Positions 1-64,000 of a stretch of DNA of 64,000 nt are shown here, piece by piece; the first letter of the stretch is position 1, and every line of letters starts with the position of its first letter. The DNA lies in the IMG/VR virus record IMGVR_UViG_3300025770_001492, positions 1 through 64,000 of that record; one strand, given 5' to 3'. A program made the translations under genes and the position numbers. The stretch comes from a virus. The notes under the pieces were generated by a model. That model was given only the letters and a program-made list of their open reading frames with translations. It did no database searches and had not been told where the DNA came from.

Positions 1-109
1 CCAAAACAGTGATACTATCGCCATCAAGAATAGATTTTTGGAGAGCCTCAATCGTGTCTAGGTTGAGTTCATAATAGATCAATCCAAAAAATGGTTTTTC
101 GTTAATCAT
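1..109 (-). CDS. Unidentified protein, N-terminal fragment cut by window edge
   Basis: The reading frame starts MINEKPFFGLIYYELNLD and runs off the window after 36 codons. Its ATG overlaps the stop of the upstream gene as ATGA, a sign of translational coupling. Too little is visible to name a family. Confidence 0.6.
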   Translation of the reverse strand, partial: MINEKPFFGLIYYELNLDTIEALQKSILDGDSITVL

Positions 110-468
110 TTGCTCTCCTTGATTGGCCAATGTGTAATTTCTTCCAAGTTGTCAACATCACCTTGGAAGATATATGTTAGCAAAACATCCTCGTCATCCG
201 TCTGATACAAAGAAACTGGCTGACGCTTGTAGAGGTGAGGATGGCCCTCAATGAGATCTAAATTTTTCAAGCACTCTTCGTTTACTGCCCAAAGCTCACC
301 CTCAATGCTTATTCCTTCTTTCCTATCTTCAATCAAAGCAGGGTAGCTGCCAACGTTGAACAGTTTGTACTGGGGCAAAGTTTTTCTGATCCCTAGAAAG
401 ACTCCACTAATGCACTCTTCACGGCACTCGCCCTTTTTCAATGTTCCATAAATAAAAATTTTAGGCAT
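106..468 (-). CDS. Gamma-glutamylcyclotransferase-like (GGCT/AIG2) protein
   Basis: The 120-aa protein has the family's N-terminal nucleotide-like loop (IYGTLKKG, residues 5-12), then YPAL, GELW and LDLIEGHPHLYKR in the usual order. Family members remove gamma-glutamyl groups as 5-oxoproline or act in amine metabolism; the substrate here cannot be told. It sits in a tightly packed minus-strand run, overlapping its upstream neighbour by 8 nt and its downstream neighbour by 4 nt. Confidence 0.8.
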   Translation of the reverse strand: MPKIFIYGTLKKGECREECISGVFLGIRKTLPQYKLFNVGSYPALIEDRKEGISIEGELWAVNEECLKNLDLIEGHPHLYKRQPVSLYQTDDEDVLLTYIFQGDVDNLEEITHWPIKESK

Positions 469-1453
469 CGTTTTTAACCAAATTCATATTTTCGTCAAAG
501 TGCAAAGAAGATAATTCATCCAAACACACAAATAGAGTTGATTCAATCTTTAAAGACACAGGAACTCCCTGAATATTCAAAGATCCCCCATCGTTGCACT
601 GGGTGCTTCTCATATCGTCAGAACAAGCAAGAATCTTTAGATCTGTATCGTTCAAATCGTACTTATTTTTAGCACAATCTAAAACTTGATCAATGTTCCA
701 TGAAAAATTGGTGATCTTGCCATCTTCTAATAGAAAATTAAGCTTGGCCATAAAGTCTCTGTGGTAATGTCCAAAAACCCAAAGCTTTGGTCGGTGCGAC
801 CAAAGCATTGCTTCCAAACCTTGGTTTGTACGAGTTTTGATCACTCGTCCAGATGGCAACATTCCTGCTGCTGAAAAATATTCAACAACACTCAAAGGAG
901 CAGAATGACTTGCCATGAAAAATGGACGCTGAATCACAAAGTCTTGAACTGCATTCTCCATTTCAGAGTGATTCAGTTCTTCTTCTGGAAACCAATCATA
1001 TCCAAGCTGCCTGTGATCTTGATCAATTGACCACGCACCTCTTGTGTAGAATAATTTGTTTGGCAGGTCGTCAGAAGGACTTGATTCTGGTATCTCCCAA
1101 GTTCCCCAATCTCCCAGATGATTTTTTGGAAGAAAAGGAAATCTGTGTTCGTTCCCGAATTCAGAATCAGAATAATAATTATCGTGATTTCCGCCAAAGA
1201 AAACATGACGACTATGATCTACATCGGATAGAAAATCATAATCAAAACCCATGTCTCCAACTTGCAGGGAATGTTTGGATTTTTCTATAACCTTTTTATA
1301 GAGATCGCCCTTGCCATGAACATCTCCTACTACACAAAAATGCGATTCTGGCAGATGGGTAAAATCCGTGACAGTGTCGTTCTGGCGTCTATTAAAACGT
1401 CCGTCTGACATTTTTGAAACATCACAAGGAAAAATAAAACCACTCACACTCAT
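461..1453 (-). CDS. Calcineurin-like metallophosphoesterase
   Basis: A 330-aa protein with all blocks of the two-metal phosphoesterase fold: GDVHG (43-47), GD (66-67), GGNHDN (87-92), an ASHSAP histidine (about 183) and GHYHRD (228-233). The 5' end has AAGGA six bases before the ATG, supporting this start. Such enzymes hydrolyse phosphodiesters or phosphoproteins; in phages they are often assigned to nucleic-acid repair, but the substrate is not visible here. The C-terminal 80 residues match no motif I know. Confidence 0.85.
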   Translation of the reverse strand: MSVSGFIFPCDVSKMSDGRFNRRQNDTVTDFTHLPESHFCVVGDVHGKGDLYKKVIEKSKHSLQVGDMGFDYDFLSDVDHSRHVFFGGNHDNYYSDSEFGNEHRFPFLPKNHLGDWGTWEIPESSPSDDLPNKLFYTRGAWSIDQDHRQLGYDWFPEEELNHSEMENAVQDFVIQRPFFMASHSAPLSVVEYFSAAGMLPSGRVIKTRTNQGLEAMLWSHRPKLWVFGHYHRDFMAKLNFLLEDGKITNFSWNIDQVLDCAKNKYDLNDTDLKILACSDDMRSTQCNDGGSLNIQGVPVSLKIESTLFVCLDELSSLHFDENMNLVKNDA

Positions 1454-1484
1454 AAAAAGTCCTTAAAATAAATGCTGCCAGCAA

Positions 1485-1655
1485 CTACAACACATGCTGG
1501 TCCTCTCCAGAATTTGAAACCGGCTCTGGCCCTAAAATTAGGGGTCTGGTGGTCCATTCCATTCTCCGATACTTGGGTGGGTCTAGTTGTCGCCCTCGCA
1601 CGTACCCTTTCTCGTCAATCGCTAAATCAACGGATTTCTCAGTGGAATCCAGCAA
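1485..1655 (-). CDS. Small ORF directly after clpX (56 aa)
   Basis: After the tandem TAA TAA that ends clpX, the same frame continues from a TTG codon for 56 codons. The protein reads as ordinary coding sequence (for example EKGYVRGRQLDPPKYRRMEW) and ends 31 nt before the next gene. An internal ATG at Met32 is the alternative start. No family is recognised. A competing 35-codon ORF in another frame overlaps it. Confidence 0.4.
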   Translation of the reverse strand: MLDSTEKSVDLAIDEKGYVRGRQLDPPKYRRMEWTTRPLILGPEPVSNSGEDQHVL

Positions 1656-1658
1656 TTA

Positions 1659-2948
1659 TTACGCTGCTTTTCGCTTAACTTCCTTACGGACATATTTTGC
1701 ATCAATAGAAACACTTGTGTCTTTCATGTTAGGCAAGTCGAACATCATGTCGTTCATGACTTCTTCAACAACGCCCCTAAGAGCACGAGCACCTGTTTTT
1801 CTTTCTATTGCTTGTTGTGCAATTTCTTCTAATGCACCATTGGAAAACTTCAACTCTACGCCATCCATTTCAAACAATCTCTGGTACTGTTTTACGAGAG
1901 CATTTTTTGGCTTGGACAGAATTCTAACAAGAGCATCTTTTGTCATCGAATTCACATGAGTAAGAACAGGTAATCGACCAACCAACTCAGGAATCAAACC
2001 AAATTGCGTGATGTCGTCTGTAGTGATGAATGGCATCCATTCACTGTCATCTTTTTTAACATCTGACAAATTTTGTTGTCCAAATCCAATTGATTTTTTG
2101 TTTTTTCTCTTATTAACAATCTCTTCAAGACCAACAAATGTCCCTCCGCAAATAAACAGAATATTTGAAGTGTCAAGTCTAAGATATGACTGCTCTGGAT
2201 GCTTTCTGCCTCCTTGTGGAGGAACATTTGCAACTGTTCCCTCAAGCATTTTCAGCAAACTTTGCTGCACGCCTTCGCCAGAAACATCTCTAGTGATAGA
2301 AACATTACGACTGGTTGAGCCAATCTTATCGATCTCATCTAAATAAATAATCCCTCTTTGCGCAGCTTCAATATCGCCTTCTGCGTTGAATATCAACTTG
2401 AGCAAAAGATTTTCAACATCTTCACCTACGTATCCAGCTTCTGTCAAAGTAGTTGCGTCACCGATTGCAAACGGGACATGAATAAATTTAGCCAAGGTCT
2501 CAGCCATCAAAGTTTTACCGCAACCAGTTGGCCCAATCATGAGAATATTAGATTTGTCAATTTCCACATCTTTAAAACTCTTACTCGGAACAATAGAAGA
2601 AATTAGTCGTTTGTAGTGATTTACGACAGCAACAGCCATTGATTTTTTGGCATAATCCTGTCCGATGATATATTGATCAAGGTGAGTCACAATCTCGGCA
2701 GGAGCGGGAATCTCTTTGTCGAGGAATTTTGCGAAGCTGTTTGAGCTTTGCTCATCCTCTTTTTTCTCTGATTTATAAACCTGCTCTGCAAGCTTGATGC
2801 AGTCATTACAAATATATACAGTCGTATCTTCGTACTTGTCTGACTCTTTTGCTAGTCTGTTGGATGTGCCCTCTACCAAAGGTCCAACTTCTCTATAACT
2901 TTTGTTGCAAAAATCACACGCTTGATGTGGCCTCTTACTCTTCGGCAT
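1659..2948 (-). CDS. clpX: ClpX, AAA+ unfoldase subunit of ClpXP
   Basis: A 429-aa protein of normal ClpX length. The N-terminal C4 zinc finger uses Cys11/14 and Cys47/50. Walker A is GPTGCGKT (139-146), Walker B IIYLDEID (200-207), and the sensor-2 GARALR motif lies near the C-terminus. The loop [10 protein letters not shown] keeps the IGF tripeptide that docks on ClpP. No clpP is visible in the window, so it probably works with host ClpP and may redirect host proteolysis. AGGAG precedes the ATG and a clear promoter lies upstream. Confidence 0.95.
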
Positions 2949-2986
2949 TGAAATCTCCTTTTATCAACAAGTTTCATTAACAACAT

Positions 2987-3015
2987 ATGATACTGTTAAG
3001 GCTCACATGTGTAAA
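2987..3015 (-). promoter_or_regulatory. Promoter for clpX (TTTACA-N17-TATCAT)
   Basis: On the minus strand the -35 box TTTACA is at 3015-3010 and the -10 box TATCAT at 2992-2987, with a 17-nt spacer. The clpX ATG follows about 40 nt downstream. The boxes match the recurrent promoter of this window. Confidence 0.6.
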
Positions 3016-3059
3016 CTTGGATCGAAAAAATTGTTCACAAGTCCTTACGAAACAGCATC

Positions 3060-3980
3060 TTATCTTGTTTTGGTTGGTTCTTCTAAATGTGTCAAACCAC
3101 TCTGCAATGCCTCAAAGTTTGACCATCTTTTTTTCAAATATTCATGGTTTTCATGAAAAGTTTTTTTCAAATCAATCTTTAAGCCACCTTTATCTGGCGA
3201 TTGATTTACTGCTTTAATCGTTTTGTTTTCGTGGTGAACCACCAAATCAAGATGAAGAGCATATATGTCAAAACCGTGTTCTTTAATTCTCAGGGATAAA
3301 TCAGCATCCTCTGCATATGCGAATTTAAGATTCTTCTGGTCGAATAACTTAAAAAATGGTTCTTCATCGAAAGTGCTTGGGAAAAACCTCTTTTTGTCAG
3401 GCAGAGGAGAGTGCAGCCGATCAAACCATCCGTCTAAAAGATCACGACGAACACACATGGACCAACCGCAGATATAATCTATGTTTGAACCAAAATTAAT
3501 TTTTCCACCTCTAAATTCATCATTCAATATTCCTCCCATATATCCAGTTTGTCCAACGTCTTCATTTTGTTGCAGCCAGCCTATCATTGCCTTGTCCCAA
3601 TCAGGCTTAACTTCTGTGTCTGAATTTAGAAGAATCACATAATCGGACAGACCAAGCTCAAACAATCTATTATTTGGTTCTATAAATCCAATATTCTCTT
3701 CGCTTCTCAAAACCATTATGCTGCTGTTAGAAATAGATTCCAAGTATTCTCTTGTTTCCTGATCAGATGCATTATCCCATATAAATATGTTGTAGTTTTT
3801 CGTGTTCTCTTTTATAGATTCTATACACTTTTTAATGTAATCAAGCTGATTGTGGACAACAATCAAAATATCTTTTTCTGCTTTTTCGTATTTTGCCAAA
3901 CACAAAAGTTCATCCTTCATGGAAGCTTGGCAATTTTCCATTTTATGCAAAGCAGTCATTTTTCTAAGATTTTCTTTCAT
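3060..3980 (-). CDS. Family 2-type glycosyltransferase
   Basis: GT-A glycosyltransferase: ILIVVHNQLDYIKKCIESI opens the fold, followed by IWDNASDQET, VILLNSDTEVKPDW (the DxD-type metal site) and, near the C-terminus, YAEDADLSLRIKEHG. It transfers a sugar from a nucleotide donor, acceptor unknown. I chose the ATG at 3980 (306 aa); the longest frame begins with TTG at 4022, which would overlap the control region of the divergent gene. No good ribosome site marks any candidate start. Confidence 0.8.
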   Translation of the reverse strand: MKENLRKMTALHKMENCQASMKDELLCLAKYEKAEKDILIVVHNQLDYIKKCIESIKENTKNYNIFIWDNASDQETREYLESISNSSIMVLRSEENIGFIEPNNRLFELGLSDYVILLNSDTEVKPDWDKAMIGWLQQNEDVGQTGYMGGILNDEFRGGKINFGSNIDYICGWSMCVRRDLLDGWFDRLHSPLPDKKRFFPSTFDEEPFFKLFDQKNLKFAYAEDADLSLRIKEHGFDIYALHLDLVVHHENKTIKAVNQSPDKGGLKIDLKKTFHENHEYLKKRWSNFEALQSGLTHLEEPTKTR

Positions 3981-4022
3981 GGAACTATTATAGTTATAAG
4001 GAATAATTTCAGGAGACAACAA

Positions 4023-4625
4023 ATGAGACTAGATCACATAGCCTATCGTGTGGCTGATAGAAATAAAACCGCTAAATTTTTCCAAGAATCATTTGGATAC
4101 ACAGTGCAAGAAGAGTTCGAAATCAAATTCGAAGACGGAAGCACCGCAAAGTGCATAGCTTTGAACCCGCCTGAAAAATTAGATCACAGGATGCCTTTCA
4201 AATTTGGAGTTCAAGTAGTTGAACAAACAAACAATGAATATAAAGATTTGATTGATCAGTCAAGAGATGCAACCCAAACAAACATTTATCCAACTTGCAA
4301 CTATCATCTATCGCCTGAAATATTTGTAAGTGATGGAGAATCAAACAGTATAGTTGGAAAATGGGTAGAAGAAAGAGGAAGAGTAGGAGGCATCCACCAT
4401 CTAGCGTATCAAGTTATCAATGTTGAAGCAACAATGAACGAATGGAAAGAAAAAGGCTATGCCGAATTCACCACAAAAGAGCCTATAAAGTGTGAAGGGG
4501 TCACGCAGGTTTTCACAAAGCCAAGCGAATTAACTGGTGTGATATATGAGTTCATAGAGAGATCAGAACAAGGATTTTGCAAAGACAATGTAAAAGACTT
4601 AATGGAATCTACAAAAAATCATTGA
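4023..4625 (+). CDS. VOC/glyoxalase-fold protein, HPPD- or methylmalonyl-CoA-epimerase-like
   Basis: A 200-aa vicinal-oxygen-chelate protein with two beta-alpha-beta modules. Likely metal ligands are His in LDHIAYRV near the N-terminus, His in GGIHHLAYQV mid-protein and Glu in IYEFIER near the C-terminus. It has about half the length of hydroxyphenylpyruvate dioxygenase and is closer in size to epimerases, so the reaction is open. AGGAG seven bases before the ATG supports the start. It is a lone plus-strand gene ended by a strong terminator. Confidence 0.75.
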   Translation: MRLDHIAYRVADRNKTAKFFQESFGYTVQEEFEIKFEDGSTAKCIALNPPEKLDHRMPFKFGVQVVEQTNNEYKDLIDQSRDATQTNIYPTCNYHLSPEIFVSDGESNSIVGKWVEERGRVGGIHHLAYQVINVEATMNEWKEKGYAEFTTKEPIKCEGVTQVFTKPSELTGVIYEFIERSEQGFCKDNVKDLMESTKNH

Positions 4626-4632
4626 TACGTAA

Positions 4633-4665
4633 AAAAATAGCCTCATAAAAATATGAGGCTATTTT
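4633..4665. terminator. Bidirectional intrinsic terminator
   Basis: AATAGCCTCAT and ATGAGGCTATT form a long perfect stem flanked by A and T runs. It lies between convergent genes and should serve both. Confidence 0.85.
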
Positions 4666-4691
4666 TCTGACCAAACAAAGACGCCCAAGTC

Positions 4692-5171
4692 CTATGCCGC
4701 TTTAATGTTGAGCTTATAAAGCCCAGTTTCCTTTTCCCTTACCACGACTTTATTCTCTTCTTTTTTCAGACTCCAAAGAGCTTGAGAAACCATTTGAGCT
4801 ATCGGGGTTTTGGCTTCGGTTTTATATCCACTGGCGACAACATGCCTAACAACCTCTTTAAGTTTCATTCCACCCTCATCCTTACTGAGGACTTCACAAA
4901 CTAGCCGATGCAGCGGCATTGCATTTTTGGAACGCTTCTTCGGCTTCTTAGTAGAAGAACCATTCTTTGACCCAACAGGACGGCCTCGTTTGGCAGGCTT
5001 ATCAGTTCCGCCTCGTTTGGCAGGCTTTGATCCACCCATTTTCTCAATGGCCTGATTGAGGATTTCAATCCGGTCACGGATTTCCGCAACTTGACCTTCA
5101 CACTCCTTAAGACCTTGTGTTTCTTCAGCGACCATCGCACGAAGACTTTTAACATTTGAAGAATTACTCAT
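4692..5171 (-). CDS. Coiled-coil, AT-hook-like DNA-binding protein
   Basis: The 159-aa protein has three parts: a coiled coil (about 5-45), a basic linker with two near-identical KPAKRG units and the AT-hook-like KRGRPVGSKN, and a C-terminal region resembling a winged helix (LHRLVCEVLSKDEGGMKLKE onward). The DNA encoding the linker carries a direct repeat. Architecture suggests a nucleoid-type or regulatory protein. AAGGA precedes the ATG. Three tandem promoters upstream imply strong or early expression. Confidence 0.6.
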   Translation of the reverse strand: MSNSSNVKSLRAMVAEETQGLKECEGQVAEIRDRIEILNQAIEKMGGSKPAKRGGTDKPAKRGRPVGSKNGSSTKKPKKRSKNAMPLHRLVCEVLSKDEGGMKLKEVVRHVVASGYKTEAKTPIAQMVSQALWSLKKEENKVVVREKETGLYKLNIKAA

Positions 5172-5264
5172 AGCAGTACTTTCCTTCGAGCAGACCCTAA
5201 AATTACCAACAAACTTCTAACGGGCCTTTACAGGTCAAAAGCTTGCTTTTTATACTCTAACTCT

Positions 5265-5424
5265 ACTATACGACCTTTTTTGAAGTTGTAAAGTAGAATC
5301 TTTTGTTGAATCCTTCCTGCATCTAACTATACGACCTTTTTTTAAGTTGTAAAGTAAGATTTTTAGTATTTGACTTCCGACATCTTTGTCACTTTAACTA
5401 TACGTCTTTTATCATGTTTGTAAA
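5265..5424 (-). promoter_or_regulatory. Three tandem promoters, TTTACA-N16-TATAGT
   Basis: Three minus-strand copies of one module: -35/-10 at 5292-5287/5270-5265, 5353-5348/5331-5326 and 5424-5419/5402-5397. Each has TTTACA, exactly 16 nt, then TATAGT; the conserved bases extend upstream of -10 as GTCG or GACG. They lie upstream of the AT-hook-like gene. The remaining sequence of the 357-nt gap up to the plus-strand csrA shows no gene. Confidence 0.75.
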
Positions 5425-5528
5425 GCAAAAAAAACAAAACGCATAAATTACTCGATTTTAGCAATCGAAAAAAAGCAGTAAACACTAGCTTAAAGCTACA
5501 ACCAATCTTCATAAAAAGGAATTAAAAC

Positions 5529-5762
5529 ATGTTGGTACTGAGCAGAAAAAGAGATGAGAAAATAATTATTAAGGTCCCAAAAGAAAAACTAGTCGAACTT
5601 GAAAACGACGATTCTTGCGACATTGAAATCACAATCGTTAAGATTGACAACCACAACAAGGTTCGACTAGGAATCGAAGCCGACACAGATGTTGTCGTTC
5701 TTAGAGAGGAACTCGACCCAAAAAGAACATTCCCAATTGGGTCAATTGCCGCAACCAGATAA
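5529..5762 (+). CDS. csrA: CsrA-family RNA-binding regulator (long form)
   Basis: The 77-aa protein begins MLVLSRKRDEKIIIKV and has the VRLGIEA core and the VVLREEL strand with the RNA-contacting arginine. It is longer than usual CsrA (about 50-65 aa): an acidic insert (EKLVELENDDSC) separates strands 2 and 3, and a tail follows the last helix. CsrA binds GGA motifs in mRNA leaders and blocks or alters translation. AAGGA precedes the ATG. A structured GGA-rich element follows directly. Confidence 0.9.
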   Translation: MLVLSRKRDEKIIIKVPKEKLVELENDDSCDIEITIVKIDNHNKVRLGIEADTDVVVLREELDPKRTFPIGSIAATR

Positions 5763-5804
5763 CTGTAGTTGCGTGTCAAGATTAAGCAAGCAAAAAAAAG
5801 ATTT

Positions 5805-5898
5805 ATCTTTCTGGACCTGCAAAGCTGGGAATGGTGTCCGGGACCACTCAGCGAGCATACCCGAATAAACACTGGGGATGGGTTCCAGCCAGAAAGAT
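5805..5898 (+). ncRNA. Candidate structured RNA with four GGA motifs, possible CsrA sponge or complex terminator
   Basis: A perfect 10-bp stem, ATCTTTCTGG (5805-5814) with CCAGAAAGAT (5889-5898), encloses about 75 nt that can fold further, for example GCTG/CAGC and GGTG/CCAC around a TCCGGGA loop. Four GGA motifs occur (CTGGACC, GGGAATGG, CCGGGACC, GGGGATGG). A T run follows on the plus strand. It lies between convergent csrA and prs, so it could simply be a large bidirectional terminator. It is not a tRNA: there is no proper T-loop. Confidence 0.4.
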
Positions 5899-5900
5899 TT

Positions 5901-6971
5901 TTAACTTCCAGATATTAACTCGCTAATTGAGCCATGTTCATGAGTCCTTCTGATTGACTGGGCAAATATTTTAGCTGTTTCGATAATGTGAGTATTCTTC
6001 AGAGTTGATTCATTTAATCTGAATGGAGGGATTGTGTCTGAAATAACTAATCGAGGGACTTCCTTCAAAAAATCATTCGCCTCGCCAACAAACAGTCCGT
6101 GAGTGGCGCATGCTGCCCACGGTTCTCCTCCGTGGCTTATAATCGCATCTATGCTTGACTTTATTGTTTTCCCGCTAGAAATCATATCGTCAAGTATGAT
6201 GACTCTCTTGTCTTTAACATCACCGATTATATCATCTCCAACAGTTACCGTTGAAGACATCTTTCCATTGTCGCCAGCGTTAGACACTCTTTCTTTATCG
6301 ACAGAAGCTAGGCCAATCTTAACGTCTTCACCCAATAAAGACTTTATTTTTTTTTCTAAAGAATTTCTAAATCTTCGGCACCTTCCTATGCCTCCAGAAT
6401 CGGGAGCAAGCACCACTAAGTTGTCTAAATCATTTTTCAAAGGATCTGGAATAGAATTCTTTTCATCAAAACCAAGCAAATAATCAACAAGAAGGTTTTT
6501 AATTTCTAGATTGTCAACAGTTAATGGCCGGTCACCAATTGGTGCAGAGTTTTGATAGGCTCCTAAATTATGAACATCCATCGTGATTGCACGCCTGACT
6601 CCCATGCTCTTAAGCAAATGACCAACATACTTTGTTGTAATTGGCGCACGACTCTCTGTTTTTCTGTCTTGTCTTGAAAATCCCCAATAAGGAGATATTA
6701 CGCTAATTTCCCCAGAGGACGCATCAATCAGCGAGCCAATAAAAGTAAGTAAATTCCAGTACTTTTCACCCACGCTCTGATCGTCATCTCCATAGGTAGA
6801 CTGAATGACGTAGCACTCAAAGCCTCTAACGTTTACATCGCTTTTTAGATAAGACTCAGTATCAGAAAAAAAGTTCTCAGTATGAGGAGAAACTGATAGG
6901 TCTAAATGGTCTGCAACTTTCTTCGCATAGTCGCCTGTTCCACTCAGGCCAAAGATTCGAACGTCTTTCAT
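5901..6971 (-). CDS. prs: Ribose-phosphate pyrophosphokinase (PRPP synthetase)
   Basis: A 356-aa protein with the family's SPYWGFSRQDRK flexible-loop region, the MDVHNLGAYQ segment, the APDSGG block and the PRPP-binding loop VIILDDMISSGKT. It makes PRPP from ribose 5-phosphate and ATP, feeding nucleotide and NAD synthesis. It is somewhat longer than bacterial Prs (about 315 aa). No nicotinamide phosphoribosyltransferase partner lies in the window. The stop abuts the structured element at 5805-5898. Confidence 0.9.
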   Translation of the reverse strand: MKDVRIFGLSGTGDYAKKVADHLDLSVSPHTENFFSDTESYLKSDVNVRGFECYVIQSTYGDDDQSVGEKYWNLLTFIGSLIDASSGEISVISPYWGFSRQDRKTESRAPITTKYVGHLLKSMGVRRAITMDVHNLGAYQNSAPIGDRPLTVDNLEIKNLLVDYLLGFDEKNSIPDPLKNDLDNLVVLAPDSGGIGRCRRFRNSLEKKIKSLLGEDVKIGLASVDKERVSNAGDNGKMSSTVTVGDDIIGDVKDKRVIILDDMISSGKTIKSSIDAIISHGGEPWAACATHGLFVGEANDFLKEVPRLVISDTIPPFRLNESTLKNTHIIETAKIFAQSIRRTHEHGSISELISGS

Positions 6972-7018
6972 ATGGATCTCTCCAGAACCCTTTTACTTAA
7001 GAAGACATATTAAACCAA

Positions 7019-7309
7019 TCAAGCAGACTTATCAACCAGAGAATTCAAAATAGAAACAAATTCATCATGTGAACATCCCTGATCGATTACATAACTTTCA
7101 ACATAGCTCACTTCTTCTTCTGAAAATCCAAATTTATGTTTAAGCATCTCTGGATCATCGATATGCCAACGCCTTGCTACCCAAGATGCTGATAATACTC
7201 TGTAATAAAAAGATGAATCAAAAAGACGACAACAATTGTCGCAAGATGTAATTCCATCCTTCAACTCTATACTTAATGTGCGACCACAAAAGGGGCATAA
7301 TTTAATCAT
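7019..7309 (-). CDS. Small zinc-ribbon protein
   Basis: The 96-aa protein has an N-terminal C4 ribbon (CPFCGR then CDNCCR) followed by a helical region without known motifs. The ATG at 7309 is preferred to the TTG just before it; no clear ribosome site is present. Function unknown; such ribbons often bind nucleic acid or protein partners. Confidence 0.6.
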   Translation of the reverse strand: MIKLCPFCGRTLSIELKDGITSCDNCCRLFDSSFYYRVLSASWVARRWHIDDPEMLKHKFGFSEEEVSYVESYVIDQGCSHDEFVSILNSLVDKSA

Positions 7310-7342
7310 CAAGATTATATATTTAACATCAATGCAAAAAAA

Positions 7343-7371
7343 AAGCCACTTGGAAAAAATCCAAGTGGCTT
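7343..7371 (-). terminator. Intrinsic terminator after the parB-like gene
   Basis: AAGCCACTTGGA pairs with TCCAAGTGGCTT around a short A/T loop. On the minus strand it is followed by nine T residues, as expected for the end of the gene at 7389. Confidence 0.85.
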
Positions 7372-7388
7372 CAAATTAGCTTCAAGTG

Positions 7389-8702
7389 CTATTCTTCATA
7401 CTCTTCTGCCTCTGCATCCTCTTGAGCAGCAGCCTCCGCTGCCGCCGTTTCGTCTTCAACGTCTTCTTCAACGTCTTCTTCAACGTCTTCGTCAACGTCT
7501 TCGTCTTCTTCAACGTCTTCTTCAACGTCTTCTTCAACGTCTTCGTCTTCACAAACACACGCATAGTGATCTTGAAGTATTCCAACAATATCACGATTGC
7601 CGTCATCCCAAGCTTCTTTAAGACGAACTACCAAAGTTACGTCTTCCATGCGAATATTTTCGACTTCTTCGCCATTCAGATACCCATCTGAGTCATATAA
7701 CTCACGGCACGGATTAAAGTGATGCTTCTTGACCTTGGACATGGTCAGAGGAATAACAACATCGTCCCCTTCTTCCCTCGCTGCATTTCGCACATCCTTG
7801 ATGCCGACTTCGACATTTCTATTTTCGAGTTGATCTGACTTTTGTTTTTTAGACTCGACTTGCTTGACAGATATGTCAGCGTCAGCTTCTGCTTGTGAAA
7901 CGTCTTCCCCAGTCATTTCTGCTTCGACCACGTAAGCCTCAGCAACTTCGGCAGACAGTTCTGATTTTTCTAGGTCTTCCTTTGCACGCTGCCTTAGAGC
8001 ATCTAAATGTTTCTGAGCATACAATTTGGCTTTTTCCAATCTGCACAGCCGATCAGCAACATCCTCAATTTTTGACAAATCAACTGCTGCTGATCGATTT
8101 AACTCGCCTGCTGTAAACGCAGAAAAAGTATCGTCATCCAGTTCGATAATATGGTCTGTCTCCCTGAGCCATGTGATCGACTTGCCTGTCATTCTCAAGA
8201 GTGCCGCATCGTCCCAACCGAGATCACGCCACTTTTTGATCAAGGCGATAGTGGCATGGTCCCCAATGTCGATACTTGTTGAGTTTTCTTGGAAAGCAAT
8301 CTCCCAAGCTTCCTCATCTGAAATATCTTGATGCAGGCGAGCTTCAACATACTCGTACACTTCTTCAGCAGGCTTCCACTCAGAAGATGCAGGATCATAG
8401 CACTCTTCATTTGAAGAAACCAATGAATCTAATGCATTGTATCGACGGTCGCCTGCAATCACTTGCAAAGTTCCATCTTCGAATTTGCGAACCGAAAGGG
8501 GGTCGTTAAGACCTTGCTTTTTAATTGATTCAGCAAGTTCTGAAATATCTTGGTCTCCCAAGCCTTTTTGACACACGGTCCCATCTGGCAGCGGGGTCCG
8601 TCTTGGATTCCACCAATCGGTTGAAGAATCGCAAGCGAGTTGAAGTTCAGACAATTTTATTTCGTACAAATTGCCTTTGATTTGTTTGATTTTCGTGGAC
8701 AT
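7389..8702 (-). CDS. ParB-like nuclease-fold protein with acidic repeat tail
   Basis: Start at 8702 (437 aa) is set by AAGGAATTGATC-ATG. Residues about 10-150 form a ParB/Srx-type domain with VIAGDRRYNAL as the GxRR signature. A KorB-like helix-turn-helix region follows (LRMTGKSITWLRETDHI), then a charged coiled-coil segment. The last 50 residues are almost all Glu, Asp and Val, encoded by a 12-nt tandem repeat (DVEE units). It may act in partitioning or transcription; a partner ParA is not visible. Confidence 0.75.
   Translation of the reverse strand: MSTKIKQIKGNLYEIKLSELQLACDSSTDWWNPRRTPLPDGTVCQKGLGDQDISELAESIKKQGLNDPLSVRKFEDGTLQVIAGDRRYNALDSLVSSNEECYDPASSEWKPAEEVYEYVEARLHQDISDEEAWEIAFQENSTSIDIGDHATIALIKKWRDLGWDDAALLRMTGKSITWLRETDHIIELDDDTFSAFTAGELNRSAAVDLSKIEDVADRLCRLEKAKLYAQKHLDALRQRAKEDLEKSELSAEVAEAYVVEAEMTGEDVSQAEADADISVKQVESKKQKSDQLENRNVEVGIKDVRNAAREEGDDVVIPLTMSKVKKHHFNPCRELYDSDGYLNGEEVENIRMEDVTLVVRLKEAWDDGNRDIVGILQDHYACVCEDEDVEEDVEEDVEEDEDVDEDVEEDVEEDVEDETAAAEAAAQEDAEAEEYEE
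7450..7552 (-). repeat. 12-nt coding minisatellite in the parB-like gene
   Basis: The plus strand shows repeated TCTTCTTCAACG and TCTTCGTCAACG units, about nine copies. They encode alternating Asp-Val-Glu-Glu and Glu-Asp blocks in the acidic tail, so the number of units can change without frameshift. Confidence 0.8.
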
Positions 8703-8781
8703 GATCAATTCCTTAACTAGGTAGAAGAAAAATACGCCGACTCCATTGGCAGAGAGCGTCCGCAAAAACAATAAGCCTCCT

Positions 8782-9414
8782 CTAAAAAGTGTAATTTTTG
8801 TTCGGTTTACGACAACGAATTTGCCACGAAACCGAGTATTCCCGCAATCCTTTATTTTCTAAGAAACTTGTTTTCTTTCTCAAAACAAGCCCTTCAATTT
8901 CATCTCGATCAATAAATTTTTTGAACTCTCCACAAAAATCAGAATCAAAAGTTTGAGCCAAAAATATGTTTTCTGTCACCCTTTTTGCCAGACCTCCTGA
9001 CTCTAAGTCTTTCGGTGAACGACAAATTTTATCCAACATGTCTAACCTCTCCAATTGGTTAGGCTTACGATACAGATATCGGTCAGCCTGTAAGAGATCA
9101 AACAAAACAATTCTGTTTTTGTAGTCAGCAGATTTTGTTTTAAAGGATAGAAGTTCACTGTCAATCCAGTATTCTTTTCCTTTAATTAAATTTAAAGAAA
9201 TAATTTCTTTCTTGATGGATTCCGTAGGACTGAATTGCTTGTGGCAATCACCATGGCGACTGAACATGCTTACACGCCCATCGCAATCAACATGTATTAA
9301 ATTTCGAGTTCCATTGAATTTTCTTTGCACAACCCACTGGCCTGAAGATTCGTATTTTCCCAAAGCATTAGGAGAAATTCGTCCTTTGGGTCTGGGTGGG
9401 AACAATATCTTCAT
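8782..9414 (-). CDS. ATP-dependent DNA ligase-like nucleotidyltransferase
   Basis: A 210-aa adenylation-domain protein. Motif I is VQRKFNGTRN with the likely AMP-accepting lysine; motif III is YWIDSELL, motif IV IEGLVLRK and motif V WQIRCRKPNK. Length fits a ligase catalytic core without an added OB domain, as in some small viral ligases. It probably seals DNA nicks; RNA as substrate is not excluded. I set the start at 9414, preceded by AGGAG; an upstream GTG is less likely. Confidence 0.75.
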   Translation of the reverse strand: MKILFPPRPKGRISPNALGKYESSGQWVVQRKFNGTRNLIHVDCDGRVSMFSRHGDCHKQFSPTESIKKEIISLNLIKGKEYWIDSELLSFKTKSADYKNRIVLFDLLQADRYLYRKPNQLERLDMLDKICRSPKDLESGGLAKRVTENIFLAQTFDSDFCGEFKKFIDRDEIEGLVLRKKTSFLENKGLREYSVSWQIRCRKPNKNYTF

Positions 9415-9447
9415 TTCAAAATCTCCTATGATCCTTGGCACAGGAAA

Positions 9448-9475
9448 ATGATACTGATTTTTCTAAGCCTGTAAA
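9448..9475 (-). promoter_or_regulatory. Promoter for the ligase-like gene (TTTACA-N16-TATCAT)
   Basis: Minus-strand -35 TTTACA at 9475-9470 and -10 TATCAT at 9453-9448 with a 16-nt spacer, about 35 nt before the ligase ATG. Confidence 0.6.
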
Positions 9476-9500
9476 GCAAATTTTAAGGAAAATTCCACCT

Positions 9501-9974
9501 TTAGTCATTACAACGATTATCTTCCCTAGCCTTCGCACAAGCTTCGACAGCCAAGAAATCGCAACGCTCGTTCTCTGGATGCCCAGAATGGCCTTTCACT
9601 TTATGATAGCTGATTTCATGGATTTCTTTAAGCTCATCCAACTTCTTCCACAACTCAATATTTTTAACAGGCTCTTTCTTGTTTTTCACTCCTCTTCTCT
9701 GCCATCCCTGTACTTTCCATTTTGGCATCCATTCTTGCATTCCTTTTAGGACGTAGATGCTATCCGAATATAGAGAAACTTGACATGGTTCGATCAACTT
9801 TTCCAAGCCGCAAATAACAGCCATCATCTCCATTCGATTGTTGGTCGAATCGGGTTCTCCACCACTGCCCTCTAATTCTGCTTCGGACTTATCATGCCGC
9901 AAAACAAAGGCCCAACCACCCGGTCCTGGATTTCCACTGCATGCTCCGTCAGTGAATAAATCTACCTTCTTCAT
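9501..9974 (-). CDS. rnhA: Ribonuclease HI
   Basis: A 157-aa protein of normal RNase HI length. Catalytic residues appear as Asp9 (FTDGACSGNPGPGG), Glu49 (NNRMEM), Asp71 (LYSDSIYV) and Asp139 (ENERCDFLA), with the GHSGHPEN loop. It degrades RNA in RNA:DNA hybrids, such as primers. AGGAG precedes the ATG. The upstream gene ends 2 nt before this start, so the pair is probably co-translated. Confidence 0.95.
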   Translation of the reverse strand: MKKVDLFTDGACSGNPGPGGWAFVLRHDKSEAELEGSGGEPDSTNNRMEMMAVICGLEKLIEPCQVSLYSDSIYVLKGMQEWMPKWKVQGWQRRGVKNKKEPVKNIELWKKLDELKEIHEISYHKVKGHSGHPENERCDFLAVEACAKAREDNRCND

Positions 9975-9975
9975 A

Positions 9976-10662
9976 TCAATACTCCTCTATACATTGAAAA
10001 TTAGACTTACACCTGTTGCATATGGCATCAATCGCATTTGGGCTGGTAGGTCGGATACCTGATCGAAAAGACGAACCGCATTCGCACTCGTATTTTAGAA
10101 AAAATTTCTTTTTCTTCTGAGGAGTGAATTTTAAAACAGCAGAAGATAGAGTCTGGATGTCAATAAAAATTTCTTCAGCGATCTCCTTGAGAATCTTATT
10201 GTCTGCATCCTTGGGAGCATAGACGCAAGTTTGATGACCATTGTGCGCCGAAGCTACTGATAATTTCGTGATAGAGTATCCTTGATTCTTTCTTCTCCCA
10301 ACATAAAAACCAGCGTTTATAGCAGTTTCTAAAAACTTCTTATTGTGATACTGATTCGATGTGCAATCCTCTTTTTTGTCCAGACAATTTTTCACATGGC
10401 ACATTTCATGGACGTACTCTTCTACCAAATTTTCCTTGAAACGTTTCATGTTATCATCGTTCTCTATATCCTCTGGGATCATTTTTATAAATCCAGTTCC
10501 AATTGACATATGAAACGATTCTGGGACGAAACGAAAAACATCTTTTTTCTTAGGCTGGAAAATATGCGTTGGCATTTTTAGATTTTTTCCAAAAACAACC
10601 TCGTTCAAGTTTTCAAACACAGCCTCAAGCTCTTGAACTAGAGCTATCTTCTTTATATTCAT
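9976..10662 (-). CDS. SprT-like zinc metalloprotease-fold protein
   Basis: A 228-aa protein with EEYVHEMCHVKN, the HExxH zinc site, followed by NQYHNKKF, which supplies the third histidine as in SprT. A C-terminal zinc ribbon (YECECG then CNRCKSNF) completes the family layout. SprT/Spartan relatives cleave DNA-bound proteins; that role here is inference. Start at 10662 has GGAG seven bases upstream. It heads an operon with rnhA. Confidence 0.8.
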   Translation of the reverse strand: MNIKKIALVQELEAVFENLNEVVFGKNLKMPTHIFQPKKKDVFRFVPESFHMSIGTGFIKMIPEDIENDDNMKRFKENLVEEYVHEMCHVKNCLDKKEDCTSNQYHNKKFLETAINAGFYVGRRKNQGYSITKLSVASAHNGHQTCVYAPKDADNKILKEIAEEIFIDIQTLSSAVLKFTPQKKKKFFLKYECECGSSFRSGIRPTSPNAIDAICNRCKSNFQCIEEY

Positions 10663-10670
10663 CACTATCT

Positions 10671-10704
10671 CCAAAAAAAAATCCCACTTTTTCAAGTGGG
10701 ATTT
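10671..10704 (-). terminator. Terminator between csrA paralogue and sprT-like gene
   Basis: AAATCCCACTT pairs with AAGTGGGATTT around TTTC. On the minus strand the stem is followed by eight T residues that run straight into the GGAG ribosome site of the next gene, so termination and the next leader overlap. Confidence 0.85.
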
Positions 10705-10709
10705 AGCGT

Positions 10710-10868
10710 TTAACCTTCGTCTTCAAATATTTCAGTCCTGACGATCTTGACTTCCTCTGGAGCCTCGATACCAAGACGAACAGTGTTTCCCTTGACAGAC
10801 AGCACCTTCACCACAATGTCCTTGCTGATTGCGATGCTCTCGTCTTTCTTCCTTGACAAAACAAGCAT
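10710..10868 (-). CDS. csrA: CsrA-family RNA-binding regulator (short form)
   Basis: A 52-aa ORF reading MLVLSRKKDESIAISKDI, then VVKVLSVKGNTVRLGIEAPEE and IVRTEIFEDEG. This is a canonical-length CsrA with the conserved VRLGIEAP core; the last strand has IVRTEI where many members have VHREEI. It is the second CsrA in the window, the other being the longer plus-strand form at 5529. A GGAGG-type site precedes the ATG. It has its own promoter and terminator and appears monocistronic. Confidence 0.92.
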   Translation of the reverse strand: MLVLSRKKDESIAISKDIVVKVLSVKGNTVRLGIEAPEEVKIVRTEIFEDEG

Positions 10869-10911
10869 TTTTCACCTCCATGATTAGCTTGAACCTCTGA
10901 AACTAAAACGT

Positions 10912-10940
10912 ATCATATAGATAGTTACGAACTCAGTCAA
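10912..10940 (-). promoter_or_regulatory. Promoter for the short csrA (TTGACT-N17-TATGAT)
   Basis: Minus-strand TTGACT at 10940-10935 and TATGAT at 10917-10912, 17 nt apart. The -35 box overlaps the stop region of the upstream small gene. Confidence 0.6.
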
Positions 10941-11082
10941 CATCCTTTTCTTCGTCTTTCTTAGACCTTTTCTTCTTTGTTTTCTTTGACTTTTTCTTTT
11001 TTCTAAAAATCATCTCCCAATTTTCCTCATAGGTTTCCCTGTTTACCGAAGATGGTCTTCTTGCAGATCCTTTTCCGTTCAT
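10933..11082 (-). CDS. Small basic conserved phage-type protein (49 aa)
   Basis: Starts MNGKGSARRPSSVNRETYEE, then NWEMIF and a lysine-rich tail. The GKGSxRRP...NWxxIF pattern is one I associate with small proteins found in many T4-like phages, function unknown. AAGGA sits about seven bases before the ATG. The basic tail suggests nucleic-acid contact. Confidence 0.75.
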   Translation of the reverse strand: MNGKGSARRPSSVNRETYEENWEMIFRKKKKSKKTKKKRSKKDEEKDVD

Positions 11083-11153
11083 TTATCCGTCCTTATTCGA
11101 GGTCTGCCGAAGAACTTACTTTAAAAAACCAGTTTTGTAAATTCCAATTTCAG

Positions 11154-11181
11154 TTTACAGCATTTTTCTATCGAGTATAAT
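11154..11181 (+). promoter_or_regulatory. Promoter for the lipoprotein gene (TTTACA-N16-TATAAT)
   Basis: Plus-strand -35 TTTACA at 11154-11159 and perfect -10 TATAAT at 11176-11181, spacer 16 nt, about 38 nt before the ATG. It is the best plus-strand example of this window's promoter. Confidence 0.75.
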
Positions 11182-11218
11182 AACGTGCATAACTCTTTTT
11201 TCCAAGAAAGGAATCACG

Positions 11219-11362
11219 ATGAGAAAAGTTTCTGTGGTCGCAATTCTAGTTACAGGGGTCTTGTTTTTATGCGGTTGCTCAACAACCATGAAAACAAAAA
11301 CTCAACTAGGAAAAGTAGGAGAATCAGAATATCATTTGCAAGTGCAGGCATTTGAGTGGTAG
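11219..11362 (+). CDS. Small lipoprotein (47 aa)
   Basis: MRKVSVVAILVTGVLFLCGC is a classical lipoprotein signal with the lipobox LCGC at the end; the mature part is only about 28 residues. AAAGGA precedes the ATG. Envelope lipoproteins of phages can block superinfection or aid lysis (for example o-spanins); no specific motif decides this. Own promoter and terminator. Confidence 0.8.
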   Translation: MRKVSVVAILVTGVLFLCGCSTTMKTKTQLGKVGESEYHLQVQAFEW

Positions 11363-11368
11363 AATCCG

Positions 11369-11407
11369 AAAGCAGGGACTAACTTAAATTAGTCCCTGCT
11401 TTTTTTT
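11369..11407 (+). terminator. Intrinsic terminator after the lipoprotein gene
   Basis: AGCAGGGACTAA pairs with TTAGTCCCTGCT and is followed by eight T residues. Confidence 0.9.
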
Positions 11408-11417
11408 AAGGTCACAA

Positions 11418-11789
11418 GTGAATTCACAAAAAAACTATCTAATTGACATTGATGGAACGATTACAGATGACGTTCCAAACGAAGAGCCTGAGAGAATGGA
11501 AACATGTTTGCCGTATTCAGGAAGTGTAGAAAAAATAAACCAGTGGTATGAAGAAGGTCACATAATCACTTTTTTCACATCAAGAACAGATGAACATAGA
11601 GATGTGACAATAAACTGGCTAGAAAAACATGGATATAAATATCATCATTTGCTATTGAACAAGCCAAGAGGCGGAAACTATCATTGGATAGATAATCACA
11701 TTGTTAGAGCAACAAGATACGAAGGCGTATGGAACGATCTGATTAAGGTTCAAAAAGAAATTGAAGTGTTTGAAGATGTTTGCAAGTAG
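11418..11789 (+). CDS. HAD-superfamily phosphatase-like protein
   Basis: A 123-aa protein with motif I LIDIDGTIT (two nucleophile aspartates), motif II FFTSRT and a lysine in LLLNKPRGG as motif III; WIDNHI may supply the acidic motif. Similar small HADs accompany capsule and LPS gene clusters. A GTG start is set by AAGG seven bases upstream. It is the first gene of a plus-strand run of four. Confidence 0.75.
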   Translation: MNSQKNYLIDIDGTITDDVPNEEPERMETCLPYSGSVEKINQWYEEGHIITFFTSRTDEHRDVTINWLEKHGYKYHHLLLNKPRGGNYHWIDNHIVRATRYEGVWNDLIKVQKEIEVFEDVCK

Positions 11790-11997
11790 AAAGCCCGTTG
11801 CCGGATGGCGGCTGTTTCACTGTGAAGAATGTAACGATAAACGCTGGATCGCAACAAGAGACTGCGACTCTCCAAGTGGAGAAGATTGTAGAAAATGCCA
11901 CGAATGGGTTCGTCCCATCCATTCCTTGCCTGATACGAGTTTGGAAACTGATCAATCAGGAAATTTGAAAAAGTATCCTCCAGATAGAGTTGAGTGA
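11776..11997 (+). CDS. Small zinc-finger protein
   Basis: Starting at the ATG at 11776, the 73-aa protein shows GWRLFHCEECNDKRWIATRD followed by CRKCHEW, a C2-C2 zinc ribbon. It overlaps the end of the HAD gene by 14 nt and the start of the next gene by one base. The ribosome site is weak, so a TTG at 11761 is an alternative. Function unknown. Confidence 0.6.
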   Translation: MFASRKPVAGWRLFHCEECNDKRWIATRDCDSPSGEDCRKCHEWVRPIHSLPDTSLETDQSGNLKKYPPDRVE

Positions 11998-12848
11998 TGG
12001 AACTAAACATTTGGAGACTTCACCCAAAGGGAATGAAGTTCGTAAAAGCAGAAAAAACACTCAATGGCACTGCGCATGCCGGTGGTGTTAAATTCTGCAA
12101 ACCATTTTCGTCAGTCAACTCTCTTGGATGGTGGATATTCCCCGCAGTAGATATGGACATCAAATGGGACGGAGAGAACTACGAACACAAATTGCTAGAA
12201 CCATATTCTAATTCTGACCATCAGTTGGTTCAATCTTTGTTGCATGAGGATGCAGAAGTAGAAAAATTCTGCCCCGCTAATGGCGGAAGATCTAAGTTTA
12301 CTTTTGGCTCTGTCGAACCAAGTATAGTGCAAATGTGGTCTGGTTGCATTCTGGAAACGCCGCCAGGATGGTGCTTACAGGTTCGAAGTCCCATCAATTT
12401 CGCTCCACAAAAGTATCATGTAATGGAAGGGATTATAGAAAGCGATTGGATGCAATATGATTTGTGGATAAATCTTTCGATAGATGTGAAGAACGAGTGG
12501 ATAAATATCAGGAAGGATTCATGGCCACCAATTGCCCAAATCATTCCCATCAGAAGGGAAAGTGTAGAAGGCGATTGGAAAATTGAAAAAGATAAAATCC
12601 TGAATCGGGAAGATGAAGACGCTAACAGAGTATTTGAATATTGGGTTCAATATAACAAGCAAAAGTTTTGTGAAGGCGGGAAACAATGGGCCAGTCAGGA
12701 TGGGTCAAGAACCAAAGATTCTACAACTTATTGGCGTGAAAGAATGAGGATGATTGGCCGTGAAATGGAGCCAAAAGAAAAAGAAGCTCCAAAAATTTGC
12801 AAGAAGAACACTAAACTAAAAACGAAGTATGTAAGGAAGAAAAAATGA
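11997..12848 (+). CDS. DUF6065-like protein
   Basis: A 283-aa protein. GWWIFPAVDMDIKWDG, PPGWCLQVRSPINF and VMEGIIESDWMQYDLWIN resemble the uncharacterised DUF6065 family; the match is from memory and should be tested. The tail is rich in Lys and Arg. The ATG at 11997 overlaps the preceding stop (TGATG); a GTG at 11994 is possible. Confidence 0.55.
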   Translation: MELNIWRLHPKGMKFVKAEKTLNGTAHAGGVKFCKPFSSVNSLGWWIFPAVDMDIKWDGENYEHKLLEPYSNSDHQLVQSLLHEDAEVEKFCPANGGRSKFTFGSVEPSIVQMWSGCILETPPGWCLQVRSPINFAPQKYHVMEGIIESDWMQYDLWINLSIDVKNEWINIRKDSWPPIAQIIPIRRESVEGDWKIEKDKILNREDEDANRVFEYWVQYNKQKFCEGGKQWASQDGSRTKDSTTYWRERMRMIGREMEPKEKEAPKICKKNTKLKTKYVRKKK

Positions 12849-13210
12849 GCTATACAGCATTAGTTTTAGATAATGAATCACACACCAAGTTGGCTTCTGC
12901 TTTTAAAACACCAGAAGGATGGGAAATACTATGTCACCATATGACGATAAACATGGGAAGACCAGACAAAGGTCCGGCAGAGGAACTAATTGGCCAAGAG
13001 GCACCGCTAACAGTTGTTTCTTTAGCAAAAGATGAACTGGTAATGGCTGTTGGCGTGGAGAGTCTAGTTCCTAGCAGCAACCAAATCAAACACATTACGG
13101 TAGCAGTAAATAGAGCGAACGGAGGCAAGCCATTTCTTAGTAACAAGCTAACAAATTGGCAATCAACAACCCCAATGACTTTAAAAGGTGTTGTTACACA
13201 TGTTGGATAA
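12845..13210 (+). CDS. Possible 2H-type phosphoesterase/ligase-like protein
   Basis: The 121-aa protein carries two His-x-Thr signatures, HHMTI at 31-35 and HITVAV near 84, the spacing expected of 2H phosphoesterases such as the tRNA-ligase cyclic phosphodiesterase domain. NGGKPFLSNKLTNW follows the second. Role in RNA end repair is inference. The start overlaps the preceding stop (ATGA). Confidence 0.5.
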   Translation: MSYTALVLDNESHTKLASAFKTPEGWEILCHHMTINMGRPDKGPAEELIGQEAPLTVVSLAKDELVMAVGVESLVPSSNQIKHITVAVNRANGGKPFLSNKLTNWQSTTPMTLKGVVTHVG

Positions 13211-13266
13211 TCAGAAAGCGAAACGAAGGGGGTGAAAACCTATTTTGCTTGATAGCCCAACCTACT

Positions 13267-13305
13267 AAATGCAGTCATTGCCCGTAAGCAGTGGCTGCAT
13301 TTTTT
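13267..13305 (+). terminator. Intrinsic terminator between convergent genes
   Basis: AAATGCAG and TCATTG pair with CAGTGG and CTGCATTT around CCCGTAAG, giving a 14-bp stem followed by T residues. The 55 nt before it hold no gene that I can see. Confidence 0.85.
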
Positions 13306-13720
13306 AATTTCCCTCAATTCTTTTCAGGATATCGGTAGTTGAAATATCTTTCGTATATTGCAAATAAACTAAGAGTATATCATTTTCTTCTAGCCACTCT
13401 TGAGTAAAGTTCATTTGCTTCATGTAGTCTTTTTTTGCCCAGTCGTCGCCAATAGCTATTATGTCTGGCCCAACATCTAGAATCGCAGGTTTGCTATCAG
13501 AACATCCTGTGTTTGTAATTACACGATCTACATACTGACAACCTAACAAACTTATCTCACGCTCCTTGTAGGACAGTATTGGAGTTCTTTTAAACTCTGA
13601 TACGAATTCATCTGTATTTAGTGAAACCACCACCTCGCTGGATATCTTGGCGCAATTCTTTAAAAAATTCACATGACCGTAATGAAACAGATCAAATGTG
13701 CCACCTGTATAAAGTATCAT
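13304..13720 (-). CDS. Cytidylyltransferase (TagD / glycerol-3-phosphate cytidylyltransferase-like)
   Basis: A 138-aa nucleotidyltransferase: YTGGTFDLFHYGHVNFL carries the HxGH catalytic motif, and YTKDISTTDIL matches the RTxGISTT nucleotide-binding motif. It would activate a polyol or sugar phosphate as its CDP derivative for the glycan island. It overlaps the upstream glycosyltransferase by 4 nt. A decayed second copy of this gene pair occurs at 49883-51018. Confidence 0.88.
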   Translation of the reverse strand: MILYTGGTFDLFHYGHVNFLKNCAKISSEVVVSLNTDEFVSEFKRTPILSYKEREISLLGCQYVDRVITNTGCSDSKPAILDVGPDIIAIGDDWAKKDYMKQMNFTQEWLEENDILLVYLQYTKDISTTDILKRIEGN

Positions 13721-14628
13721 CCAAACATCTCCATATATCTCAACATTGTTTCTTCTGAATGTGGAGTCTGCAAATGAAAAAATATAGCATTTTTATAATC
13801 CTTGCAAAGCTGGGTAACATCACAGTGAAGTACATCTGATACTCGCCCTAAGTAGTCTTGATTAACTGATTTTCCATCGGTCTTATAAGAAATGTGGAAG
13901 GAATGGACAGCAAGATTTCTAAAAGAATTGTTCTGGCATAACTCAAGATTCTCTTTATCGCAAAAAGGAGTTGCAATCTCCATCATGTGTTCATCGTGTA
14001 TGTTAATGCCATTTCGAAGCAGCAACCAATCAGGAGAACCTTTTGCTGAGTTATTGACAGATAGTTGGAACTCCTTTAAGTTCTCTAAACCGCTGTTTTT
14101 ACTGAGATCGAAATCTAAATTTTCTATTCTAGCTAATAGCTGTTCTACAAAAGATCTACTCAGCAATGAAAATCCTGTGTTGAATTTCAAGCAATCTCTG
14201 TCTACAGGGTTTCTTTTCCAAAACTCATCTAGAATAAATTTCCTCGGCAAAAGCCAATTATCCCCAACTCTATGTTTGAATTTTTCTATAATCTCTCCAT
14301 CTTTAAACAAATTATGATAGGCTATGTAATTCTTCCCATCACAACGATCTCTGACATCCTTATCTTTGCTTAAAATGACGGTATCCAAATCAAGAAAAAG
14401 TCCGTAGTCACTACCGGAATCCAAGAAGTCATACCACCTTATGGCCTTTCTCAACAGGGGATTGAATTCCTCGTGTTTTATCATCTGCCTAACAAGATAG
14501 TGCCTATCATCAAGAACATTAATCTTGACATCAAACCTAGAAAAATATTCATAGAAGCTACTCATGGCTAAATTATGCCATCTGTGATTGGACGGCATCG
14601 TGTTCAGTATGTAAGTTTCTACTTTCAT
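13717..14628 (-). CDS. Glycosyltransferase-like protein (paralogue of 50125-51018)
   Basis: A 303-aa protein. INVLDDRHYLVRQMI, WYDFLDSGSDYGLFLDLDT (a DxD-type metal site) and FNTGFSLLSR are shared with the protein at 50125. The fold appears to be GT-A; donor and acceptor unknown. It is coupled by ATGA to the cytidylyltransferase, so both probably act on the same CDP-activated unit. Confidence 0.65.
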   Translation of the reverse strand: MKVETYILNTMPSNHRWHNLAMSSFYEYFSRFDVKINVLDDRHYLVRQMIKHEEFNPLLRKAIRWYDFLDSGSDYGLFLDLDTVILSKDKDVRDRCDGKNYIAYHNLFKDGEIIEKFKHRVGDNWLLPRKFILDEFWKRNPVDRDCLKFNTGFSLLSRSFVEQLLARIENLDFDLSKNSGLENLKEFQLSVNNSAKGSPDWLLLRNGINIHDEHMMEIATPFCDKENLELCQNNSFRNLAVHSFHISYKTDGKSVNQDYLGRVSDVLHCDVTQLCKDYKNAIFFHLQTPHSEETMLRYMEMFG

Positions 14629-14732
14629 AACAATTAACGACTGCCTTTAATTTTTATCATAATAAACTATTAATGAGAAAAAGTCATGTTTTTACTAATC
14701 TAAATTAGATAGAAACAGGTGAGGGTGGTTTA

Positions 14733-15314
14733 ATGAGAAAAGCGGCAGTAATAATTGACAGCAGAAGCAAGAAGGAACTCAAAGAAACAATTAATAGGCA
14801 TATGGACTACTTGCCTAACTGGGATCTTGTGCATATCGGAGATACAAAGTTCGAGGTGATGCAAGAATACCAGATGTACATGATGACTCACAATTTTTGG
14901 AAACGCCTTGAAAAATATGACAAAGTATTAATCTTTCAATGCGATACTGAGATACTGAGATTGGGAGTAGATGAATTTCTAGAATATCCCTACACATATT
15001 ATGGTGCCCCATGGGGTCCAAATTTTCCTGGAAAAACCCACAAAAACTTCAAGCTTTCACTAGGAGGAAACGGAGGAATAAGCCTTAGAGATGTGCAGGC
15101 TCATTTAAAGGTTACAAAAAACAGAAAGCCTAGATCAATGCAATATGAAGACATTTGGTTTTGTCGAAATTTGCCAAACGTCGCACCATACGAAATATGC
15201 AAAAGCTTTTCCGTTGAAAGCATGTTTGAGCTAGGAACTGTGTGCGCACATAAAATAGATCAGTTTTTATCTAAAGAAGAATGTTCAAAAATCAGAAACC
15301 AATATAATGCTTAA
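14733..15314 (+). CDS. DUF5672-like glycosyltransferase
   Basis: A 193-aa protein with DKVLIFQCDTEIL (acidic metal site), YTYYGAPWGPNFPG and LGGNGGISLRDV, the layout I associate with DUF5672, a glycosyltransferase-like family of polysaccharide clusters. GGTGAGGG precedes the ATG. The next gene overlaps by 8 nt. Confidence 0.7.
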   Translation: MRKAAVIIDSRSKKELKETINRHMDYLPNWDLVHIGDTKFEVMQEYQMYMMTHNFWKRLEKYDKVLIFQCDTEILRLGVDEFLEYPYTYYGAPWGPNFPGKTHKNFKLSLGGNGGISLRDVQAHLKVTKNRKPRSMQYEDIWFCRNLPNVAPYEICKSFSVESMFELGTVCAHKIDQFLSKEECSKIRNQYNA

Positions 15315-16146
15315 AATAAAAAACAACAAAAACAAATACACAAATATGAAAGCAACTTTAGAAGAGTCTTTCTGGCCTTGCGCTGTTCATCCTAATATGA
15401 TTTGTAAAAAAGGAGAAAAAAGCGATTTCGCCAGAGGTATTGTTGAACATATGATCGACGAAAAAATGTCTGGAAAGCGGATTCTAAACTTTGGATTTGA
15501 AGATTATCCTGTATCGAAAATAATAAGCAAGGAATACAACCCAGAAATTTCTGTTGGATTTAGCTTCTTCCGTTTGGGAAAAAAAAATAAAAAAAACCTT
15601 TTGTTGACTAACGATATTGAAGACGTTCAAGAAAACGGACCATACGATATAATTCTGATCTATGATGTCATAGATCACATTCAAGAAGACCCAGTAGATA
15701 TATTAAAAGAAGCTAAAGATCTACTAAAGAAAAATGGAACAATCTATGTTAGATTTCATCCGTTCTGCTCAAGGAATGCTCTCCACCTGCATCATGATCT
15801 AAACAAAGCGTACATCCACCTGTTGTTCACAGGAAAAGAGCTAGACATGATCGTTCCAAATAATAAAAAGAAATACAATAGAGGGATAATCAATCCTTCG
15901 TTATATGACGACTACATAAAGACCAGTGGGCTAAAAGTTAAATACAAAAGGGAAGTTTTAGAAGTTCGTAATTGGCCGTTTTATACTAGCAAAGAAAAAG
16001 TTTTGAATCCAAGAGTAGAATTAAATGAAATATTCAAAGAAAATAAAAGAAAAATAAGTCAAATAAATGAAGTAAAAAATTGGAAAAGATTTATAGGACT
16101 GATAGACAGGAACATAGAATATATTGATTATGCGTTGGTGAAGTAA
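15307..16146 (+). CDS. Degenerate class I methyltransferase-like protein
   Basis: A 279-aa paralogue of the methyltransferase domains at 30552 and 33226: they share the W-P-x-A-V entry, the ENGPYDIILIYDVIDHIQEDP block and the RFHPFCSRNALHLHHDLNKA block. The SAM-binding motif I, which reads DFGCGEGH and DYGCGEGH in the paralogues, is NFGFEDYPV here, so SAM binding is doubtful. It may be a structural or regulatory partner of the active copies. Confidence 0.65.
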   Translation: MLKIKNNKNKYTNMKATLEESFWPCAVHPNMICKKGEKSDFARGIVEHMIDEKMSGKRILNFGFEDYPVSKIISKEYNPEISVGFSFFRLGKKNKKNLLLTNDIEDVQENGPYDIILIYDVIDHIQEDPVDILKEAKDLLKKNGTIYVRFHPFCSRNALHLHHDLNKAYIHLLFTGKELDMIVPNNKKKYNRGIINPSLYDDYIKTSGLKVKYKREVLEVRNWPFYTSKEKVLNPRVELNEIFKENKRKISQINEVKNWKRFIGLIDRNIEYIDYALVK

Positions 16147-16186
16147 AATAAAAGTGTATGAACTCTGTGAGGGCAACTGCATTTTT

Positions 16187-17050
16187 TTAATTGCCTAATT
16201 CTTCCAAAACCTCATTCATGCGACCCTTTGCAGTATGATATTGCAAGGCATGGTTTTTCCCATTAGTTGCTATCAATTGAGAGTCATATGCGATGCGATT
16301 CAGGTAGTAATCGACACTCCTAAATAGGTGTTCAAAATTGTCAACATCATAATAGATCAAATGTTCCCCATCTATAAATTTATTTTTTACAGGAGTTATC
16401 ATTCTGTCAACCAGGACTAAAGGACAGCAGCTAAGAGCCTCAAACAACCTCCAGTCACCTTCCCAGCCTTGGGGATTGCATGTGACTACAATTTTAGAAT
16501 TTAACATTGCATTATAATAATCTTTTTGTATGCTTACCCTTCCAGCAGCCCCGCACTCACCTAAAATACCCGTATGCACTTTGTACTTTTTGCTAAAATT
16601 ATTTTTTATGGCATTTGAGATTTGATTTCTATAATGACGACCAGAAGGTTTAAAAAAAACTGACACATCGATTTCCCTTTTATCAAGAGGTTTGATATCC
16701 CATTTTGTAGCTTCATTTTTAACTATATAACTAATGGGGATTACATTTTTATCGCCATAGTCATGGAACCTGCTAGGAAACTTATCACACACGCTTCTCT
16801 TAAAATACATAAAAACTTTGTCATAAACACCTTTAAGGAGTTTCTGCGAGTCTGAATAGTCAATCATTATGGTTTTCTGTGGAAATTGCACATGATTTCC
16901 CGCATTGCGAAAATCAAAAAAAATGTAGTCTGATTCTTCTTCATTCTCAACTAACTCAAGTTGATCGTGGCTATTTACGCCATCCACTAATATTTTTAAC
17001 GAACCCATGGGGTTTCGATAGTCGCATGGTATATAAATTTTAGTTTTCAT
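16187..17050 (-). CDS. Glycosyltransferase (exostosin/GT-B-like)
   Basis: A 287-aa protein. The C-terminal half has YYNAMLNSKIVVTCNPQGWE, GDWRLFEALSCCPLVLVD and later GKNHALQYHT, the donor-site pattern of group 1/exostosin-type transferases. The N-terminal half is an unassigned Rossmann-like region. The minus-strand sulfotransferase gene lies 3 nt upstream. Confidence 0.65.
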   Translation of the reverse strand: MKTKIYIPCDYRNPMGSLKILVDGVNSHDQLELVENEEESDYIFFDFRNAGNHVQFPQKTIMIDYSDSQKLLKGVYDKVFMYFKRSVCDKFPSRFHDYGDKNVIPISYIVKNEATKWDIKPLDKREIDVSVFFKPSGRHYRNQISNAIKNNFSKKYKVHTGILGECGAAGRVSIQKDYYNAMLNSKIVVTCNPQGWEGDWRLFEALSCCPLVLVDRMITPVKNKFIDGEHLIYYDVDNFEHLFRSVDYYLNRIAYDSQLIATNGKNHALQYHTAKGRMNEVLEELGN

Positions 17051-17053
17051 AAT

Positions 17054-17731
17054 TTAAGATGTAATCAAAGGCCCAAACACCTGTTCTATTTCATCGATGT
17101 TCTTGATCAGCTTATAAGTTTCGTTGTTGTTTAGCTTGTGCTTGTTGTCAAGAATCTCCAGCATCTCGTCAGTAACCACAGGACTGTAGCCCAGATACTT
17201 CAGCATCTTTTTGAGTTGGCCTTCTTTGTCACCGAAGTACAAGTCTTCATAGAAAATTTGATGAGCATCTAACTCTTGCATTAGTTGATGTTGCCGCTTC
17301 TTTTTCTTGATCTGTTTGGCCAAGTCTTTAATGTCTATTGTGACTTCGCATTTTTTAAGATCTTCAAAGTATGTGCTTTTTCTCAGTCGGTTCCAATGGT
17401 TGGTGGCAACAGCCAATTGAAAAGACACTTCTGATTCCAATAAGTTTCTTCTTCTGAGTGTAACAAACTTGTAGCCATTCATGGCACATATTTTGTAGTT
17501 CGTTTGTTCGGTAACTTGCCCAAACAGGTGCTTAAATCCGCATCGATTTTTCATCAATTTTGTAATGTGCCCGATGGGTTCCGTGCCCGCTGGCGGTTTG
17601 TTTCTCCAGCCGAACGGCTCCCATAATATTTTGCCATCTATCCGTGGGTGTAAGCCAAGAGTTCGCAGCAGCGCAGACGACCCTGTTCTTGCGTGGGCGA
17701 TTATTCCAAATTTAGAAAAATTATGTAGCAT
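17054..17731 (-). CDS. Sulfotransferase (Stf0-like)
   Basis: A 225-aa P-loop protein. The PAPS 5'-phosphosulfate loop is IIAHARTGSSALLRTL near the N-terminus; the 3'-phosphate segment is FVTLRRRNLLESEVSFQLA, and IFYEDLYFGDKEGQLKKML follows. It would sulfate a glycan or lipid using PAPS. One of six sulfotransferase-like domains in the window. Confidence 0.75.
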   Translation of the reverse strand: MLHNFSKFGIIAHARTGSSALLRTLGLHPRIDGKILWEPFGWRNKPPAGTEPIGHITKLMKNRCGFKHLFGQVTEQTNYKICAMNGYKFVTLRRRNLLESEVSFQLAVATNHWNRLRKSTYFEDLKKCEVTIDIKDLAKQIKKKKRQHQLMQELDAHQIFYEDLYFGDKEGQLKKMLKYLGYSPVVTDEMLEILDNKHKLNNNETYKLIKNIDEIEQVFGPLITS

Positions 17732-17815
17732 TAGAGGTGATTAATGTAAGGAGATATATGTTGTTTGAAGCCTAGCATTAGAATAGAATATATCAAAACA
17801 AAAGTCAAAATGAAA

Positions 17816-18709
17816 TCATAAAAATAATTCTATTCTACTTTTTTTATGAAATTTTTGAAATGTGATTTTGGTTACATCAATACCTAACATATCATCTACC
17901 GCCTGTTTCAGCCTGTCTCGGTGGTTCTTCAACTTTAAAAGAGTGGCCTCTCGAATGTAACTCCGATCATGATTACGATTAATTAGTTGACATACAGCTT
18001 CTTCAACTTTCTTCTCATTTGGAGGAACTGTGATGGCAAATGCATCATCATAAAACACATCTCGTCCTCCTTTATTCTGTACACTAACAACTGGAATGCC
18101 GCATAATAAATACTCAACGCTCACAAGATTACACCCTTCCACTTCTGACAGGCATAGCCCAACCCGTGATTTGTTGATAACTTTGGCCACTTGAGAAGGA
18201 GTTAGCCTTTGATATTCCCGATTTCGATTTAGTTCATTGATCCAAATTGATTCAGGCATTGCTATGCGTAGCTCTTTTTCGTAATATAAAATTTTTGGAT
18301 AATACACCATTCCCAAATTCGGCACTCCTTTGGCTAACAAGTGGTTTTTCCATCTCATCATTCCTGCGTTATAGATAGCGTTATATTGTAAGTTTTGATT
18401 TTTAATGCAAAATGTATCAATGCTTGTATTGATGGCACTTTCGGAACACAGTATTGCTTTACGTCCGAGATTACGAACAAAATTGACTTCTTCAAAAGAA
18501 TTGCAGCAATAGATTGTGCGATCATTGGGAAAATTTTTAATTTGATCGGCTACATAGGGAGCAAACCAAGAAAAACAAACAATGTAATAGTTTTTAGAAG
18601 TATTTTTAGGATTGTGTTTTTGATAAACAACATGTATAAACTTATCTCCCACTTGGGCCGAGCCACCAACCAATCCTGTAGAAGGAATTTTGTGTTTTTT
18701 CAATATCAT
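17816..18709 (-). CDS. Glycosyltransferase, GT4-like
   Basis: A 297-aa GT-B protein. VGLCLSEVEGCNLVSVEYLL with CGIPVVSVQNKGGRDVFYDD is the E-x7-E donor-site region of group 1 transferases. The ATG at 18709 has GGGGA upstream; the longer frame begins at 18736. The start region faces the divergent gene at 18750, so the 40-nt gap should carry both start signals. Confidence 0.75.
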   Translation of the reverse strand: MILKKHKIPSTGLVGGSAQVGDKFIHVVYQKHNPKNTSKNYYIVCFSWFAPYVADQIKNFPNDRTIYCCNSFEEVNFVRNLGRKAILCSESAINTSIDTFCIKNQNLQYNAIYNAGMMRWKNHLLAKGVPNLGMVYYPKILYYEKELRIAMPESIWINELNRNREYQRLTPSQVAKVINKSRVGLCLSEVEGCNLVSVEYLLCGIPVVSVQNKGGRDVFYDDAFAITVPPNEKKVEEAVCQLINRNHDRSYIREATLLKLKNHRDRLKQAVDDMLGIDVTKITFQKFHKKSRIELFL

Positions 18710-18749
18710 ATTTCCAATCCCCAGAATAATTAACAAAAACCTGTGCTTT

Positions 18750-19433
18750 ATGGATGTTGTAATAGTTTCAAGAACAGACGATGACAGATTAAGAGCAATG
18801 ACTCAGAACTGCATCGACACCCTTATGAAGTCAGAAGAAATCGATTTCAGGGTATTTATGATCGAAGCCAATGAAAACGTATCATACGATTGTGAGATGC
18901 TTAGACAGAGCGGAGAGATTAACTACAACCGTTGTCTGAACATGGGCTTAGAACGATGCAACTCTGAATTCATAACCTTTTGCAATAACGATCTCATCTT
19001 TATGAAGGGCTGGCTATCATCCCATCTGGATGTATTCAAGCAACGTCCCGATATTCACTCTTTATCTCCAAAATGCCACTTCTGGCATGGGGAAGAATAC
19101 TCAAAGCACACCTCTTTCACGAATGGAATCTACGAAGGATACCGCACCAAATTTGAGTTCACCGGATGGTGTTTCACAGTCAGATCCTTGGTATTTGACA
19201 AGATTGGAAGGTTCGACGAATCAGTTTCGTTTTGGTACTCAGACACCATCTTCGCTACACAGTTGAAGCGATCCCGAATGAAGCATGCATTAAACGCAAA
19301 TTCGCACGTAATTCACCTGTTCAACCAGAGTCATCACTTGTGCAATGACACAGAATTGAAAAGTTTAACGACTGGTCAGAAAGAGAATTTCGAAATGAGA
19401 AAAAAATACTTAAACTCTCCAAAGCTAATATAA
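18750..19433 (+). CDS. Glycosyltransferase, GT2-like
   Basis: A 227-aa GT-A protein: VVIVSRTDDDRLRAMTQNCI, INYNRCLNMGLERCNSEFIT with FCNNDLIFMKGW (metal-site region), and KIGRFDESVSFWYSDTIFA as the acceptor-side motif. First of three packed plus-strand genes. No clear ribosome site. Confidence 0.75.
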   Translation: MDVVIVSRTDDDRLRAMTQNCIDTLMKSEEIDFRVFMIEANENVSYDCEMLRQSGEINYNRCLNMGLERCNSEFITFCNNDLIFMKGWLSSHLDVFKQRPDIHSLSPKCHFWHGEEYSKHTSFTNGIYEGYRTKFEFTGWCFTVRSLVFDKIGRFDESVSFWYSDTIFATQLKRSRMKHALNANSHVIHLFNQSHHLCNDTELKSLTTGQKENFEMRKKYLNSPKLI

Positions 19434-19445
19434 ATACATTCACTC

Positions 19446-19970
19446 ATGTTTGAATCCATAAAGCAATACCAAAACATAATCGTCACCGGCCCGCAGAGGT
19501 CAGGAACACGCATTGGAGCCAACATCATCGCATGGGATCAAAGTCGAAAGTACGTTGACGAACAAGACATCGGAATACAGAGCATTTCAAAACTAACAGA
19601 TTTCATATATTCTACAGAAAAGACATGCATTCAAGCACCCCGACTGTCTTGTTGCTGTCATCTTTTGGACTTCCGATCAACAGCAGTCGTATTCATGATC
19701 AGAGACACATCAGAAATCGAGGCATCTCAGAAAAGGATTGATTGGAAGCATGAAGAACAGGAGTTGAATTGTTACTTTCGAAAAGAAGGCCCAATTGCTC
19801 CGATCAAGTACGAAGTGTGGAACCAATTTCAGAAGCCCATTATGAAGTTGCCATTTCTTGAAGTCGAATACGCATCCCTTTCAAACCATAGATTGTGGGC
19901 GAACAAGAGGGATCGCACAAACTTTCAGTGGAATCAAACGAAAACCAAAGCTACTAAGTTGTTGCAATGA
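19446..19970 (+). CDS. Sulfotransferase-like P-loop protein
   Basis: A 174-aa protein with IIVTGPQRSGTRIGANIIA, the PAPS-type loop, and VVFMIRDTSEIEASQKR as the probable 3'-phosphate segment. It is shorter than most sulfotransferases, so it may be minimal or incomplete at the C-terminus. It overlaps the next gene by 4 nt. Confidence 0.65.
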   Translation: MFESIKQYQNIIVTGPQRSGTRIGANIIAWDQSRKYVDEQDIGIQSISKLTDFIYSTEKTCIQAPRLSCCCHLLDFRSTAVVFMIRDTSEIEASQKRIDWKHEEQELNCYFRKEGPIAPIKYEVWNQFQKPIMKLPFLEVEYASLSNHRLWANKRDRTNFQWNQTKTKATKLLQ

Positions 19971-20716
19971 TCAAGATATCGAAAAAAAACAAAAAAAACG
20001 GCTATTTCTACATAGCTCACGGAGAGAAACACGTCCTTGAAGCTGTCAAGTCACTCAAGAGCATCAAAAAGTTCGAGCCGGACAGTCACGCCACAATTGT
20101 CACAGATTCCAAAGACAGTCTCGATCCATTTGACCTGATAATCAACAGGCCAAATATGGGAGGGTATAAGAGCAAGGTGGAGTACATGAACCTGACTCCA
20201 TACGAGAAGACGTTGTTCCTCGATGCAGACACGTTCATCTGCGGCAGTTGCGATGAGCTATTCGAGATGCTTGATTACTTTGACATCTGCATGGCGCAGG
20301 CTCCCGCAGAAATTGAACTAAAGCACTTCAAGCCGCCTCATAAACCAATTGCTGGGTGTGTCCCATGCAACACTGGCGTGATCTTGTACTCGAAAAACAG
20401 AACCAAAGACTTCTTAGAACTCGTCTCAAAAAGCTACGCATGCGCACCAGATGGCTTCTACAAAAACCACCCGAACAAACACAAGTCAGAACAACTTTGC
20501 TTTCAATACGCACTGATGCATTCGTCAGTCAGATTTTACGTCATTCCAAGCATCTGGAATATGAGAACAGACTTCTTCGTAAACATCAAAGGGGCAGTGA
20601 AAATCGTTCATGGCCGAGGCCCAAAATTCGAAGCTGCGATCAAGAACGTAAATAGAAACACACGAAACAGATGCTGGCATCCGCAAAGAATGGATATAGT
20701 ACGAACAATGAAATGA
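19967..20716 (+). CDS. Glycosyltransferase, GT8-like
   Basis: A 249-aa GT-A protein: KTLFLDADTFICGSCDELFE carries the DxD motif, VPCNTGVILYSKN the acceptor-loop motif and KIVHGRGP the C-terminal histidine motif. It resembles the proteins at 22934, 32172 and 35371, forming a small paralogous set. ATGA-coupled to the sulfotransferase-like gene. Confidence 0.78.
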   Translation: MIKISKKNKKNGYFYIAHGEKHVLEAVKSLKSIKKFEPDSHATIVTDSKDSLDPFDLIINRPNMGGYKSKVEYMNLTPYEKTLFLDADTFICGSCDELFEMLDYFDICMAQAPAEIELKHFKPPHKPIAGCVPCNTGVILYSKNRTKDFLELVSKSYACAPDGFYKNHPNKHKSEQLCFQYALMHSSVRFYVIPSIWNMRTDFFVNIKGAVKIVHGRGPKFEAAIKNVNRNTRNRCWHPQRMDIVRTMK

Positions 20717-20748
20717 TCAAATACGAAATATGGGATTTCCACAGTCGT

Positions 20749-21543
20749 TTAAATGAATGTCTTCCGCAAGGGGGCATGGCTTGAAACTGACTTCATCCAT
20801 AATTGATCTTCTATGTCGAAAATTATATTTTTTGTATTTTCATCTATTTCTGAGTTTGAAAAAATATCTAATGACCTTCCCATGTCTATCATTGTAATAT
20901 CTTTACCGAATAGCTTATAAATAAACCAAAATGACATCATTTCCCCACATTGAAAGATTATAATTGATTTTTCTTCTTCTTTTTTCAAATCAAAAAGTAT
21001 GTCATTTTTATATTTTTCTATGGTGTTCAATTCAACAACTATATGTTTAAAATTTCTAAACCCACAAAAGCTTCCAACATCAGAAAGATGCTTCATTCCA
21101 ACTAAAACAACACGTTTTCCGCCAATGCATTTCATGAAATTCATAAAACTTTTTTGAATACAAAATGATTTCCACATTTGTCCATAATATAATTTTTCGT
21201 TTATGTCAATATGTTTCTCCAATTGACTAATTACTGATTTTTCACTTCCTATTTTTACACCTTCTTTTACATTAGGCACAATTGGAGGCCCGTGACTAGA
21301 AATTCCTAACATAAAATTTTCATCATTAGGCAAATTTTTCAACATAGACACACATTCTTCGATTGTTTCAGCTTTGTGTATCTTTTCAAATATGCCCAAC
21401 CAAGGCTGATCTTTATTTAACATTTGCCAAAACGCATGATTTAATTTCGCAAAAGAAAAAGATGTATTAAGTTGTATTTTTTCAATAAAAAAATCAACTT
21501 CTGGTAACAGTAGTTCATAATTTGACAAGTTGAATCTAAACAT
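20749..21543 (-). CDS. Unidentified protein of the glycan island
   Basis: About 264 aa. VVLVGMKHLSDVGSFCGF, then IIIFQCGEMMSFWFIYKLFG and ITMIDMGRSLDIF look like a Rossmann-type fold as seen in GT-D-like glycosyltransferases, but I cannot name the family. Two adjacent ATGs follow AAGGA; the second fits the spacing better. Very AT-rich. Confidence 0.5.
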   Translation of the reverse strand: MFRFNLSNYELLLPEVDFFIEKIQLNTSFSFAKLNHAFWQMLNKDQPWLGIFEKIHKAETIEECVSMLKNLPNDENFMLGISSHGPPIVPNVKEGVKIGSEKSVISQLEKHIDINEKLYYGQMWKSFCIQKSFMNFMKCIGGKRVVLVGMKHLSDVGSFCGFRNFKHIVVELNTIEKYKNDILFDLKKEEEKSIIIFQCGEMMSFWFIYKLFGKDITMIDMGRSLDIFSNSEIDENTKNIIFDIEDQLWMKSVSSHAPLRKTFI

Positions 21544-21589
21544 CATGGTCCTTATTTGCTTTTTGCCCTATAAAATAGTATATATTAAC

Positions 21590-22918
21590 ATGAAAATTGG
21601 AATTGGAATATCTTGCTACAACAGGAGCAACATCGTAAGAGAAAGTTGCCGCACATTGCTAAACTTTAAAAAAAAATACAAAATAATCGTTTCTGACGAT
21701 GGATCGAGTGAAAACCAACAAACATATGGCATTCCAATTATTCATGGCAAAAACATGGGAGTAGCAATTAACAAAAATCGCCTACTCTATCACTTAAGAG
21801 ATTGTGATTACATATTTTTGCTAGAAGATGATGTTCGTATTAAAAACATGGAATTCATTGAAAAATTCATAGAATTAAACAAAAAAAATGGATGTAGTTT
21901 CTTGTCTTATGGACCAATAGAAACTTGGAATTTTTGGAAAATTTTAAAAAAAGAAAAAGGATTCATAGAATATAAAACATCAAAAAACACAAATCCAAAA
22001 CTTTTCTACACACCAGGAAGTTTCACCGCTTTAACAAAACAATCATTAGAAAAAGTAGGTGGTCTTAATTCAAGATTCAAAGGATTGGGAATGGAACACA
22101 TGGAGTGGTCTATGAGGTTTGAAAGACAAAAAATGAGCATGGATTCAAAGCACATTTACAAAACACTAGACCTGAAGAATTCTTTAGAATTTTACAATGT
22201 AAAACGAAATAAAAGAGACATAAATCAATGTAAAAAAAATGAAAAACTATATTACGAATTAATTGAATCACCACATATTAAAAATACTGACTACCTAAGC
22301 AGGAAGGACCTATACTTTAAGCCAAGAGTATATGGAATAGGCATGTCCAAAACCGGCACCAATAGTTTAACAGAAGCATTAAGAATTTTGAACATACCTT
22401 GTGAACATTTTCCAATAGACCAAAGATTCTTGGAAAGCTTAAACAAACAAAATACTAATGCTTTTGACTTTCACCAAAGCATAACAGATATAACAACCAT
22501 ACCATTCATAGAAAAACTTTCGAATCATTACCCCGAATCTAAATTCATACTCACAACTAGAGAAGAAAAATCTTGGATTAGATCTATCAAACATCATTGG
22601 GAAAAAGGGCACGAGCTTTCTCCAATTGGAAAGAACTTTGAAAAAATGCACCCTTTAACTAAAAGGCTGCTGAAAGATGTTTATGGAAGAACTTCATTTG
22701 ATGAAGAGCACTTTCTTAAAAAGTATAGATTGCACACAAAAACCGTCAATGATTTATTCCAAGCAAAAATCCACAGTAAAAGATTAATCAACATGAATAT
22801 AGTCGAAGGAGATGGATGGGTGAAATTATGTAAATTTTTAGAAATTAAAACATTGCCAATTAAAAATTTTCCTTTCAAAGGATCGTCTAAAAAATCTTAT
22901 TTTAAAAAATTCATGTAA
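21590..22918 (+). CDS. Glycosyltransferase-sulfotransferase fusion
   Basis: A 442-aa two-domain protein. Residues 1-235 are a GT2-type domain: GIGISCYNRS, KIIVSDDGSS, IFLLEDDVRI (78-82 acidic site) and GMEHMEWSMRF (167-177). Residues 245-442 are a sulfotransferase: YGIGMSKTGTNSLTEAL carries the PAPS loop, and SKFILTTREEKSWIRSI the 3'-phosphate site. The frame is continuous with no sign of an assembly break. The fusion suggests that one sugar is added and sulfated by the same polypeptide. Confidence 0.8.
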   Translation: MKIGIGISCYNRSNIVRESCRTLLNFKKKYKIIVSDDGSSENQQTYGIPIIHGKNMGVAINKNRLLYHLRDCDYIFLLEDDVRIKNMEFIEKFIELNKKNGCSFLSYGPIETWNFWKILKKEKGFIEYKTSKNTNPKLFYTPGSFTALTKQSLEKVGGLNSRFKGLGMEHMEWSMRFERQKMSMDSKHIYKTLDLKNSLEFYNVKRNKRDINQCKKNEKLYYELIESPHIKNTDYLSRKDLYFKPRVYGIGMSKTGTNSLTEALRILNIPCEHFPIDQRFLESLNKQNTNAFDFHQSITDITTIPFIEKLSNHYPESKFILTTREEKSWIRSIKHHWEKGHELSPIGKNFEKMHPLTKRLLKDVYGRTSFDEEHFLKKYRLHTKTVNDLFQAKIHSKRLINMNIVEGDGWVKLCKFLEIKTLPIKNFPFKGSSKKSYFKKFM

Positions 22919-22933
22919 TTCTTCTATTTTAAT

Positions 22934-23704
22934 TCATATAAACTTAAACTTAGATTTAAACTTTATTTCCCTTAAACAAAGTTTTTTAAAATTAATATCT
23001 ATTCCCGTATAGTGAACTGATTGTTTCTTGACCACATCTAATTTAGAAATTGAAGCCCTTTGAACAGAAACATCAGTAAAAGTTTTCATTTTCATTTTAT
23101 TTTCAGAAATATAAACTGAAATTGGCAATTCATCGCTATCGGCCCACCTGTTTTGAGACATAATTAATTCTCTATCAGAGAAATACCTTTCATGAATTTC
23201 ACAAAGCCTTTCATAGAGTTCTTTAGAGGGCTTTTTCACCCAAATAATCCCAGCGTTGTAATGGCAATCAATCGGCACGGGTAGCTTTTCTTTTGCAAGA
23301 GATTGAACATCATATTTCCGAGACTTCTGATATAGATTAAATTCATGGTCTGTTTCAAGATGCAGCTTTCCAAATGGCTTAAAAAAAATTATATCATTAT
23401 CAACATACATGGCACTTTCAGACAATAAACCAAATACCTTCAACTTACTGACATGATTAGATTCCATGTCCGAAAAACAATGTATTTGCAGCCTATCGTC
23501 TTTTCGATTCTTGTCATTGGTTATAAGATGTATAGTCGCCAAAGGATACATGTTTTTAATTTGTTCAATCTGTTGTTGAAACAGAAGTTCTTGCACCTTG
23601 TCCCATTCATCCATGCACATCGAACTAAAATTATCTTTCACATGTTTTGGCATATTGTCAAAAACTTCCCTTTTATATCTTATTAAAATGAAATTGTCTA
23701 TCAT
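22934..23704 (-). CDS. Glycosyltransferase-like protein, GT8/GT-A type
   Basis: A 256-aa protein. MYVDNDIIFFKPFGKL holds the DxD-type motif; HYNAGIIWVKKPS and HYTGIDINFKK follow in the expected order. AAAGGA sits before the ATG. The start overlaps the end of the upstream epimerase gene by 32 nt in another frame. Confidence 0.65.
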   Translation of the reverse strand: MIDNFILIRYKREVFDNMPKHVKDNFSSMCMDEWDKVQELLFQQQIEQIKNMYPLATIHLITNDKNRKDDRLQIHCFSDMESNHVSKLKVFGLLSESAMYVDNDIIFFKPFGKLHLETDHEFNLYQKSRKYDVQSLAKEKLPVPIDCHYNAGIIWVKKPSKELYERLCEIHERYFSDRELIMSQNRWADSDELPISVYISENKMKMKTFTDVSVQRASISKLDVVKKQSVHYTGIDINFKKLCLREIKFKSKFKFI

Positions 23705-24467
23705 ATATTTCCTTTATAATAACTACTGCATCGTCAACATCGATTGAATCAATATCGCCAGAACTTATTCCTTCATCTATTATTTCGTAAGGATAACCAT
23801 CTCTTTCTATTTTAGAAATGCTTCCTTTGCCAAAAAATTTAATTATTGCTTCTGCCAAGATCATGCAATCAATAACTTTTTCATAAGAGCAATCTATGTT
23901 GCCTGACGGTTTAAGCTCTAAATCTGCACAAGCTTTTGCAGCTTCATCAATTGTAATGAAAAATTTCTTCTTAGGCTCACCAGAAAACAAAAATACTTCA
24001 ATTGGATCGCCACGAATTACAGAATTTATCCATTTTTCAACTATAGATTCCTCAGACCCCCAAACCGTTGGAAACCTAACAATATTAACAATTGTGTCGT
24101 TTACTTTTTCCAACCCCAATTGTTCCATCATGTATTTACTTGCCCCATATGGTTTGTGCCATGCAAGCAAAGCCTCTGTACTGCTAATCAGCTTTACAGG
24201 GATTCTAAGATTAGCAGCCTCTTCTAAAACAATTTTTGAACCAATGATGTTTGTTTCAACTATTTTTGAAATAGTACTTCCTCTTTTCTCAGCCGCCATA
24301 TGAATAACATAATCTGAGTTTTTAAAAACTTCTTTCACCTGCGGACGGTTTTCTACACTTAAGCCAACACTCTTAGAGAATGAAATTATTTCCTTTTTCT
24401 GTCCAGCTAATATTTCACAAACTTTTTTACCTATACTTCCTGTAGAACCAGTAATAACGATTTTCAT
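23673..24467 (-). CDS. NAD-dependent nucleotide-sugar epimerase/dehydratase
   Basis: A 264-aa extended short-chain dehydrogenase: GSTGSIGKKV is the N-terminal NAD loop, VIHMAAEKRG the second Rossmann motif, and PYGASKYMMEQ carries the catalytic YxxxK with SST upstream. It probably modifies a nucleotide sugar for the island; the exact reaction is open. Confidence 0.82.
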   Translation of the reverse strand: MKIVITGSTGSIGKKVCEILAGQKKEIISFSKSVGLSVENRPQVKEVFKNSDYVIHMAAEKRGSTISKIVETNIIGSKIVLEEAANLRIPVKLISSTEALLAWHKPYGASKYMMEQLGLEKVNDTIVNIVRFPTVWGSEESIVEKWINSVIRGDPIEVFLFSGEPKKKFFITIDEAAKACADLELKPSGNIDCSYEKVIDCMILAEAIIKFFGKGSISKIERDGYPYEIIDEGISSGDIDSIDVDDAVVIIKEIYDRQFHFNKI

Positions 24468-24495
24468 AAATTTTCCTTTTCTAAATTGGCAAAAA

Positions 24496-25446
24496 CTATA
24501 TTAATGAATTTTCCGCCAGAAAGCATCGCCGTAAAAAATCGAGGGCATCCTGATCTTTTTCAGTAGTTGATGTACACAGAAGCCAATCGTTAATGACTTT
24601 AGTGATCGACCTCATATCATCTTCGTCATATCGGTAGTCGCACACAACTGAGAGTATCACCGATGAAAGCGGGTGGCCATTGTCCCAGTGAATCGGGAAG
24701 TACATTTTCTCTTCAAACAATCGACGTTGCAGTTCATCTCTGTTGTTTACAATGATCGGGAATGCCAGCGGAACAACCCCATCGGTCAGCGGACCCATCA
24801 GCGATATAGAACTTAGCTCTTCGTACAGGACTTCGTAATTTCTTCTTTGTTTCTCTGTGTCAAATTTCTGCAACCTAATTTTTGAGTCTTCACTCATTGA
24901 GTACATCCCAATCGGCTGCATTTTTTTCCACGATTGGAAAAAGGGCCTCCAATTCTCGACCGTTCGCATTTGATATCCAACTGAAGACACTTCTTCGCAT
25001 GGCTCTAAATCAAGCGAATCACAATTCTGCAACACGCCTCCATCTGGAAGCCCAAGTTGTTTTGTTAAGCTGAAGAACCTATAGTCAACTTTGTCGTTGC
25101 GCACGGAAAAAATTCCATGACTCACATCTTCTACCACAATGGCTCTACGATCCTTTGCCCAGTCAACCATCTTGTCGTTAATGGGAAATCCAAAGTAAGA
25201 AATCAAGATGAAAACATCTCCAGGCAGGACATGATCTTGAACAAGCGGTTTCACCTTTGACGAAACACGCATGCTCGGACAGTGGTATGGTGGAAGCCAG
25301 ATGTTTCGTGGCTTTAACATCTTATCAAGAGCGTAAATGCACGATCTTCCGTTGACCATGTAGATCGCATTTTCGAATTCGATTGGATCTCTGGCCACCT
25401 CGGCTAGGCGATGAATGCCGCCTATAAATTTGGAATATCTCGACAT
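24496..25446 (-). CDS. PLP-dependent DegT/DnrJ-like aminotransferase homologue
   Basis: A 316-aa protein. VVEDVSHGIFSV and YRFFSLTKQLGLPDGG correspond to the PLP-aspartate and PLP-lysine segments of sugar aminotransferases. It lacks some of the usual N-terminal region. The start overlaps the end of the ATP-grasp gene by 25 nt. It may transfer an amino group to a sugar. Confidence 0.7.
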   Translation of the reverse strand: MSRYSKFIGGIHRLAEVARDPIEFENAIYMVNGRSCIYALDKMLKPRNIWLPPYHCPSMRVSSKVKPLVQDHVLPGDVFILISYFGFPINDKMVDWAKDRRAIVVEDVSHGIFSVRNDKVDYRFFSLTKQLGLPDGGVLQNCDSLDLEPCEEVSSVGYQMRTVENWRPFFQSWKKMQPIGMYSMSEDSKIRLQKFDTEKQRRNYEVLYEELSSISLMGPLTDGVVPLAFPIIVNNRDELQRRLFEEKMYFPIHWDNGHPLSSVILSVVCDYRYDEDDMRSITKVINDWLLCTSTTEKDQDALDFLRRCFLAENSLI

Positions 25447-26579
25447 GGTGATCGACCTTTAATGTCTTCAACAAGCTTCGACAAATTTGATCGGTTTTCA
25501 GCAAGTGCTATTAAGTAACTGTGACGAAGGTTGTCTGGGTTGTGGTGAAAATCTTGAGAAACGTGACTTATCCACTCAAAAATTCCTGGAACTTCGAATT
25601 CAGGCATCGAGGTCGGATATTCGTGCTCTTGAAAAAATTGCAACAACGCACTTCTCTTATGTACAAGCTCTGGCAGTGACACTACTTCGCCTTTGAGTGA
25701 TCGGTGAAGAGCATCATACAGATTAATTCCGCTAACCCACGGAACAATGTGAGAAGAGATTTTGAACCCACCACCTCTGCATCCGATCTCTAACAACTTG
25801 AATTTGCCGTCGTCCAGTACGTACTCTGCATGGGTTATTCCAAATTTCAATCCAGAATTCTCAACGAACTTATTATTAGCCTCAATTAGACCTTCAGGAG
25901 GATCATGCGGCCACAGTATATAAGGAAGCATTGGAACCTGTCGGGCGGTCCATGATCTATGAATAAGCCCGCAAGAAACGCTAGAGTGTTTTCCATTGGA
26001 ACACAATCCCTCTACAACCAATTGCCATTCACCCTTTGCATACTCTTGCAATATCAACTTTTTATTCCGAGAACGTGCTAAGGACCGTGCGAAAAAGCTT
26101 CTTAGTTCATCTTCCGAATTAACCAAGAATACTCCCTTGCTCGCTGATGAATCAACAGGCTTCAGCACAGCAGGGTATCCCAATTTTTCTGCCGCTTTGA
26201 CCGCTTCTTCGAGCGAGTATGCAACTTTCGATCTCAAGCACGGTATGCCTAGTGAGTTTGCAAGTTCCCAGCATTTGAATTTATCAGAAAAACGAATGAC
26301 TGCCTCAATGTCATTGCACGGAAGGCCAAGCTCTTTAGACAGCATGGTTGCAGGAACGACAGCAACGTCTGATTGGTCAGTCACAACAAATTCTAGATCG
26401 AGGCCAGAAATGCTTTCCTTGATTCCCTCAATATCAAAGATGTCCTTTTGAATGTGATGAGCTAGTTTCGTTGTTTCTGTTTCGACAGGGTTGACGACAT
26501 GAACACTATAGTGCTTCAACATGTATTCAACCAGTGGCTTTTGCCACAAGCTGCCTGCAATTACTAATACGTCCTTCAT
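25422..26579 (-). CDS. ATP-grasp ligase
   Basis: A 385-aa protein with the ATP-grasp layout: GYPAVLKPVDSSASKGVFLV is the lysine/glycine-rich ATP loop, LILQEYAKGEW the adenine-side strand and FKLLEIGCRGGGFKIS the metal-binding strand. It resembles carboxylate-amine ligases of polysaccharide and peptide clusters, so it may attach an amino acid to a sugar. Start at the ATG at 26579, with GAGG upstream. Confidence 0.82.
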   Translation of the reverse strand: MKDVLVIAGSLWQKPLVEYMLKHYSVHVVNPVETETTKLAHHIQKDIFDIEGIKESISGLDLEFVVTDQSDVAVVPATMLSKELGLPCNDIEAVIRFSDKFKCWELANSLGIPCLRSKVAYSLEEAVKAAEKLGYPAVLKPVDSSASKGVFLVNSEDELRSFFARSLARSRNKKLILQEYAKGEWQLVVEGLCSNGKHSSVSCGLIHRSWTARQVPMLPYILWPHDPPEGLIEANNKFVENSGLKFGITHAEYVLDDGKFKLLEIGCRGGGFKISSHIVPWVSGINLYDALHRSLKGEVVSLPELVHKRSALLQFFQEHEYPTSMPEFEVPGIFEWISHVSQDFHHNPDNLRHSYLIALAENRSNLSKLVEDIKGRSPCRDIPNL

Positions 26580-26599
26580 AATCACAACCTCAATGTGTT

Positions 26600-27370
26600 C
26601 TACAAATTATATTGTCCCGACTGCCACTTGGAAGGATCATCTTCTGTGTTATTCATGCTGCGACAATTCCATCCAAATCTACCATTGATCAAATCGGACG
26701 ATGTGGGCAAGTACTTAGAGTATGCCCTGCACAGATCAATTGGCTGCTTCAAAAAAGCCAATTGAAATCGCATCACCATCATTGGGCGTGAATCCAAAGT
26801 TGATTTGCCAGCACGATGAATTACAGATGAATCCATCACAAATACACTCCCTGCAACTCCTGTCATAGAGACCGCATGCTTCTCACAGAACTCTTGACTT
26901 GGATGAGATTCAAACAAATGCGTTCCAGGAACCACCTCTGTTGCGCCGCTCTTCACTGTGGCGTCTACCAAAGGAATCATGATGTGAATTGAGCAACGCC
27001 TTCTTTCGAGTGACGGGAAATCCCTATGAAATTTATTTCTGACAAGGTTTGAATCTTGATTGGCAGTGTTGAGCATGCCGAAAAAGTCGTGAATGATCGC
27101 TTGTTCGTTGAGACTTGCGTTGACGATGTCGTTTAACCAGTCAGATTTGATGAGATCTAGATATGGCTGCTTGAAACTAATTAAGTTGCGAACAATGTCG
27201 TACCGACCTATACGTCTCAACTCCTCTTCTCCAAAACGATCTATTTCTTGATTTTTTCGAAAAATCATATCGTTCTTGAACCATGCAATTTCTTCATCCG
27301 ACAGCCGAAAATCATCGATTATCGAATAGCCTCGGACATTTAGTTCTTCGATCAGAAATGTGTTTTCCAT
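26600..27370 (-). CDS. PhyH-type Fe(II)/2-oxoglutarate dioxygenase
   Basis: A 256-aa protein. The facial triad is HRD in NKFHRDFPSLERRR and a later His in SSVIHRAGKS; SGATEVVPGTHLF and RPMMVMRFQ complete the family pattern. It would hydroxylate a small molecule, lipid or glycan unit. I use the ATG at 27370; no ribosome site is evident. Confidence 0.82.
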   Translation of the reverse strand: MENTFLIEELNVRGYSIIDDFRLSDEEIAWFKNDMIFRKNQEIDRFGEEELRRIGRYDIVRNLISFKQPYLDLIKSDWLNDIVNASLNEQAIIHDFFGMLNTANQDSNLVRNKFHRDFPSLERRRCSIHIMIPLVDATVKSGATEVVPGTHLFESHPSQEFCEKHAVSMTGVAGSVFVMDSSVIHRAGKSTLDSRPMMVMRFQLAFLKQPIDLCRAYSKYLPTSSDLINGRFGWNCRSMNNTEDDPSKWQSGQYNL

Positions 27371-27450
27371 AATGAGAATAGAGTATGCCAAATTTTAAAA
27401 CAAATTTTAAAACAAGTTTTTCATTTCGTTCTCTTACGCAACTACAATAT

Positions 27451-28083
27451 TCATTTGTAAACCTCATACTTTGAAAGATCTGGATAATCTGGAATTAGAG
27501 TTTTCTTTAATCCTTTAATATCGTGCATCAACAGCAGTCCTCTTGCTGCTTGCTCTGGAGTCATATACATGTTCCAGCCAAGCATGTCGAAGCTATCTTC
27601 CATAATAGGCTTATTGTTTCTTCCGCAGTAACGAGCTTTTCTGAACCAATCAACGGAATTTTCATCGTTCGTTAAGATCATCCCTCCTTTGCCGATATTG
27701 ATTGGCTTAGTTGCGCTAAAAGAAATGCACATATATTTTCTGGACAAATCGTCTCCACGGCATAGTGGCGACGGGTGGTTAAACATGTCTTTTAAAAAAT
27801 AATGGGCGGCATCATATATTGGATAAGGTTTCAACCTGTAATAACCGCCAAATCTCCACTCGACATCTTCAAAACCAACCTTTCCTCCTGCATTAATAAT
27901 AGCACACGGCACAGAAGGATACGTTCTACTTGGAATTGTGACTTCGCCAATTTTTAAGTATTTACAACTTAGGAACAGCGCATTAGTACAGTTGTCCACA
28001 GCCACAGCAAATTTACTCCCAGCAAATTCTGCGACTCTTTTTTCAAATTCTTCAACTATTTTATAGGCGTTTAATGAGTTCAT
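27451..28083 (-). CDS. Truncated DegT/DnrJ/EryC1-type aminotransferase
   Basis: A 210-aa protein with FAVAVDNCTNALFLSCKYL, IYDAAHYFLKD and ISFSATKPINIGKGG, which holds the PLP lysine. The family is normally about 370 aa; the C-terminal small domain that closes the active site is missing. It may be a remnant or a stand-alone large domain. A different PLP protein at 24496 might complement it. Confidence 0.7.
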   Translation of the reverse strand: MNSLNAYKIVEEFEKRVAEFAGSKFAVAVDNCTNALFLSCKYLKIGEVTIPSRTYPSVPCAIINAGGKVGFEDVEWRFGGYYRLKPYPIYDAAHYFLKDMFNHPSPLCRGDDLSRKYMCISFSATKPINIGKGGMILTNDENSVDWFRKARYCGRNNKPIMEDSFDMLGWNMYMTPEQAARGLLLMHDIKGLKKTLIPDYPDLSKYEVYK

Positions 28084-28117
28084 TTGTGTCCTTCAACGCA
28101 TTGTACAAGAGCAAACA

Positions 28118-28149
28118 TAAAAAAACAACCTGCCTTGCGGCAGGTTGTT
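28118..28149 (-). terminator. Terminator after the 50-aa gene
   Basis: AACAACCTGCC pairs with GGCAGGTTGTT around TTGC, followed on the minus strand by seven T residues. Confidence 0.88.
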
Positions 28150-28200
28150 CGTCTCAAATCATATGTAATCATTCTCAGAAAGTATCTGAGGTAAGCAAGA

Positions 28201-28353
28201 TTAGAATAATCGTTGTTTACAAACGGTAATGGCAGCAACATAAGCTCCGCCGAGTGGATTACACTGTTGATTCAGCTTTGGGCAATTTGGATAAAACAAT
28301 CTCCAAGTAACATTGGCATAAGTTCCATCAGCCTTTTTACATTTAAGTGTCAT
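28201..28353 (-). CDS. Small cysteine-containing protein (50 aa)
   Basis: MTLKCKKADGTYANVTWRLF begins the protein; PNCPKLNQQC and TVCKQRLF follow, with four cysteines in all. AAGGAG precedes the ATG, and a strong terminator follows, so it is probably a real monocistronic gene. A CTAAATAA box lies about 25 nt upstream and may be a late promoter. Function unknown. Confidence 0.65.
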   Translation of the reverse strand: MTLKCKKADGTYANVTWRLFYPNCPKLNQQCNPLGGAYVAAITVCKQRLF

Positions 28354-28395
28354 AATCTTTTCTCCTTAAAAGAGTTAAACTATATTATTTAGAGT

Positions 28396-29166
28396 TCATA
28401 ATGAAGAAATGTCAGCAATACATTTGTCTCTATTAGAAATCATAATTTCCTTAGCCTTAAGATCGTTTTTCAAAACGGTTTTAACCGTAACACTTCCTTC
28501 ATGATGCACCCAACTTTTCCCAGAAATAGCCTGTTTGAATCCGTAGTGTCTCATGCGATACGCAAGTTCTTCGTCCTCATACCAACCATAAGGATAAGGC
28601 TTAATAAATCCCCCTATATGGTTAAACAAATCTCTGTGGCACATAGAGCAATAAAGAGGAAGATATGTGTCCTCAAGGATTACATCATTTATAAAGTCGC
28701 CCTTTTTTCCTTTAAGCCTCTTGTCTCCTAGATTCCCTGGATTGTTTGTCCTGGAGGACACCATTCTGACACCTTGTTCCTTCAAATCAAGCAACGACTG
28801 ACCCATCGCAATGAGCCAATTAACATCTTTAATTTCACAGTCAGAGTTTAAAAAACAAACCCAAGGCTGCTCAGTTCGATCAAACCCATACTTCAAAGCC
28901 CCTCCAAAACCAAGCCTCTCAGGAGTCCTTAGATTAGTAACTTGCGGTTGGTCTTTCATCGAAGCAATAAAATCAGAATTTGGCGAACAATCGTCAACCA
29001 AACAGATTTCATATGGATTACTACGAGTTGCGTTCCATATGCTTGACACAAGTCTTCCAACTCGTTCGTATTCTCCATGAAATGGAATTATAATTGATAC
29101 GGGCGACCTAGAAAAAGGAACGAGCCGCATCGCTCTAGCTTTGTTTGTCTTGTTTGCTTTTTTCAT
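28396..29166 (-). CDS. Family 2 glycosyltransferase
   Basis: A 256-aa GT-A protein: VSIIIPFHGEYERVGRLVSS, EICLVDDCSPNSD, GFGGALKYGFDRT with VCFLNSDCEIKD (DxD site) and GWYEDEELAYRMRHYGF with the catalytic acidic pair. The start overlaps the preceding gene by 32 nt. Confidence 0.85.
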   Translation of the reverse strand: MKKANKTNKARAMRLVPFSRSPVSIIIPFHGEYERVGRLVSSIWNATRSNPYEICLVDDCSPNSDFIASMKDQPQVTNLRTPERLGFGGALKYGFDRTEQPWVCFLNSDCEIKDVNWLIAMGQSLLDLKEQGVRMVSSRTNNPGNLGDKRLKGKKGDFINDVILEDTYLPLYCSMCHRDLFNHIGGFIKPYPYGWYEDEELAYRMRHYGFKQAISGKSWVHHEGSVTVKTVLKNDLKAKEIMISNRDKCIADISSL

Positions 29167-29689
29167 CGTTCCTAAACTTGCTCACTATAAAATTGTGTAA
29201 TTTTTTAGACTCATCAAATTGGTTATAACTTGCATCCTTAAAATCAGACACAATCTCTTTCAAAGGTTTAAAAGGCTTTTTAGACATATTGCAAAAATGA
29301 AATTTTATCCCACATCCCAGCTTTACATTCATGTTCAACGATTTAGAAACATCATGGTCCCATTCTGACTGATAATTGTCTAAAACGACAAACATATGTT
29401 TTACTAACTCTTCACTTTCATTAGCGAGAACTATCATTGTTTGTTGCATGTCTTTGCCAAGATTCAACAAATGCCCAGCAGTTGGTCTCCAATCAGCAAT
29501 GCTTTTAACTGCATTTCCTGCTGAAGTTAAAATAAAGTCACTGCGTTGATGATGCATGTAGCATCTATCGTCTGACTCTAGGTTCCTAACACTAGAAACC
29601 AACTGATCTTTGACATCCCCGTTCTGCAAAGGGTCAATCACCAACACGAATCCAATTATTGTTGGATCATAAAAATCTTCATCTATCAT
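29135..29689 (-). CDS. Unidentified protein between two glycosyltransferases
   Basis: 184 aa. IIGFVLVIDPLQNGDVKDQL recalls the start of a von Willebrand A-like fold, but the metal-binding DxSxS is absent, so I make no assignment. It is ATGA-coupled to the glycosyltransferase at 29686 and overlaps the one downstream. Confidence 0.5.
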   Translation of the reverse strand: MIDEDFYDPTIIGFVLVIDPLQNGDVKDQLVSSVRNLESDDRCYMHHQRSDFILTSAGNAVKSIADWRPTAGHLLNLGKDMQQTMIVLANESEELVKHMFVVLDNYQSEWDHDVSKSLNMNVKLGCGIKFHFCNMSKKPFKPLKEIVSDFKDASYNQFDESKKLHNFIVSKFRNDEKSKQDKQS

Positions 29690-30477
29690 AAAACACTTCT
29701 TCTCCGTTTGTGGTACAACCTTATGGGGTGATCTACAGTTTTCAAAGGATGCATAATAACTGCCTCTGGGAAGTTTTCATGCAAGTCTAGCTCTGGTTTC
29801 CACCGCATAGGGTATTGTTTATAACTGCCTTCCCACTCTTTCTTGATTTGATTCCAATTAGCAAAGTGCGCCACCTTACCGCCCATGTGATGAGCCAATG
29901 TGGGATAAAGATGTTCTGCCAAATCATACCCATCATAATTTGGGAAAAATCCTTTTGAAAAATCATTTGTATAATAGAGAAACTTCTCAAAAAAATTAAT
30001 TTCTTGCAACCGTCTGATAAACTCGCCTCTATGAAAAATACAACAACCTAGTAAATATTTTGTACAATCAAATTTCATATTGACAATTGATTCAATCAAG
30101 GGAAGATCATATTTGTTTGAAATATGTCTGGAATCGTTTCCAATACACCAAATATCTTTATCAATGTTTTCTAAATGTTGTTTGATTCTATCAGATGTAA
30201 AAAGAACATCATACTCCATATAGCAATACCAATCTGAATCAGGCCACTTTTTGACAGCCTCCATTAATCCTAATGTAATATTTCTATATGGACTCTTTGG
30301 ACAAGCATGCCAAAAACCACTTATTTTATGAGCAGGAATGTCTTTTTCGTACCATTCTTTAGAAGCACCATCGACAACTACTAAAACATTACTACCAACC
30401 CACTTCTGAACCGCCTCAATAGTATCTGTAACGAGCGGCGTGTCTCCATGAGCGTTTAGAACTACAGAAATTTCCAT
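29686..30477 (-). CDS. Glycosyltransferase-like protein
   Basis: A 263-aa protein: ISVVLNAHGDTPLVTDTIEA and VLVVVDGASKEWYEKD open a GT-A-like fold, and WYCYMEYDVLFTS is the probable acidic metal site. Divergent from the typical GT2 pattern. It is the first gene of a minus-strand group; the 74-nt gap to the divergent methyltransferase carries AT-rich promoter-like sequence. Confidence 0.6.
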   Translation of the reverse strand: MEISVVLNAHGDTPLVTDTIEAVQKWVGSNVLVVVDGASKEWYEKDIPAHKISGFWHACPKSPYRNITLGLMEAVKKWPDSDWYCYMEYDVLFTSDRIKQHLENIDKDIWCIGNDSRHISNKYDLPLIESIVNMKFDCTKYLLGCCIFHRGEFIRRLQEINFFEKFLYYTNDFSKGFFPNYDGYDLAEHLYPTLAHHMGGKVAHFANWNQIKKEWEGSYKQYPMRWKPELDLHENFPEAVIMHPLKTVDHPIRLYHKRRRSVL

Positions 30478-30551
30478 GTATTTTTCTCTGAATGGCTACT
30501 ATATTAGAGTTATCATAACGATAGTATTTTGAAAATTCTAGAGGAAATAAA

Positions 30552-31478
30552 ATGGACGTGTCAAAAGAGCTACAAACTCTAAGAAAACTAGTCGAAACCT
30601 GCATGGAAAAGCTTGAAAAGCTTGAAAACCATCAGCAAACAGAGACCGTTCGAGCAGAAGAGCCTGTCGAATCAGAAGTAACAAATCCAGAATTCAAAAA
30701 TCTAAAAGATCTTTTAAACAGCGACCAGTGGCCACATGCAGTTCCACCTGATCTGATTTGTGACATTGCATCCGAAGAAGACAAAATGGAGCGAGCAGAA
30801 GGCGTTCTGTCGATAGTTTTAGACCAAAGCCTTAATGGGTCAAAGTTCTTGGACTTCGGATGCGGAGAAGGCCATATGGCGGTTCAGGCGAAAAAAGAAG
30901 GTGCTGAAGTTTCTGTTGGATATGACATAAAAGAACAATTTTGGGATAAGCCATCCGTAGCAAATGTTACAATTTTAACCACTGAATTTGAAAAAGTAAA
31001 AGAAAATGGACCCTATGACACCATTTTAATTTACGATTTATTAGATCATGTTGAAGACCAAGAATTGGTTCTTGAGCAAATAAAACAAGTATCTAAACCT
31101 GAAACGAGAATATTTGCAAGAGTTCACCCGTGGGCGGGACGGCATGCGTCTCACTTGTACAAAAAAATCAACAAAGCTTTTGTACATCTGGTATTCAGCG
31201 AAGAAGAATTAGACGAAATGGGATTCGAGTTAAAAGAAGATTCTAAAAAACCAAACAATCCAGCATTACTGCCTTTGCACACTTATGCAAAATTATTCAA
31301 GTCTAAATTTGAAATTATAAGCCAAGATATAGATCGTGACCCAATCGAAGGTTTTTTCAAAAATAATCAGTTGGTCAAATCAAGAATTATGAAAAATTTT
31401 GCTGGAAAAGATGTCGGAAATTTCCCAAACTATCAAATGGGACAGTCATTCATAGATTACAAACTTAAAATATCTTAG
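30552..31478 (+). CDS. Class I SAM methyltransferase with coiled-coil N-terminus
   Basis: A 308-aa protein. Residues 1-40 are a coiled coil. The methyltransferase domain has FLDFGCGEGHMAVQA (SAM motif I), YDIKEQF as motif II and DTILIYDLLDHVEDQE as the motif IV region, then ARVHPWAGRHASHLY. GAGGAAATAAA precedes the ATG. It is a paralogue of the domains at 15307 and 33226. Confidence 0.8.
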   Translation: MDVSKELQTLRKLVETCMEKLEKLENHQQTETVRAEEPVESEVTNPEFKNLKDLLNSDQWPHAVPPDLICDIASEEDKMERAEGVLSIVLDQSLNGSKFLDFGCGEGHMAVQAKKEGAEVSVGYDIKEQFWDKPSVANVTILTTEFEKVKENGPYDTILIYDLLDHVEDQELVLEQIKQVSKPETRIFARVHPWAGRHASHLYKKINKAFVHLVFSEEELDEMGFELKEDSKKPNNPALLPLHTYAKLFKSKFEIISQDIDRDPIEGFFKNNQLVKSRIMKNFAGKDVGNFPNYQMGQSFIDYKLKIS

Positions 31479-32199
31479 AGTTTTTTTCGCTAGTGTCGTA
31501 TCCGTGTTCAATTGCAAATTTAACAATCTCCTCTTTTAGAGGAGATTCTGGTATATCTTTGTATGACCTTTTATCACCTTTTTTATTGTTCGTATTTGAA
31601 TGCTTGTTAGAAAAGGAATCTGTTTTATCTTCTATATTCAAAAATCCAAGAAATCCATTACCATCTTCGATCCGATGCTTGAAGTATAAACTTTCATCTG
31701 CATTCAACTCAATCAATTTATTCCAAGCAAGATAATAATAACAGGCTCTTTCTATTGGGTTATCATAATGCCATATTTCAGGAATCTCAATAGAGATGTT
31801 ATCTTCCCACGGCTTCAGGAGTTTATGAGTTTTGTTTTGAAAATATCCAAATCTAATCCAAGAAAAAATAACTTTAGCGGGGTCTCTTATCAAATGTACT
31901 ATTTTAACACCATTTAATATTTTATGACCTAAAAAATTAGCAGCCATATAGCTGCTTTCGCCAACAGGCAAAACGCCCTCTGGATACCAATTTGAATTTT
32001 CTTTTTTTGAGCACTTGCTATTTTTTAAACTTCCAGAACCAAGTGTCTTTAAAGCATAAAAAATTCCCTCTGGTGTAAATATTGATTCATGAGTGCAAGG
32101 GTGTCCCAAACTGGTCAGCAGTTTCGCTGCGTACACAGTTCCGCATCTTCCTGTTCCCGTTATTACGAAATCTAAATGAATTTTGTTGTTTTGTTGCAA
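31465..32199 (-). CDS. Sulfotransferase
   Basis: A 244-aa protein: VITGTGRCGTVYAAKLLTSL is the PAPS loop and KIVHLIRDPAKVI the 3'-phosphate segment. A Ser/Asn/Lys-rich low-complexity stretch follows near 200. It overlaps the downstream end of the convergent methyltransferase by 14 nt and the gene at 32172 by 28 nt. Confidence 0.78.
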   Translation of the reverse strand: MQQNNKIHLDFVITGTGRCGTVYAAKLLTSLGHPCTHESIFTPEGIFYALKTLGSGSLKNSKCSKKENSNWYPEGVLPVGESSYMAANFLGHKILNGVKIVHLIRDPAKVIFSWIRFGYFQNKTHKLLKPWEDNISIEIPEIWHYDNPIERACYYYLAWNKLIELNADESLYFKHRIEDGNGFLGFLNIEDKTDSFSNKHSNTNNKKGDKRSYKDIPESPLKEEIVKFAIEHGYDTSEKNSKIF

Positions 32200-33236
32200 C
32201 CTTTTTCCTCTTTAGCTATATCTTGGGAGATTTCAGATCCATCAACTTCTTCTTCACAACCTGTGCAGTTTTTAGACTTAATAAATTTCGTATGGACAAC
32301 CACAGCAGGCGGGATTGCCAAAGTTTTTTCTACATTTACATCTTTTTCAACAAACTCTTCTCTTGCTTTTCCCTTTGCAATCTGTATCCGTATATATTTC
32401 AGATAGGACCTAGTGTCCTTCTCTAAATTGTATTTTTTTTCTTCATCTTCAAGAGATTCATCTCCTGTAGGGTGGAACACTCTTGCATCACATATTATAG
32501 GAACTTTTCCAAAGTCTTCATGAACTTTATGTTTAACGCCAGATCGACTAATTTTACAACAAAGCATTTCATCAGTTATTTTTAAATAACTGCATTTTTT
32601 GGACGACTTCATATAGGTGCTAATTTGATCATGCGGAAAAAATAAATGATCATAAAATTTGTCAAAATTTTCTAATGAAAACCAACCATAAGATCTCATG
32701 AATTCTAAACAGGATTCTGTCCACAACATACATGGTCCAGCAATTACTTGACTTTGTGGTTCGAAATTCTTAGAAAAAGGCATTCCTACTTCATTGTGAA
32801 AATAATGATGCATTTGCAAGTCTATTTCTGGAAACGGCCAAATAGTTCCCCCAAAGAATATTTTTTTATCCCTTCTGCACTTGTTAGAAAACTCCGACAA
32901 GAATGGTCCGGTACATATACAATCTGAGTCAAGGGTGATTAAGTCATTGAATATATGGTGCTTTTCAAAATACTCAATACCACCAACGAAACTTCTTAAG
33001 CATCCTCGTCCCCATCCGTTTTTTGTTCCTGTGAAGAATACGAATTCTTCTCCATAAATGTCTGATAATTGGTTGGCCATTAATTCATTGTTGTCAACAA
33101 TGAATGTAAAAATATAATCATCAACATTAGGATGAAAGAACCTAAACGCTTCTTCATTGTCGATCATGAATTCAGGATGTTTGTGTCCCAGAACTATTAC
33201 TAACGTTTTGTGTTCACCTGAATTTTCAAGAATCAT
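32172..33236 (-). CDS. Glycosyltransferase-like protein with extended tail
   Basis: A 354-aa protein: LVIVLGHKHPEFM, DLITLDSDCICTGPFLSEF (DxD site), and a histidine-containing segment RVFHPTGDESLEDEEKK. The last 70 residues are charged and contain a CxxC pair, unlike the paralogues at 19967 and 35371. Confidence 0.6.
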   Translation of the reverse strand: MILENSGEHKTLVIVLGHKHPEFMIDNEEAFRFFHPNVDDYIFTFIVDNNELMANQLSDIYGEEFVFFTGTKNGWGRGCLRSFVGGIEYFEKHHIFNDLITLDSDCICTGPFLSEFSNKCRRDKKIFFGGTIWPFPEIDLQMHHYFHNEVGMPFSKNFEPQSQVIAGPCMLWTESCLEFMRSYGWFSLENFDKFYDHLFFPHDQISTYMKSSKKCSYLKITDEMLCCKISRSGVKHKVHEDFGKVPIICDARVFHPTGDESLEDEEKKYNLEKDTRSYLKYIRIQIAKGKAREEFVEKDVNVEKTLAIPPAVVVHTKFIKSKNCTGCEEEVDGSEISQDIAKEEKGCNKTTKFI

Positions 33237-34908
33237 TATTCAAACCACAAATATAAAATGCCGACTGTATTTTCAGTATATCTATTAGCTTTCCGCTAAT
33301 GTTTCCTCTGCAACAATACTCCCATTCTGCCTCTGTAGGAAGTCTGTATTTTTTATTTTCTTTAGAAGATAAGACATCACAAAATTCAACACTATCAATC
33401 CAAGAAACATCAGTAACCGGAAATTCATCAACTTCTTTAATTGGGTTTTTTATCTTTATTTTGTAATTTTTGTAAACACTTGAATTTGAAATATTTTTTA
33501 ATGGTATTTTTTTTACACCTGTTAATTCAGCATACTGAGAAGTTGTAACTGGAGCGTCTGCCATATAGAAAGAATTCTCAATACAAACAATTTTAGAATT
33601 TGCATTCTTACCAGCCATCATAAATTCTCCAATAGGTATTTTCACCATATTTATCCCTAAAGAATTGACCCATTCAATGCCCATGTCTAATTCAGATTCC
33701 ATCAATAATCTAAACCCCAAATCATCCATGCTTTGGTCATGTCTTTTTGAATAGCGGGAAGACGATGAAATCATTGTTGGTTTAGACCTATAAGACCCTC
33801 CTCTAATTATTCTGTGTTTTTGTTTGTAGTCTAGACCGCAGCGTTCAGCTACATCTTTTACTTTATCACCTTCTTGCCGTAAGCATCTTGGCGGATCATT
33901 AGTCCACTCAGCATCAAGGCACCATTCCCAAATATTGCCATGCATGTCATATAGCCCAAACCCATTGGCCTGAAGGGATTTAACTTGTTCTGTAGACCAC
34001 CTGTCTGCAATAATTTTACGACTATCATAATTATCAGAACCATAATTAAAATTTGTATGAGAGAAAATATTTTTATACAAAAAGGCTTTAGTTTCACATT
34101 TCCAATTAGAACATATTTTTTCCCATATTAAATCATTTTCCCTAAAAAATTCTGGCAACTCTTTTTCAACAAGTTCTTCTTCTAAAATTTTAAATCCTGA
34201 AGATGATATGCAGTCTTCATAGGAAAAAACAGGATCTTTTAACCTGCGGATATTTTTATCTGACCTAGTCTGAGAATCATCAAAACACAAATGAATGTAA
34301 GCCAAATTATACTCACTCTTACATCCATATCTTGAAGACCATGGAAAACATTTTATGTATATTTTCCCTTCAGGAGAAAGCATTTCTTTTATTTTAGACA
34401 ATTCTTCGGTTGGGTTCTCCATATAATCCAAAACATCCCACAATAGAACAACATCATATGGAGCATGTTGTTTAACGAACTCAAAGTCGTCTGAAAGGTT
34501 TATTTCGCCAGGTTTCCACTGTTTCTCTATATCGTAACCAATTGAAGTTTTAGCATTCTTTTTTGACTCAAAAACAACATGCCCTTCTCCGCATCCATAA
34601 TCTAAGAAATTTAAATCTTCCAAAATAAGCTTTTCACAGATTTGACCTGCTCTGGTTTTTTTATCATTTTCTGTTTTAACTAAAAGATTTGTAGGAACAG
34701 CAAGAGGCCAAAACCCAAACACAGGCCATTCAAGTTTTTTGTAGATCCTCTTATTTTTGAATTCAAAATTTGAATCCTCTTTCAGCTTTTTAATTACGAA
34801 CTCGAAAGATCCATGCGAACTACAAATTTCAACAATTTCAGACAACTCTATAAAACCTTTATTCCTTAAAAAAGTTAAAATGGTTCGATATGAGTATTCA
34901 GAATTCAT
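33226..34908 (-). CDS. Methyltransferase fused to a circularly permuted FGE-sulfatase (C-type lectin fold) domain
   Basis: A 560-aa protein. Residues 1-60 look like a winged helix; 62-270 are a class I methyltransferase (FLDYGCGEGH at 101-110). Then FGE-type sequence follows in permuted order: the normal C-terminal half comes first (NGFGLYDMHGNIWEWCLD 315-332, RIIRGGSYRS 366-375, DLGFRLL 396-402), and the normal N-terminal half comes last (MVKIPIGEF 421-429, FPVTDVSW 496-503, YRLPTEAEWEYCCRG 521-535). Both halves join as a continuous frame. Functions could include formylglycine formation or, more likely, ligand binding. Confidence 0.8.
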   Translation of the reverse strand: MNSEYSYRTILTFLRNKGFIELSEIVEICSSHGSFEFVIKKLKEDSNFEFKNKRIYKKLEWPVFGFWPLAVPTNLLVKTENDKKTRAGQICEKLILEDLNFLDYGCGEGHVVFESKKNAKTSIGYDIEKQWKPGEINLSDDFEFVKQHAPYDVVLLWDVLDYMENPTEELSKIKEMLSPEGKIYIKCFPWSSRYGCKSEYNLAYIHLCFDDSQTRSDKNIRRLKDPVFSYEDCISSSGFKILEEELVEKELPEFFRENDLIWEKICSNWKCETKAFLYKNIFSHTNFNYGSDNYDSRKIIADRWSTEQVKSLQANGFGLYDMHGNIWEWCLDAEWTNDPPRCLRQEGDKVKDVAERCGLDYKQKHRIIRGGSYRSKPTMISSSSRYSKRHDQSMDDLGFRLLMESELDMGIEWVNSLGINMVKIPIGEFMMAGKNANSKIVCIENSFYMADAPVTTSQYAELTGVKKIPLKNISNSSVYKNYKIKIKNPIKEVDEFPVTDVSWIDSVEFCDVLSSKENKKYRLPTEAEWEYCCRGNISGKLIDILKIQSAFYICGLNNDS

Positions 34909-35153
34909 ATGGATAAAGCTCTCAAAATACAGAGAACACTAAGAACCATAAAAATCGTCAAGAGACCAAAAAACAAAATTCCTTTATTTATTTCATTATT
35001 TATATGGTCTACTGCGTCGTACAACTGATCTTCATCTATTTTGTTTGATTGAACCAAATAGTCAAATTGAGTTTGGGTAATTTCTTCTTTTGCTATCTTG
35101 TTCGCCAAGGAGACAACCTCGGAAGGCAAAGAGTAAAAATCTAATTTCTTCAT
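34905..35153 (-). CDS. Small C-terminally anchored membrane protein
   Basis: 82 aa: a soluble helical region, then a transmembrane segment near the C-terminus (GILFFGLLTIFMVLSVLCIL). The segment ITQTQFDYLVQSNKID aligns with INETQLTFLCSQEEID in the 83-aa protein at 44554, so the two are paralogues. Function unknown. Confidence 0.65.
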   Translation of the reverse strand: MKKLDFYSLPSEVVSLANKIAKEEITQTQFDYLVQSNKIDEDQLYDAVDHINNEINKGILFFGLLTIFMVLSVLCILRALSI

Positions 35154-35156
35154 ATT

Positions 35157-35324
35157 TCAACTTTTATTATAATTTTTTCTAATAGGCGCAGGATGAAGCT
35201 TTCTTTTCCTAAACTTAGCAAAACCAACTCTCAACTGAGAAACATCTTGATTGGTTAGCAAAGCATGATTTTTTAAAAAAGTCTCATACTCTTTGTCTGT
35301 GAGATCTGATAAAGTCCTTCTCAT
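35157..35324 (-). CDS. Small basic protein (55 aa)
   Basis: MRRTLSDLTDKEYETFLKNH begins a basic protein ending in a Lys/Arg-rich tail. AAGGAG lies seven bases before the ATG, and the gene ends just before the membrane-protein gene, so it is probably expressed with it. No family recognised. Confidence 0.65.
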   Translation of the reverse strand: MRRTLSDLTDKEYETFLKNHALLTNQDVSQLRVGFAKFRKRKLHPAPIRKNYNKS

Positions 35325-35370
35325 TTTGAACTCCTTGTTTAAAATAGTAATCTTTGTTCTAATTTATAAT

Positions 35371-36081
35371 ATGAGATCTTGCGTATATTATTTAAACGAA
35401 AGCAAACAACATGTAAAGATGGCGTTAAACAGCCTCAAGATGCTTCGCTTCCATAACAAGAACATACCTGTAAGGGTATTTATTCTGTCGAACGAATTCA
35501 TTCCAAAATATAAGTTCACAAAAAATTTGTTAGAATTCTGTAGTTCAAACGACATTGAAACAGTAAAAAAACCAATAAAATACGACTATTTTTGTTCAAA
35601 CAAATACCTCATAAAAGACTGCCCCGAAGAACGAATTCTCTTCATAGACTCAGATACATTTATTTTCGGGGATGTGGAAAATATATTTAAAAAATATGAA
35701 AACTGCGACTTTGCAGGATGCAAAAACAAATGGGTTGAAGGAAGAAACTGGAGATTCCTGAATGGAAACATCCCTTTTAATGGAGGCGTTCAACTTTACA
35801 ATAACAACTCGCATAAAAAAATACTAAAAAAACTACCAACTACCTGCAACAACCTAGGGGAGGATCTCGAAAAATGGATAGAAGGAAGAATGGATTGGAA
35901 CAGAGAAGAGATGGCGATATCAAAAATTGTAATTGAAGATAAGTATTCTTTTAAATATTTCGAAAAAGAAGACTGTATGATTCCTCTGGTCGAGGATGAT
36001 TTAGAAAATTTCAAAAAAACAACCATATTCCACTCATTCACACATCTTTGGGAACGAGTATACAAAAAGGTAGTAGTATGA
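35371..36081 (+). CDS. Glycosyltransferase, GT8-like
   Basis: A 236-aa GT-A protein: MRSCVYYLNESKQHVKMALN, RILFIDSDTFIFGDVENIF with the DxD site, IPFNGGVQLYNNN and TIFHSFTHLW. The ATG directly follows TATAAT and has no ribosome site, so it may be leaderless or start elsewhere; the longer frame runs to 35293. ATGA-coupled to the next gene. Confidence 0.7.
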   Translation: MRSCVYYLNESKQHVKMALNSLKMLRFHNKNIPVRVFILSNEFIPKYKFTKNLLEFCSSNDIETVKKPIKYDYFCSNKYLIKDCPEERILFIDSDTFIFGDVENIFKKYENCDFAGCKNKWVEGRNWRFLNGNIPFNGGVQLYNNNSHKKILKKLPTTCNNLGEDLEKWIEGRMDWNREEMAISKIVIEDKYSFKYFEKEDCMIPLVEDDLENFKKTTIFHSFTHLWERVYKKVVV

Positions 36082-37193
36082 AAAAAGTAATAGTATTTGG
36101 TGGCGGAGGAGACATGGGACTCGCAGCAAGTTATGCCATGTCCAAACTGGGATACAAGGTTCAAGTGGTAGACCCAAATTCGGAATCGAGAGACAAAGCC
36201 TATAAGCATTTAAAAGAAACAAAGCTTATATCAAACTTAGAAATAAAAAGTGAAGCAAATTTTTCAGATGTTGATGTGGCGATCTCAACTGCACCATACG
36301 CTTACAATGAAAAAATAGCGTGGAACTGTTTCCAAGAAAAAGTTCCCTATTGTGATCTGGGCGGTAACCCTCAAGTTTCAGAAAAAATTCAAAGACTAGC
36401 TACACAAAACGATGGATGTGCATTTACAGATTTAGGCGTAGCTCCTGGTTTGATCAACATACTAGGCGAGTCAGCTTGGAATAACTTCACTGCCGATGGG
36501 TCAAAAATAAAATCAATTGATATGATGGTCGGAGGATTACCTAACAACCCTCAAAACAAATTAAAATATTCACTAGTGTTCAACATGGGAGGACTCTACA
36601 ACGAATTAACAGGAGATTGCGAAGTATTAGAAGATGGAAAAGTAGTAACCAAAAAAGCATTAAGCACTGATTTGAAAAAATTCAAATGGAGAAGATTGGA
36701 AGAATATGAAGCGACAATCACAAAGGGAGGATTATCGCATAGTTTAGAACTAATGAAAAATAGAGGAGTTGAAAATTGCACGTACCAAACAATAAGATTT
36801 TGCGGTCATTTTGAATTTATTAAATTTCTTTTAGAAGAATGTGAAATGGATTTCAAGGAGTTTAGTAAATTTATCAAAAGGGCATGTTCAGAAACAAAAG
36901 ATGATTTCATACTGATGGCGATAGAGGTTGACGGAAAAGTGTTCACTCATAAAATTAATTCTGACGAAACATGGACAGCCATGCAAAAAGCAACAGCATT
37001 CCCGACTGCTGCTGCTGCAAGCATAATGGCAGAGTCCTCTGATTTACCAAGCGTAATGAATTATTCTCATATACCACTAAAAACATATTCTAATAAACTA
37101 GAATTGATTGGCGGCATAGGAAATCCTTTATCAGAAATGTGGAGTTTTGAAAATGACGAAAAAATATGGCAAACTGATCGGAACGATCATTAA
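36078..37193 (+). CDS. Saccharopine dehydrogenase-family protein
   Basis: A 371-aa protein: VIVFGGGGDMGLAASYAMS is the NAD(P) loop, DVAISTAPYAYNEKIAWNC and VPYCDLGGNP follow, then FTDLGVAPGLINILGE, as in saccharopine dehydrogenase and lysine 6-dehydrogenase. It would act in lysine metabolism or on a related imino acid; the substrate is inference. AAAGG precedes the ATG. Proline dehydrogenase lies two genes downstream. Confidence 0.82.
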   Translation: MKKVIVFGGGGDMGLAASYAMSKLGYKVQVVDPNSESRDKAYKHLKETKLISNLEIKSEANFSDVDVAISTAPYAYNEKIAWNCFQEKVPYCDLGGNPQVSEKIQRLATQNDGCAFTDLGVAPGLINILGESAWNNFTADGSKIKSIDMMVGGLPNNPQNKLKYSLVFNMGGLYNELTGDCEVLEDGKVVTKKALSTDLKKFKWRRLEEYEATITKGGLSHSLELMKNRGVENCTYQTIRFCGHFEFIKFLLEECEMDFKEFSKFIKRACSETKDDFILMAIEVDGKVFTHKINSDETWTAMQKATAFPTAAAASIMAESSDLPSVMNYSHIPLKTYSNKLELIGGIGNPLSEMWSFENDEKIWQTDRNDH

Positions 37194-37210
37194 AAATTCC
37201 TCAGCCCTTG

Positions 37211-37218
37211 AATAAATA
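37211..37218 (+). promoter_or_regulatory. Late-promoter-like box AATAAATA
   Basis: TTGAATAAATAAGG lies five bases before the lipoprotein ATG. It resembles the T4 late box TATAAATA but is unusually close to the start codon, so the match may be chance. Confidence 0.3.
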
Positions 37219-37222
37219 AGGC

Positions 37223-37507
37223 ATGAGTAAAATATTAAAAATTTCGGCAATACTTCTTTTGGTTTCTGGATGTTCGACTGCTCCAAAACAAGAATTTGAG
37301 CAGCCTTTACAACAACCAGAGATATCTAGTCCTAAAGACATCCCTAGCTCTGCTACAGAAGATTGGATTCGTGGTTATAGAGACGCATACAGCGGAAACT
37401 GGTTAGCACCTGCTCAGTGGCTTGCAGGCAAGGGCGGCGAATATAGAGCAGGATGGAACGCAGGAGAAAGAGATAAAGAAGAAGGGCTTCCACCTAGAGC
37501 AGAGTAA
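37223..37507 (+). CDS. Lipoprotein (94 aa)
   Basis: MSKILKISAILLLVSGC is a lipoprotein signal ending in a SGC lipobox at Cys17. The mature part has DWIRGYRDAYSGNWLAPAQW and YRAGWNAGERD, Gly/Trp-rich units. Function unknown; envelope location is expected. Confidence 0.8.
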   Translation: MSKILKISAILLLVSGCSTAPKQEFEQPLQQPEISSPKDIPSSATEDWIRGYRDAYSGNWLAPAQWLAGKGGEYRAGWNAGERDKEEGLPPRAE

Positions 37508-37522
37508 CTCGGAGTATAGCAA

Positions 37523-38329
37523 ATGATAAAATGGTTGGCATGGAAAGTAATTTCAAATTACGTGGCTGGCGAAACTGCTGAAGAGGCTGTTCAACTGGCG
37601 AAAAACTTGGAAGAAAGAGGCTTTTCGTCAACCATATCTCTCTTGGGCGAAGGATGCACAATTAATGAATCGAATCTGGCCTTTTGGGAATACATTCTAC
37701 TCATTGGATTGCTTGAGAAAAAAGAATTGAATGATTGTGGAATATCCATGAAATATACCCATCTGGGGGAATATAACATAACTAGAATGTTTGAGTTGAT
37801 TGGGCGTACAAGAGTCAATTTTCCAATATGCCTAGACATGGAAAACTACAAAAACAAGAGATACATAATAGACTTATATAACAAATTAAAAAAACAAAAA
37901 AAAACATCAACAGTTCTCCAGTCTAGAATAAGGGACTCAATAGAAGATATAAAACAAATTGATAATGTTAGAATTTGCAAGGGAATTTACAAAGAGAGCA
38001 AAGACGTTAGTTTGTTTGGAGAAGACGTAAATTCAAACTTTAAAAAACTAGTGGAACACTGTGTAGAAGAAAACAAATATGTCTCTATAGCGACACACGA
38101 CCTAGATCTAATTAAAGATTGTGAAAAAATACTAAAAGAACATAAAAAATGTGAATTCCAGTTTTTGTACGGAGTTCCAATAGAAGAAGAAGCAAACAGA
38201 TTGAAAGAATCAGGTCAAAAAGTAAGATACTACATACCATATGGAAAAAATTGGTTCCAATATTGTTGGCGAAGAGCAAAAGAAAATCCAAACATAGTCA
38301 AACATGTTATTAAGAACATGTTTGGATAG
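37523..38329 (+). CDS. putA: Proline dehydrogenase
   Basis: A 268-aa FAD-barrel protein. RICKGIYKESKDVS, YVSIATHDLDLIKD, FLYGVP and RYYIPYGKNWFQYCWRRAKE are the hallmark proline/FAD-binding blocks. It oxidises proline to pyrroline-5-carboxylate; this is the monofunctional form, and no P5C dehydrogenase is in the window. GGAG precedes the ATG. The 3' end overlaps the convergent PEPCK gene by 20 nt. Confidence 0.88.
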   Translation: MIKWLAWKVISNYVAGETAEEAVQLAKNLEERGFSSTISLLGEGCTINESNLAFWEYILLIGLLEKKELNDCGISMKYTHLGEYNITRMFELIGRTRVNFPICLDMENYKNKRYIIDLYNKLKKQKKTSTVLQSRIRDSIEDIKQIDNVRICKGIYKESKDVSLFGEDVNSNFKKLVEHCVEENKYVSIATHDLDLIKDCEKILKEHKKCEFQFLYGVPIEEEANRLKESGQKVRYYIPYGKNWFQYCWRRAKENPNIVKHVIKNMFG

Positions 38330-39608
38330 CGATAATTTCATCTATAAACTTGTTCAGAGAGTCACAGCAAACTTTTGAGGACGAATCTATATTGACCGGC
38401 TCTAAAACAGTTCCATTTGAAAAACTAAAAGAATTTGTTTCAAATTTATCTGTTATTACATGTTTAATAGATCTTCTTGTAAAGTCTAAATCAAATCTTT
38501 CACCATTACTGTCCATGCCGGTATTCACCAAAAATACTTTACAATCGTGCTGATTAATTTTTTTTACCAACATATCACTATACTTCTCAACTGGAAGCGG
38601 CATAAATGGTCCTCCATAACATGGAGAAAACACCTTCTTTATTTCGTTAACTCCATCTTCCGTTCCCGGCATCTTGCTTGTATATCCAGTCTCAAAAAAC
38701 AGCTTAATTGCATCTCCCTTTATTCGACTAATTGGAGGCACAACTCCTGTTACGTCCATAGTTAAGAAAAATATGTTATTTGGATGGTCGAAAACATGAT
38801 CGCACTCATTCAGATCCGACAACCATGAATTTTTAATCAATTTTGCTGGATAACTGCTTCTGGCGTTATCGTGACCGATATTTTCCTCAATTAGGACATC
38901 GTTCTCTCTAGCGGCCTCCATAGCTTCGTAAATCGCCTCATGGGTCTTTGGATGAAGTCCCTGTGTCTTTGCATAGCACCCCGTCTCGATCAATTCTAGG
39001 CCATTATCAGACCAAGATAGCTCATCGTCCCCAATTAACTTGAAATCAGGATCACTACTTAGTGTAGTTTTTCCTGTGCCACTCAACCCAAACATCAGAT
39101 TTGTTGTGCATTTGTATGTGAAACTGCCGCAATGCATTGGCAATTTGTCCTCAAGTGGAAGCTCAAATCCCATTGCTGTGAATACTGATTTTTTAATTTC
39201 TCCAAGATAACTCGTGCCAGCTATTAAAATCAAATTTGTATCAAGATTAATCCAAATTGTTGGATCAACGTCTATATCAAGATTGTGAAGAATTAACCAA
39301 TCTGCACTTTTTATCAAAGGTCTATTAGTGTAAGCGTCAGACATCGCATCAAACATGTTCTGAACAAACTTCGCATGCCAATCACTTGTTGTTCGAACAT
39401 TGAAATTCTTACTATTCGATCTGAAGTGCAAACTGTGACTGTATGAATCTAAATCGTTAAATAAAGAGAACATATTTTCAAAATCTTCGATTTTTCCAAT
39501 TTGAACATCCTCATTACGACTTTTATCCAAGAGTCTTGTCGCATCTCCAAAGAAAAATTTTCCTTTAGGAGATCTTCCTGTCGGTGTTGTTTTTATTTTA
39601 ACATTCAT
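38310..39608 (-). CDS. pckA: ATP-type phosphoenolpyruvate carboxykinase (compact)
   Basis: A 432-aa protein, about 100 residues shorter than bacterial PckA, mainly at the N-terminus. Key parts are present: TGRSPKGK (10-16), SYLGEIKKSVFT with the paired lysines, His159, the P-loop GLSGTGKTTLS (174-184), GDDE (193-196), HDNARSSYP with the catalytic Arg, FLTMDVTGVVPPISR and VNTGM. It interconverts oxaloacetate and PEP with ATP. Start set at the ATG at 39608. Confidence 0.9.
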   Translation of the reverse strand: MNVKIKTTPTGRSPKGKFFFGDATRLLDKSRNEDVQIGKIEDFENMFSLFNDLDSYSHSLHFRSNSKNFNVRTTSDWHAKFVQNMFDAMSDAYTNRPLIKSADWLILHNLDIDVDPTIWINLDTNLILIAGTSYLGEIKKSVFTAMGFELPLEDKLPMHCGSFTYKCTTNLMFGLSGTGKTTLSSDPDFKLIGDDELSWSDNGLELIETGCYAKTQGLHPKTHEAIYEAMEAARENDVLIEENIGHDNARSSYPAKLIKNSWLSDLNECDHVFDHPNNIFFLTMDVTGVVPPISRIKGDAIKLFFETGYTSKMPGTEDGVNEIKKVFSPCYGGPFMPLPVEKYSDMLVKKINQHDCKVFLVNTGMDSNGERFDLDFTRRSIKHVITDKFETNSFSFSNGTVLEPVNIDSSSKVCCDSLNKFIDEIIAIQTCS

Positions 39609-39614
39609 TATCAA

Positions 39615-39944
39615 TCACTCAAAAGGATCAAACTGACCCTCGTGAGGCCCTTCAATCATGCCCACGTTAGGATTATCTCTGTGCCACTTTCTCATCAAGC
39701 CCTCGCCAGATTGACTTGTGACGCCCCAAGAAATGGTGGAAGATGGATGTTGCTTCATCATTAAGTTCACCAACTCAGAACCATGCCCCTTTTGGCGACT
39801 TTCGACCCACCAAACCTCATTAACATCCTCAATTTCATCGTGTCTATAATCAATGTATCCGTGAGGCGTATCAATTCTCCATCCGTCTCCTTGACTTGGA
39901 CGTATTTTATACTCTACTTGCTCTAACCAAGATTTAAATTTCAT
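39615..39944 (-). CDS. GNAT-like acetyltransferase
   Basis: A 109-aa protein. VNEVWWVESRQKGHGSELVN has the RxxGxG/S acetyl-CoA loop and beta4-alpha3 layout of GNAT enzymes. It is short for the family (about 140-160 aa). GGAG precedes the ATG, which overlaps the upstream HNH gene by 11 nt. Confidence 0.6.
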   Translation of the reverse strand: MKFKSWLEQVEYKIRPSQGDGWRIDTPHGYIDYRHDEIEDVNEVWWVESRQKGHGSELVNLMMKQHPSSTISWGVTSQSGEGLMRKWHRDNPNVGMIEGPHEGQFDPFE

Positions 39945-40614
39945 TATCATTCTCCATCTCTGTTTCCCAATACGCTTCAGATATAAAATGACTCCAACTA
40001 TTAGGAATGCGAGACTTATAAGCCCCCAGCAAAGAGTATTTAGGCTTTTTAGGGGCTTTTATTAAACACATAGGAGACGGACCTCTCCAATATTTTGCGT
40101 TTTCTTTAGAGAGCATTCCTTTGAACGCTTCCTCTGGAAGTTTGTCGGCTTTTTGACTGTTGCACTGAGTACATGCTAAAACACAATTTTCCCAGGTAGT
40201 CTTTCCATTCCTAGACTTTGGCACAACGTGATCAATAGAGACTTCACCAGAGCCTGGTTTTATTCCGCAATATTGGCACTTATTGCCATCTCTCTTATAT
40301 AAAATTCTGCGACAAAACCTAATCTTTTGATTTGGCATCTTGTCATATCTTGTTAATAGCAAAACTTCTGGAAGTTTGAACTTCATATCAGAAGAATGAA
40401 TGCAGAGGTCGTTTTCGTTTGGCTTTAGATTTGACCAATCCGACCAAGTGAATGTTTGGAAGTCTAAAGAAGGATCAATAATCTTGGCTTTTGGCTCGCC
40501 ATCAATATATTCACCAAACAAAAGAGAAACGGCACGTTGTATAGAACAAGTTCCAACAGGGGTCCAAAGCTTATTCAAAACTAGAACCCGATTGCTTAAA
40601 ACTCCAACAGCCAT
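39934..40614 (-). CDS. HNH endonuclease
   Basis: A 226-aa protein. The HNH domain is CRRILYKRDGNKCQYCG, VSIDHVVPKSRNGKTTWENC (the catalytic HVVP and N) and CTQCNSQKADK. The N-terminal MAVGVLSNRVLVLNKLWTPV and the C-terminal region are typical of stand-alone HNH proteins. It may be a homing or host-directed nuclease. A CATAAATA box lies 18 nt upstream. Confidence 0.88.
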   Translation of the reverse strand: MAVGVLSNRVLVLNKLWTPVGTCSIQRAVSLLFGEYIDGEPKAKIIDPSLDFQTFTWSDWSNLKPNENDLCIHSSDMKFKLPEVLLLTRYDKMPNQKIRFCRRILYKRDGNKCQYCGIKPGSGEVSIDHVVPKSRNGKTTWENCVLACTQCNSQKADKLPEEAFKGMLSKENAKYWRGPSPMCLIKAPKKPKYSLLGAYKSRIPNSWSHFISEAYWETEMENDNEI

Positions 40615-40632
40615 ATAAAATCTCCTTCTCCA

Positions 40633-40640
40633 TATTTATG
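40633..40640 (-). promoter_or_regulatory. Late-promoter-like box CATAAATA
   Basis: The minus strand reads GACATAAATATGG, one mismatch from the T4 late box TATAAATA, about 18 nt before the HNH ATG. Confidence 0.4.
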
Positions 40641-40671
40641 TCTAATAATAGAAGAAGGAATTAATAAGTTT

Positions 40672-40911
40672 TTACTCTAATTTCTTATTCCTTCTACTGC
40701 CGTACAAAGGATATTTATTCACTTTCCTAACTTCTTCCACTTTATCTAATAGTTTAATATATTTTTCTTCTTGTCCAACAGGAACTTCTACAGTCCATTG
40801 GCCTAAAAAATTAGAAACTTGTGTTCCTCTTAACTTTAAATCGTCTAAAATAGACTTAGCGCAACAATTAAAATTTACAATTATTGTTGAGCTTGGTCCT
40901 CTATATGCCAT
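40672..40911 (-). CDS. Unidentified small protein (79 aa)
   Basis: MAYRGPSSTIIVNFNCCAKS starts a basic protein with two central cysteines and a KNKYPLYGSRRNKK tail region. AAAGGA precedes the ATG. No family is recognised. The 152 nt upstream (40912-41063) hold no ORF that I trust. Confidence 0.55.
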   Translation of the reverse strand: MAYRGPSSTIIVNFNCCAKSILDDLKLRGTQVSNFLGQWTVEVPVGQEEKYIKLLDKVEEVRKVNKYPLYGSRRNKKLE

Positions 40912-41063
40912 TTTCCTTTTCTTTCTAAGTTTATTAAACTAAATATTTTTACGGAAACAAGAATGGATGTATTATTTTTGTGGGCTGCAAGAACTCTTCT
41001 GTGCTTGTTCTTTGCAATGGCGTAACCGCAGCACTAGTATATAAGAAAAAAAATAAAATTTCT

Positions 41064-41201
41064 TCAGGAAACCCGACAAAAGAACTTTAAAAGAAACTTA
41101 TGATTACACCAAGGGCAAGCGACATCGCATGAACCGCTACGTGGCTTTTTTCGAACTCTTATATCATAGTCTTTATTGCATTTTTCGCAAGTAATTTTCA
41201 T
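41064..41201 (-). CDS. Small zinc-ribbon protein (45 aa)
   Basis: MKITCEKCNKDYDIRVRKKP and CDVACPWCNHKF give a C4 zinc ribbon in a 45-aa protein. It lies 6 nt downstream of the 41-aa ORF. The ribosome site is weak. Confidence 0.6.
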   Translation of the reverse strand: MKITCEKCNKDYDIRVRKKPRSGSCDVACPWCNHKFLLKFFCRVS

Positions 41202-41207
41202 TTATAA

Positions 41208-41333
41208 TCATCCAGCATGAGCGTCCAGATAGTCTTCTAAGTCTCGTTTGCTTTCAAAATAAGACAGTGTCTCCGTTTTACAGTTAAAAAGAGTCCACTG
41301 ATTTTTCTCTTTGTCATAACCTACTGTAAACAT
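41208..41333 (-). CDS. Small ORF (41 aa)
   Basis: Starts MFTVGYDKEKNQWTLFNC and ends LEDYLDAHAG. AAGGA lies six bases before the ATG at 41333; another ATG is at 41339. Compositionally like coding sequence; function unknown. Confidence 0.5.
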   Translation of the reverse strand: MFTVGYDKEKNQWTLFNCKTETLSYFESKRDLEDYLDAHAG

Positions 41334-41371
41334 AACCATTCCTTGAAGTTTCGTAAATTAAAAATTAAAAG

Positions 41372-41445
41372 TACACCCAGTAGGACTCGAACCTACAATA
41401 TTTTGCTTAGAAGGCAAATGGATTATCCAATTATCCTATGGGTGC
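41372..41445 (-). tRNA. tRNA-Arg(TCT)
   Basis: Acceptor GCACCCA pairs with TGGGTGT; D arm GGAT/ATCC; anticodon arm TTTGC-CTTCTAA-GCAAA with anticodon TCT; T arm GTAGG-TTCGAGT-CCTAC; discriminator A. No encoded CCA; a single C follows. It reads AGA, frequent in this AT-rich sequence. Confidence 0.95.
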
Positions 41446-41472
41446 ATCTTGAACCATCTGTGTTTTTAGTCT

Positions 41473-41922
41473 CTATTTCGAACCTGTCAACTTGTTTTTT
41501 TGTCTTTTTAACATAGTTTCCAATTTGGAAATTTGATTCAAGTTACCGAACCGCAAGCTGTCTATGGATTTTTCTATCTCTATAAGATCTAGCATTACTT
41601 GTTTATGTGTTTCTTCTACCTCTTCCACTTCTTCAATTTTAAGTTCTTCGAATTCAAGCTCACTTCCTGAGCACTCTGGGCACATGTGCTCGCCCTTTTT
41701 GTGGTTTTCTGCATAGTGTGCTACCCGAACCAGCAGATCACTAACCACATATTGTGTCTTAGCAACCTCAGAAATAGACTCAATAATCTCAGTATTTTGT
41801 TTTATAATATCAATACGTTCTTCTCTTGATGTGTTAATTCTATTTGGAAGCAGAATAACTAACAAGATAATTAATATTGACACCACAACAAAAGCAAACT
41901 TAAACATGGTAGGCAGCTTCAC
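41473..41922 (-). CDS. Membrane-anchored protein of unknown function
   Basis: A 149-aa protein: one N-terminal membrane helix (FKFAFVVVSILIILLVILL), then an alpha-helical domain with CPEC and a Glu-rich stretch (ELKIEEVEEVEETH). GTG start at 41922 has GGAG upstream and overlaps the peptidase gene by 23 nt. A spanin or other envelope role is possible but not shown. Confidence 0.6.
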   Translation of the reverse strand: MKLPTMFKFAFVVVSILIILLVILLPNRINTSREERIDIIKQNTEIIESISEVAKTQYVVSDLLVRVAHYAENHKKGEHMCPECSGSELEFEELKIEEVEEVEETHKQVMLDLIEIEKSIDSLRFGNLNQISKLETMLKRQKNKLTGSK

Positions 41923-43021
41923 CTTTTACTCCAATTCTCTCACGCTTGATGTACCTATAATCATCTTTTGGAGACATTTCCAAAAGTGAATGATAGATGA
42001 GGTTTGTTGTATTTTTAACATCCTTTTTCATCACCATTTCTACAGAAGTATGCATATATTTTAATGGCAAGCTAATCAAGCACGAAGGAATACCGCCGCT
42101 TGATTTGAAAAACGCAGATGTATCGGTTCCACTATTTCCATTATAAGTACCAAGCTGATACTTTATTTTATTCTTCTTTGCTACTCCTAGAACTTGATCT
42201 AACAAGTTTCTTTGAATATCTGGCCCATAATACAAAGTTGGACCATTCCCGCAGGACACATCTCCACACAATCTGGCATTGTACATAGGAGAGTGACTGT
42301 CATGTGTGACATCAGTTATTATCGCAACATCAGGCTGTATTGAGTTTGCGATCATTTCAGCACCATGAAGCCCAACTTCCTCTTGAACAGCATTTACAAT
42401 GTAAAGATCGAAAGGAAGTTCAATGTCATTTTCTTCAAGCTTTCTAGCAACGTTGGCGACCATGTATCCGCCAATTCGGTTGTCTAATGCACGACAAAGG
42501 TAGTAGTCGCCCATCTTCTCAAAAGGAGCATCATAAGTCATTGTGGCACCAACATGAATGCCCATTTTTTCTACTTCCTTTTTTGAACTTGCTCCAACAT
42601 CGACATAAAGATTTTTAACTTCTGGCGTTTCTTTGTCTCGTTCATGGATGGCGATCCACCCAAACACGCCACGAACATTCCCCTTTTTGCCTAAGATGTT
42701 CACCCTTTGGCCAGGAGCAACCATTTCGTCCGATCCGCCATTCCGAACGACAGAAATATATCCTTTTTCGTCGATATGACTTATGTTCCAACCTATTTCA
42801 TCCGCATGAGCTTCTATTACTACTTTATATTTGGATGACTGACCTGTGTACTTTACGCCTACAGCATTCCCATAAGCGTCTGTCTGTACCTTGTCCACAT
42901 AGTCTTGAATATAGTCTATCCAAACTTCTTGACCCGCCATCTCCCATCCTGTTGGAGATTGGGTGTTAAGGTATTTTTCTAAAAATTCTTCTTTTTTCAT
43001 TTGAGGCTTATTCTTTTTCAT
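41900..43021 (-). CDS. M42-family aminopeptidase
   Basis: A 373-aa protein with the two-metal site of M42 glutamyl aminopeptidases/endoglucanases: EAHADEIGW, CRALDNRIGGYM, NAVQEEVGLHGAEM, IITDVTHDSH and LKYMHTSVEM, in order. A family-typical PTGWE motif lies near the N-terminus. It would trim peptides; its use to a phage is unclear, perhaps amino-acid supply. ATGA-coupled to the gene upstream. Confidence 0.88.
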   Translation of the reverse strand: MKKNKPQMKKEEFLEKYLNTQSPTGWEMAGQEVWIDYIQDYVDKVQTDAYGNAVGVKYTGQSSKYKVVIEAHADEIGWNISHIDEKGYISVVRNGGSDEMVAPGQRVNILGKKGNVRGVFGWIAIHERDKETPEVKNLYVDVGASSKKEVEKMGIHVGATMTYDAPFEKMGDYYLCRALDNRIGGYMVANVARKLEENDIELPFDLYIVNAVQEEVGLHGAEMIANSIQPDVAIITDVTHDSHSPMYNARLCGDVSCGNGPTLYYGPDIQRNLLDQVLGVAKKNKIKYQLGTYNGNSGTDTSAFFKSSGGIPSCLISLPLKYMHTSVEMVMKKDVKNTTNLIYHSLLEMSPKDDYRYIKRERIGVKGEAAYHV

Positions 43022-43221
43022 GTGACTGCTGTACTGTGAATTTCAAAACCAGGAAAATTAGAATCAACCCAGTGATTTAAAAAGTGACAAAAATCTTCTG
43101 GCTGAGGGAAATCTGAGATTTGCACAGCATCTTCTAGCCAATTAGAATGACGATGATACCTGACCAATACATTTTTTATCATGCTTCCTGTAGATGGTCT
43201 AAAAATATCTAAATGAATCAT
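43018..43221 (-). CDS. Unidentified small protein (67 aa)
   Basis: MIHLDIFRPSTGSMIKNVLV begins the protein. The ATG overlaps the upstream stop (TAATG) and the stop overlaps the peptidase start, so it is part of a coupled string. No motif recognised. Confidence 0.55.
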   Translation of the reverse strand: MIHLDIFRPSTGSMIKNVLVRYHRHSNWLEDAVQISDFPQPEDFCHFLNHWVDSNFPGFEIHSTAVT

Positions 43222-43715
43222 TAATCTTTCCAAAAATTTATAACATGTATATTCATCTCTTTAGCTTTTTGAACAGTGAAGTAAGTTCCACCAGACTTAA
43301 CTTCGGGATTCAGCAAAGACACAACTTTGTCTGATCCGGTAATCATCTCAATATCTCGTTGGTGAAATGCTTTAGGATGATATTTATCGGAAACATAGTT
43401 AACGACATCTGCGTTTTCTTTTATTCTTTCACATTCTAAAAAAGACTCAGCAGGCCACTTTTTACCTTGGTCTGGAAAGGGCAAGTATAAATGGAGTTCC
43501 AAATCTAAATCTAACGCCACTTGAGCAATCCAAGTGTCCCAACCGATTGCGCCGCCAGAACGAATGATTCGACGGGCGTCTCCAAATCCCATCTCAATAA
43601 GATAGTTTTCCAATCTTTTTTTAAGATTTATCAACCAAGGATGAGAACGATCATACTGGCACGGGCAGTATTTTGGCCTGTGTCCGGTTCCTGCAATTAT
43701 AATTTTTTTATCCAT
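43221..43715 (-). CDS. SLOG-superfamily nucleotide-binding protein
   Basis: A 164-aa Rossmann-like protein: IIIAGTGHRPKYCP, IIRSGGAIGWDTWIAQVAL, LHLYLPFPDQGKKWP and KVVSLLNPEVKSGGTYFTV match the YspA/DprA-like SLOG pattern. Such proteins bind or sense nucleotides or nucleotide-derived ligands and occur in phages and defence systems. Confidence 0.75.
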   Translation of the reverse strand: MDKKIIIAGTGHRPKYCPCQYDRSHPWLINLKKRLENYLIEMGFGDARRIIRSGGAIGWDTWIAQVALDLDLELHLYLPFPDQGKKWPAESFLECERIKENADVVNYVSDKYHPKAFHQRDIEMITGSDKVVSLLNPEVKSGGTYFTVQKAKEMNIHVINFWKD

Positions 43716-43929
43716 CCTTGCCCAACTTATTTTCTGACAACCACTCCGAAACTATACAAACAACTTCTTTAGAATCGACATCAGACAAGTTAAACTTCAT
43801 CCTCAATTCTTTGATAAGTTCAAAATACGAATTAACAAACTTTGATTCCGAACTTGCCATCCTATAGATTTCCAAACCACAACTCCGTTTGAGAAAAGCA
43901 TCCTTACACAGTTCAACAATTCGCCACAA
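43708..43929 (-). CDS. Unidentified small protein (up to 73 aa)
   Basis: Helical ORF overlapping both neighbours. The long form starts at a TTG; an ATG at 43860 would give MASSESKFVNSYFELIKELR. No motif. Confidence 0.4.
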   Translation of the reverse strand: MWRIVELCKDAFLKRSCGLEIYRMASSESKFVNSYFELIKELRMKFNLSDVDSKEVVCIVSEWLSENKLGKDG

Positions 43930-44548
43930 ATGGTGCCTGCTGGGCGAAAGAATACCTTAAAACATTGATTACATCAATAGCATCGCTCAAGGCATGATGA
44001 GTTACTTCTTTATCAATTCCCGAACGACGTAAACACTCTTCTAAAGAGGGCGGAACATCATCAATTTCTGGATCAAAAAATAAAGTAGCAGGATCTAAGC
44101 ACCGATGATGAAAACGAGTTTTAGAATCTTTATTTCCCACACCAATCGACTTCAAAAAAGGAAGATCAAATCCACTAAAATTCTTGCCTGCGGCAAGAAT
44201 TTTCCCCGAAAGGGAAATCTGATCTGGCTCAGAGGCAAAGCTTGCAAGCCACTCATGCATATAGCGGTCAACCATGTCCACAGGCACAAACGTCTCGTCT
44301 TTGCTGATCAATCTGGATGGGTGATTGTGCCTATTTGCGATGATCCCTATAATTTCAGAATTCATTGCCATCGCATAGGCATTTCCTTTGTAATTGTCAT
44401 CAGGATAAGTCACATAAAAGTGAAGAGACGGCAAACTCTCAACTGGAGACTTGAAATCTTCCAAAACAATTCCAACTTCTAAAACATCGCATGTTTCAGG
44501 GTCGAGTCCGAGCGTTTCTGTGTCAATAGATGCATATTTGTATTTCAT
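43913..44548 (-). CDS. DEDDh 3'-5' exonuclease
   Basis: A 211-aa protein: YASIDTETLGLDP (DxE), AAGKNFSGFDLPFL (second Asp) and THHALSDAIDVINV (H and final Asp) form the DEDDh set of DnaQ/oligoribonuclease-type exonucleases. It probably degrades short RNA or DNA ends. Confidence 0.85.
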   Translation of the reverse strand: MKYKYASIDTETLGLDPETCDVLEVGIVLEDFKSPVESLPSLHFYVTYPDDNYKGNAYAMAMNSEIIGIIANRHNHPSRLISKDETFVPVDMVDRYMHEWLASFASEPDQISLSGKILAAGKNFSGFDLPFLKSIGVGNKDSKTRFHHRCLDPATLFFDPEIDDVPPSLEECLRRSGIDKEVTHHALSDAIDVINVLRYSFAQQAPFVANC

Positions 44549-44553
44549 TTCAT

Positions 44554-44805
44554 TTATCCTAAAAAATTAGCGACAGCAACAGCAAAAACTACCACAAGAA
44601 TAGACCAAAACCAACACATCATTGTTCGAACTGAAAAAAGATAATCATCCAGATCTTTAATAGACTCAGTTATTACAGACTTATCAATTTCTTCTTGAGA
44701 ACAAAGAAAAGTTAGCTGCGTCTCATTAATATCTTCAGAATGAAACTTTAAAAGAAGTTCCAATTCTTTTCGAGAAAGTTTTCTTAAATTTCTAGAGCAC
44801 CGCAT
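44554..44805 (-). CDS. Small C-terminally anchored membrane protein (83 aa)
   Basis: Starting at the ATG at 44805, with AAAAAGGG upstream, the protein has helical N-terminal sequence and a C-terminal membrane helix (WFWSILVVVFAVAVANFLG). Length and the INETQLTFLCSQEEID segment match the paralogue at 34905, which supports this start over the upstream TTG. Confidence 0.65.
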   Translation of the reverse strand: MRCSRNLRKLSRKELELLLKFHSEDINETQLTFLCSQEEIDKSVITESIKDLDDYLFSVRTMMCWFWSILVVVFAVAVANFLG

Positions 44806-44843
44806 TCCAATTGCCCTTTTTGAAAAAGCTGTTTCCTGAAAGG

Positions 44844-44871
44844 ATTGTACCAATTTTTTCAATTATGTAAA
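44844..44871 (-). promoter_or_regulatory. Promoter TTTACA-N16-TACAAT
   Basis: Minus-strand -35 at 44871-44866 and -10 at 44849-44844, 16-nt spacer, about 40 nt before the ATG at 44805. Confidence 0.6.
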
Positions 44872-44874
44872 GCA

Positions 44875-45780
44875 CTAACAGTAGAATTCTGGCAACTCTT
44901 CGCTTCTTTCTAATTTAGAAAGAAGTGAATTGAGGGGAGAATACTCCTCGCTAAAATCTATTTCAAATTTTCTGTATTCAAGATGTCTAGAATTCAGTGG
45001 ATTTGTATTTTTCCAAATATTTGGAAACCAAGGACTTTCTACTTCAAAGACTTTTTCAGACGGCCAGCAAATAATATTAAGAGAAACAATGTGTCTCTCA
45101 AAAACATTCTCCTTGTTGTTCTGAAAGTTATCTGGATTAAACAAGGGCGGCTCAAACACTTTGTAATTGTATCCCATATTTTTTAAGGAATGAAGAATTG
45201 CAATCTGGTTCCCAGTAAATTCTAGGTCGATGCAAGGTCTCGCCCAATTTATAAGTTCTTTTGCGCCCAAAAGAACTTCGTCTTCCATTCCTTCAACATC
45301 TATCTTAATCAAGGATGGCTTTGATATTTTTTCTACCAGATCATCCAAGCAAACAGTTTTAGCAGGAACTCCATCAGATGAAGAATTTACCATGGAAACG
45401 CTTCCAAAATTAAAATCTGAATCGTAGTCCACTTGTGGTATGCGAACCGTTAAGCCACTTTTTCTGCCTACTGGTGAGTTTCTAGTTTCAATGTTGTCTA
45501 ATGTATTTAATTCAACATTTTTAGACAACAAATTAAAAAGACCTATTTGAGGCTCAAAAGAAATAACTTTTCCAGATTTTCCAACATGCTTGGCCATTGG
45601 TATAGATATGGTTCCTATATTTGCGCCAACATCTATTACTGTATCTCCTTCTTTGACCAACTGAAACAAAACCTGAAGCTCCGTTTCATGTTGTTCGCCA
45701 TAAGCCTCTAACGAACCACCAATATAGGTATCATTTGGCAAATATGCCATTTTACCATACTTGCATTCTTTTATTTTCAT
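44875..45780 (-). CDS. FkbM-family methyltransferase
   Basis: A 301-aa protein: GDTVIDVGANIGTISIPMA (SAM motif I), VISFEPQIGLFNLL, and IKIDVEGMEDEVLLGAKEL, the FkbM signature. It would O-methylate a sugar or similar group. The start follows the upstream stop directly. Confidence 0.85.
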   Translation of the reverse strand: MKIKECKYGKMAYLPNDTYIGGSLEAYGEQHETELQVLFQLVKEGDTVIDVGANIGTISIPMAKHVGKSGKVISFEPQIGLFNLLSKNVELNTLDNIETRNSPVGRKSGLTVRIPQVDYDSDFNFGSVSMVNSSSDGVPAKTVCLDDLVEKISKPSLIKIDVEGMEDEVLLGAKELINWARPCIDLEFTGNQIAILHSLKNMGYNYKVFEPPLFNPDNFQNNKENVFERHIVSLNIICWPSEKVFEVESPWFPNIWKNTNPLNSRHLEYRKFEIDFSEEYSPLNSLLSKLERSEELPEFYC

Positions 45781-45984
45781 TTAGCTGCAAACTCTTATAC
45801 TAGATGATGATCCAACTTTAACATTAGCCGTATTGCATGATTTAACTCGTGTCAGACAGCCTATCTTCTTTTTTGCGGGTTTATCTTCTTCTGGTGTTCC
45901 ACACCCACATCCACAATGATTTTCTGGCTTCTGAACTCCGTGAGACATTCCCTGCCCTGTTCCTGTTGCTGACGTTGCTCCCAT
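45781..45984 (-). CDS. Small Gly/Ser- and Cys-rich protein (67 aa)
   Basis: MGATSATGTGQGMSHGVQKP begins it; CGCGCG and a tail with further cysteines (KSCNTANVKVG) follow. AAGGAGG precedes the ATG, an unusually strong site. It may be a virion component or metal-binding peptide; no family recognised. Confidence 0.6.
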   Translation of the reverse strand: MGATSATGTGQGMSHGVQKPENHCGCGCGTPEEDKPAKKKIGCLTRVKSCNTANVKVGSSSSIRVCS

Positions 45985-46032
45985 TTTTCCTCCTTGTAAG
46001 TCCAACACCTTATATATGAATAATAGTATTAG

Positions 46033-46395
46033 TTATATCTTTTTTATCTTAGAAGGCTTCGATGAGACATATGCGTAGAAAACATATTGAGGAGTAAGCC
46101 CAGAATTTTTAGATTCGATCTGTCTGTATTCAACTTCTAACTTGGTGCCAGGAGACTTGTCATACATCAACATATCTTTCAAACGACTAATTACAGAACT
46201 GATAAACTGTGGAGAGCCAGTTATTCTTAATCCATCTTCTCTAAACTTGCTTCCCTTGTGGTTTGGGTCAACCGGCTTTGGGCGCACAGGCAAATTTGGA
46301 CGTACTTTTTCCCACATGTCGAGAACATCGGCACGCTTGCCTTTCCAAGGTTTAATAGAGGATGAGTCTGATTCTAGAAAGTCTTTAAATTCCAT
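46033..46395 (-). CDS. Unidentified phage-type protein (120 aa)
   Basis: MEFKDFLESDSSSIKPWKGK, then GLRITGSPQFISSVISRLKD and LEVEYRQIES. The MxFKxFLE start recalls small phage proteins, also seen in MKFKSWLEQ at 39944. No function known. An AATAAATA box lies close to the ATG. Confidence 0.6.
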   Translation of the reverse strand: MEFKDFLESDSSSIKPWKGKRADVLDMWEKVRPNLPVRPKPVDPNHKGSKFREDGLRITGSPQFISSVISRLKDMLMYDKSPGTKLEVEYRQIESKNSGLTPQYVFYAYVSSKPSKIKKI

Positions 46396-46407
46396 GAACT
46401 TATTTAT

Positions 46408-46584
46408 TCATTCGCTTGTTAAATTTCCAAAAGAAACAATGCAATCTGATTTTTCTTGAATTCCATCAAGCTCTTCTTGAGAATTGGCTTTTTTACATTT
46501 GTCTTTTATCTTTTTTATATGCTTCTTTAGGTCCTTTATCTGTATGCAGGGCTTTTCCTCTGCGCCTTCTTTAAATTCGCTCAT
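46408..46584 (-). CDS. Small charged protein (58 aa)
   Basis: MSEFKEGAEEKPCIQIKDLK then a lysine-rich helix and SQEELDGIQEKSDC. AAAGG lies six bases before the ATG; a GATAAATA box is 25 nt upstream. Function unknown. Confidence 0.6.
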   Translation of the reverse strand: MSEFKEGAEEKPCIQIKDLKKHIKKIKDKCKKANSQEELDGIQEKSDCIVSFGNLTSE

Positions 46585-46609
46585 TTTAGCCTTTCTTGGT
46601 AGTTTGAAT

Positions 46610-46617
46610 TATTTATC
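46610..46617 (-). promoter_or_regulatory. Late-promoter-like box GATAAATA
   Basis: Minus strand reads CGATAAATAATTC, one base from TATAAATA. It is back-to-back with the plus-strand late box at 46638, giving a divergent promoter pair. Confidence 0.5.
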
Positions 46618-46637
46618 GAAAAAAATACAATTTTAAG

Positions 46638-46645
46638 TATAAATA
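46638..46645 (+). promoter_or_regulatory. T4-type late promoter TATAAATA
   Basis: An exact TATAAATA lies 44 nt before the ATG of the 73-aa gene. This is the classic late box read by gp55-type sigma factors; use by the sigma at 62940 is inference. Confidence 0.65.
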
Positions 46646-46689
46646 ATTGTGTCATAAGTGACAATTTAACTTTGCAAAGGAGATATAAT

Positions 46690-46911
46690 ATGGCAACTTT
46701 TACAGTAAATCTTTCACCTGCGTTGGTGAATTTAGGAAGTGAAGGCGGATTAGATTCCAGCCTTGACGCAAACGGCAACTCTCTTCAGAGAAAATTACAC
46801 GCCGTAATGGTAGATAGCGGAGAAAAAATCGTCGGCAATTTGGCTGATGGTGCAACATTTGATGACAGCACTGATGGATTAGCATCCATTGACGGAATCG
46901 ATGCTGCATAA
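46690..46911 (+). CDS. Tandem small protein A (73 aa), probable abundant late protein
   Basis: MATFTVNLSPALVNLGSEGG is nearly identical to the start of protein B at 47020; both continue LDANGNS.QRKLH and end in DG(A/I)D. The leader CTTTGCAAAGGAGATAT is also shared. Late box, strong ribosome site and a private terminator point to high expression. Family unknown; a virion decoration role is speculation. Confidence 0.8.
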   Translation: MATFTVNLSPALVNLGSEGGLDSSLDANGNSLQRKLHAVMVDSGEKIVGNLADGATFDDSTDGLASIDGIDAA

Positions 46912-46941
46912 CTTGAAATACAAATGCTAACTAAAAAAAGA

Positions 46942-46970
46942 GGCTGGAAGCTTTTCCAGTCTTTTTTTTT
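46942..46970 (+). terminator. Terminator after tandem gene A
   Basis: GGCTGGAA pairs with TTCCAGTC around GCTT, followed by ten T residues. Confidence 0.85.
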
Positions 46971-46980
46971 TGTCCAAAAG

Positions 46981-46988
46981 CATAAATA
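46981..46988 (+). promoter_or_regulatory. Late-promoter-like box CATAAATA
   Basis: CATAAATA lies 31 nt before tandem gene B, in the same position relative to the shared leader as the box of gene A. Confidence 0.6.
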
Positions 46989-47019
46989 AATTGAATCTTT
47001 ACTTTGCAAAGGAGATATT

Positions 47020-47244
47020 ATGGCGAATTATGTAGTTAATCTTTCACCTGCGTTGGTGAATTTAGGAACTGAAGGTTCACTTGATACTAGTCTTGATGCT
47101 AACGGAAACTCTGCACAGAGAAAACTCCATAGCACAATAGTTCCAAACGGAACTGACCTTAAAGTGGTCGGAAATCTAGCTGACGGTGCTTCGTTCAACG
47201 ACACAATCGAAGTCATTTCTGATATCGATGGAATTGACGCTTAA
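47020..47244 (+). CDS. Tandem small protein B (74 aa), paralogue of A
   Basis: MANYVVNLSPALVNLGTEGS, then LDTSLDANGNSAQRKLHSTI; about 60 percent of residues match protein A by eye. Same AAAGGAGATAT leader, own late-type box and own terminator. A recent duplication kept as two separately controlled genes. Confidence 0.8.
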   Translation: MANYVVNLSPALVNLGTEGSLDTSLDANGNSAQRKLHSTIVPNGTDLKVVGNLADGASFNDTIEVISDIDGIDA

Positions 47245-47270
47245 TCAAAAAAGATTATAGCTTAAACAAG

Positions 47271-47307
47271 AAAAGGTTCCCGAAACGAATTTCGGGAACC
47301 TTTTTTT
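47271..47307 (+). terminator. Terminator after tandem gene B
   Basis: AAAGGTTCCCGAAA pairs with TTTCGGGAACCTTT around CGAA, then T residues. Confidence 0.9.
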
Positions 47308-47342
47308 GTTTACTTGTTGCAACTGCAACTAGATTATTTGTT

Positions 47343-47855
47343 TCACATGTGGCTGGTATCAATATTCTTGTTCGAACCACTAACTTTTCTGCTATCTTCT
47401 GGATGGTCACGCTTATCACCACGGTCTCCATATCTTGGATTGCCGCCAAGGTAGCCTCTTTTTTGGTGTTTGCCGTCCTTTCTCCCTTTTCTCTTTTCGT
47501 ATTTTTCTATACGTTCTTCCTTGCTCTCTAGCCAGTTCTGAAAGCTTTCAAATCTACTTTGAATTCCATTGCCAATCATTGGCATATCGTCGCCTTCTGA
47601 GCCGATTGAGTGCTGTGTCTTTGGACGTGTCTCCCAAATATGCTTGATTGCATTTTTTATGTCACCCATTTGATTGTCAAATGTGTCAGGAAACCCTTTA
47701 TAATAATTTTCCTTAAGTTCAATTGCAGTATCATGAATAGCATTTTGCAAGGCTGATGGATCTTGATGGTTTGCTCCATGTCTTATTAAAATATCTAAGA
47801 TCTTAGAAGTTTCTGGAAAATCAAAGTCATTCGCAATGCTGTTAAAATTATTCAT
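47343..47855 (-). CDS. Unidentified protein with charged tail (170 aa)
   Basis: Starts MNNFNSIANDFDFPETSKIL; the last 60 residues are Lys, Arg, Gly and Asp-rich (EKRKGRKDGKHQKRGYLGG), probably disordered. AAGGG precedes the ATG. No family recognised. Confidence 0.55.
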   Translation of the reverse strand: MNNFNSIANDFDFPETSKILDILIRHGANHQDPSALQNAIHDTAIELKENYYKGFPDTFDNQMGDIKNAIKHIWETRPKTQHSIGSEGDDMPMIGNGIQSRFESFQNWLESKEERIEKYEKRKGRKDGKHQKRGYLGGNPRYGDRGDKRDHPEDSRKVSGSNKNIDTSHM

Positions 47856-47876
47856 AATTATTATTACCCTTTAGGT

Positions 47877-48290
47877 TTAACTTATATACGTTTCAAAGCC
47901 TTTTTTCGTAGAATGCCAAACTCTTCGTATGCCGATTTTATCAAGAACAACCTGACAACTCTCACAAGGCTTGCTTTCCCATAATTCTCTATTTTCATTT
48001 AATCTAAGAACTACCATTTGGTAATTTTTATCTAAAAAAACTTTGCCCCAACACCTAGAAATTGCGTCCGTTTCAGCATGTGGATAGTAGTATTTTTTGT
48101 ATTGATCTATGTTGAATCTATTGCCAAAATATAAGATCTTTGGACAGAGGCATGTGGGGCGATTTACGCCGAAACTTATCAACTTTGTTCTTCTGTAAAT
48201 GAAAGCGAAATGATATGGAGGCTTATGCCGTCCATAATATTCTGGAAATAATTCATTCGATATTCTAAGAGACTTTTCTATTATTTTCAT
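47877..48290 (-). CDS. Cytidine/dCMP deaminase-like protein
   Basis: A 137-aa protein: YYPHAETDAISRCWG is the HAE zinc/catalytic motif and SKPCESCQVVLDKIGI the PCxxC motif. It matches the deaminase fold; a dCMP deaminase role in nucleotide supply is likely, RNA editing is not excluded. Confidence 0.78.
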   Translation of the reverse strand: MKIIEKSLRISNELFPEYYGRHKPPYHFAFIYRRTKLISFGVNRPTCLCPKILYFGNRFNIDQYKKYYYPHAETDAISRCWGKVFLDKNYQMVVLRLNENRELWESKPCESCQVVLDKIGIRRVWHSTKKGFETYIS

Positions 48291-48338
48291 GATTAAGAAA
48301 TCATATATACTTTAAACAATTCTTTTCAAGGAGGATTT

Positions 48339-48503
48339 ATGGATCTTTTAAGAATTATTGGCTCAGTGCTGCTCCCGCCTGTGGGAGTTTTCATGCAAGT
48401 AGGACTAGGATTCCATTTCTGGTTGAATATTCTGTTAACTTTGTTTGGATATATTCCCGGTTTGTTGCATGCTTTATGGATCATTTTAAAAGAAAATGAT
48501 TAA
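48339..48503 (+). CDS. Pmp3/YqaE-family membrane peptide (54 aa)
   Basis: The peptide has two membrane helices; GSVLLPPVGVFMQVGLGFHF and WLNILLTLFGYIPGLLHAL are the Pmp3 (UPF0057) signature. AAGGAGG precedes the ATG. Cellular members affect membrane potential and stress tolerance; in a phage it might protect the membrane or exclude superinfection. Lone plus-strand gene with its own terminator. Confidence 0.88.
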   Translation: MDLLRIIGSVLLPPVGVFMQVGLGFHFWLNILLTLFGYIPGLLHALWIILKEND

Positions 48504-48505
48504 AC

Positions 48506-48534
48506 AAAAAACCCGCCAGAGGCGGGTTTTTTAT
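48506..48534. terminator. Bidirectional terminator
   Basis: AAAAACCCGCC pairs with GGCGGGTTTTT around AGA, between convergent genes. Confidence 0.9.
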
Positions 48535-48770
48535 TTCTCATGTTCAAGCCACTCTACCGAGTAAAGACCATCCTCGTATGTTCCATATCCATCAGCCTTG
48601 CAATTAGAACATGTCACAGATTCGCCTGTTCTAGGATATTCCGATTCAAAATTTGAATAGCAACAACCGCACCTTATCATGTTTTTCGAATCAATTCGCC
48701 CTACGCTTGCTTCGCCTTCCTCTTTTTTACTTTGTCTTTCGAACCATTCTTTACTCAATCTTAATTTCAT
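48531..48770 (-). CDS. Small zinc-ribbon protein (79 aa)
   Basis: MIRCGCCYSNFESEYPRTGE and VTCSNCKADGYG form a C4 ribbon in the middle of the protein. Function unknown. A TCTAAATA box lies about 30 nt upstream. Confidence 0.6.
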   Translation of the reverse strand: MKLRLSKEWFERQSKKEEGEASVGRIDSKNMIRCGCCYSNFESEYPRTGESVTCSNCKADGYGTYEDGLYSVEWLEHEK

Positions 48771-48821
48771 AATAAAATCCTGACATCTATACCAAAATAG
48801 TATTTAGATTTTTAGGTTTAA

Positions 48822-49886
48822 TTAGTTTCCAGTTTTATCCAAGTAAATCGGGTCACGTTGCTTGATCATAAGACGACCAATGAGACCATGACTAGATTCA
48901 GTCATAGGTCGAATTACAATTCCCTCACGCAAACGATCTTTGTTAATTTTAGACTTCCCATTAGACATTTCAACAATAGTCTTATCACCCAACCATTCAC
49001 GTAGAGTAACGTTCTCTCCAAGAATAGGTGCCATGCGATCCTCTAGCTTCTTATCACGAAGAATAGAAACTAGCCTATTAGCATCTGTCCATTTACCATC
49101 GATTTTAAGATCAAAGAACCTCACAGTCTTTTCACTGAGTTTGTAATAGTTACCTTGAATGGCAGTGCCATGAGCTTCACCATAAAGAGTTACAGATACT
49201 GCACTCTCATCAGAAAGAATCTCTTTCGCAAGATCAATGATCTTCTCACGACGAGCAACTTCCCACAGATAGTGTTCTCCACCATCTTTTTCAAGGATGG
49301 AATGATTGCGTTGGTTTACATGTACGCTTCCACTAACAGTTACAGTTACAGAAAAATTTTGACCTTCTACTTTTTCAGTAACAATAATTGACACACCACT
49401 GTCAAGAATACTTTGCACAACAACTGGATAGTTTTCACAACCCTCAATGTCGTATTTTGATACACCATCTGGCAATGGCACAAGATCACAATTCTGACAA
49501 GAGATAGGCTCTGGTTCATATTTGGTAATGCCGAGAGCATCAGTAAGGTCCATGCCATGCATATCATCTACATCAACGTTCAGATGACTAGCAACTGATG
49601 CTACGTCAGCGATGAATCCCTGAGAGATTTCTTTGCGCAGCTTGACAGTTTTTACACGGTTGTGCTCTTTACCCGCCAACATGGTGCCAAGCCCAAATAA
49701 TTCGATTAACTCTGGAGTCATCACAGACTCTACAGGGAAATAAACTACTTTATCTCCAATGTCATAAGGAACATTTGAGATAAACTGATAACCAAGATCG
49801 TTTAACTTATAGATAGTCAAACGATCTGCGTTCGGATGTTGGATAACTTGATCAATAGTTTTGACTTCGACTTCAAATTTGCTCAT
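48822..49886 (-). CDS. Rnl5-type RNA ligase
   Basis: A 354-aa protein. Residues 1-100 are an OB-like module (HPNADRL at 17-23, KTVKLRKEISQGF) as in Deinococcus Rnl5. The catalytic core has motif I EKVEG with Lys172, motif III LYGEAHG, motif IV EGIVIRP and motif V LMIKQRD. Rnl5 seals 3'-OH/5'-phosphate nicks in duplex nucleic acid. AGAGGA precedes the ATG. It is the obvious candidate to rejoin the split tRNA-Thr at 55418-55648. Confidence 0.85.
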   Translation of the reverse strand: MSKFEVEVKTIDQVIQHPNADRLTIYKLNDLGYQFISNVPYDIGDKVVYFPVESVMTPELIELFGLGTMLAGKEHNRVKTVKLRKEISQGFIADVASVASHLNVDVDDMHGMDLTDALGITKYEPEPISCQNCDLVPLPDGVSKYDIEGCENYPVVVQSILDSGVSIIVTEKVEGQNFSVTVTVSGSVHVNQRNHSILEKDGGEHYLWEVARREKIIDLAKEILSDESAVSVTLYGEAHGTAIQGNYYKLSEKTVRFFDLKIDGKWTDANRLVSILRDKKLEDRMAPILGENVTLREWLGDKTIVEMSNGKSKINKDRLREGIVIRPMTESSHGLIGRLMIKQRDPIYLDKTGN

Positions 49887-50119
49887 TTCATTCCTCTTTT
49901 AGACGAATCTAAATTTCGCATGGCACTCAATATGGAAAGAGTAAATATTCCAGAAGTTGCCAAATGGAGTCCAATATATACAAAAATTGCTGGTCCGTGA
50001 AACACAGCACAAGTGATTGCCCAAATAGCAATCACAATTATAAGCATGTATTTAAGTTCTAAGTTTTTCACCACATTAATCGCTTCAAATGTTCCGCCTG
50101 TGTATAAGATTGACGACAT
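49883..50119 (-). CDS. Decayed TagD copy fused to membrane segments
   Basis: Starts MSSILYTGGTFEAINVVKN, matching ILYTGGTFDLFHYGHVNFLKN of the cytidylyltransferase at 13304 but with the HxGH catalytic loop deleted. After residue 20 it turns into two hydrophobic segments (MLIIVIAIWAITCAV and a second around 45-65). GGAGG precedes the ATG. It cannot be an active cytidylyltransferase; it may be a new small membrane protein. Confidence 0.65.
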   Translation of the reverse strand: MSSILYTGGTFEAINVVKNLELKYMLIIVIAIWAITCAVFHGPAIFVYIGLHLATSGIFTLSILSAMRNLDSSKRGMK

Positions 50120-50124
50120 TATAG

Positions 50125-51018
50125 TTAACCTCCAACTATTTTGAATATACCATTTAAATCGTCATCTCTAGAACAGGAAGTAGTGTGTAAGAATATAGAA
50201 TCGTTATCAAAAATTTTACTAAAATTAAACCTACAAGGATCGTCGTATGTAAACTCTCTAAAATCTTTTATGTCCCAACCGTGAGAACAAATTTCTAAAC
50301 CACTTTTTATTTTTTTCTGATCGTTGTTTGCAGTGTTTATCGCCAACTCAATTAAATGCTCGTCTTGTATCCACCTTGTGCTACGACCTATTTTTTTTGA
50401 AACAATCTTTTGTACTTCTAAGATATTGTCTAGCCCCTGTTTACTGCTTAGTGAAAGATTACATTTCTCAAGTCTAGTAACCAAAAGCTCGCAAAACTCT
50501 CTTGTTAGTAGTGCAAATCCAGTATTAAATACGGTGTCTTGATTTAACGTAATATCTAAGTGTTCAACGAAAGCTTTTCGTATAAAAAATCTAGCTTTTA
50601 GATACCAAGGGAAAGGTAAAGCGTCCCAATCTGGAATCGGCTCCACCGTTTCCAAAGCCTGTAAACCATTTTTTTCTTGTTCGGGGAAATCTTTATGCTG
50701 AATATAGCTAATGCCATCACGACACCAATCTCTGATATTATTGATGTGTCTTTTTTTATTTATAATAAATGTATCTAGATCCATAAATAATCCATAATCA
50801 TCTCCAGAATCTAAAAAATCATATATTCTAACAAACTTCCTCAAGAGAGGGCAAAGGGGTAAATTGATTAATTGTCTAACTAGATAGTGCTTATCGTCTA
50901 AAACGTTTAGCTTTATGCCATCTTGAGAAAAATAACTAAACTGAGAAGCCAAAGATGTCAAATGCCACTGTTCAACGACTGGCATCGTATTTAATAAATA
51001 GGCCGATATTTTAACCAT
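50125..51018 (-). CDS. Glycosyltransferase-like protein (paralogue of 13717-14628)
   Basis: A 297-aa protein sharing LNVLDDKHYLVRQLI, IYDFLDSGDDYGLFMDLDT and FNTGFALLTRE with the 13717 protein. The start at 51018 has AGGAAAG upstream; a longer frame to 51063 is unlikely. It is followed by the decayed TagD, so a gene pair was duplicated. Confidence 0.65.
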   Translation of the reverse strand: MVKISAYLLNTMPVVEQWHLTSLASQFSYFSQDGIKLNVLDDKHYLVRQLINLPLCPLLRKFVRIYDFLDSGDDYGLFMDLDTFIINKKRHINNIRDWCRDGISYIQHKDFPEQEKNGLQALETVEPIPDWDALPFPWYLKARFFIRKAFVEHLDITLNQDTVFNTGFALLTREFCELLVTRLEKCNLSLSSKQGLDNILEVQKIVSKKIGRSTRWIQDEHLIELAINTANNDQKKIKSGLEICSHGWDIKDFREFTYDDPCRFNFSKIFDNDSIFLHTTSCSRDDDLNGIFKIVGG

Positions 51019-51166
51019 CTTCTTTCCTGTCTGTAAAAAATTTATAAAGTCTTCCCGCCGCATCTAGTTTATGCTCTTTAAATTCTAATAAGCCGTTATC
51101 ATTTATAAAAACATCCTCATCAATATTAATTTTACACTCTGGGAGGGAAGCAGCAAAATCTGTAGT
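51011..51166 (-). other. Open frame continuing in-frame after the TGA of the TerD-like gene
   Basis: After the TGA at 51169-51167 the same frame runs open for 51 codons with coding-like composition (DFAASLPECKINIDEDVF, then EHKLDAAGRLYKFFTDRKED) before TAA. It has no ATG, GTG or TTG start. It overlaps the next gene's start by 8 nt. Either a readthrough extension or the tail of a lost gene. Confidence 0.45.
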
Positions 51167-52921
51167 TCAAGAAAAGATTTTTAAGAAGCTAGACTTGTCC
51201 AGATTGTCCAAAGAGAAGTCGTAATCTGCATCTTCAGGGCAGCTAACAATCTCTGCTCCCAAGATCATCACAATCTCTTTAAAAGACAAAGGATTCGTCC
51301 ATTGTTGCTTCAACGCCTCAATGCCCTCTGTGCCTCTGGAAACCCTAGCGTTTCCTTTGCCGAAGTTAAGCAGCACAAAGCATTGGCGTTCTGGGACCGA
51401 TGGTAAAAGCATCCCCAAGATGGTTTGTTGCTGAACCGAGTTGGTTACACACTCAAAAGCAACCTTGTTTGGGTCCATCATGTATTCATGAGAAACTTTT
51501 GGAGCATATCCAACAACAATTTTATATTTGCAATCTGGTTCGCCAGAATAGACATTGTTAACCATCAAATACTCTGAATCGCAACTCTCTCCTACGTGCA
51601 TGTATTCCACAGCACCGTTTGGAGCATCAGTAATGTCCCCAGAGTAAGTAAGATCGCCATCGTGAAAGCTGGCGTTCCAGCCAACCTTTGATCCGCTAAT
51701 GTTCATTGCAGAAAGATCCAAGTCGTTCGCTCCCCAAGAATTTTCCCAATAAATTCCTACAGCAATTCTTTCGCCATAAAATTTAGTTCCAGTGGGAATA
51801 TTTCCAACAAACATTTTTTCTGAAGTGGGGAGAGCATATTCGACTTCTTTGGGGAAATAGAATTTTTTACCACTCAAATTGTATCGGTTCTTAAGACTCT
51901 GGATGATCAGGGAAACATTTGCGGTCATCACATTGTTTTGCCCCTCACTCAATGGATTTTGCTTTGTCCAACTTTTACCGTTTCTAATACGGTATACAAA
52001 GTTGTCCTGCCCATTCTGCCTGCTGTGGCAGGCAGAAAGTGCCTTAAACATCGCAAATGGAGTTGCGTTCTCAAGCCAGTGCAACTCACTCTCATCGAGA
52101 AGACGATGAGTCACCATATTCAATGGATTTTGCACCAAAGGCTTGTGGTTGCTTTTTGAAAGCTTTGAGATCTTGTTGACAACAGATGAGCACTTTGCCT
52201 TGTATGCCAAAAACAAAGGCTTGAATCGATTAAAAACTTCAGCAAGATTTTCCAGACCAAAACTAACAAACAGTTTTTCTGGATTGAAACCACTGGCCTT
52301 GATTGCAGCAATTGTTTCATTGTTCTTAATCAAAAGAGTTTCGCCTGTAGTCTTGAAAAGAACGTACCGCAAAAACTCCGCAGTATCCTTGGGCAGAACT
52401 CCGCAATCATCTGCAATCTTTATGATTGCCTCTTTATTCCTGATTCCTTCATCGCCAGAAAACTTGTATTCCAATTCTTCTGTCAAAACAGAAAGAATGC
52501 AGTCAACAGTTTCCTCTTTCATTGCGATGCCAGAACGAAGCATATTAAGACACTTCTCAGTCATTTCTTTGACTGAATATGCCTTGATGACCTTGAACGT
52601 CAGCTTAACATCAGGTACTTCTGCAATTCCTTCTGGATAGTATGCCTCTGCCTGAAAGTCAGAGCCATACGTGCTGAAATAGTGACTGATCTGGTCAAGG
52701 TACAATTCGTACCTTGAGCTATTTTGAACCTTTTCCCAAGACTTATAAAAAGTCTTGTTCAAATCGTTCCCACTCAGCTTCTGGGCATCGTAGTAGCTTA
52801 CAATCTGATCCTTTGCCCAAAGCGCATTAGGTTCGATGATGTAACCATCGTCACTGAGGTGAACCAAAGGATTGTTAGATTCTTTTGCTACAACTGCGTT
52901 AAAAAGCTCAAGGGTTTTCAT
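51167..52921 (-). CDS. Large protein with TerD-like domain
   Basis: 584 aa. Residues about 365-450 contain ANDLDLSAMNISGSKVGWNA and LTYSGDITDAPNGAVEY, which resemble the Ca-binding beta-sandwich of TerD-type stress proteins. The first 330 residues are mostly helical and unassigned. Such domains occur in tellurite/phage-resistance operons. It has its own promoter at 53065. Confidence 0.6.
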   Translation of the reverse strand: MKTLELFNAVVAKESNNPLVHLSDDGYIIEPNALWAKDQIVSYYDAQKLSGNDLNKTFYKSWEKVQNSSRYELYLDQISHYFSTYGSDFQAEAYYPEGIAEVPDVKLTFKVIKAYSVKEMTEKCLNMLRSGIAMKEETVDCILSVLTEELEYKFSGDEGIRNKEAIIKIADDCGVLPKDTAEFLRYVLFKTTGETLLIKNNETIAAIKASGFNPEKLFVSFGLENLAEVFNRFKPLFLAYKAKCSSVVNKISKLSKSNHKPLVQNPLNMVTHRLLDESELHWLENATPFAMFKALSACHSRQNGQDNFVYRIRNGKSWTKQNPLSEGQNNVMTANVSLIIQSLKNRYNLSGKKFYFPKEVEYALPTSEKMFVGNIPTGTKFYGERIAVGIYWENSWGANDLDLSAMNISGSKVGWNASFHDGDLTYSGDITDAPNGAVEYMHVGESCDSEYLMVNNVYSGEPDCKYKIVVGYAPKVSHEYMMDPNKVAFECVTNSVQQQTILGMLLPSVPERQCFVLLNFGKGNARVSRGTEGIEALKQQWTNPLSFKEIVMILGAEIVSCPEDADYDFSLDNLDKSSFLKIFS

Positions 52922-52944
52922 AATTAAAATCCTGAAAAAGGCGA

Positions 52945-53050
52945 AGAGTAAAAATTCATTGGTATTTTTATAGGAACTCTTTATGCCTATGATTCAAAAA
53001 GACGGCGAGCAGTAAAACTATCATTTATAAGATTTTATAGGAACTGCTTT
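52945..53050 (-). repeat. Two copies of an AGTTCCTATAAAA leader element
   Basis: On the minus strand GGCAAAAGCAGTTCCTATAAAAT and GGCATAAAGAGTTCCTATAAAAA recur about 65 nt apart in the leader of the TerD-like gene. The rest of the 195-nt interval holds the promoter and no gene. Confidence 0.5.
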
Positions 53051-53064
53051 TGCCGAACACTCAT

Positions 53065-53092
53065 ACTATACGACTTTGATTTCAGATGTAAA
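53065..53092 (-). promoter_or_regulatory. Promoter TTTACA-N16-TATAGT
   Basis: Minus-strand -35 at 53092-53087, -10 at 53070-53065, with the GTCG extension before -10 as in the tandem promoters at 5265-5424. Confidence 0.7.
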
Positions 53093-53116
53093 CCTACATT
53101 TGTGAAAAGTTTGTAG

Positions 53117-53341
53117 CTAATAACTCCAAACTTTTCTTATATGAGACAAACTGTCCCCGTATTTTTCTTTTAACTTATTCATTAACTTTGACCTATCGTC
53201 AGAGACAAAAGACTCTTCTGAGACTGGATAGCCTTCAGGATACACAGAAGGCGGAACAATTCTCAAGGACTCCTCGACATGTGTTAAACGCTTGTCTTTC
53301 CAAATGAAAAAAGACACACGCCTGATCGTAACATCACTCAT
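53117..53341 (-). CDS. Unidentified small protein (74 aa)
   Basis: MSDVTIRRVSFFIWKDKRLT begins it. GGACG precedes the ATG at 53341, which overlaps the upstream gene by 8 nt. No motif. Confidence 0.55.
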   Translation of the reverse strand: MSDVTIRRVSFFIWKDKRLTHVEESLRIVPPSVYPEGYPVSEESFVSDDRSKLMNKLKEKYGDSLSHIRKVWSY

Positions 53342-53633
53342 AACCATCGTCCTGATTGGCGTCTATGCAAAGTTGAATTATATCATCCAATTCCTGTACA
53401 TCCATTTCCTGTCCCGTTTCTTCCATGTATGCTTGAAGAATATCTATTTTGTCAGAAATAGTCAAACTCTTAAGCTGTCGGATCTGATCAAGATCCATAT
53501 TTCTCATTTCCTCAAGAAAATTGTCCAAACATTCTTTAGCAGTTTTTGCCTGTTCGGGTGTATACTCAACCCCTCTTTCGGCCATTGCGTTTCTAAAATA
53601 AAGAACTTCATCGTTCGGCAGTGAAGGACGCAT
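53334..53633 (-). CDS. Unidentified acidic protein (99 aa)
   Basis: MRPSLPNDEVLYFRNAMAER begins it. The start at 53633 is set by AGGAG eight bases upstream; the longer frame to 53720 overlaps promoter-like sequence (TTGACT-N17-TACTGT). Helical and acidic; function unknown. Confidence 0.6.
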   Translation of the reverse strand: MRPSLPNDEVLYFRNAMAERGVEYTPEQAKTAKECLDNFLEEMRNMDLDQIRQLKSLTISDKIDILQAYMEETGQEMDVQELDDIIQLCIDANQDDGYE

Positions 53634-53709
53634 GGGAAATCTCCTAAAAACAAAATATTTAAGAACAGTATCTTTGCTCATGAAATAAGTCAACAGCAAA
53701 ACCTGTTTC

Positions 53710-54300
53710 TCAATCTCCAAAACTATATTTAAACAAATCTATGTCCTTCTCAAAGAGATTAGAAACCAAATCTCTTGTCTCTGAATCGTAATAATCCTCA
53801 TATGAAATAGATCTCTGAGTCCTGTTTTTAAAATCAAGCTTAAACTTGGGAATTCCTATCTTTTCACACACTCTATCAAAATCATGTTGGAGACTTTCAA
53901 ACCTACCAACAAAGTCCATCACCAAATCGCCCTGAGCATCACATAGAAATTTATATTGTGGAACAAGAGGCTGATAACAGCACCGCACAGTCTCGGGAAT
54001 CCACGCTTCGTTACAGTTGTTGTCTTTGTAAAGCCATGTCTTGAGAGACATGTGATCACGCACAGGACGCTCAAACTCGTCTGTAGCGTAGAAGTACCAT
54101 GAAATAACCCAGTCCCAAGGATTTCTCACAAATCCAAATTTGAAACAATCAAAATACTTCTCATCATGAAAATAAATCGGGGTGTGCTTCTTGTGACAAT
54201 GCGGGATTATTTTGTATTTCGTCTTAATATAGGACTCAATTGATGTTGTTCCTGTTTTTGGAACTCCAACATATATGAATTTGTATTGTTTGTTGATCAT
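53710..54300 (-). CDS. Sulfotransferase (family 2-like)
   Basis: A 196-aa protein: IYVGVPKTGTTSIESYI is the PAPS loop, FGFVRNPWDWVISWY the 3'-phosphate site, DFVGRFESLQHDFDRVCEKI and YYDSETRDLVSNLFEKD complete the family pattern. It lies outside the main glycan island. Confidence 0.85.
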   Translation of the reverse strand: MINKQYKFIYVGVPKTGTTSIESYIKTKYKIIPHCHKKHTPIYFHDEKYFDCFKFGFVRNPWDWVISWYFYATDEFERPVRDHMSLKTWLYKDNNCNEAWIPETVRCCYQPLVPQYKFLCDAQGDLVMDFVGRFESLQHDFDRVCEKIGIPKFKLDFKNRTQRSISYEDYYDSETRDLVSNLFEKDIDLFKYSFGD

Positions 54301-54341
54301 TCTCAACCATATATGAATACTGTTATGTTTGGATCGCTAAA

Positions 54342-54524
54342 TTAAATAGGTACTTTAGCAACAATCTTCGTACCTTGACCCACTGGAACAAGCAGCGGAA
54401 TGACCCATTCAGTGGTTTCCATAGAAATCATCCTTGGGCCAACGATAAGATTCTCCCCAAAAAGTGCAATTATGGAATCCAAAAAGTCAGATGGGTGGCA
54501 ATCTTGTAACTCTTGGAGAGTCAT
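54342..54524 (-). CDS. Unidentified small protein (60 aa)
   Basis: MTLQELQDCHPSDFLDSIIA begins it; the C-terminal half is hydrophobic beta-like. GAGG precedes the ATG, which overlaps the upstream gene by 38 nt. Confidence 0.55.
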   Translation of the reverse strand: MTLQELQDCHPSDFLDSIIALFGENLIVGPRMISMETTEWVIPLLVPVGQGTKIVAKVPI

Positions 54525-54705
54525 TGCAGTCCTCAGTTTTCTGCACAGGTACTACTTGATGATCATGTCGCTTGCAGTTATGCACATGCTTGCGACGACA
54601 CCAATTGTTGTATGCGTTGGCTATGGGAATTGAAATTAAAGATAGCCCAAGGCCGCCAAATAAAATCAATCCCTCAACTATAAACCCACAAACACAAGCT
54701 AACAT
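54487..54705 (-). CDS. Small membrane protein with His/Cys tail
   Basis: From the ATG overlapping the upstream stop (TGATG), 72 aa: a hydrophobic N-terminal half (GFIVEGLILFGGLGLSLISI), then CRRKHVHNCKRHDH. Function unknown. Confidence 0.55.
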   Translation of the reverse strand: MLACVCGFIVEGLILFGGLGLSLISIPIANAYNNWCRRKHVHNCKRHDHQVVPVQKTEDCNDSPRVTRLPPI

Positions 54706-55136
54706 CAGCAACAATCCGTTCCAGAACAACAATCGTTTTGTATTACAGGAATCCCACACTTGTCCTTAGCCAAACAATCTGTCTTTGTAGGCGTCAGATA
54801 AAATACTCCGTCCTTAAACTCTACACCCCATATGCCAATCGTCTCTGCTTGGTATTCCACCTGAACGAGCCAATCGCCGGGTTTTAAGCTTTTTTCTGCG
54901 GCTTCAATTATAGATGAAAGTTTCTTAGGCGACAAGCGATGATCATAATCATCAGCAGTCCAAAGTTGAAAACAAATATAAGTTGATTGACGCTGATAGC
55001 CGCCACAATCAACAAAACACTTATCGGACACACCAACCTCTGTGATGTGAAAATGCTCTGGAACATGGCCGTTGGGCAACTTGAATCTTAAAACGTCAAG
55101 ATTGCCAACGTGCTTTTTGAATTCTGATAGTATCAT
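54705..55136 (-). CDS. DUF6428-like protein
   Basis: A 143-aa protein: HVPEHFHITEVGVSDKCFVD, CGGYQRQSTYICFQLWTADD and DHRLSPKKLSSII match the DUF6428 pattern as I remember it. A cysteine-rich tail (DCCSGTDCC) follows. Function unknown. Confidence 0.65.
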   Translation of the reverse strand: MILSEFKKHVGNLDVLRFKLPNGHVPEHFHITEVGVSDKCFVDCGGYQRQSTYICFQLWTADDYDHRLSPKKLSSIIEAAEKSLKPGDWLVQVEYQAETIGIWGVEFKDGVFYLTPTKTDCLAKDKCGIPVIQNDCCSGTDCC

Positions 55137-55258
55137 TCGTTTTCCTTTTTCAAGTTTTTCAATCTTTTTCTTACAGCATTGTCAGAAACTTTGTAAAATC
55201 TTCCAGTAGCACAGAAGTTGTTTTTAAATTCTTTAAGCTTGCTTTCAAGTTCTTCTAA
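55133..55258 (-). pseudogene. C-terminal HTH remnant of an HNH-type nuclease
   Basis: The frame LEELESKLKEFKNNFCATGR followed by FYKVSDNAVRKRLKN matches the DNA-binding tail found on many phage HNH nucleases (GRxYGVSDNAVRK). It has no start codon and its 5' side runs straight into tRNA-Glu, so the nuclease body is gone. Confidence 0.55.
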
Positions 55259-55330
55259 TACCGCATGGGAGTTTCGATCTCCCTCCTGCTGTTAGAAAGA
55301 CAGCCGACCTAGCCAGTAGTCGAATGCGGC
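55259..55330 (-). tRNA. tRNA-Glu(TTC)
   Basis: Acceptor GCCGCAT pairs with ATGCGGT; D arm GACT/GGTC; anticodon arm GCTGT-CTTTCTA-ACAGC; T arm GGGAG-ATCGAAA-CTCCC, where the first loop base is A instead of T; discriminator A. 72 nt. Confidence 0.8.
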
Positions 55331-55338
55331 ATTCTAAG

Positions 55339-55411
55339 CTCTCCGAGTAGGACTTGAACCTACAACCTAGCGGTTAACAGCCGCTCGCTCTACCAATTGA
55401 GCTATCGGAGA
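55339..55411 (-). tRNA. tRNA-Asn(GTT)
   Basis: Acceptor TCTCCGA/TCGGAGA; D arm GCTC/GAGC; anticodon arm AGCGG-CTGTTAA-CCGCT; T arm GTAGG-TTCAAGT-CCTAC; discriminator G. 73 nt, all stems perfect. Confidence 0.95.
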
Positions 55412-55417
55412 TTAAAG

Positions 55418-55455
55418 AGCCAACCGTGAGACTCGAACTCACAACCTGTTGATTA
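55418..55455 (-). tRNA. tRNA-Thr(TGT), 3' half
   Basis: Minus strand begins TAA then TCAAC (3' anticodon stem), T arm GTGAG-TTCGAGT-CTCAC, acceptor GGTTGGC and discriminator T. TCAAC pairs with GTTGA and GGTTGGC with GCCAACC of the 5' half at 55614-55648. Joined, the loop reads TT-TGT-AA. The C at 55456 may belong to either side. Confidence 0.85.
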
Positions 55456-55456
55456 G

Positions 55457-55530
55457 AGCGAATGACGAGATTCGAACTCGCAATACTTCTGGGTGGAAAC
55501 CAGACGCTTTACCTAATAAGCTTCATTCGC
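55457..55530 (-). tRNA. tRNA-Gly(TCC), nested inside split tRNA-Thr
   Basis: Acceptor GCGAATG/CATTCGC; D arm AGC/AGC-type short stem with GG in the loop; anticodon arm TCTGG-TTTCCAC-CCAGA; T arm GCGAG-TTCGAAT-CTCGT; discriminator T. Its 3' end abuts the Thr 3' half. Confidence 0.9.
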
Positions 55531-55537
55531 AACTGAG

Positions 55538-55613
55538 TCGGGGAGACAGGATTTGAACCTGCGATAACTCCCGGCCCCAAACCGGGCGGACGACCAGACT
55601 GTCCAACTCCCCG
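55538..55613 (-). tRNA. tRNA-Pro(TGG), nested inside split tRNA-Thr
   Basis: Acceptor CGGGGAG/CTCCCCG; D arm GGAC/GTCC; anticodon arm CCCGG-TTTGGGG-CCGGG; T arm GCAGG-TTCAAAT-CCTGT; discriminator A. Its first base directly follows the last base of the Thr 5' half. Confidence 0.95.
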
Positions 55614-55648
55614 CAAATCAACTGCTCTGCCAATTGAGCTAGGTTGGC
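55614..55648 (-). tRNA. tRNA-Thr(TGT), 5' half
   Basis: Minus strand: acceptor GCCAACC, TA, D arm GCTC-AATTGGCA-GAGC, A, anticodon stem GTTGA, then loop bases TT-TG, after which tRNA-Pro starts. The break falls between anticodon positions 35 and 36. Confidence 0.88.
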
Positions 55649-55655
55649 ATTTCTA

Positions 55656-56057
55656 CTAACCAACCCCCGTTCCGGGAGGTTGGTATTTCCCAGTTATACC
55701 AAAATATTCCCAATCGCATTCTGTACAAATAAAGTTATCATATGAACTATCTCTTTCGTGTTCGCTGTATCGAACAAGTTGTTCTGTATCTTTTTCGCAA
55801 TTCGGGCAATGCATCTCATCTCTTTCCCATCCGTCTGCCAGCCAACGATGTACTTCCGAAGTCAGGTCGGATTTCTTCTTTTTCTTTTTGAGTTTTTTGA
55901 AAAGTCGTTTAATTTGTTCATACGCAACTTCAGCGGTCAGATCTGTAGACTTATTGGACTCTAGATCCACTATGATATCGACTTTATTTGCGAACATCCG
56001 TAGATCACCTTCAAATTCTGAGTGACCTCCAGTTATTAAATACTTATTTTCTTCCAT
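55656..56057 (-). CDS. Zinc-ribbon protein with basic helix (133 aa)
   Basis: MEENKYLITGGHSEFEGDLR begins it; a Lys-rich stretch (RLFKKLKKKKKKSD) and a C4 ribbon (CPNCEKD, CTECDWE) follow. GGAG precedes the ATG. The gene ends 7 nt before the tRNA cluster. Function unknown. Confidence 0.6.
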   Translation of the reverse strand: MEENKYLITGGHSEFEGDLRMFANKVDIIVDLESNKSTDLTAEVAYEQIKRLFKKLKKKKKKSDLTSEVHRWLADGWERDEMHCPNCEKDTEQLVRYSEHERDSSYDNFICTECDWEYFGITGKYQPPGTGVG

Positions 56058-56074
56058 TTCATTACTCCATTAAA

Positions 56075-56107
56075 AAAACCCACTTAGGCGTTGCCTAAGT
56101 GGGTTTT
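56075..56107 (-). terminator. Intrinsic terminator
   Basis: AAAACCCACTTAGGC pairs with GCCTAAGTGGGTTTT around GTT; on the minus strand seven T residues follow. Confidence 0.9.
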
Positions 56108-56152
56108 CTTCCTCTTTGTCCAACTCAGGCACTCCTGAGTTCGACAGGAGAG

Positions 56153-56242
56153 TTACATATTTCTAACGGCACCACGTTCCCAGAAAACGGGTGGATAAGT
56201 TCCATTTGGAACTGTATTTCTGGTTGTTGTGCAATTTGTCAT
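56153..56242 (-). CDS. Very small ORF (29 aa)
   Basis: MTNCTTTRNTVPNGTYPPVF with a short tail. NGTYPPVFW faintly recalls DGTYANVTW in the 50-aa protein at 28201, which also has a private terminator. The ribosome site is weak. A second hairpin (AACTCAGG/CCTGAGTT) lies at 56131-56150 just downstream. Nothing else is visible in 56108-56316. Confidence 0.35.
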   Translation of the reverse strand: MTNCTTTRNTVPNGTYPPVFWERGAVRNM

Positions 56243-56316
56243 AATATTTTAACTCTTCTGTTCGGACGTTACTAGCCCGAATTAATAATTGTGTAGCTTT
56301 ATATAGAGTGTTGTTA

Positions 56317-56574
56317 TTATTTTTTCAAATTAAAAAAATCGAGCCTCCCAATTGCCTTATCAAAACCTTTTGCCCAAATGTCTAGATATCCACTATTTGA
56401 CGGCGACTCTCTGATTGTGTTTGGAATATTTTCAAAATATACTGAGACAGAATTTTCGATCTGACTTTTCCAGCCAATAGCAGGATACCTTTTAGGACCA
56501 GTAGCGACTCCATCTGAAAAAGTTGCCCACTCTTCCTTGTTCTCAATTATGTAAATGTTTTCTAACTTGATCAT
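56317..56574 (-). CDS. Unidentified protein (85 aa)
   Basis: MIKLENIYIIENKEEWATFS begins it, with ATGA coupling to the upstream gene. No motif recognised. Confidence 0.55.
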   Translation of the reverse strand: MIKLENIYIIENKEEWATFSDGVATGPKRYPAIGWKSQIENSVSVYFENIPNTIRESPSNSGYLDIWAKGFDKAIGRLDFFNLKK

Positions 56575-56771
56575 TCGTTTATCCTTTTGTGGAATTTGAG
56601 CATGATTTCTGCTACAGCTTCGGTATCATTGCTCCAAGACTCACCTTCTTCTGCGTCTTTTTGACGAATCATGTCTAAGGCCAACGATTTCAAACTATCG
56701 TCTTCGTCTGGAAGGTAGCCTTTGTTGTATAAATCTTTCCATTCATGAAGAGCTAGTGCATTTCGTTTCAT
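56571..56771 (-). CDS. Unidentified acidic protein (66 aa)
   Basis: MKRNALALHEWKDLYNKGYL begins it; acidic and helical. AAAGGA precedes the ATG. No motif recognised. Confidence 0.55.
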   Translation of the reverse strand: MKRNALALHEWKDLYNKGYLPDEDDSLKSLALDMIRQKDAEEGESWSNDTEAVAEIMLKFHKRINE

Positions 56772-56813
56772 TAAACTATCCTTTAAGATTTTCTTTAACT
56801 CGTTTGTCTTTCA

Positions 56814-57335
56814 CTACAAAAAATCCTTTGAATTTTCAGGAGAGTAATACAATGGAAAAGTCAAAGGAAACAATGTTTCTTCAGGTTCTTTTTGAAGCAA
56901 ATTGTTCAAAATATTATGCAATGCTTCATTTTGAAATAAGTTATTGCTTGCTGCTGCTCTGATACCTGTATCTACCTCTCTTTGGTCTTTAGCCAACTGT
57001 TCAAATGTGATGGGAACATCGGACAATTCGATTTCAGGATTGTTTAAATCTCCAAGAGGTATCTCTTTCGGAACAGACTTAACTTCATTGCCTTCAAGCA
57101 CGTTAAGTATTTGAATCAGCAATTCTGAGTTCTGCATTTCAACAGCGGAGTTTACTCCAAGGCTGTTGATTTGCTTGGTGTTCCATTGAATCGCACTTTC
57201 GAGGTTCTTGTTGACCACTAACTCTCGTTTATCACGTTCCGCACTGTTTGCGTTTTCTTTTAGCCAAAAAGTAAAGCTAATTCCAATCCCAAGAATTAAG
57301 ACAACAGAAAACACTTTTAGGTTTAAAAATTTCAT
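56814..57335 (-). CDS. Membrane-anchored or secreted protein (173 aa)
   Basis: MKFLNLKVFSVVLILGIGIS gives one N-terminal membrane helix, followed by a soluble Asn/Glu-rich domain. AAAGGA precedes the ATG at 57335. An envelope role is possible; no family recognised. Confidence 0.6.
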   Translation of the reverse strand: MKFLNLKVFSVVLILGIGISFTFWLKENANSAERDKRELVVNKNLESAIQWNTKQINSLGVNSAVEMQNSELLIQILNVLEGNEVKSVPKEIPLGDLNNPEIELSDVPITFEQLAKDQREVDTGIRAAASNNLFQNEALHNILNNLLQKEPEETLFPLTFPLYYSPENSKDFL

Positions 57336-57346
57336 AACAATTCCTT

Positions 57347-57697
57347 TCATATCTTTCCGAGTTCTTTTTTGATTTCATCTAACTCTGCTTCCATTCGCTC
57401 GATCTTCTTGAGGCAAACGGCAACAATTGCTTTTTCTCGTGTCCATGCAAATAAGTTATCAGCTTGCTCCTGTGTGGGGCACCAAGCAAGCATTTCTTCT
57501 AGTTCTTCTGGCGACAACGGTTTAACTTTTTTTGGGAGATCAGTCATTTCCTTTTTCTTTTCATCATCAGGATACCTAGCTATTTTGTGATCGCACTTGG
57601 TACACGCTAGAGGCTCATCTCCTCGATCACAGTAAAAAGACCATTCATAATATTTTCCCTTTTTACATTTTACACATTTTTTATCAAGCATGTCCAT
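57347..57697 (-). CDS. Zinc-ribbon and coiled-coil protein (116 aa)
   Basis: CVKCKKGKYYEWSFYC and LACTKCDHKI form a C4 ribbon; the C-terminus is a coiled coil (KKIERMEAELDEIKKELGKI). The ATG at 57697 lies 2 nt after the upstream stop; a longer frame overlaps that gene and is unlikely. Confidence 0.6.
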   Translation of the reverse strand: MDMLDKKCVKCKKGKYYEWSFYCDRGDEPLACTKCDHKIARYPDDEKKKEMTDLPKKVKPLSPEELEEMLAWCPTQEQADNLFAWTREKAIVAVCLKKIERMEAELDEIKKELGKI

Positions 57698-57699
57698 AG

Positions 57700-58230
57700 T
57701 TACCAAGCCTCTGCCCATAGTTGTTCGTCGTCCCACTCCCATGCTACACGGCGGTTTCCGCAAGCACATCTTCGTTCGATTCCGTCCCAGCCTGCGCAAT
57801 CTTCGTCGAAATCGTGGCAGTTCCATCCTTGAAAATCAATAAACACTTCGTTGTGAATCCTAACAGAGAATTGCTTGTCGAAGGATTGTAAGATTTTTGA
57901 CAAATCAGGGTGACACTTATAGACATTCTCAATGTGCTTCCGAACTTCCGGCACATCAGAGCACGGTTTAACTTTTATTTCTTCTATTCTTGATCTCGTG
58001 GAGTTTGCATATCGAACAAAACATTCATAATGAACATCTGTGTCTAGGCGTTCCTCAAGCGGATCAAACTTTTTAAATTCAAAATCAAAGAAAACGTATG
58101 AATCACTTTCCTCAATTGGAAACTTATGCTCGTAAGAGTGGAAAGCTCCTATCTCTTTGATAATTAAAGTTCTATCTTTTTCTAAACGTTTGGCAGATGG
58201 CTTAGGAACCACAACGTGATAGTTCTTCAT
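57700..58230 (-). CDS. Unidentified protein (176 aa)
   Basis: MKNYHVVVPKPSAKRLEKDR begins it; the C-terminus is rich in Trp and Cys (CAGWDGIERRCACGN, AWEWDDEQLWAEAW). ATGA-coupled to the gene upstream. No family recognised. Confidence 0.55.
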   Translation of the reverse strand: MKNYHVVVPKPSAKRLEKDRTLIIKEIGAFHSYEHKFPIEESDSYVFFDFEFKKFDPLEERLDTDVHYECFVRYANSTRSRIEEIKVKPCSDVPEVRKHIENVYKCHPDLSKILQSFDKQFSVRIHNEVFIDFQGWNCHDFDEDCAGWDGIERRCACGNRRVAWEWDDEQLWAEAW

Positions 58231-58412
58231 TTTGGTTGAATCCCATGCGGATTTTGAGAAAGAATATAAGTCTTCAACAGTTCCATAGACTCTGCTTCTG
58301 TGAAGCCTTCTCTTTTACATCCATTAAAAACTTCTCGCCAAGTTCGGGGGAAAATTTCTCCCGCCTGTGTTATGGCTTGCTCAAGATTGTGTCTTTCAGG
58401 TCCATCTAACAT
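58227..58412 (-). CDS. Unidentified small protein (61 aa)
   Basis: MLDGPERHNLEQAITQAGEI begins a helical protein overlapping both neighbours by a few bases. No motif. Confidence 0.5.
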   Translation of the reverse strand: MLDGPERHNLEQAITQAGEIFPRTWREVFNGCKREGFTEAESMELLKTYILSQNPHGIQPK

Positions 58413-58615
58413 GGATAAATGCTCACAATTGTGGAAATTTCGATATCGCTGAATTTGTTATCAGTCAAATTCCAAACTAATATCTTATCAGATTCTTGTT
58501 GGTTTTTCTTCTCTACAGTGCATTTTTTTTTGTGAATTTTGCTTGATGTAAGCGATTCGTATTCAACGATCATCTCTTTTTCAAACAAAGCATCTTGCAC
58601 ATATTCAAATTTCAT
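58406..58615 (-). CDS. Unidentified small protein (69 aa)
   Basis: MKFEYVQDALFEKEMIVEYE begins it. A TTTACT-N16-TACAAT promoter-like pair has its -10 box overlapping this ATG, so either the promoter is not used or translation starts at Met15. Confidence 0.45.
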   Translation of the reverse strand: MKFEYVQDALFEKEMIVEYESLTSSKIHKKKCTVEKKNQQESDKILVWNLTDNKFSDIEISTIVSIYPC

Positions 58616-58647
58616 TGTACTAATTTGTCCATTTGAGTAAACTGCAA

Positions 58648-59367
58648 TTAACTAAAAAATCTCACATCCTCTGGATAAGCTTTTTTGATTAGTTCTATTG
58701 CTTTTTCATCTAGGTAGTCATCGTATTTCCAGCCCCTTTTTCTTAGACTATGTCCTTCTACAGATCTATTTTTAAAATTGAGGTCATACTTTTTGTTCAA
58801 CCTCTCTAACTCTTGATCCAAGTTGACGATATTAACCTTCTCATCGATTTTGGTTTCCACAAATTGCTTAATAGTGTGAACCCTGCATTGATGGCAGGCT
58901 GCAACCGAACCCTTTATCAACCCTTCCAAGAATTGGTGAATTGAGTCACACTTAAAACGACATTCGATTGCCATGTATCCGTCTTTTTGAATCAACTTTT
59001 GACCATTGGTTGGCTTGTAGAAAACAGGGTGCTCTTTGTATTCTTGATTCCAAGCAAAGCAACATGCGGCCCTTTGAAAAGGGTCTCTATAGAATTGAAT
59101 TTTTAAATATTCATCAAAGTCGATTCCTCTTTTTATTTCGTGAAAATGTTTAACCTTTTCATAAAAAGAAGGAGTATGGATGTCAAATTTTTTCTCAGGT
59201 AGTTCAACTCCCACATGATCATAAAAAATACTTTTAGCCGTCGTGCATCCACATTTTGGAGTGTAGATGAAAACGATTTTTCTTTCATGGTCAAACAAAG
59301 CTTGACGACTACCGCCCGGTTTTTTAAACACCTCTTCCCATCTATCGGGAACTAAGCTTTCACCCAC
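58648..59367 (-). CDS. Sulfotransferase-like protein
   Basis: A 239-aa protein: IVFIYTPKCGCTTAKSIFY is the PAPS-type loop and IQFYRDPFQRAACCFAWN the 3'-phosphate segment; KKYDLNFKNRSVEGHSLRK lies near the C-terminus. Sixth sulfotransferase-like domain of the window. Confidence 0.78.
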   Translation of the reverse strand: MGESLVPDRWEEVFKKPGGSRQALFDHERKIVFIYTPKCGCTTAKSIFYDHVGVELPEKKFDIHTPSFYEKVKHFHEIKRGIDFDEYLKIQFYRDPFQRAACCFAWNQEYKEHPVFYKPTNGQKLIQKDGYMAIECRFKCDSIHQFLEGLIKGSVAACHQCRVHTIKQFVETKIDEKVNIVNLDQELERLNKKYDLNFKNRSVEGHSLRKRGWKYDDYLDEKAIELIKKAYPEDVRFFS

Positions 59368-59785
59368 AAGATAGCCCTTCTAAAAAGTCATTATCAAATT
59401 GGTTTTTCTCACCAATTTCTTCAGAAGGAGGGTCTGTAACATCTGAAAGAAGATAATCGTACAAAATTTCAACATCGTCGCTGCAATCGTCTATTTGCTC
59501 AGAAGGAGGGATGCTTGACTCCGCTGGAATTCCCGATCTATCGACTTTCATAACATATCGAGCGAATAAAGGGTTGACACCTATTTGCTTCCATACCGTG
59601 AATACTATATTAGGTTCACCCGCTGGAGGCAGAGATGTAAGCTTATATCCTGGATCGGAATAACTTATATAGGGATCTGGATCAGGGGAAACGGCAGGGC
59701 CTTGATATTCAGAATCCCAACTAATACACCTATCTCTTGTTTTTTGCGTTACTGCTAAAACTAAATCTTTATTACTACATGCCAT
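59360..59785 (-). CDS. Unidentified Pro/Ser-rich protein (141 aa)
   Basis: From the ATG at 59785: MACSNKDLVLAVTQKTRDRC begins it, followed by a Pro/Asp/Ser-rich region. GATAAATA lies 6 nt upstream, unusually close. A GTG start at 59800 is possible. No family recognised. Confidence 0.5.
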   Translation of the reverse strand: MACSNKDLVLAVTQKTRDRCISWDSEYQGPAVSPDPDPYISYSDPGYKLTSLPPAGEPNIVFTVWKQIGVNPLFARYVMKVDRSGIPAESSIPPSEQIDDCSDDVEILYDYLLSDVTDPPSEEIGEKNQFDNDFLEGLSCG

Positions 59786-59796
59786 GAAATTATTTA

Positions 59797-60411
59797 TCAC
59801 TCACAGGTATAAATCGCATCGCAAAAATTATCATTTATTGCGTACCTTAAAACCTGATTATATCCGAATGATTTTAGAAACTCATTTATTGTTTCTTCGG
59901 ATGGAATGATGTCTCTGGCAGGTTTTGGGCGAACTTCCAAGTTAATCCACTTAATCCTTTTTTCTCTGAGCATATTGGAAGCACCCATCAACGCCTTCAA
60001 CTCAGCACCCTCTATATCCATCCAAAGAATGACTTTGTCCAAACATCCTAGTTGCTGATCGAACCAGTCTATAGTTTTAGCAGTTACTTTTTCAGATACT
60101 GCGAGCTTATTTTTTCTTCCTTGATTGAATACCGTTGGAGCATCTCCAAACTTAGCTTGCTTTGTTTTTCTGTGAAGAGTTAATTGAGTGTTTTCATCCC
60201 ACGCCGCATATGGAAGCAAAAGGCCGGGGAACTTAGGAATCAATCGCCTATATCTTACCCAACAAGGCTCAAATCCATACAGTGCCATATCGGGGTATCT
60301 TTTCCCAAGTGTAATATATTCCGACTTAGGCCCGACTCCAATGTCGTACATTGCTTTTGGTGCTTCATCAACAAACTGACAAATGACTGCCTCTTTTTTT
60401 TTCTGATCCAT
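59797..60411 (-). CDS. FkbM-family methyltransferase
   Basis: A 204-aa protein: MYDIGVGPKSEYITL as motif I and ILWMDIEGAELKALMGASN as the FkbM signature. Shorter than the copy at 44875. ATGA-coupled to the large unknown protein upstream. Confidence 0.75.
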   Translation of the reverse strand: MDQKKKEAVICQFVDEAPKAMYDIGVGPKSEYITLGKRYPDMALYGFEPCWVRYRRLIPKFPGLLLPYAAWDENTQLTLHRKTKQAKFGDAPTVFNQGRKNKLAVSEKVTAKTIDWFDQQLGCLDKVILWMDIEGAELKALMGASNMLREKRIKWINLEVRPKPARDIIPSEETINEFLKSFGYNQVLRYAINDNFCDAIYTCE

Positions 60412-61622
60412 CAGTAACGCTCCAAAAATATGGTTGGATCTTCTACATCTTTCATTTCATCCAACCAATCGAAATTTACAGGTTTACCAATGGGGTTTTT
60501 AGGGTTATCCGTCGTGAACTCATAAAAGCATGGATATCCTTTGCAATGAAGCCAAACTAAAAAAGGAATATGATCGTTTATAGCGTGGTCTAATCCTTGA
60601 TAAATTCTTTTTTCCTTATCACTATCTAGTCCTCGATATGCAAAACTTTCAGGGGTGTTTCGCATCCCTGTAACAAGAAATGTTTTTGCAACCCAGTTAT
60701 TCGAGGCAACTTTGTCCCTGTAAAAGGATAAAGGACAATATCCTGTTCGGACTACATATTTAAGATTCTTCAGGTTAGATGTATCGTCCCAGTGAAAAAA
60801 CTTGCGATCTCGCCCACAAGCACTTGCAATTTCTACGGACGAACACATAAAGTATAACTCTAAAGTTTCATTCTTCACCTCGTAGTGCATTTTTCCAGAG
60901 ACAACCCCATGAAGAAGAGACAAGTCATAGTGCGACTTTGGCTTGTCCCCCAAAAGACACCTCTGGATAATTCTGTCATACGCATGTGATGCAAATGCTA
61001 AATTTGCTGGGAGCCTGTTCACAATTAATTTGTTGTCTGAGTCTGGAAAATACAACCTTCCGAGATCTGTGGACTTCGTGAGAATTTCAGTAAATGAAAC
61101 CCTTATCTTATTGTTCCCGCCCAAACCTAGCTGAAACATGTTTTCAGGACAATATTCTTTCAACTTGTCCTTGGAAATCATTTCAAAGACGATTTCTCCA
61201 AGCCTTTTAACAACTCCGTCAATCATCACATCACAAAGTATGCTTACCCTATGATTATATTCAGATTCCGACTTAGCTTTTTTGCCATCCCAAAAAGCAT
61301 TAAAAGCGTTCTCGAAAAGAGCGTGAACACGATCTGTGTATTCAGTTCTTCGGATAGTGTTTTTCGAGTAATTGCTGTGATTGTGTAGGATGTTTAAAAG
61401 ATAAAAGCAACGAAGAACTCTTACTTGAGCAGAGTTGAAATAGTTATCTAAGTTTCCCAATATCTTTTCAAGATTGGAAACCACAATATTCTTAAATTCA
61501 GAATGGCGACAATCAAAAGCCTCAATGCCGAACTTTGTTCGGAGTGTGTTGTTCTTTTTCCGAAGATTTTGCTTTTGCTTCTTTCGCTTCTTATCCGCCT
61601 TTCTAATCTTTTTACTAGACAT
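60411..61622 (-). CDS. Unidentified 403-aa protein
   Basis: The first 30 residues are Lys/Arg-rich (RKADKKRKKQKQNLRKKNNT); the rest is a folded region with no motif I recognise. It has its own TTTACA-type promoter. The size and private promoter suggest a significant, possibly early, function. Confidence 0.6.
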   Translation of the reverse strand: MSSKKIRKADKKRKKQKQNLRKKNNTLRTKFGIEAFDCRHSEFKNIVVSNLEKILGNLDNYFNSAQVRVLRCFYLLNILHNHSNYSKNTIRRTEYTDRVHALFENAFNAFWDGKKAKSESEYNHRVSILCDVMIDGVVKRLGEIVFEMISKDKLKEYCPENMFQLGLGGNNKIRVSFTEILTKSTDLGRLYFPDSDNKLIVNRLPANLAFASHAYDRIIQRCLLGDKPKSHYDLSLLHGVVSGKMHYEVKNETLELYFMCSSVEIASACGRDRKFFHWDDTSNLKNLKYVVRTGYCPLSFYRDKVASNNWVAKTFLVTGMRNTPESFAYRGLDSDKEKRIYQGLDHAINDHIPFLVWLHCKGYPCFYEFTTDNPKNPIGKPVNFDWLDEMKDVEDPTIFLERY

Positions 61623-61666
61623 TGTGAAAACCTTTAAAAGCGAGAAATAAATTCCTTCCTACTTAC

Positions 61667-61694
61667 ATTCTACTGTTTTTTCTACGTCTGTAAA
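61667..61694 (-). promoter_or_regulatory. Promoter TTTACA-N16-TAGAAT
   Basis: Minus-strand -35 at 61694-61689, -10 at 61672-61667. The T run of the preceding terminator touches the -35 box. Confidence 0.65.
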
Positions 61695-61728
61695 CAAAAA
61701 AAAAGACAGGCTGAGATTAACCTGTCTT
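61695..61728 (-). terminator. Intrinsic terminator after the 61-aa gene
   Basis: AAGACAGG pairs with CCTGTCTT around a 10-nt loop; on the minus strand nine T residues follow. Confidence 0.85.
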
Positions 61729-61757
61729 CGAAGCATCCTTGTTACCGTACCGCACTC

Positions 61758-61943
61758 TTAAACTTGGCTCACAGACTTTTGGAAACCTGTACCAGAGCAT
61801 CTGGGGCATTTTATCATTCGTTTTCCTACGTTGCTATTGTGCCAACCTCCGCCGCCACAATACTTACAAGGCTTCTTGTCTGTAGTTGTTATACAATTTT
61901 TAGTTTCGTTGTAAACTATAGTTTTGAAAATTTTTTCTAACAC
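61758..61943 (-). CDS. DnaJ-type zinc-finger small protein (61 aa)
   Basis: CKYCGGGGWHN and CPRCSGTGF are two CxxCxGxG-type repeats as in the DnaJ cysteine-rich region. GTG start. A co-chaperone or RNA-binding role is possible. Confidence 0.6.
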   Translation of the reverse strand: MLEKIFKTIVYNETKNCITTTDKKPCKYCGGGGWHNSNVGKRMIKCPRCSGTGFQKSVSQV

Positions 61944-61950
61944 TTAATTT

Positions 61951-62121
61951 TCACCCTTCTCTTTCGCAGAGAGGTATGGACAACTTTTTTTCAGTTTTAA
62001 CTTTTTTTGGCGTTGTTTTGTTGATTCCGACATCAGAAAATGCCAAAAGCATGTTTTCGCCTTTTCTGGATCGCCTAACTGCTGCCTCGTTCAAAGCTTT
62101 AATAGTTTCCAAGCACCACAT
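61951..62121 (-). CDS. Small protein (56 aa)
   Basis: MWCLETIKALNEAAVRRSRK, then GENMLLAFSD and a lysine-rich tail. The MWxxETIxxxNxxA start recalls small proteins common in phages. It lies 18 nt after the tRNA-Met-like element. Ribosome site weak. Confidence 0.55.
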   Translation of the reverse strand: MWCLETIKALNEAAVRRSRKGENMLLAFSDVGINKTTPKKVKTEKKLSIPLCEREG

Positions 62122-62139
62122 AGTTAACTTTCTGTAAAT

Positions 62140-62205
62140 GATGAAGGATTCGAACTTGCGGCCTCAAGGTTATGAGCCTTGCGAGATACCCCTTCTCCAT
62201 CCTGC
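62140..62205 (-). tRNA. tRNA-Met-like element (CAT), 3' part degenerate
   Basis: The 5' side (CGCAGGATGGAGA) resembles an initiator tRNA; D arm GAGA/TCTC and anticodon arm CAAGG-CTCATAA-CCTTG are intact. The T stem GCAAG does not pair with CCTTC, and no matching acceptor 3' strand is found. An alternative 7-bp pairing GATGGAG/CTTCATC exists but breaks the D arm. Possibly a decayed or unusual tRNA. Confidence 0.45.
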
Positions 62206-62241
62206 GTCATTGTAATTTTATTGTAGTCAGAACAATTCAAA

Positions 62242-62341
62242 AAAATGAAAAAACGGGAAACCACACCTGAACTTGCGGGGGATCAAGTTTGGATTAAACA
62301 TTAGAATGCGGGGTCTAATGCCTAACCCGTTTTTTCATTTT
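62242..62341 (-). ncRNA. Structured element: 16-bp outer stem with two G/C-loop hairpins
   Basis: AAAATGAAAAAACGGG (62242-62257) pairs perfectly with CCCGTTTTTTCATTTT (62326-62341). Inside are AACTTG/CAAGTT with loop CGGGGGAT and CATTAGA/TCTAATG with loop ATGCGGGG (plus-strand reading). The T run on either strand suggests termination of the gene at 62498. From 62342 to 62497 I see only short hairpins and no gene. Confidence 0.5.
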
Positions 62342-62497
62342 GAGTGTAACAGTGGCCGACTATTACACTAAGTGTTTCAAAAAGAATGCAGGAGCCTAAT
62401 CACTCCCAAGGAATTGAAGCCCTCTCAGAAAACAATTATTCTGGTACTTGCCACCTAAGTGCTATGCATCGCACAATTACATTCTATGTTTCAAATG

Positions 62498-62860
62498 TTA
62501 CTTGGTTTCTTTTTCGTTGACAAGCTCAATTTTCTTTTCAACTTTCGAAGCCATAATTTGAACCTCAGTACCTCTGTCATATCCATCATGCCAAATTTGC
62601 TCATAATGTTCTGGGCGGCTCAATGTCTCGACCACCCCAGAAACATAGTTTCTGGTGCCAACCATTTCACTTTCGGACTTAGCGATTTTCAACTCATACA
62701 TAAGGTCACGAATTTGATCGTCAGCTATCTCTCTAGCTCTATCTGAATACTCGACAATACTTTCGAGTCTTTCGACCTTATTTTCAGAATAAATGTAATA
62801 ATGAATCGCCACAGATGCTAAACAAATTCCAAGCAGCGAATAAACAGGTTTCTTGTCCAT
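62498..62860 (-). CDS. Membrane-anchored or secreted small protein (120 aa)
   Basis: MDKKPVYSLLGICLASVAIH starts with a membrane segment; a helical, charged domain follows. AAGGAG precedes the ATG at 62860. A promoter with an overlapping palindrome lies upstream. Function unknown. Confidence 0.6.
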   Translation of the reverse strand: MDKKPVYSLLGICLASVAIHYYIYSENKVERLESIVEYSDRAREIADDQIRDLMYELKIAKSESEMVGTRNYVSGVVETLSRPEHYEQIWHDGYDRGTEVQIMASKVEKKIELVNEKETK

Positions 62861-62909
62861 TTGTATCTCCTTAAGATAGGACGCCAGAAATAAAACACTT
62901 GAGTGCTTT

Positions 62910-62937
62910 ATCATACAGAAATTATTATTTCTGTAAA
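62910..62937 (-). promoter_or_regulatory. Promoter with overlapping palindromic operator
   Basis: Minus-strand -35 TTTACA at 62937-62932 and -10 TATGAT at 62915-62910, 16-nt spacer. The spacer holds the perfect palindrome CAGAAAT-TATT-ATTTCTG (62916-62933), a likely repressor site. Confidence 0.6.
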
Positions 62938-62939
62938 GT

Positions 62940-63575
62940 CTAATCCTCTATCTCGGCTCGAATTTTTTCTATTGCGTTAAACGCACAGTGTCTTGCCCCC
63001 GCCCGTGTCATGTCGAAGCAATCACCTATTTCTTGCCAAGATTTATTCTCTAGAAATCTCATTTTCAGCATTTGTTTGTCTCTTTGATGTTTCTCTCCTT
63101 CAGAATCATCACAACTGAAAATTTTATCAAAATCCAAATCTGGGAGTTTTTCCTCTGCTTGTTCTTCAGGAAAATCAAGATTGTCTAACTCTGAAATTCT
63201 AACCAAAGGAATGTTTCTCTTTTTCCTCTGATTGAACTTAAACGAATCTAAGATTCTATTTCTCATGCATTTCCATGCGTAAGTCGAGAAGGCATCATTT
63301 ATGTGTGGATCATACGTTGACGCCGCATCCCATAAGCCAATCAAGGCAATTGAATATTCTTCTGAATCTCGAACCTCAATCGAATTTTTGACATAACGAG
63401 ACGCACATTTGAGAGCCAACCCAATGTGGTCTTCAACCGAAATAGGAACAATCTTTTCTTCTAGAAAAATTGTTTCTACAGGAATTTCAGATTTTAAAGG
63501 AGCAGAAATCAGATCTAACATAAACCAGTCTTTGGCGTTTAAAAGTAAATCATCCCTGATTCTGTTGTTGTTCAA
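62940..63575 (-). CDS. Small sigma-70-family factor, gp55-like
   Basis: A 211-aa protein. Region 2 is seen in IALIGLWDAASTYDPHINDA with FSTYAWKCMRNRILDSFK; region 4 in LRFLENKSWQEIGDCFDMTR and AGARHCAFNAIEKIRAEI. Region 1 and a full region 3 are missing, as in phage late sigma factors. It probably reads the TATAAATA-type boxes. A TTG start follows AGGAGG very closely; an ATG at 63521 is the alternative. Confidence 0.82.
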   Translation of the reverse strand: MNNNRIRDDLLLNAKDWFMLDLISAPLKSEIPVETIFLEEKIVPISVEDHIGLALKCASRYVKNSIEVRDSEEYSIALIGLWDAASTYDPHINDAFSTYAWKCMRNRILDSFKFNQRKKRNIPLVRISELDNLDFPEEQAEEKLPDLDFDKIFSCDDSEGEKHQRDKQMLKMRFLENKSWQEIGDCFDMTRAGARHCAFNAIEKIRAEIED

Positions 63576-63622
63576 CCCCTCCTACTTGGTGGCATGCGGA
63601 AGGCCCGCATCGAGTAAAAATT

Positions 63623-63651
63623 ATAGTAGCCAACAAAATTGGTGTTGTAAA
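63623..63651 (-). promoter_or_regulatory. Promoter of the sigma-factor gene (TTTACA-N17-TACTAT)
   Basis: Minus-strand -35 at 63651-63646 and -10 at 63628-63623. A 12-codon ORF (MRAFRMPPSRRG) lies in the leader and ends over the sigma start. Confidence 0.5.
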
Positions 63652-63661
63652 GTCTTAAAAA

Positions 63662-64000
63662 TCAATTTTTTCTCTTGTTCGCAATCGACATATGAAAAGT
63701 TTTTTGAAATCCTTCGGGAAGAATCGAGAAATTTTCTTCGCAAGAAAGCCCCAACTCTGTTCGGATTTCTTCAAATCTTTTAGAAAAAGCATTGATCCAA
63801 AAATAAACTTCACCTTCCCTTATAATCCCATCGTAAAAGAATTCAACCGCTTCTCCCTCGTATTGTCCCCAATTAGACATATCCGTGGGCTTATCGTATT
63901 CTAACCCGTTCTTTTCACGCACAATTGTAATGTGTGCAGGATATCGTAAACCATTTACATTCTTGTACTTAGGAACCAATTTTCGATAATAATCGGCTAT
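63662..64000 (-). CDS. 2H-phosphoesterase-like protein, cut by window edge
   Basis: The frame is open to the window end (ADYYRKLVPKYKNVNGLRYP). PAHITIVRE and KTFHMSIANK are the paired HxT/S signatures of 2H phosphoesterases, which act on cyclic or 2'-phosphates of RNA. Together with the ligase at 48822 it suggests RNA end repair. The N-terminus lies outside the window. Confidence 0.65.
   Translation of the reverse strand: MADYYRKLVPKYKNVNGLRYPAHITIVREKNGLEYDKPTDMSNWGQYEGEAVEFFYDGIIREGEVYFWINAFSKRFEEIRTELGLSCEENFSILPEGFQKTFHMSIANKRKN

What the first reader, a model, noticed from the sequence alone, without database searches (positions are those of the whole stretch)
55418..55648. tRNA-Thr split in its anticodon loop with complete tRNA-Pro and tRNA-Gly nested between the halves
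Seen: the 5' half (55648-55614) and 3' half (55455-55418) pair perfectly in the acceptor (7 bp) and anticodon stem (5 bp), and together give a 73-nt tRNA with loop TT-TGT-AA. The gap holds only tRNA-Pro, a 7-nt spacer and tRNA-Gly; tRNA-Pro starts on the base after the 5' half and tRNA-Gly ends 0-1 base before the 3' half. Known: RNase P cuts at a tRNA 5' end, leaving 3'-OH upstream; RNase Z-type cuts leave a 5'-phosphate downstream. Inference: maturing the inner tRNAs excises them like an intron and leaves Thr halves with ligatable 3'-OH/5'-P ends held by the anticodon stem. This would be splicing by ordinary tRNA processing plus a ligase. The extra C at 55456 must stay on tRNA-Gly to give a 7-nt loop; in this window most tRNAs have a C right after the discriminator, which fits.
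Basis: partly seen in the sequence, partly recalled or inferred. Interest (0 to 1): 0.96.

Follow-up and report, generated by a model that had tools for sequence, protein, structure and literature searches.

The report
Phage tRNA with tRNAs as intron
In a giant bacterial virus, one tRNA gene is cut in the middle of its anticodon loop by two complete other tRNA genes, and related searches show many phages whose tRNAs are interrupted by tRNAs or tRNA-shaped RNAs, which points to an undescribed way of splicing RNA with ordinary tRNA-processing enzymes plus a phage RNA ligase.

Summary
On the minus strand 55648-55614 and 55455-55418 join to a perfect tRNA-Thr(UGU), the only Thr tRNA in this 245,522-bp myophage. 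The interval holds only complete tRNA-Pro and tRNA-Gly. The unconstrained fold of the 231-nt precursor is three nested cloverleaves. It is not unique. IMG/VR scans gave 16 further phage tRNA genes (Lys, Thr, Asn, Gln) split at 34|35, 35|36 or 36|37. Their inserts are a complete tRNA (one case) or a 55-119-nt tRNA-like element, usually ending in encoded CCA. Removing the insert leaves exactly a 7-nt loop. In one family of five, outer and inner stems covary (20 pairs with two-sided changes, 99.5% paired). In six genomes no split tRNA has an intact duplicate (0/9, against 8/9 when unsplit). A 3'-OH/5'-P-type RNA ligase (PHROG_968; window 48822-49886) is in 13/17 contigs with interrupted tRNAs and 2/22 controls; RtcB is in 0/15. 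Best reading: RNase P and a 3'-tRNA endonuclease release the inner tRNA, and a phage ligase seals the anticodon loop. The enzymology is inferred. The exact 3' cut in the window (one extra C) is unresolved. I found no earlier description.

The parts
55614..55648 (-). 5' half of tRNA-Thr(UGU), positions 1-35
   Evidence: pairs 7/7 acceptor and 5/5 anticodon stem with 55455-55418; joined sequence called tRNA-Thr(tgt)
55538..55613 (-). complete tRNA-Pro(UGG), first part of the intervening sequence
   Evidence: Rfam tRNA 46.8 bits; starts on the base after the 5' half
55531..55537 (-). 7-nt spacer CTCAGTT between tRNA-Pro and tRNA-Gly
55457..55530 (-). complete tRNA-Gly(UCC), second part of the intervening sequence
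   Evidence: Rfam tRNA 63.9 bits
55456..55456 (-). single C between Gly discriminator and Thr 3' half; must leave with tRNA-Gly (as C74) to give a 7-nt loop
   Evidence: 8 of 9 tRNA/tmRNA genes of the genome have C at this place
55418..55455 (-). 3' half of tRNA-Thr(UGU), positions 36-73, U73 discriminator
55338..55411 (-). tRNA-Asn(GUU), next gene of the same tRNA cluster
55258..55331 (-). tRNA-Glu(UUC), last gene of the cluster
48822..49886 (-). RNA ligase (354 aa), OB-fold plus nucleotidyltransferase, PHROG_968 / NgrRnl-like; candidate sealing enzyme. Motif KVEG and later ligase motifs present
   Evidence: PF09414 63 bits, PF21189; Naegleria RNA ligase, E 3e-15; phrog_968 E 2e-34

Best explanation
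The locus is a tRNA gene whose intron is made of tRNAs. One transcript folds into three nested cloverleaves. RNase P cuts at the 5' end of tRNA-Pro and leaves the Thr 5' half with a 3'-OH after nucleotide 35. A tRNA 3' endonuclease (RNase Z type) cuts behind tRNA-Gly and leaves the Thr 3' half with a 5'-phosphate. The halves stay paired through the anticodon and acceptor stems, and a phage RNA ligase of the 3'-OH/5'-P type (window 48822-49886, and/or the T4-Rnl1-type ligase at genome 80630-81868) seals them into tRNA-Thr(UGU). One precursor thus gives Thr, Pro and Gly tRNAs. The same scheme recurs in other phages, where the intron has mostly become a non-decoding tRNA-like element ending in CCA. 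Shown: gene anatomy, fold, recurrence, exact 7-nt loops, covariation, sole-copy status, ligase association. Inferred: the enzymes, the end chemistry and the ligation.
For: Anatomy and fold. Shuffles and control contigs give no such hits. Independent cases: L030 tRNA-Lys split 36|37 by a complete tRNA-Asn+CCA; 14 tRNAs split by tRNA-like elements ending in NCCA and one Gln without CCA (29, 30, 42, 55, 88). In the 12 cases where a search with free 5' boundary found a 7-bp acceptor plus NCCA, the remaining loop is exactly 7 nt with U33 and a sensible anticodon. Five Thr members: 99.5% of cells paired against 36-41% when slid, 20 pairs with two-sided changes, including 4/7 outer acceptor, 3/5 outer anticodon stem and 6/7 inner acceptor pairs. 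Sole copies: Thr(TGT)/Lys(TTT)/Asn(GTT) in six genomes have an intact gene in 0/9 split and 8/9 unsplit cases, p 4e-4. Ligase PHROG_968 in 13/17 contigs against 2/22, p 3e-5; RtcB in 0/15 (100). This genome has both PHROG_968 and PHROG_562 ligases. RNase Z is reported to cut after the discriminator or right after an encoded CCA (PMC7479834); T4 Rnl1 joins tRNA halves with 3'-OH and 5'-P (PMC3400036). UGU reads ACA, the commonest Thr codon of this phage.
Against: No RNA data. No relative of the window locus itself was found, so covariation is not testable there. If the 3' cut falls directly after the Gly discriminator, an 8-nt loop (TTTGCTAA) results. Several near-fits (L048, L028:638, L275, the Asn of G007) leave boundaries ambiguous by 1-2 nt. 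The ligase link may partly reflect tRNA-rich related phages, and two ligase-bearing controls have no interrupted tRNA (95). Some contigs share identical loci (L187/L189, L091/L319), so counts are not fully independent.
Confidence: 0.74

Rival explanations
1. Splicing is real but works otherwise: a dedicated endonuclease or ribozyme activity cuts the anticodon loop, leaving cyclic phosphate/5'-OH ends that are healed by a kinase-phosphatase before ligation, and the tRNA fold of the insert serves only as a handle or recognition element.
For: Phages with RNA ligases often carry end-healing enzymes (PMC7824862); other insert types without a clear tRNA fold sit in the same loops (L151/L200 87-nt class), so more than one route may exist.
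Against: Insert borders coincide with the standard RNase P and 3'-processing sites of the inner tRNA in every well-fitting case; inner acceptor pairs covary; RtcB absent from 15 contigs; no group I intron at the window locus.
Confidence: 0.13
2. tRNA-Thr is a dead gene, broken by recent insertion of a Pro-Gly tRNA cassette; the phage relies on host tRNA-Thr.
For: No RNA data; no relative of the locus found; phage tRNA clusters are recombination-prone (general knowledge).
Against: All stems of the joined tRNA are perfect and it matches the phage's commonest Thr codon; the insert leaves no target duplication and, with C74 on Gly, exactly a 7-nt loop; in other phages split tRNAs are conserved by covariation and are sole copies.
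Confidence: 0.11
3. Assembly or binning artefact joining pieces of different tRNA genes.
For: The record is a metagenomic contig and was not re-assembled here.
Against: The pieces fit to the base and form one tRNA; the same type of arrangement is in many contigs, and one identical interrupted tRNA-Lys occurs in two different metagenomes (L187, L189).
Confidence: 0.02

Closest known systems
Group I introns in tRNA anticodon loops of bacteria and phages
   Same: Insert within the anticodon loop; tRNA restored with a 7-nt loop. This very genome seems to have one in tRNA-Leu(UAA) at 177637-177366.
   Different: Insert here is tRNA or tRNA-like, 55-160 nt, with no ribozyme core; Rfam finds no group I intron at the window locus.
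Archaeal/eukaryotic BHB tRNA introns, split and trans-spliced tRNAs (Nanoarchaeum)
   Same: tRNA halves joined in the anticodon loop by protein enzymes (PMC4090602).
   Different: Those use a bulge-helix-bulge endonuclease, mostly at 37/38, giving cyclic phosphate and 5'-OH ends; here sites are 34|35, 35|36 and 36|37, there is no BHB helix in the fold, and the virus looks bacterial (tmRNA gene, bacterial-type tRNAs).
Circularly permuted tRNA genes
   Same: tRNA halves encoded apart.
   Different: There the 3' half lies upstream of the 5' half; here the order is normal and other tRNAs lie between.
T4 tRNA repair (Pnkp plus Rnl1 after PrrC cleavage)
   Same: Phage RNA ligase sealing a break in a tRNA anticodon loop (PMC3400036).
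   Different: Here the break would be made by normal maturation of nested tRNAs and already has 3'-OH/5'-P ends; the enriched ligase is the PHROG_968 (OB-fold, Naegleria/Deinococcus-like) type, not Rnl1.
Ordinary polycistronic phage tRNA arrays
   Same: Tandem tRNAs released by RNase P and 3' processing.
   Different: Here one tRNA encloses two others.

Membership tests
Group I intron-containing tRNA | Group I catalytic core in the insert | tested here: not met
   Rfam scan of the window: only tRNA matches at the locus
Group I intron-containing tRNA | Insert located in the anticodon loop | tested here: met
   between positions 35 and 36
BHB (archaeal-type) tRNA intron or split tRNA | Bulge-helix-bulge at the exon-intron borders, usually 37/38 | tested here: not met
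   MFE fold runs from the anticodon stem directly into two cloverleaves; insert at 35|36
BHB (archaeal-type) tRNA intron or split tRNA | tRNA-splicing endonuclease encoded by host or virus | not tested
   host unknown
Circularly permuted tRNA | 3' half upstream of 5' half | tested here: not met
   5' half (55648-55614) is upstream on the minus strand
tRNA interrupted by tRNA or tRNA-like element (class defined here) | Insert is a tRNA or tRNA-like fold starting exactly at its acceptor 5' end in the anticodon loop | tested here: met
   Pro starts on the next base; 16 other genes
tRNA interrupted by tRNA or tRNA-like element (class defined here) | Exactly 7-nt anticodon loop after removal of the mature inner RNA | tested here: inconclusive
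   Met in the window only if C 55456 leaves with tRNA-Gly; met exactly in the 16 other genes
tRNA interrupted by tRNA or tRNA-like element (class defined here) | Inner element ends in encoded CCA | tested here: not met
   Window has only C after the discriminator; the Gln gene of L246 also lacks CCA; 15 of 16 others have CCA, so it is common but not universal
tRNA interrupted by tRNA or tRNA-like element (class defined here) | No intact tRNA of the same anticodon in the genome | tested here: met
   for this genome; for six others
tRNA interrupted by tRNA or tRNA-like element (class defined here) | Joined RNA exists in cells | not testable with these tools
   needs tRNA-seq
PHROG_968 / NgrRnl-DraRnl-type RNA ligase (window 48822-49886) | OB-fold plus nucleotidyltransferase domain with KxxG motif | tested here: met
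   KVEG in the query aligned to KLDG of the Naegleria ligase
PHROG_968 / NgrRnl-DraRnl-type RNA ligase (window 48822-49886) | Seals 3'-OH/5'-P ends | not testable with these tools
   biochemistry known for family members only (own knowledge)

The most novel reading that the evidence does not exclude
Bacterial viruses have their own class of protein-spliced tRNA introns: tRNAs and tRNA-derived elements in the anticodon loop, cut out by the housekeeping tRNA 5' and 3' maturation enzymes and sealed by a phage RNA ligase. The series from complete decoding tRNAs to minimal acceptor/T-arm minihelices would show how such introns arise and decay.
Probability: 0.68. Interest if true: 0.97.

Novelty: categorically new. 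Interest (0 to 1): 0.95.

Why it matters
A 2014 review of tRNA gene diversity (PMC4033280) names only group I/II introns as significant interruptions of bacterial tRNA genes. A splicing route that needs no dedicated endonuclease, with introns that are themselves tRNAs, would be a new kind of RNA splicing. It would suggest a simple path for the origin of tRNA introns and split tRNAs and give phage RNA ligases a maturation role besides repair. It also means that standard tRNA finders miss phage tRNAs: Thr here, and several Thr, Lys, Asn and Gln elsewhere. It is directly testable in vitro and in laboratory E. coli.

Tried and rejected
Exact 16-nt junction pattern in IMG/VR: 4 chance matches, none in tRNAs. 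Relatives through two neighbouring proteins (584 and 403 aa): none. Double-nested Thr pattern in IMG/VR: no second case like the window. The 3'-junction pattern in 84,980 bacterial/archaeal genomes: 61 hits, no tRNA-like introns; two Micrarchaeota hits look like ordinary archaeal introns, so I rejected a general bacterial feature, for this pattern only. BLAST of inserts against 50,697 phage records: no match. 13 phage records (mostly isolates) with related ligases: no CCANTAA junction; long tRNA matches in Synechococcus phages B23 and BUCT-ZZ01 proved to be a different, ~40-nt anticodon-stem insert. Set aside as false or different: L087 and L166 (halves of neighbouring intact tRNAs), L031 (long inserts that are not tRNA-like), L033 (530-nt ribozyme-like insert), L151/L200 and L173/L178/L281 (other structured inserts). 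T4-Rnl1-type ligase is not shared by the class, so it was dropped as the common enzyme. Pfam hmmscan of genome 80630-81868 gave nothing although the genome search gave PF09511 57.7 bits and PHROG_562 gave E 2e-30; I rely on the latter two.

Full report
CHECK OF THE OBSERVATION. The minus strand from 55648 reads: Thr 5' half (35 nt, ending TTTG), tRNA-Pro(UGG), CTCAGTT, tRNA-Gly(UCC), one C, then the Thr 3' half (38 nt, starting TAA). ARAGORN and Rfam see Pro, Gly and Asn, ARAGORN also Glu, and neither sees Thr; ARAGORN calls the joined halves tRNA-Thr(tgt). Folding the whole 231-nt stretch without constraints gives precisely three nested cloverleaves. A geometric scanner (7-bp acceptor, D arm, 5-bp anticodon stem, T arm, insert in the loop) finds this locus and one group-I-like case in the own genome, nothing in 60 dinucleotide shuffles of the window, and nothing with laxer settings in six other phage contigs totalling 957 kb with 138 intact tRNAs. 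The window belongs to a 245,522-bp virus record with a contractile-tail sheath gene, a tmRNA and a small tRNA set. Thr(UGU) would read ACA, the phage's commonest Thr codon, just as its Pro, Gly, Glu and Arg tRNAs read the commonest codons of their amino acids.

RECURRENCE. Pattern scans of IMG/VR, followed by the scanner, found tRNA genes interrupted in the anticodon loop by tRNAs or tRNA-like RNAs in many contigs. In L030 a complete tRNA-Asn(GUU) with CCA lies between 36 and 37 of tRNA-Lys(UUU). In L028, L246, L310, L297, L323 and L291 a 72-119-nt tRNA-like element ending in NCCA lies between 34 and 35 of tRNA-Thr(UGU). In L187/L189, L297, L324, L313 and L091/L319 the host tRNA is Lys(UUU) at 34|35; in L246 and L259 Lys(UUU) at 35|36; in L315 Asn(GUU); in L246 also Gln(UUG), without CCA. 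The 16 distinct genes are listed. Most inserts keep acceptor, D and T arms but have lost a usable anticodon arm: GNRA-type loop in L315, 8-bp hairpin in L246 Lys, no anticodon arm in the 58-nt element of L297. They are tRNA-shaped but not decoding tRNAs. When the 5' border was left free, all 12 elements with a 7-bp acceptor plus NCCA left exactly 7 nt of loop (the CCA position itself was part of the search pattern for those found only, but not for those found).

FUNCTIONAL EVIDENCE. (a) Covariation: in five related Thr genes (alignment A1) 99.5% of cells pair, against 36-41% when partners are slid by 1-3 columns. 20 of 40 pairs show changes on both sides, including 4 of 7 outer acceptor pairs, 3 of 5 outer anticodon-stem pairs and 6 of 7 inner acceptor pairs. 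So both the tRNA that is reassembled across the insert and the tRNA-like fold of the insert are maintained. (b) Sole copies: in six genomes read nearly whole, a split Thr(UGU), Lys(UUU) or Asn(GUU) gene never has an intact duplicate (0 of 9), while genomes without the split have an intact gene in 8 of 9 cases (Fisher p 4e-4). (c) Ligase: PHROG_968, the RNA ligase family of window protein 48822-49886, is present in 13 of 17 contigs with interrupted tRNAs (three of the four without it are fragments under 30 kb; the G008 match is partial) and in 2 of 22 control tRNA-bearing contigs of at least 107 kb (p 3e-5). RtcB, which needs other end chemistry, is in none of 15. The window's phage carries in addition a T4-Rnl1-type ligase at genome 80630-81868 (PHROG_562). 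Caveats: kinship is not corrected for, and two ligase-bearing controls lack interrupted tRNAs, so the ligase is not sufficient.

MECHANISM (inferred). RNase P leaves a 3'-OH on the upstream product and a 5'-P on the tRNA (established knowledge). RNase Z cuts after the discriminator or, in several bacteria and archaea, right after an encoded CCA (PMC7479834). Maturation of the inner RNA would thus leave the outer halves with 3'-OH and 5'-P ends, held by the anticodon and acceptor stems: the state in which T4 Rnl1 seals repaired tRNA halves (PMC3400036), but without need of end healing. In the CCA-bearing members the model fits to the base. In the window, a cut after the Gly discriminator would leave an 8-nt loop, a cut one base later a 7-nt loop. 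8 of 9 RNA genes of this genome have C after the discriminator, which favours maturation to N73-C74 before CCA completion, but this is not proven.

DISTRIBUTION AND NOVELTY. The 3'-junction pattern that finds the phage cases gave no tRNA-like intron in 84,980 bacterial and archaeal genomes, no BLAST match in 50,697 phage records and no pattern match in 13 phage records with related ligases. Full-text searches of 5.4 million open papers gave no description; preprints and subscription papers were not searchable. A review states that bacterial tRNA genes are uniform apart from group I/II introns (PMC4033280). The window's version, two complete decoding tRNAs as the intervening sequence, was found only here; L030, one complete tRNA, is the nearest.

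VERDICT. Observation confirmed; interpretation supported by independent comparative evidence; enzymology open.

Noticed in passing
G000:C1:177366-177637 (-), outside the window (L017): tRNA-Leu(UAA)-like gene interrupted by a ~200-nt group-I-like intron; its homologue L028:1871-2055 scores as Rfam group I intron (58 bits). Own copy did not reach the Rfam threshold.
   Followed up: partly
window 62139-62201 (-): Degenerate tRNA-Met-like gene (CAT anticodon, 63 nt, 31.7 bits) with a poor D arm.
   Followed up: no
window tRNAs, and G000:C1:111581-111937 (tmRNA): 8 of 9 RNA genes carry C, but not CCA, right after the discriminator: an odd partial CCA.
   Followed up: partly
window 55683-55659 (-): Hairpin just upstream of the Thr 5' half whose arms CCAACC/GGTTGG repeat the Thr acceptor strands; it could compete with or regulate folding.
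   Followed up: no
L151, L200, L210, L224, L226, L233 (tRNA-Thr, about 160 nt): 87-nt structured insert in the Thr anticodon loop, not tRNA-like, with covarying stems: possibly another intron class.
   Followed up: no
L173:8082-8231, L178:5569-5718, L281:2859-3007 (Arg), L167 (-)214-382: Anticodon-loop inserts that look like an H-type pseudoknot followed by an acceptor/T-arm minihelix.
   Followed up: no
L533 (Synechococcus phage B23, record 220408-220517), L535 (BUCT-ZZ01, record 111204-111447): About 40-nt inserts with a shared core (TAAAA, hairpin, CTGCAAT) in the 5' strand of the anticodon stem of what look like tRNA-Arg(TCG), Asn(GTT) and Met/Ile(CAT), in two deposited cyanophage genomes.
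   Followed up: partly
L345:1978-2835, L347:2560-3201: Thg1-like (tRNA-His guanylyltransferase) gene next to the PHROG_968 ligase in two intron-bearing phages: a possible tRNA-repair cassette.
   Followed up: no
inner elements of L028, L246, L187, L297 (Lys), L324, L313, L315: 7 of 16 inner acceptor stems share a U2-G71 wobble; meaning unknown.
   Followed up: no
L048:852-973, L028:638-758, L275 (-)9327-9450: Very short (48-50 nt) acceptor/T-arm-like inserts in Thr, Asn and Arg tRNAs; borders ambiguous by 1-2 nt. They may be the most reduced members.
   Followed up: partly
window 8782-9441 (-): Second small nucleotidyltransferase/ligase-like protein (PF01068 35 bits, weak RNA_ligase).
   Followed up: no
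window 13700-38300: Long run of glycosyltransferase-, sulfotransferase- and methyltransferase-like ORFs, judged from the translations and not family-scanned there.
   Followed up: no
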